Shown here piece after piece: positions 1-11,047 of a DNA stretch of 11,047 bases. The stretch covers positions 1-11,047 of the forward strand of contig JACMJD010000301.1 in assembly GCA_014380825.1 (NCBI GenBank). Direction: 5' to 3'. This DNA comes from Phycisphaerae bacterium (GTDB lineage: Bacteria; Planctomycetota; Phycisphaerae; Tepidisphaerales; Tepidisphaeraceae). The notes below the pieces were generated by a model. That model had not been told where the DNA came from, searched no databases, and saw only the letters and a list, made by a program, of their open reading frames with translations. Numbering within the stretch: the first letter of the stretch is position 1; each line of letters begins with the position of its first letter. Made by a program: the position numbers and the translations under genes.

Positions 1-1
1 C

Positions 2-811
2 ATGAGGCCGGCGATGTTACAGGCCGCAAGCGCTTTCGGCAACAGCGGACAGACGATCGGCCCGGAGCCCGGCGCGGACGAATCGCGGACGTATCTGGCC
101 ATCCTTCCGCTGGCGATGCTCGGCGCGCTGGGCCTGCCGGTGCTGATCGATGTCGCGCAATCGGTGATTCGCACCGAGCGACTCGCGACGCACACGCGAA
201 CGGTGCTAATGGCCAGCGTGGTCGCATTTCTCACTGGTTTCATCGCGTGCGCCTGGTTCGCGCTGCCCGATCAGGCGCTGAGCCAAATTTCGTCGAGTCG
301 GTGGCGGCAGGCGCTGTCGAGCGGTTTGATCGCGAGCATCAACACGCGCACTGCGGGCCTGCCAATCGAATACGTCTACGACTACCCGCGCGCGATGCAG
401 TGGCTGCTGATCCTGCTGATGCTGATCGGCGGCGCCCCGGCGAGCGCCGCGGGAGGATTGAAATTGACGACGCTAATCGTGCTCTTCGCCGGCGTCCGCC
501 GCGCGCTGCGCGGCGAAGCGCCGGGCCGATCGTTCGGCGTCGCGCTGGTCTGGCTCGGCATTTTCGCGATCCTGATCTTCTTCTCGATGCTCTGGCTGCT
601 CGGCAGCGCCCCGGAAATCTCCAGCGACCGTGCCCTGTTCATCACCGCCAGCGCCGTCAGCAATGTTGGGCTGTCACCCGACCCGCTCTCGATCACGGCG
701 GCGAATGGTTATGCCCTGTCGATGACGATGCTGCTGGGCCGGTTGTTTCCGATCTGCATTCTTTGGTGGATGGCGGTGACGACGAATGACGGCGAGATCG
801 CCGTCGCGTAA
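2..811 (+). CDS. trkH: TrkH/KtrB-family potassium uptake channel subunit, C-terminal part (5' truncated)
   Basis: This is the membrane-embedded, ion-conducting subunit of a Trk/Ktr potassium uptake system. Only the last 269 residues are in the window. The reading frame is open to the left edge, so the Met at base 2 is probably internal. The pore-loop signatures of the family are visible: SAFGNSG (residues 10-16), SINTRTAGL (112-120), the family's GGSPGSTAGG-like motif as GGAPASAAGG (143-152), and SAVSNVGLS (217-225). They are separated by hydrophobic spans near 33-52, 67-88, 132-146, 155-165, 178-201 and 238-260. The selectivity-filter glycines are kept in all the loops seen. Partner RCK/TrkA subunits normally gate such channels; none is in the window. 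The gene ends with TAA five bases before a palindrome and converges on rpiB. Confidence 0.88.
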   Translation: MRPAMLQAASAFGNSGQTIGPEPGADESRTYLAILPLAMLGALGLPVLIDVAQSVIRTERLATHTRTVLMASVVAFLTGFIACAWFALPDQALSQISSSRWRQALSSGLIASINTRTAGLPIEYVYDYPRAMQWLLILLMLIGGAPASAAGGLKLTTLIVLFAGVRRALRGEAPGRSFGVALVWLGIFAILIFFSMLWLLGSAPEISSDRALFITASAVSNVGLSPDPLSITAANGYALSMTMLLGRLFPICILWWMAVTTNDGEIAVA

Positions 812-815
812 ATCG

Positions 816-912
816 CAAATCACAAAGAAGCTCCGATGCGAAAGCAGAAAAGCTCTAAATGCGAATCCACGCTTTGCGTTGCTATTGAGTCTTGAGATTT
901 CTTTGTGATTTG
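816..912. repeat. Palindrome 1, between convergent trkH and rpiB
   Basis: A perfect 14-base inverted repeat, CAAATCACAAAGAA at 816-829, returns as its reverse complement at 899-912. The two arms are separated by 69 bases with no coding signal. The left arm begins five bases after the trkH stop codon. Lying between convergent genes it could act as a bidirectional terminator or RNA 3' end. Only a short T run (TCTTTT, 913-918) follows on the plus strand, so it is not a classical Rho-independent terminator. Confidence 0.7.
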
Positions 913-935
913 TCTTTTGTGATTTGGAACTTCCG

Positions 936-1385
936 CTACTTCCGGCTTTCTCGCTCGATCGCCGTAATCTTATCCACCCGCCGATCATGCCGGCCCGGTA
1001 CGTACGGCGTGCTCAGGAAGATTTCGACGATCTGGCGAATCTGATCCTCGCTCAACAAATCCGTTCCAAGACACAGCACATTGCAGTGATTGTGTTCTCG
1101 CGATCGACGCGCCGTCACTTCATCATGCGCCAGCGCCGCTCGGATGCCCTGAATCTTGTTGGCGACGATCGACATGCCGATGCCGCTGCCGTCGAGCAAG
1201 ATGCCAAGATCGCAATCGCCCTTCGCGACCGCGCGGGCCGCGGGTGCGGCGACATCGGGGTAGTCGGAGGCGGCCGTGCCATCCGAGCCGAAGTCGGTCG
1301 TCTCGTGGCCCAGCTTGTTCAGCAAGGGCAGGAGACGTCGCTTGGCATCGTATCCGCGGTGGTCGCACGCCACGGCCAGTTTCAT
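936..1385 (-). CDS. rpiB: Ribose-5-phosphate isomerase B (RpiB/LacAB family)
   Basis: This cytosolic enzyme of 149 residues, a normal length for RpiB, interconverts ribose 5-phosphate and ribulose 5-phosphate in the pentose phosphate pathway. The start is the ATG at 1385, because AAGGAG lies six bases upstream; a TTG just before it is too close to that site. Family features are the N-terminal CDHRGY (residues 7-12), the phosphate loop GSGIGMSIVANK (66-77), REHNHCNVL (96-104) with His98, and GRHDRRV (131-137). At the position of the E. coli catalytic Cys66 this protein has Asp65 (LLDGSGIG), so the proton-transfer residue differs or the substrate is another sugar phosphate. The gene lies downstream of the Sua5-phosphatase fusion on the same strand, with a palindrome between them. 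The link matches the ywlC-ywlE-ywlF order in Bacillus, where ywlF is rpiB. Confidence 0.93.
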   Translation of the reverse strand: MKLAVACDHRGYDAKRRLLPLLNKLGHETTDFGSDGTAASDYPDVAAPAARAVAKGDCDLGILLDGSGIGMSIVANKIQGIRAALAHDEVTARRSREHNHCNVLCLGTDLLSEDQIRQIVEIFLSTPYVPGRHDRRVDKITAIERESRK

Positions 1386-1405
1386 CAATCGCTCCTTCGT
1401 CGCTT

Positions 1406-1490
1406 CAGAGGTTAGAGGTTAGAGGGCAGAGGTCAGGGAAGAAATTGAATTCGTCTTCCCTGCCCTCTGCACTCTGACCTCTGCCCTCTA
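1406..1490. repeat. Palindrome 2, purine-rich, overlapping the stop codon of the sua5 fusion
   Basis: Two 36-base arms (1406-1441 and 1455-1490) are inverted copies with about 30 of 36 positions matching. The loop is 13 bases. The left arm itself contains short tandem copies of AGAGGTT and AGAGGG-like units. The outer end of the right arm supplies the TAG stop codon (1488-1490, minus strand) of the sua5-phosphatase fusion gene. The element lies between two genes transcribed leftwards and ends 20 bases before the rpiB start, so it could form a hairpin in a shared transcript. Confidence 0.75.
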
Positions 1491-2606
1491 CGCAAGCACT
1501 GTTTCCTTCAACCGCTTCTCGATCAGACTTTTGAGCATGACCGCCAGTTCATTGTACAGCGAAGCGTCGCCGCCAATGGGGTCTTCTACGTCGCCGGCGG
1601 GGTCGAGCGATACGGTCTTTTCCGCCGCACCGGGCACGAGCGATGTCACCGCTTGAAGATGACTTCGCTGCATCGCGAAGATGATGTCGGCCTGGTGAAT
1701 CAGCTCGACACTCAGCGTGCGCGAGCGATGCTTGGATAGATCCGCGCCGAGCGTTTTCACCGCATCGACCGCCTGCGGCGTTGCCCGCACGCCGGGCATC
1801 GCCCAACTGCCGGCGGACATCACGATCACGCCTTTGCTTTCGAGCTGCTCTTCGCTCACGCCTAGATGTTGCGCGATCACGTGCCGCGCGATCGCCTCCG
1901 CCATCGGTGAGCGGCAAGTGTTTCCGCTGCACACGAACAGCACGGTGGTGCGCAGCAGGCGCTCGATGATTCGCTGATCGTAAATTCCGGTCCGCACAAT
2001 TTCCCACTTGTCCTTGCCGACGCGAAGGATCGTCGACGGCTTTGCGTATCGCGGCTGGGCCGCATCCAGCACTAGGTCGACTTTGCCCTCCAGATGATCA
2101 AATGATTGCACGCCCGCCGTGGTTTTCGGTTCGACCAGCGTGAGGGCAACCGGTGCTCGCACTTGTTCGAGCACATCGCGCGCGACAATGTGATCCGGGC
2201 ATCGCAGCGTGATGATGTTGTCATCGTACAGATCCGCGACGTTGACCTTCTTGCTGCTCGCGACCTCGCGCTGTCGCGCGGGCGACACTTCAAACATTAA
2301 CCCCACCGGACCGGGCAAGAGCTTCTTCATGATGCGACGACCGAGATCGCCGACATCGTCAAGAAACTCCATCGCCGCTTGCGGCTTAGCGAGGTGAACC
2401 GTGAACGGACGAGCATCCCCACCGCCGCGCAGCTCGCGCAATCGCGCAATCGCTTCCGGTCGATCCAGCGCACCAGCCGCGCCATAGACCGTTTCAGTCG
2501 GCAGCACGACCACACCGCCCGCGCGGAGTTTTTCGCCCGCGCGCGCGATCTGCGCGTCGTAATCAGCCACATCGAAAATATTCACGACATTGGCGGACAT
2601 CTGCAT
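1488..2606 (-). CDS. Fusion of threonylcarbamoyl-AMP synthase (Sua5/YwlC) with a YwlE-like protein arginine/tyrosine phosphatase
   Basis: A 372-residue two-domain protein. Residues about 8-215 are a Sua5/YrdC domain, which makes threonylcarbamoyl-AMP from threonine, bicarbonate and ATP for t6A37 in ANN-decoding tRNAs. It shows PTETVYG (36-42) and PSTILRV (190-196). The usual KGRP stretch is altered to RGGGDARP (60-67). Residues about 219-365 are a low-molecular-weight phosphatase with the CX5R loop CSGNTCRS (Cys226, Arg232) and the general-acid motif EDPIGGD (Asp342). The Thr in NTCRS matches the Thr that favours phosphoarginine in YwlE; classical tyrosine phosphatases usually have Ile there. 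The chosen start is the ATG at 2606; GTG 2609 and ATG 2600 are alternatives. A promoter-like sequence ends nine bases upstream of it, so the mRNA may be nearly leaderless. Separate neighbouring genes in Bacillus encode the same two activities. Confidence 0.9.
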   Translation of the reverse strand: MQMSANVVNIFDVADYDAQIARAGEKLRAGGVVVLPTETVYGAAGALDRPEAIARLRELRGGGDARPFTVHLAKPQAAMEFLDDVGDLGRRIMKKLLPGPVGLMFEVSPARQREVASSKKVNVADLYDDNIITLRCPDHIVARDVLEQVRAPVALTLVEPKTTAGVQSFDHLEGKVDLVLDAAQPRYAKPSTILRVGKDKWEIVRTGIYDQRIIERLLRTTVLFVCSGNTCRSPMAEAIARHVIAQHLGVSEEQLESKGVIVMSAGSWAMPGVRATPQAVDAVKTLGADLSKHRSRTLSVELIHQADIIFAMQRSHLQAVTSLVPGAAEKTVSLDPAGDVEDPIGGDASLYNELAVMLKSLIEKRLKETVLA

Positions 2607-2614
2607 CACGACCG

Positions 2615-2643
2615 ATTATCTGCCTGCCGATCGCATACTTCAA
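2615..2643 (-). promoter_or_regulatory. Putative sigma70-type promoter of the sua5-phosphatase fusion
   Basis: On the minus strand, TTGAAG (2643-2638) and GATAAT (2620-2615) are separated by exactly 17 bases. This matches the -35 and -10 consensus at four and five of six positions. Transcription would begin near 2607-2609, almost at the start codon, which fits the lack of a ribosome-binding site there. Confidence 0.5.
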
Positions 2644-2666
2644 GAACGGCCCGCCGGACGTATGAT
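2639..2666 (+). promoter_or_regulatory. Putative promoter of the LolA-like lipoprotein gene
   Basis: TATGAT at 2661-2666 is a good -10 match. TTCAAG at 2639-2644 is a weak -35 at a 16-base spacing. A start near 2673 would leave a leader of about 24 bases carrying AAAGGAG (2686-2692), four bases before the ATG. The -35 hexamer overlaps that of the divergent promoter. Confidence 0.35.
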
Positions 2667-2696
2667 CTGGCGTGTCTAATCTCCCAAAGGAGTGCG

Positions 2697-3521
2697 ATGA
2701 ATCACTGTCTCAGAAAATTATCGATTGCCTTGGCGTTACTGGTCGGCGCGGGGTGCGTCGCCAATCAATCGCAGCAGACGCATGCGCAGACGTCGCAGCC
2801 GACGCAGGCGACAGCACCGTCATCGAGCGTCGATGCGATTCTCGATGGGTTGGAACGGCGCGGGCAGGATCTGCAATCGCTGCGCGCTGATGTGAAGTTG
2901 ACCGAAACTGATCCGGCGCTCGGCAATGAAATGGCAAGGTCAGGCTGGTTCGCGCTGCAAAATCAACCCGACGGATCGACGCGCGCTCACATCGTCTTCG
3001 ACCGAAAATACGTCGACCAGAAGACGTCGAGCGAGAAGATCGAATATCTCCTCGACGGCGGAAAACTAACCGACCGAAATTACGCGCGCAAAAAGCAGGC
3101 GACGCGCACGATCATGCGACCTGGCGAAAAGATGAACCTGCTGAAACTGGGCGAGGGCCCGTTCCCGCTGCCGATCGGACAAAAGCGGCTCGATGTGCTT
3201 GAGCAGTTCGACGTGCAGAAAATCGATCCCGCCAACGACGATCCACCGGGCACAGTACACCTGCAATTGACGCCGAAAGAGCGCACGCCGCTGTCGCGAA
3301 AGTTCAAGACGATCGACACTTGGGTGGCCAACGACTTGCCGGTGCGGATCAAAACGCTGGATCGCAACGAATCTACCGAGCGCACGACGGACCTGACGAA
3401 CATCCAGATCAATTCAGCCCTGAAGGATGCAGACTTCGAGCTGCCAAAAATCGACGACAAGTGGAGTCTCACTGAAGAGACGTACCAAGAACCGTCGAAC
3501 ACTCCGTCAAGCGGTCGTTGA
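2697..3521 (+). CDS. LolA-like outer-membrane lipoprotein-sorting family protein, probable lipoprotein
   Basis: A 274-residue exported protein. The ATG at 2697 follows a strong ribosome-binding site, AAAGGAG. Residues 1-20 (basic start, then LSIALALLVGAGC) form a signal peptide ending in a lipobox-like GAGC, with Cys20 the probable lipidated residue. The -3 Gly is atypical. A Gln/Thr/Ser-rich linker follows to about 44. The rest resembles the half-barrel LolA/LolB fold: a helical start LDGLERRGQDLQSLRADVKL (49-68), then beta-rich stretches with a YLLDGGKL strand (117-124) and the segment GEGPFPLPIGQKR (152-164). I recall similar GPFPLPIGQ segments in LolA-type proteins of planctomycetes, but could not check this. 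The role is inferred as lipid or lipoprotein carriage in the periplasm. Its stop codon directly abuts that of the convergent isomerase gene. Confidence 0.75.
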   Translation: MNHCLRKLSIALALLVGAGCVANQSQQTHAQTSQPTQATAPSSSVDAILDGLERRGQDLQSLRADVKLTETDPALGNEMARSGWFALQNQPDGSTRAHIVFDRKYVDQKTSSEKIEYLLDGGKLTDRNYARKKQATRTIMRPGEKMNLLKLGEGPFPLPIGQKRLDVLEQFDVQKIDPANDDPPGTVHLQLTPKERTPLSRKFKTIDTWVANDLPVRIKTLDRNESTERTTDLTNIQINSALKDADFELPKIDDKWSLTEETYQEPSNTPSSGR

Positions 3522-4925
3522 TCACCGCGTCGTCGGCAAAGTCGACGTCGGCTGAGTCGTCGGCGACGTAGTCGGAACCACCGTCGGCCGAGTCGTTGGC
3601 GGTGCCACCGGCGGCACCGTCGCGGGCACGGTCGCGGGCATCGCGGGCGCTGTTGCGGGTTCGGATTTCTTGGCGCGATCCTCCTCAATGTTCCGATCCA
3701 GCGCGCGCTTCATTTCGTTCTTATCCTGAAGCTCGTCAACCTTGCGGTTCCGCTGCGCATCGTACTGCTCCTTCAGCACGGGCTCGTTGATCTTCAGCGA
3801 TGTCACCACATCGCGCTGAAGCGATGCTCGCAGGCCCTGCACGGTCACCTCGAGTTGACGCGCAACCAGGAATTCGCGCACGCTATTCTTCACGTCTTCG
3901 AACTTCAGCAGCTTTGGCGGGATTCGCTGTTCGAGCTTGATGATGTGATAGGCGTCGCCGATAAGCGTCGCATCGGACACTTCGCCAATCTTCAACGCGA
4001 ATGCGACGTCCTTGAAAAGTGTCGGAAAATCAGGCGTGTCGCGACTGAACGGCTGAAGCTCGCCGCCCAGCGCGGCGCTTGGCGGGTGGCGGCTCATCTC
4101 GCGCGCGACGACCTCGAATGCATCGCCCGCCGAAAGCCGGCGCTTCACTTCGGTCGCCTCTTTAAGATCGGCCACCTGAATATCGCGCACCACGGCTTTC
4201 TCGCCGTACAGATGATTGAACGCCTTGCGTAGCGCCTCATCATCGGGCGGGCCCTGCGCTTTCAGGACTGATTCGGCGAGCGCCCGCAGGTTCGTATTCG
4301 TCTCCATCACGATGTTGAAATCGGTGCGCGACACTTTCTGCTGCTGAAGCAACTGTTCGAGCAGCATATTTCGTTCTTTGCGAATGTCGTTGCGAATCTG
4401 CTCGGCACGAATCTTGTTCTTGGCGGCCTCGGCTTTTTCCAGCTCGACGTTCAGTAGATGCAGATCGCGATCCTTCTCCTCATTGAAGAGCGTCGCCAGG
4501 TATCGCTCCGTTTCGTTGGTGACGTCGGTTGGCGTGACGTTCAGGCTGCGCGCTTTCGCTTCCTGCTTGGCAAGCTCGAGCTGCGCCACTTTGGCGAGCA
4601 TGTTCAGGCCGTAAGCTTCGACCAGCGGCTTTTCGAGCTGCCGACGGGTGATGTTCGTGTTGCCGACGACCGCGATCACATCGTCGCCGCTGTTGGCGGG
4701 CGTTGGCGGCGTTGCGTTCACATTGGGTGATTGCGTCGCACCCGGATTCGCAGGCGGATTGCTCGTCGCCGGTGGACGGTTGCCGCTCGGGTTCGTCACG
4801 TTCGGCGTGTTCGACGCGACCGGCGCGGGCGCGTCTTTATTCGCGCAACCGCTGATCGCGATCGTCAAAATGATCGTGAAAAGACGGAAATTTCCCCAGT
4901 TTTTTCGATCGCGGTGCGGCTTCAA
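3522..4925 (-). CDS. Parvulin-type peptidyl-prolyl cis-trans isomerase, SurA/PrsA-like lipoprotein
   Basis: A 467-residue extracytoplasmic foldase. I choose the TTG at 4925 as start: AAAGG lies six bases upstream, it gives a classic lipoprotein signal (MKPHRDRK, hydrophobic FTIILTIA, lipobox ISGC with Cys27), and a strong promoter lies just upstream. A longer frame to 5006 would begin above that promoter. Residues 28-80 are a Pro/Asn/Thr-rich linker. About 81-240 form a SurA-like chaperone region with long charged helices. About 245-335 are the rotamase domain, with conserved LSAGDAFEVVAREMS (264-278) and LGGELQPFSRD (286-296). Residues 336-420 are helical. The C-terminus from about 421 is a low-complexity Pro/Thr/Ala tail with TTRPT- and TTQPT-like repeats. 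It probably helps fold exported proteins. Confidence 0.87.
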   Translation of the reverse strand: MKPHRDRKNWGNFRLFTIILTIAISGCANKDAPAPVASNTPNVTNPSGNRPPATSNPPANPGATQSPNVNATPPTPANSGDDVIAVVGNTNITRRQLEKPLVEAYGLNMLAKVAQLELAKQEAKARSLNVTPTDVTNETERYLATLFNEEKDRDLHLLNVELEKAEAAKNKIRAEQIRNDIRKERNMLLEQLLQQQKVSRTDFNIVMETNTNLRALAESVLKAQGPPDDEALRKAFNHLYGEKAVVRDIQVADLKEATEVKRRLSAGDAFEVVAREMSRHPPSAALGGELQPFSRDTPDFPTLFKDVAFALKIGEVSDATLIGDAYHIIKLEQRIPPKLLKFEDVKNSVREFLVARQLEVTVQGLRASLQRDVVTSLKINEPVLKEQYDAQRNRKVDELQDKNEMKRALDRNIEEDRAKKSEPATAPAMPATVPATVPPVAPPTTRPTVVPTTSPTTQPTSTLPTTR

Positions 4926-4955
4926 CGGTGGCCTTTCGCTAGTGGTGTCGCGCGG

Positions 4956-4984
4956 ATTGTCAGAACGGTGTGAACGGGTGTCAA
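4956..4984 (-). promoter_or_regulatory. Strong sigma70-type promoter of the isomerase gene
   Basis: On the minus strand, a perfect TTGACA (4984-4979) is followed after 17 bases by GACAAT (4961-4956, four of six). The predicted start is near 4949, giving a leader of about 24 bases with AAAGG before the TTG start at 4925. Confidence 0.55.
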
Positions 4985-5048
4985 GCGATTCTGCGGCAAT
5001 CCGCAAGCATCATAACCGCAACCTGACGAGAGTTTAGCGCCGCCCCGG

Positions 5049-5077
5049 TTGTGGCCGCGCCGGTTGGCCGATACAAA
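5049..5077 (+). promoter_or_regulatory. Weak candidate promoter of the exported phosphatase gene
   Basis: TTGTGG (5049-5054) and TACAAA (5072-5077) are spaced by 17 bases but match consensus at only three and four of six positions. A start about seven bases further would fall at the ATG, giving a leaderless mRNA. This fits the absence of a ribosome-binding site before 5085. Confidence 0.25.
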
Positions 5078-5084
5078 ACACTTC

Positions 5085-6032
5085 ATGACGTTTCGCATTT
5101 TCGTCGCATTCGCTTTGATTTTTTCCGCCGTCGCATCTGCGGCCGATAAACCCGTCCCGCAGGTCAAGCGTGCGCTGATCATCAGCGTGGATGGTTTGCG
5201 TCCCGACCTGATGCTCCGCGCCAAAGCGCCGCGCATGCAGGCAATGCTCGACCGCGGTTCATATTCGATGTGGGCGAAGACCACGCCGGGCGCGATCACA
5301 TTGCCGTCGCACGTGAGCATGCTGACCGGCGTGCCGCCGGAATGGCACGGCATCATGTGGAACCACGAGCTGCCGCTAAAGGAAGCCGTCTATCCAAACT
5401 TCCCAACCCTGTTCGAGTTGGCCAAGCGCCAAAAAATGTCAACCGCGGTGGTGGCCGGCAAGACGAAGTTCAACGTGCTGGATAAACCCGGCGTGCTGGA
5501 TTGGAAATTTTTCGCCAGCACCAGCACCGACAGCGACAACGAGGTGATCGCAACCGCACTGAAGATTCTGCGCGATCATCAGCCGGACGTGATGCTCGTC
5601 CATTTCGCGATCGTCGACGTCGCCGGGCACGGCAAGGGCTGGGGCTCACCAGAGCAGATGGCCGCGATCGAAGCAACCGACAAGTCGATCGCCCAGATTT
5701 TCGACGCGCTGGATGAGCTGAAGCTTGCCGATTCCACGTTCATCATCCTGTCGGCCGACCACGGCGGCGCCGGTCGCACGCATGGGCCGGAAGATCCGCG
5801 CAGCCGCATCATCCCGTGGATCGCGATGGGCCCCGGCATTCGCAAGAACTTCGATCTCACGCTGCTCGGCGCGGATTCGAACATCGAAACCTACGACACG
5901 TTCACCACGACCTGCACGATGCTGGGAATTCCATTCCAGCGGAACGTGAAGGGCAAGTTCATTCCGCAGATTCTGGAGAATCCGGAGCTGGTGAGACCGC
6001 AGTCGGATGCGACGACGCAGCCGAACAAGTAG
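5085..6032 (+). CDS. Exported alkaline-phosphatase-superfamily hydrolase (phosphodiesterase/nucleotide pyrophosphatase type)
   Basis: A 315-residue metal-dependent phosphoester hydrolase. The ATG at 5085 is chosen because it begins a good Sec signal peptide (MTFRIFVAFALIFSAVASA, likely cut before ADKP); the upstream TTG at 5049 would not. Superfamily motifs in order are ISVDGLRPDLM (33-43, first metal Asp36), TPGAITLPSHVSMLTG (67-82, with Thr72 the likely nucleophile), VDVAGHGKGWGS (177-188, Asp178 and His182) and LSADHGGAGRTHG (222-234, Asp225, His226, His233). Together they give the expected two-metal set. The layout is closest to the nucleotide pyrophosphatase/phosphodiesterase (type I phosphodiesterase) group. 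The substrate cannot be read from sequence. It is likely periplasmic. The tail (from about 303) is polar. The TAG stop precedes palindrome 3 by four bases. Confidence 0.85.
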   Translation: MTFRIFVAFALIFSAVASAADKPVPQVKRALIISVDGLRPDLMLRAKAPRMQAMLDRGSYSMWAKTTPGAITLPSHVSMLTGVPPEWHGIMWNHELPLKEAVYPNFPTLFELAKRQKMSTAVVAGKTKFNVLDKPGVLDWKFFASTSTDSDNEVIATALKILRDHQPDVMLVHFAIVDVAGHGKGWGSPEQMAAIEATDKSIAQIFDALDELKLADSTFIILSADHGGAGRTHGPEDPRSRIIPWIAMGPGIRKNFDLTLLGADSNIETYDTFTTTCTMLGIPFQRNVKGKFIPQILENPELVRPQSDATTQPNK

Positions 6033-6036
6033 ACGT

Positions 6037-6087
6037 CGTGATTACGTGATTACGTGAGTAGATGCATCACGTAAACACGTAATCACG
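6037..6087. repeat. Palindrome 3, between the phosphatase and acpS
   Basis: Two 21-base arms (6037-6057 and 6067-6087) are reverse complements with one mismatch and a nine-base loop. The left arm is a tandem of an 8-base unit, CGTGATTA, repeated with a partial third copy. It starts four bases after the phosphatase stop codon and ends 13 bases before the acpS start. No T tract follows. In RNA it would form a stable hairpin between two same-strand genes. Confidence 0.8.
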
Positions 6088-6100
6088 TTATCATTCCTCC

Positions 6101-6490
6101 ATGCCCATCGTCGGTCACGGCATCGACATCATCGAAACCGCCCGCATCAAACGCTCCGTCGAAGAACACGGCGAACGGTTCCTCGATCGCGTGTACACGC
6201 CCGCCGAGCGCGAATATTGCCAGCGCAGCAAGAAGCGTTACTTCGAACATTTAGCGGGTCGGTTTGCCGCGAAGGAAGCTGTCCTGAAAGTCCTCGGCAC
6301 CGGCTGGCGTGGCGGGATCGCCTGGACGGACATCGACATCGTCTCCCACACCTCCGGCCAGCCTCGTGTCGTTCTCACCGGCGAGTGTCTGCGGATCGCG
6401 AATGAGCTGGGCATCCGCGCCTGGCACGTGAGCATCAGCCACATCGAAACGCACGCGACCGCGAGCGCGATTGGGTTGCGAAGCGAGTAA
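6101..6490 (+). CDS. acpS: Holo-[acyl-carrier-protein] synthase
   Basis: A cytosolic enzyme of 129 residues, the usual AcpS length, that transfers the 4'-phosphopantetheine arm of coenzyme A to the serine of apo-ACP for fatty acid synthesis. Signatures are GHGIDIIE (5-12, Mg-binding Asp9), FLDRVYTPAEREYC (27-40), LAGRFAAKEAVLKVLGTG (51-68, with Glu59 the second metal ligand and the basic residues that meet CoA), and VSISHIETHATA (110-121). The start is the ATG at 6101, which begins the conserved N-terminus directly. There is no convincing ribosome-binding site; TCCTCC lies just upstream instead. The next gene begins 28 bases after its stop, suggesting co-transcription. Confidence 0.95.
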   Translation: MPIVGHGIDIIETARIKRSVEEHGERFLDRVYTPAEREYCQRSKKRYFEHLAGRFAAKEAVLKVLGTGWRGGIAWTDIDIVSHTSGQPRVVLTGECLRIANELGIRAWHVSISHIETHATASAIGLRSE

Positions 6491-6518
6491 CGAACCGAAC
6501 TATCTCGGAGTTTCACCA

Positions 6519-7439
6519 ATGAATCGTCGACAATTTCTGCAAGGCATGTCCGCGACTTTTGCAGCGTCACTTCTCACCCGATCTCTGCCGCTTGCGGCGT
6601 CGCAAACCAAACCCGCCGAAATTCTCAAACGAAAAATTCCCGCGACCGGTGAAATGATTCCAGCGATCGGGCTCGGCACCTGGCAAGCCTTCATGCCCAA
6701 AGACCCGAACGACGGGACCGCGCTCGCGCCCCTGGAAGAAGTTCTAAAAACTTTCTACGACCTGGGCGGACGAGTCGTCGACACCGCGCCGGCATACGGT
6801 GCGGCCGAGGAGGTCACCGGCAAGCTCGCCGAAAAGCTCGGCATCACGAACGACCTGTTCTTCGCAACGAAAGTCTCAGCCAGCGGATCAAGTGCGGCGG
6901 CTCAGATGAACGCCTCGCTCAAGAAACTTCGGCGTGACAAGATCGACCTGATGCAGATCCACAATCTCGCCGACGCGAAGAACAATCTTGCGCTGCTGCG
7001 CGAATGGAAGAAGGAGGGAAAATTCAGATACATCGGCATCACACACATCTCGCCGGCCAAGATGGATGACCTTACCACGTACGTGAAAGACGGCGTCGAT
7101 TTTGTGCAACTGCCCTACTCGCTTGCCATGCGCGATGCAGAAAAGTCGCTCATCCCCGCGTGTGTCGAGCACAACGTCGCCATCATCGTCATGCGTCCAT
7201 TTGATGGCGGAAATCTCTTCGCGAAAACCAAGGGCAAACCGCTGCCGGATTCGGTGAAAACATATGCGTCAAGCTGGGGCGAAGCGTACCTGAAATGGAT
7301 CCTGGCGAACGAAGCGATCACCGCGGTCCTGCCGGCGACGAGCAAGGTGGATCATCTGAAAGACAACATGAACGCCGGGTCTGGACGACTGCCGGATGCG
7401 AAGGATCGCGACGAGTTGGCGAAGACGTTGGAGATGTAA
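6519..7439 (+). CDS. Aldo/keto reductase with Tat signal peptide
   Basis: A 306-residue NADPH-type oxidoreductase. The ATG at 6519 follows CGGAG by eight bases and opens a twin-arginine signal, NRRQFLQG (2-9), then a hydrophobic stretch ending near LPLAAS (23-28). Export of the folded, cofactor-loaded enzyme is therefore likely. The AKR fold starts at about residue 42 with EMIPAIGLGTW (45-55). The catalytic tetrad is complete: Asp88 and Tyr93 in VDTAPAYG, Lys118 in FATKVS and His148 in LMQIHNL. The cofactor-side segment VLPATSKVDHL (270-280) resembles the AKR phosphate-binding site but lacks the usual arginine-rich form. The protein lies 28 bases after acpS, but no shared pathway is evident. 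The substrate is unknown. Confidence 0.88.
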   Translation: MNRRQFLQGMSATFAASLLTRSLPLAASQTKPAEILKRKIPATGEMIPAIGLGTWQAFMPKDPNDGTALAPLEEVLKTFYDLGGRVVDTAPAYGAAEEVTGKLAEKLGITNDLFFATKVSASGSSAAAQMNASLKKLRRDKIDLMQIHNLADAKNNLALLREWKKEGKFRYIGITHISPAKMDDLTTYVKDGVDFVQLPYSLAMRDAEKSLIPACVEHNVAIIVMRPFDGGNLFAKTKGKPLPDSVKTYASSWGEAYLKWILANEAITAVLPATSKVDHLKDNMNAGSGRLPDAKDRDELAKTLEM

Positions 7440-7446
7440 ACCACGG

Positions 7447-7468
7447 CCGTCGAAGTACTCTTCGGCGG
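7447..7468. terminator. Short hairpin between convergent genes, possible bidirectional terminator
   Basis: CCGTCGAAG (7447-7455) pairs with CTTCGGCGG (7460-7468) through nine pairs, including one G-T, around a TACT loop. It lies between the aldo/keto reductase stop (7439) and the stop of the oppositely oriented coiled-coil gene (7488). No T tract follows on either strand, so termination is inferred only from position and stem strength. Confidence 0.4.
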
Positions 7469-7487
7469 CATCCTCTTGACGCAACCG

Positions 7488-8099
7488 CTAATCTTTTTGC
7501 TTTGTCGCGCCCAGTTCCTTTGCGATCTCGGATTCGAGTTCGTCCAATTTCCCCAACTCGGATTTCTCCTGCGCGAGCACATCCGCCTGGATCATGCGAT
7601 CGATCTCGTCGTCGGTGATCGTCTCCACGCCCGCTGAAGCGGGCTCGCCAGCGCTTGTTGCGGCGCTTTCCATGCTGTCGAGGAAGACTTCCATCCGTTC
7701 TTCCATCGATCCCGCCTGCGCGACGGCGAGTTCCCACTCCGCCTGCGTTTTGGTCAGGTCCATTTCGCCGAACACGCGCCCGATCTCGCGGGCCATCAGG
7801 TTCATGCTCTCGGCGAACTGCTGACTGCTCGCCGCCTGCTGCTGGATCAGCATCGCGTTCTTGATCGCCAGCAGTTGCCGCTCGAGCATTTTCTTGACAG
7901 TCGCGGTTTTTTTCAGCGCGTTGCGGATGAATAGATACTGACCATTGTCGCCGATCTTCTTCGCGTGCTGCGCGTTCTTGATGAAGTCTTCGGAGAACTT
8001 CTCCTGCTGCCGGATCGACCGCTCGATCGCGCGCACGCCCTGCCGGATTTTCATCTCCCGCTCGATGCGGCGCTCGTCTTTTGATTTGAACAATCCCAT
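7488..8099 (-). CDS. ESCRT-III-like (CHMP1/Did2-like) coiled-coil protein
   Basis: A 203-residue, almost entirely helical protein with no signal peptide. The start is the ATG at 8099 (MGLFKSK); a longer frame would translate the palindrome upstream. The layout follows the ESCRT-III core: a short basic-hydrophobic N-terminus, a basic helix (about 8-48), a GDNGQ turn (50-54), a second long basic helix (55-112), then a break and EMDLTKTQ (112-119), a helix ending FLDSMESAATSA (139-150), and an acidic C-terminal part with DDEIDRMI (163-170) and LDELESEIAKEL (185-196). From memory, human CHMP1 has MDLQK, then EDSMSSATT, then VDSLI at matching places and a MIT-binding C-terminal helix. A basic first half and acidic second half is typical of the family. 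The PspA N-terminal signature is absent. It is probably a membrane-remodelling filament subunit, and is last in a minus-strand run of related genes. Confidence 0.65.
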   Translation of the reverse strand: MGLFKSKDERRIEREMKIRQGVRAIERSIRQQEKFSEDFIKNAQHAKKIGDNGQYLFIRNALKKTATVKKMLERQLLAIKNAMLIQQQAASSQQFAESMNLMAREIGRVFGEMDLTKTQAEWELAVAQAGSMEERMEVFLDSMESAATSAGEPASAGVETITDDEIDRMIQADVLAQEKSELGKLDELESEIAKELGATKQKD

Positions 8100-8111
8100 A
8101 AGATTTTCTTC

Positions 8112-8190
8112 GCCACAGATGGGGACAGATGCACACAGATGAAATACAGAATTCAATTCTTATCTGTGTTCATCTTTCCCCATCTGTGGC
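8112..8190. repeat. Palindrome 4, between two ESCRT-III-like genes
   Basis: Two 29-base arms (8112-8140 and 8162-8190) match as inverted copies at 27 of 29 positions around a 21-base loop. Each arm is three 10-base units carrying ACAGATG or a close variant. The outer base of the right arm is also the last base of the TAG stop (8190-8192, minus) of the upstream gene. The other end stops 13 bases from the start codon of the next gene. CACAGATG-rich palindromes of this kind are, to my recollection, dispersed in planctomycete and related genomes; copy number was not checked. Confidence 0.8.
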
Positions 8191-8804
8191 TAAAGGTCCC
8201 CGTCTTTTGCCGCGTGCCGTTTGCGGACAGCTTTGTCAGCCTGATCGAATGCTTCTTCCTGTTTTACTGCGCCGCGGTCAATGTCGTTCCAGATGTTCAT
8301 CAGTTCCTGACCAGCACCGGACAGACCAGCGGCGCTAAGCGCGTCCTTGTCGCTTTGCGCGCCCAGTTCCAGAATCTGATCCAGCCGCTCCTGGTACATA
8401 TCCTGCGAAACCGAATCATCTTCAATCCATCCACTGATCTTCGCGACATCGGTGTCGGTGACATTCAACCGCCCGAGCGCCCGGCCGCTCTGTTTGTTTT
8501 CCTGAATCATCCGCAGGCGGCTGACGGTGAGCAGTTCTTTGCTGCGCAAGTTCAACTCGCGCGCGCTCATCAACTGCTCCTGCGTCTTCAACTCGAAATC
8601 CTGCGCGAGTGCTTTCCGGAGTTCCGGTGATTTCTGGGTGGCGCCCTGCTGAAAGATCTTCTGCTTATCGAGGCTCATCTGCTCGATCTTCTTGAACAGC
8701 CGATCGCGCTGCTTGGTGAGCAGGATCTCCTCCCGCCGCAGCTCTTGCTTGTCGAGTTGGCTGAGAGTTTTCTTCTTGCCGAAGATTTTGTCGATGAGTG
8801 CCAT
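8190..8804 (-). CDS. ESCRT-III-like (CHMP6/Vps20-like) coiled-coil protein
   Basis: A 204-residue helical cytosolic protein with no signal peptide or enzyme motif. The N-terminus MALIDKIFGKKK is short, amphipathic and basic, like the membrane-inserting starts of ESCRT-III subunits. A first helix (about 15-57) contains TKQRDRLFKKIEQMSLDKQ (30-48), similar in spacing to the KQQRDKL stretch of human CHMP6. A break near ATQKSP (55-60) leads to a second helix (61-110). VTDTDVAKISGWIEDDSVSQ (115-134) and ERLDQIL (139-145) parallel the helix-4 region of CHMP6. A last amphipathic helix is near 165-177. The first 14 residues also resemble an internal stretch of the upstream gene (MPLIDRIRSLFARKG), which supports common ancestry. 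No good ribosome-binding site is seen. Palindromes flank it on both sides. Confidence 0.6.
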   Translation of the reverse strand: MALIDKIFGKKKTLSQLDKQELRREEILLTKQRDRLFKKIEQMSLDKQKIFQQGATQKSPELRKALAQDFELKTQEQLMSARELNLRSKELLTVSRLRMIQENKQSGRALGRLNVTDTDVAKISGWIEDDSVSQDMYQERLDQILELGAQSDKDALSAAGLSGAGQELMNIWNDIDRGAVKQEEAFDQADKAVRKRHAAKDGDL

Positions 8805-8815
8805 GCAGTTCGTCT

Positions 8816-8887
8816 CGTGGCATGGGCGTCTCGCCCGTGCGCGTGCGGCTCAAGCCGCCGAAGCATGGGCGAGACGCCCATGCCACG
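8816..8887. repeat. Palindrome 5, GC-rich, between two ESCRT-III-like genes
   Basis: Two 25-base arms (8816-8840 and 8863-8887) are reverse complements with one mismatch. Each contains the smaller palindrome GGGCGTCTCGCCC or its complement. The 22-base centre has its own GCGGC/GCCGC pairing, so the whole folds as one long hairpin. It begins 10 bases after the TGA of the 509-residue gene and ends 11 bases before the next start codon. It would strongly obstruct or stabilise the operon mRNA here. No transposase or target duplication is visible. Confidence 0.8.
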
Positions 8888-8897
8888 GTCAAGTTGA

Positions 8898-10427
8898 TCA
8901 ACTCGCTTCCGGCTCAGCACGACGCTTCGGGTCCGCTTGCGGTTTCGCCGGCTCGCGGGTGCGCGATGGCGGCTCAGCATCGCTCGCTCCTGTCGCCGTT
9001 GTGCGATCGTTTGTCGCCGTCGCGTCCGGACTCTTCTGGCCGGTCTCCAGTTCCAATTCTTCGTACAGCGCCTGCTCCTCCTCCGTCATTCCCGCCGTCG
9101 CTGCGACACCCGCCACACTATCCGCCAGCTCAGTATCGGCTTGCAATTGGGCGAGCATCTCTTCCGCGGCGGCTGCGTCGGAGGCGATCTCTTCGCTGTC
9201 GGGCAGTTGCGCGGTTTGGCCTTGTTGCGTCAGCTCGAGATTGTGGAGGTGCGTGCTGACGACGTTCACTTGCTGGTTCAGCACCTGAACCATTTGCTGC
9301 CGCCGCTCAATGTCTTTGCGGAGTTGCAGCAACTGCTGCGTGACGCGCTTTTTCGTCAGCGGCGCGCGAGCGTTTTTGAACTGCTCGCGCAGCTCGTCGT
9401 CCTTTCCTTCCAGCGCTGTGATTTCCTCATACGCACGTTCGCGCTGCTGCGACAGCGCGGCCCGGCGCTCGGACAGGAACGCGACCTTTTTTTCTGTCTC
9501 GCCCTTGCGGGCGAACAGCGATCGGATGCGATCAATCAGCGGCATGCCTGAACCTCCCGCCATCAAACCTCCCGCCGAACTTGCATTAGACACGACATCG
9601 GACTTGCTCGATGTAGAAATCGGCGCGCTTCCTTCACGGAACAGCACGACGCGCCCGTCGAGTCGCTTGGCAGCCAAACCCGGGTTGGCCTTGGCGAATG
9701 ATTTTACCTCGGCTTCGACCAGTTGGAGAGGCAACTGCGTTTTGGCGGCGATTTTGTCGCTGACGATGCCGCTGGTAAGCAACTCGACGCGTGCGGCCTC
9801 GATTTCGCCTCGGATTCGCTGGCGTTTTTCGTTCTCGGCCTCGGGGTCGAACAGGTCGACCAGCGCCTTCGTCTCCGGCGGGCCGTACACCGACCACCCG
9901 CCCGCGCCATTTGGCTCGGCGAGAATCACCGTCCGCTGCGCTGTGCGTTCGGCCACGCCGCGCGCTTCGATCGTGAAGCCGCTGGTCGAAACCATCACGA
10001 CCGTCATCGGCACATTCGCCACCGGCGGCGGGAGCGTTCGCAGGAACGCTTCGACGTCTTTCGAATCCATCGCCTTGGTCTCTTTGCCGGCGATCAAATC
10101 ACGCGTTGGCGAGGCGCATACGACGCGGAGATGTCCGACCGAGCGCGAAAACCAGAAGAGCCGCTTTTGCTTGAGCGGGACGTCGATCATTTTTCCGATC
10201 GGCATCGATTCCTGGAGCGCGCGATCGGGAACGTTCATCTCGGACATCGTGCGCTTCAGTTCCACGCCGCGATCGGATTCGGCCGGCGCATTGTGCAGCA
10301 GCGCCGTGATCGCGCGGCGGCCGCGCGTGGTGTCGAGGACGAGGCGCGGATCGTCGAGCAGTCGCGTGACGTGCTCGATCATCTGCCGCTCGGCGAGCTG
10401 GTGAGAAGATGGATCAGTGTTCTTCAT
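8898..10427 (-). CDS. Winged-helix plus ESCRT-III-like fusion protein (CHMP7-like architecture)
   Basis: A 509-residue soluble protein. I choose ATG 10427, whose bases overlap the end of the preceding small gene; an earlier frame start at 10481 lies inside that gene. Residues about 85-200 look like an alpha/beta domain; VVMVSTSGFTIEARGVAER (143-161) recalls the last core strand and helix of Mrr-type nuclease domains, but no catalytic Asp/Glu-X-Lys is evident. Residues about 205-265 read as a winged helix (GIVSDKIAAKTQLPLQLVEA, then the wing RLDGRVVLFRE). After a Ser/Gly linker (270-294), MPLIDRIRSLFARKG (295-309) opens an ESCRT-III-like domain: basic helix hairpin about 312-400, then EEMLAQLQADTELADSVAG (422-440) and EEEQALYEELELE (449-461), matching the helix-4 and acidic helix-5 pattern of Snf7/CHMP4. 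The tail from 465 is disordered. CHMP7 also joins winged helices to ESCRT-III. The assignment comes from reading by eye. Confidence 0.6.
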   Translation of the reverse strand: MKNTDPSSHQLAERQMIEHVTRLLDDPRLVLDTTRGRRAITALLHNAPAESDRGVELKRTMSEMNVPDRALQESMPIGKMIDVPLKQKRLFWFSRSVGHLRVVCASPTRDLIAGKETKAMDSKDVEAFLRTLPPPVANVPMTVVMVSTSGFTIEARGVAERTAQRTVILAEPNGAGGWSVYGPPETKALVDLFDPEAENEKRQRIRGEIEAARVELLTSGIVSDKIAAKTQLPLQLVEAEVKSFAKANPGLAAKRLDGRVVLFREGSAPISTSSKSDVVSNASSAGGLMAGGSGMPLIDRIRSLFARKGETEKKVAFLSERRAALSQQRERAYEEITALEGKDDELREQFKNARAPLTKKRVTQQLLQLRKDIERRQQMVQVLNQQVNVVSTHLHNLELTQQGQTAQLPDSEEIASDAAAAEEMLAQLQADTELADSVAGVAATAGMTEEEQALYEELELETGQKSPDATATNDRTTATGASDAEPPSRTREPAKPQADPKRRAEPEAS

Positions 10428-10524
10428 TCGTCGTGCCACGGATTCGTGCGATGATCGTGACAAGTGCGAGCAGCGCCGCAAAAGTCCAACCGATCACTGA
10501 GAGAATGCCGTAAAAGTATCCCAA
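10414..10524 (-). CDS. Small single-pass membrane protein, 36 residues
   Basis: A short reading frame starting at TTG 10524 with GGAG seven bases upstream, located one base after the stop of the preceding gene. It overlaps the first bases of the next gene by 14 bases, a typical translational-coupling arrangement. The product begins GYFYGILSVIGW, continues as one uninterrupted hydrophobic helix (about residues 3-27) and ends in a basic then acidic tail, ARIRGTTNEEH. I do not recognise a family. The fit between two operon genes and the strong transmembrane character support a real gene. It may anchor or recruit the neighbouring soluble ESCRT-III-like proteins at the membrane, which is only inference. 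A longer version from an upstream GTG is possible. Confidence 0.5.
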   Translation of the reverse strand: MGYFYGILSVIGWTFAALLALVTIIARIRGTTNEEH

Positions 10525-10525
10525 C

Positions 10526-11047
10526 TCAAAACTCCGCTTCAGCGGTTGCAGCGACGCGCGAGCCACATCGCGGGCAGAAACCGGAACCAGCCGGCAGAAA
10601 TTTATCGCAACCGTCGCGACCGCATTTGCCTTGTAGCGCGCCGGGCAGCATGACGTCCGCGTGCGGCGAGCGCGACGCCAGCACGTTGAACACTTGCGCC
10701 GCCAGCGCCTGCCGCAGCGTGCGGCCGGTACGGTTGATATATCGCCACTGTGCCGCCGCCGCCAGCATCATCGGTACGCCCCACCAAGCTCCGATGATAG
10801 CCGTCGCCAGCGTGCACGCGATCCAGAGCACGTTGATCTGCACGCCAAAGGTGGGCGGATCGATTGGCGATAGCTCATGTCGCTTGGCGACGGCGTTGTA
10901 CGTTTCGACCACGCCTCGAATGTCTCGCACGTGCAGCACCATCTGCCACAGTGACAAGACGTGTGCCGCGATCAGCAGGAGCGCAAATCCCTCGGCCGCG
11001 ATCAGTACGCGCGGAGCGGTGGCGAATTCGCGGACGATGTGCGGCAA
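10526..11047 (-). CDS. Membrane protein with C-terminal zinc ribbon (5' end outside window)
   Basis: 173 residues are visible. The first codon at the edge is TTG, which may be a start or an internal Leu, so the N-terminus is uncertain. A hydrophobic span at about 13-38 and a hairpin-like pair at about 68-98 are consistent with three membrane segments. The region 101-135 is basic and soluble. The C-terminus is a zinc ribbon: CGRDGC (142-147), then CPRCG (158-162), that is C-X4-C and C-X2-C with an aromatic Phe before the second pair. I do not recognise a named family. One base separates it from the small membrane protein gene, so it belongs to the same operon. A membrane-bound zinc-ribbon protein could serve as an adaptor or sensor for the ESCRT-III-like proteins; that is inference. 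Confidence 0.7.
   Translation of the reverse strand: MPHIVREFATAPRVLIAAEGFALLLIAAHVLSLWQMVLHVRDIRGVVETYNAVAKRHELSPIDPPTFGVQINVLWIACTLATAIIGAWWGVPMMLAAAAQWRYINRTGRTLRQALAAQVFNVLASRSPHADVMLPGALQGKCGRDGCDKFLPAGSGFCPRCGSRVAATAEAEF

Follow-up and report, generated by a model that had tools for sequence, protein, structure and literature searches.

A gene cluster in a planctomycete encodes a protein, E1, that by sequence is an ESCRT-III protein. In related genomes a gene for an AAA ATPase is linked to E1, and one class of these ATPases has a VPS4-type MIT domain, as judged from sequence comparison. Eukaryotes and archaea use ESCRT-III proteins to bend and cut membranes, and the MIT domain is typical of Vps4. 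We think it likely that the cluster is a bacterial ESCRT-III-type system, in which E1 and its partners form membrane filaments that are disassembled by a Vps4-like MIT-AAA ATPase. The cluster lies in a stretch of 11,047 nt (the window), whose planctomycete source, supposed in an earlier note on this DNA, was supported. The features of the window are as follows.

7488–8099, minus strand: E1, 203 aa, ATG at 8099; begins with MGLFK and has a basic helical hairpin followed by acidic C-terminal helices.
8190–8804, minus strand: E2, 204 aa; conserved helical partner with 1804 relatives.
8898–10427, minus strand: E3, 509 aa, ATG at 10427; predicted alpha/beta part, winged helix and ESCRT-III-like helical region.
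9636–9839, minus strand: winged-helix-like part of E3, residues 200–267 of a 512-residue model; placing inferred.
9042–9545, minus strand: part of E3 with predicted ESCRT-III-like helices, residues 298–465 of the model, with MPLIDRIRSLF at its start.
10414–10524, minus strand: putative 36-aa hydrophobic reading frame, TTG start at 10524, overlapping the start of E3.
10526–11047, minus strand: M4, membrane protein truncated where the window ends; two hydrophobic stretches and a C-terminal zinc-ribbon-like Cys4.

The open reading frames place E1, E2 and E3 consecutively on the minus strand, as the earlier note had read them. They are separated by 90 bp (E1–E2) and 93 bp (E2–E3), and palindromic repeats sit in both gaps. 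The alternative start of E3, a TTG at 10481 (527 aa), is probably too long a reading. Two membrane protein genes had been described upstream, with one-base spacing and overlap; these correspond to M4 and the putative 36-aa frame, which is spaced one base from M4. The M4 of relatives matches that of the window at 118 bits, and zinc-ribbon rows for M4 in Pfam are weak and below the cut-off. A database search at E ≤ 0.001 gave 2908 relatives for E1, 1804 for E2 and 695 for E3, and the gene order E3-E2-E1 was seen again in related genomes; together, these counts and the recurring order indicate that the cluster is more than chance. Its conserved neighbors encode a serine/threonine kinase that bears zinc ribbons, together with small membrane proteins. 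Kinase genes are common neighbors of E1 loci.

A split between basic and acidic parts had been proposed for all three proteins, and counts of K+R minus D+E bear it out. E1 carries +10 in residues 1–100 and −15 in the remainder, E2 gives +9 and −8, and the C-terminal part of E3 gives +6 and −16. Across an alignment of 44 E1 relatives (A2), the first 105 residues range from +8 to +15 and the remainder from −10 to −25; the C-terminal helix, which is acidic and leucine-bearing, is conserved in alignments of relatives. The AF2 model of E1 (pLDDT 71) has predicted helices at 7–49, 52–111, 115–147 and 163–202. The predicted hairpin of helices 1 and 2, with the later helices behind it, a basic core and an acidic tail, is the layout of ESCRT-III.

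When the E1 family profile was searched against 177,635 PDB sequences, nine of the ten matches at E ≤ 10 were SNF7, CHMP3 or CHMP2A. The best was SNF7 (4.1e-4), and the sole row outside ESCRT-III was FtsA (0.21). Pfam Snf7 matches 25 of 44 E1 family members at E ≤ 0.5 (best 3.7e-6), and the next family matches 11. Window E1 itself reaches E 0.039 and 14 bits against a cut-off of 27.3. That cut-off was passed by none of 14 control genomes, S. acidocaldarius among them, and so it misses archaeal ESCRT-III; in the genomes of five relatives, Snf7 gave matches in three and none over the cut-off, and with the controls failing as well, screening genomes with Pfam Snf7 was abandoned. By hhalign, E1 aligns with Snf7 (4.2e-5) and with CHMP3 (2.4e-4) better than Snf7 and CHMP3 align with each other (4.6e-3). 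None of 60 heptad-phase shuffled E1 profiles reached the real score for either of these two references, and reversed profiles likewise fell short. Composition alone does not explain the result, because E2 and the C-terminal region of E3 (E3C) are equally helical yet have no ESCRT-III match. Foldseek of the E1 model placed ESCRT-III chains at all of ranks 1–9 (E 4e-3 to 0.13, none significant alone).

E1 shares a superfamily and the helical-hairpin fold with PspA/Vipp1, which are also bacterial. One reading, which we consider very unlikely, is that E1 is a divergent PspA/Vipp1 and that the cluster represents the phage-shock system for envelope stress in a planctomycete version. Vipp1/PspA chains do occur lower in the Foldseek lists of E1 and E3, and one Vipp1 is at rank 2 for E3, but in both Foldseek and VIA-align of the E1 model these rows fall below the ESCRT-III rows. 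Window E1 has no PspA_IM30 match at E ≤ 1, PspA_IM30 is not among the 25 of 43 Pfam families listed for the 44 E1 relatives, and none of the ten PDB matches of the E1 profile is PspA or Vipp1. PspA exceeded its cut-off in 7 of 38 E1-bearing genomes (the 38 given, from a total of 70) and, for the Tepidisphaeraceae-like set plus L015, in 0 of 10. The several partners of E1 and its linked MIT-AAA ATPase, described below, set it further apart; such linkage is not a known trait of PspA. The profile comparison and structure prediction suggested in the earlier note thus both came out on the side of ESCRT-III for E1, which is supported as nearer to the eukaryotic and archaeal proteins than to PspA/Vipp1. 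That note had made the same claim for all three proteins; for E3 it is predicted structure that lends support to an ESCRT-III-like helix layout, and for E2, which has no ESCRT-III match, the claim is not supported.

Among the window frames examined there is no Vps4-like gene, in agreement with the earlier reading; such ATPases are present in relatives. Outside the window's group, an AAA gene lies within 3.5 kb of E1 and on the same strand in at least 25 of 29 E1 loci, a lower bound in that the simple gene caller missed the ATPase of one locus (L089), a same-strand gene at a distance of 1.8 kb from E1. Six further loci with E1 matches (L003, L008, L009, L066, L080 and L090) are outside the neighbor counts because the gene caller chose an overlapping frame. 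Within the window's group, 9 of 14 related genomes encode an ATPase orthologue at a site away from E1. Two ATPase classes, C1 and C2, occur together in some loci (L064, L071, L078, L084 and L092). Class C1 scores above 350 bits, a line set after seeing the scores (four candidates per genome), in 39 of 392 Planctomycetota genomes, two of them (G096 and G320) with partial matches. Of these 39, 34 also carry E1 (Fisher 8e-29, kinship not corrected). A 600–670-aa gene after the ATPase was considered as SPFH from a likeness seen by eye; Pfam gave no family, and the assignment was dropped.

The ATPases have a single AAA domain, with Walker A in 20/20 C1 and 20/21 C2 sequences and the Walker B pattern in 19/20 and 20/21, respectively. 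For the C2 N-terminal domain, the best PDB match is the MIT domain of VPS4B (SKD1; 2.3e-4), which covers positions 6–75 of 85 (70/85), and VPS4A/B account for 8 of the 23 rows in that search. When C1 is included in the N-terminal profile, VPS4B MIT scores 0.0014 and TPR designs score better. Of five ATPases compared with NCBIfam, two have the model of CdvC, the archaeal Vps4, as their best, and in L015 it matches over nearly the whole length.

The nearest reference of the AAA core is Cdc48/p97 D2 for all 20 C1 sequences and Vps4 for 11 of 21 C2 sequences. The C1 result would fit an unfoldase like Cdc48 whose adaptor domain is TPR-like. E1–E3 could then belong to a kinase-controlled system for protein quality or the cytoskeleton, as its coiled-coil clients or adaptors, with no part in shaping membranes. 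This would also accommodate the weak Pfam matches of ATPase N-termini (TPR_2 in 7/10 versus MIT in 1/10), the general coiled-coil matches that sequence searches return for E3C, and the frequency of kinase genes beside E1 loci. We nevertheless regard it as quite unlikely: E1 is specifically ESCRT-III-like in the PDB profile search, Pfam and the shuffles, and the C2 N-termini match VPS4 MIT across the whole domain. Furthermore, the motif [AG]TN.PW.[LIM]D is present in 19/20 C1 and 21/21 C2 sequences and absent from the p97/Cdc48 domains among the matches listed. An AAA tree with few references and long branches did not separate Vps4 from Cdc48 placement. A Vps4_C match was rejected as proof of Vps4, since p97 D2 passes Vps4_C too. 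The search of the whole-ATPase profile against the PDB (best 60 of 382 matches) was dropped as a guide to class; two-domain p97/Cdc48 proteins rank at the top because the scores of their two domains add up.

The ESCRT-III-type reading, which we prefer, does not extend to three demonstrable subunits. Three different subunit types had been proposed, a claim that we do not make: E2 gave no ESCRT-III match in profile searches or hhalign, and pairwise profile comparisons of E1, E2 and E3C were not significant. Membership of E2 in ESCRT-III is not supported by its sequence. Its family aligns with that of a gene of ~205 aa at the equivalent place in other planctomycetes (201 columns, hhalign 91.6%, 8e-7), and we describe E2 as a conserved partner.

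CHMP7 consists of winged helices plus an ESCRT-III core, and E3 had been likened to it. In its AF2 model (pLDDT 83, pTM 0.56), E3 has a predicted winged helix (helix-helix-helix-strand-strand; Foldseek rows include the winged-helix chains 2dk5 and 2qvo, E 0.3–0.43) joined to a C-terminal region with helices at 312–355, 359–404, 414–441 and 452–465, an ESCRT-III-like layout. Foldseek ranks 1–7 are six CdvB2 chains and one Vipp1 (rank 2), at E 0.16–0.23; in VIA-align, E3 also retrieves many unspecific helical hairpins and unrelated coiled coils. Sequence searches with the C-terminal region, whose alignments are shallow, gave no ESCRT-III match. The CHMP7-like character of E3 is thus suggested by predicted structure, and the sequence searches lend it no support. 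E3 further differs from CHMP7 in the single winged helix seen, in its extra alpha/beta part, and in that its two halves are often separate genes outside the window's group (e.g., L064 and L070). By hhalign (81.6%, 1.1e-5, 96 columns), its C-terminal region is related to a stand-alone gene of 220–270 aa that other planctomycetes carry at the equivalent position.

We infer that the cluster remodels membranes, and the following steps may be envisaged. E3, held at the membrane by its winged helix and by the hydrophobic start MPLIDRIRSLF, would nucleate assembly; E2 and E1 would join after it, such that E1 and its partners form filaments on the inner membrane. The MIT domain could hold the acidic C-terminal helix of E1 while the AAA ring pulls subunits out, and the membrane would be bent, sealed or cut. 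Placing and switching the machine may fall to its neighbors, the zinc-ribbon kinase and the small membrane proteins. With less assurance than for the ESCRT-III-type reading itself, we lean toward the view that planctomycetes own a full multi-subunit ESCRT-III and Vps4-type machine, with E3 as nucleator, E2 and E1, a MIT-AAA ATPase and kinase control, and that it is the first in bacteria.

Such a system would resemble archaeal Cdv/ESCRT-III in combining an ESCRT-III-type protein, several helical partners and, in relatives, a MIT and single-AAA ATPase encoded nearby, as well as in the CdvC matches. Unlike Cdv, it has a bacterial host, an E3 with a predicted alpha/beta part and winged helix before the helical region, neighboring genes for a kinase and for membrane proteins with zinc ribbons and, in some loci, two ATPase classes. 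In eukaryotic ESCRT-III (CHMP2/CHMP3/CHMP1/Snf7), both the profile and the model of E1 have matches among CHMP and Snf7 chains, whereas E1 alone is below the Pfam Snf7 cut-off; similarly, the C2 N-terminus matches the VPS4A/B MIT, whereas the AAA core could be either Vps4-like or Cdc48-like.

The literature searched (preprints outside its scope, subscription journals thinly covered) gave no paper on ESCRT-III and Vps4 in planctomycetes; in the portions of PMC2799638 and PMC3177640 available, ESCRT appears in the reference lists only. A passage of PMC6524685 describes the formation of planctomycete internal membranes as unknown. The cluster supplies named genes for deletion and tagging. A linked ESCRT-III and MIT-AAA pair in planctomycetes, if true, would revise the known distribution of this machinery.

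A section of PMC6952346 describes the phylum as lacking FtsZ. In our searches, FtsZ exceeded the cut-off in 0 of 392 Planctomycetota genomes (three weaker matches) and in 13 of 14 controls. A phylum-wide division role for the E1 cluster was considered and rejected: only 56 of the 392 genomes carry E1, which, as detected, therefore cannot be the phylum's general division machine. Elsewhere, a set of 200 genomes from a different phylum yielded E1 in one genome, on a suspect contig. This patchiness could reflect a late transfer from archaea or eukaryotes, of which one ESCRT-III gene was kept for a new purpose, and reviews, part of a 2024 survey (PMC10936438) among them, place ESCRT-III plus Vps4 in archaea and eukaryotes only. 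We judge such an origin unlikely. E1 outside the window's group has 32–44% identity to window E1, and its spread over very diverged planctomycetes, with linked ATPases and partners that have diverged too, suggests long residence.

The cluster consists of three genes on the minus strand, encoding a 203-aa ESCRT-III protein (E1), a 204-aa helical partner (E2) and a 509-aa protein (E3) with a helical C-terminal region (E3C):

7488-8099, minus, E1
8190-8804, minus, E2
8898-10427, minus, E3

Upstream of E3-E2-E1 lie a tiny hydrophobic frame and the gene of a membrane protein that runs past the end of the window; the other genes around the cluster in the window are ordinary housekeeping genes. Database matches place Tepidisphaeraceae, Phycisphaerae and Phycisphaerales assemblies as the nearest named relatives, which makes a planctomycete origin of the window very likely. 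One gene (1488-2609, minus) encodes a fusion of a Sua5/YrdC-type domain with a low-molecular-weight phosphotyrosine phosphatase, which score 97 and 88 bits in Pfam. Imperfect palindromes fill the E1-E2 gap (8109-8193; 32-nt arms at 91%) and the E2-E3 gap (8816-8887; 35-nt arms at 86%). Both resemble mobile REP or terminator-like repeats, and no Rfam family matched in the window.

The earlier note had read all three products as candidate ESCRT-III-type subunits and had proposed profile searches and structure prediction as a check. That reading holds for E1. Sequence searches with E2 and with E3C did not find ESCRT-III, and E1, E2 and E3C bear no visible relationship to one another. The predicted E3 structure (512 residues, three of them ahead of the ATG; pLDDT 83, pTM 0.56) comprises an N-terminal alpha/beta part, then a segment resembling a winged helix (200-267), and further on helices at 312-355, 359-404, 414-441 and 452-465. 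Foldseek ranks 1-7 with this model were six CdvB2 and one Vipp1, at E 0.16-0.23, and VIA-align returned numerous helical hairpins, with CT398 first and Snf7 ninth. E1 is thus a demonstrated ESCRT-III subunit, E3 a predicted one and E2 a conserved partner. The E2 family and the ~205-aa gene that occupies the corresponding position in other planctomycetes form one family (hhalign 91.6%, 8e-7, 201 columns). Outside the window's group, the E3C counterpart is often a separate gene (hhalign relation to E3C, 81.6%). E3-type N-terminal parts at L070:3936-5474, L082:12590-14098 and L083:4886-6379, in related E1 loci, carry an extra start that by eye is like a MerR-type DNA-binding domain.

At L015, the most diverged of 15 loci, the gene after E1 encodes a 373-aa protein that has a helical domain at its N-terminus and a single AAA domain. 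Orthologues (54-61% identity) occur, distant from E1, in 9 of the 14 other genomes; the remaining five, in assemblies of unstated completeness, gave FtsH-like AAA only. A same-strand AAA gene lies within 3.5 kb of E1 at 25/29 loci outside the window's group, against 0/12 within it. These ATPases fall into two classes of roughly 375 aa (C1) and 410 aa (C2), both of which flank E1 in L064, L071, L078, L084 and L092. A search with C2 in L015 plus ten genomes from the window's set returned nothing but C1 genes. C1 scored over 350 bits in 39 of 392 Planctomycetota genomes, 34 of them with E1 (Fisher 8e-29, uncorrected for kinship). A 620-670-aa gene follows the C1 ATPase at L015:10105-11970, L064:10513-12411 and L070:8580-10583; by eye it begins like SPFH and ends like a propeller, and it matched no Pfam family. 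In L073, L077, L079 and L085-L088, a ~250-280-aa gene separates the C2 ATPase from E1; that of L085, the sole one tested, is a Kdo/WaaP-type kinase (PF06293, 91.7 bits).

The best match of the C2 N-terminal profile was the VPS4B (SKD1) MIT domain (2.3e-4, positions 6-75 of 85), and VPS4A/B made up 8 of its 23 match rows; consensus TPR designs, repeats summed, scored 2.4e-4. When C1 was included, VPS4B MIT fell at 0.0014 and the TPR designs scored better. Single N-terminal pieces gave TPR_2 in 7/10 and MIT in 1/10, all under cut-off. The best NCBIfam models for five ATPases, none over cut-off, were CdvC (archaeal Vps4; two), CDC48 (two) and proteasome-activating ATPase (one). AAA cores were nearest to Cdc48/p97 D2 in 20/20 C1 and to yeast Vps4 in 11/21 C2 proteins, and the AAA tree, which has few references, places both classes away from Vps4 on long branches. 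The motif [AG]TN.PW.[LIM]D is present in 19/20 C1, 21/21 C2 and yeast Vps4, and is missing from p97/Cdc48 domains among the matches listed. We call the ATPase Vps4-like on three grounds, namely its domain of MIT type, its possession of one AAA domain and its linkage to E1; the tree is not among them.

A 2023 review describes a clear Vps4 homologue as absent from bacteria and a single ESCRT-III gene as typical there (PMC7615534). A literature search, with preprints outside its reach, gave no description of ESCRT-III plus Vps4 in planctomycetes. We rate the cluster as a bacterial form of ESCRT-III/Vps4-type machinery that has a distinct architecture. Judging from protein anatomy, E3 would serve as anchor and nucleator, and E2 and E1 would lengthen a filament on the inner membrane; the ATPase MIT domain would hold the E1 tail and pull subunits out, with the kinase and zinc-ribbon membrane proteins positioning and switching the machine. 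The analysis shows how E1 is related, how the genes are ordered, that the ATPase is linked to E1 and that it has an MIT-type domain; all other steps are predicted or inferred. A general division machine is not supported, because E1 was detected in only 56 of the 392 Planctomycetota genomes surveyed. FtsZ was over cut-off in 0/392, and PspA in 7 of 38 E1-bearing genomes examined. The E1 system may serve internal-membrane work, repair or budding particular to a lineage.

Outside Planctomycetota, E1 appeared in 1/200 genomes of another phylum, on a 3.2-kb contig (JADZCT010000058.1; L014/L104) of an assembly titled Gemmatimonadaceae. The contig is 81% identical to the window sequence, with a near-identical E1, and is probably contamination. 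Among recurrent neighbours, counted over loci many of which are short, E2/E4 lies near E1 in 8/12 loci of the window's group and 17/29 others, E3C in 8/12 and 14/29, a small membrane protein in 4/12 and 6/29, and a kinase, detected with a general model, in 4/12 and 10/29. A second, divergent protein-kinase gene on the minus strand, directed away from the cluster's first gene, is found at L013:3141-3887 (PF00069, 53 bits), L008:39-806 and L003:2937-3662.
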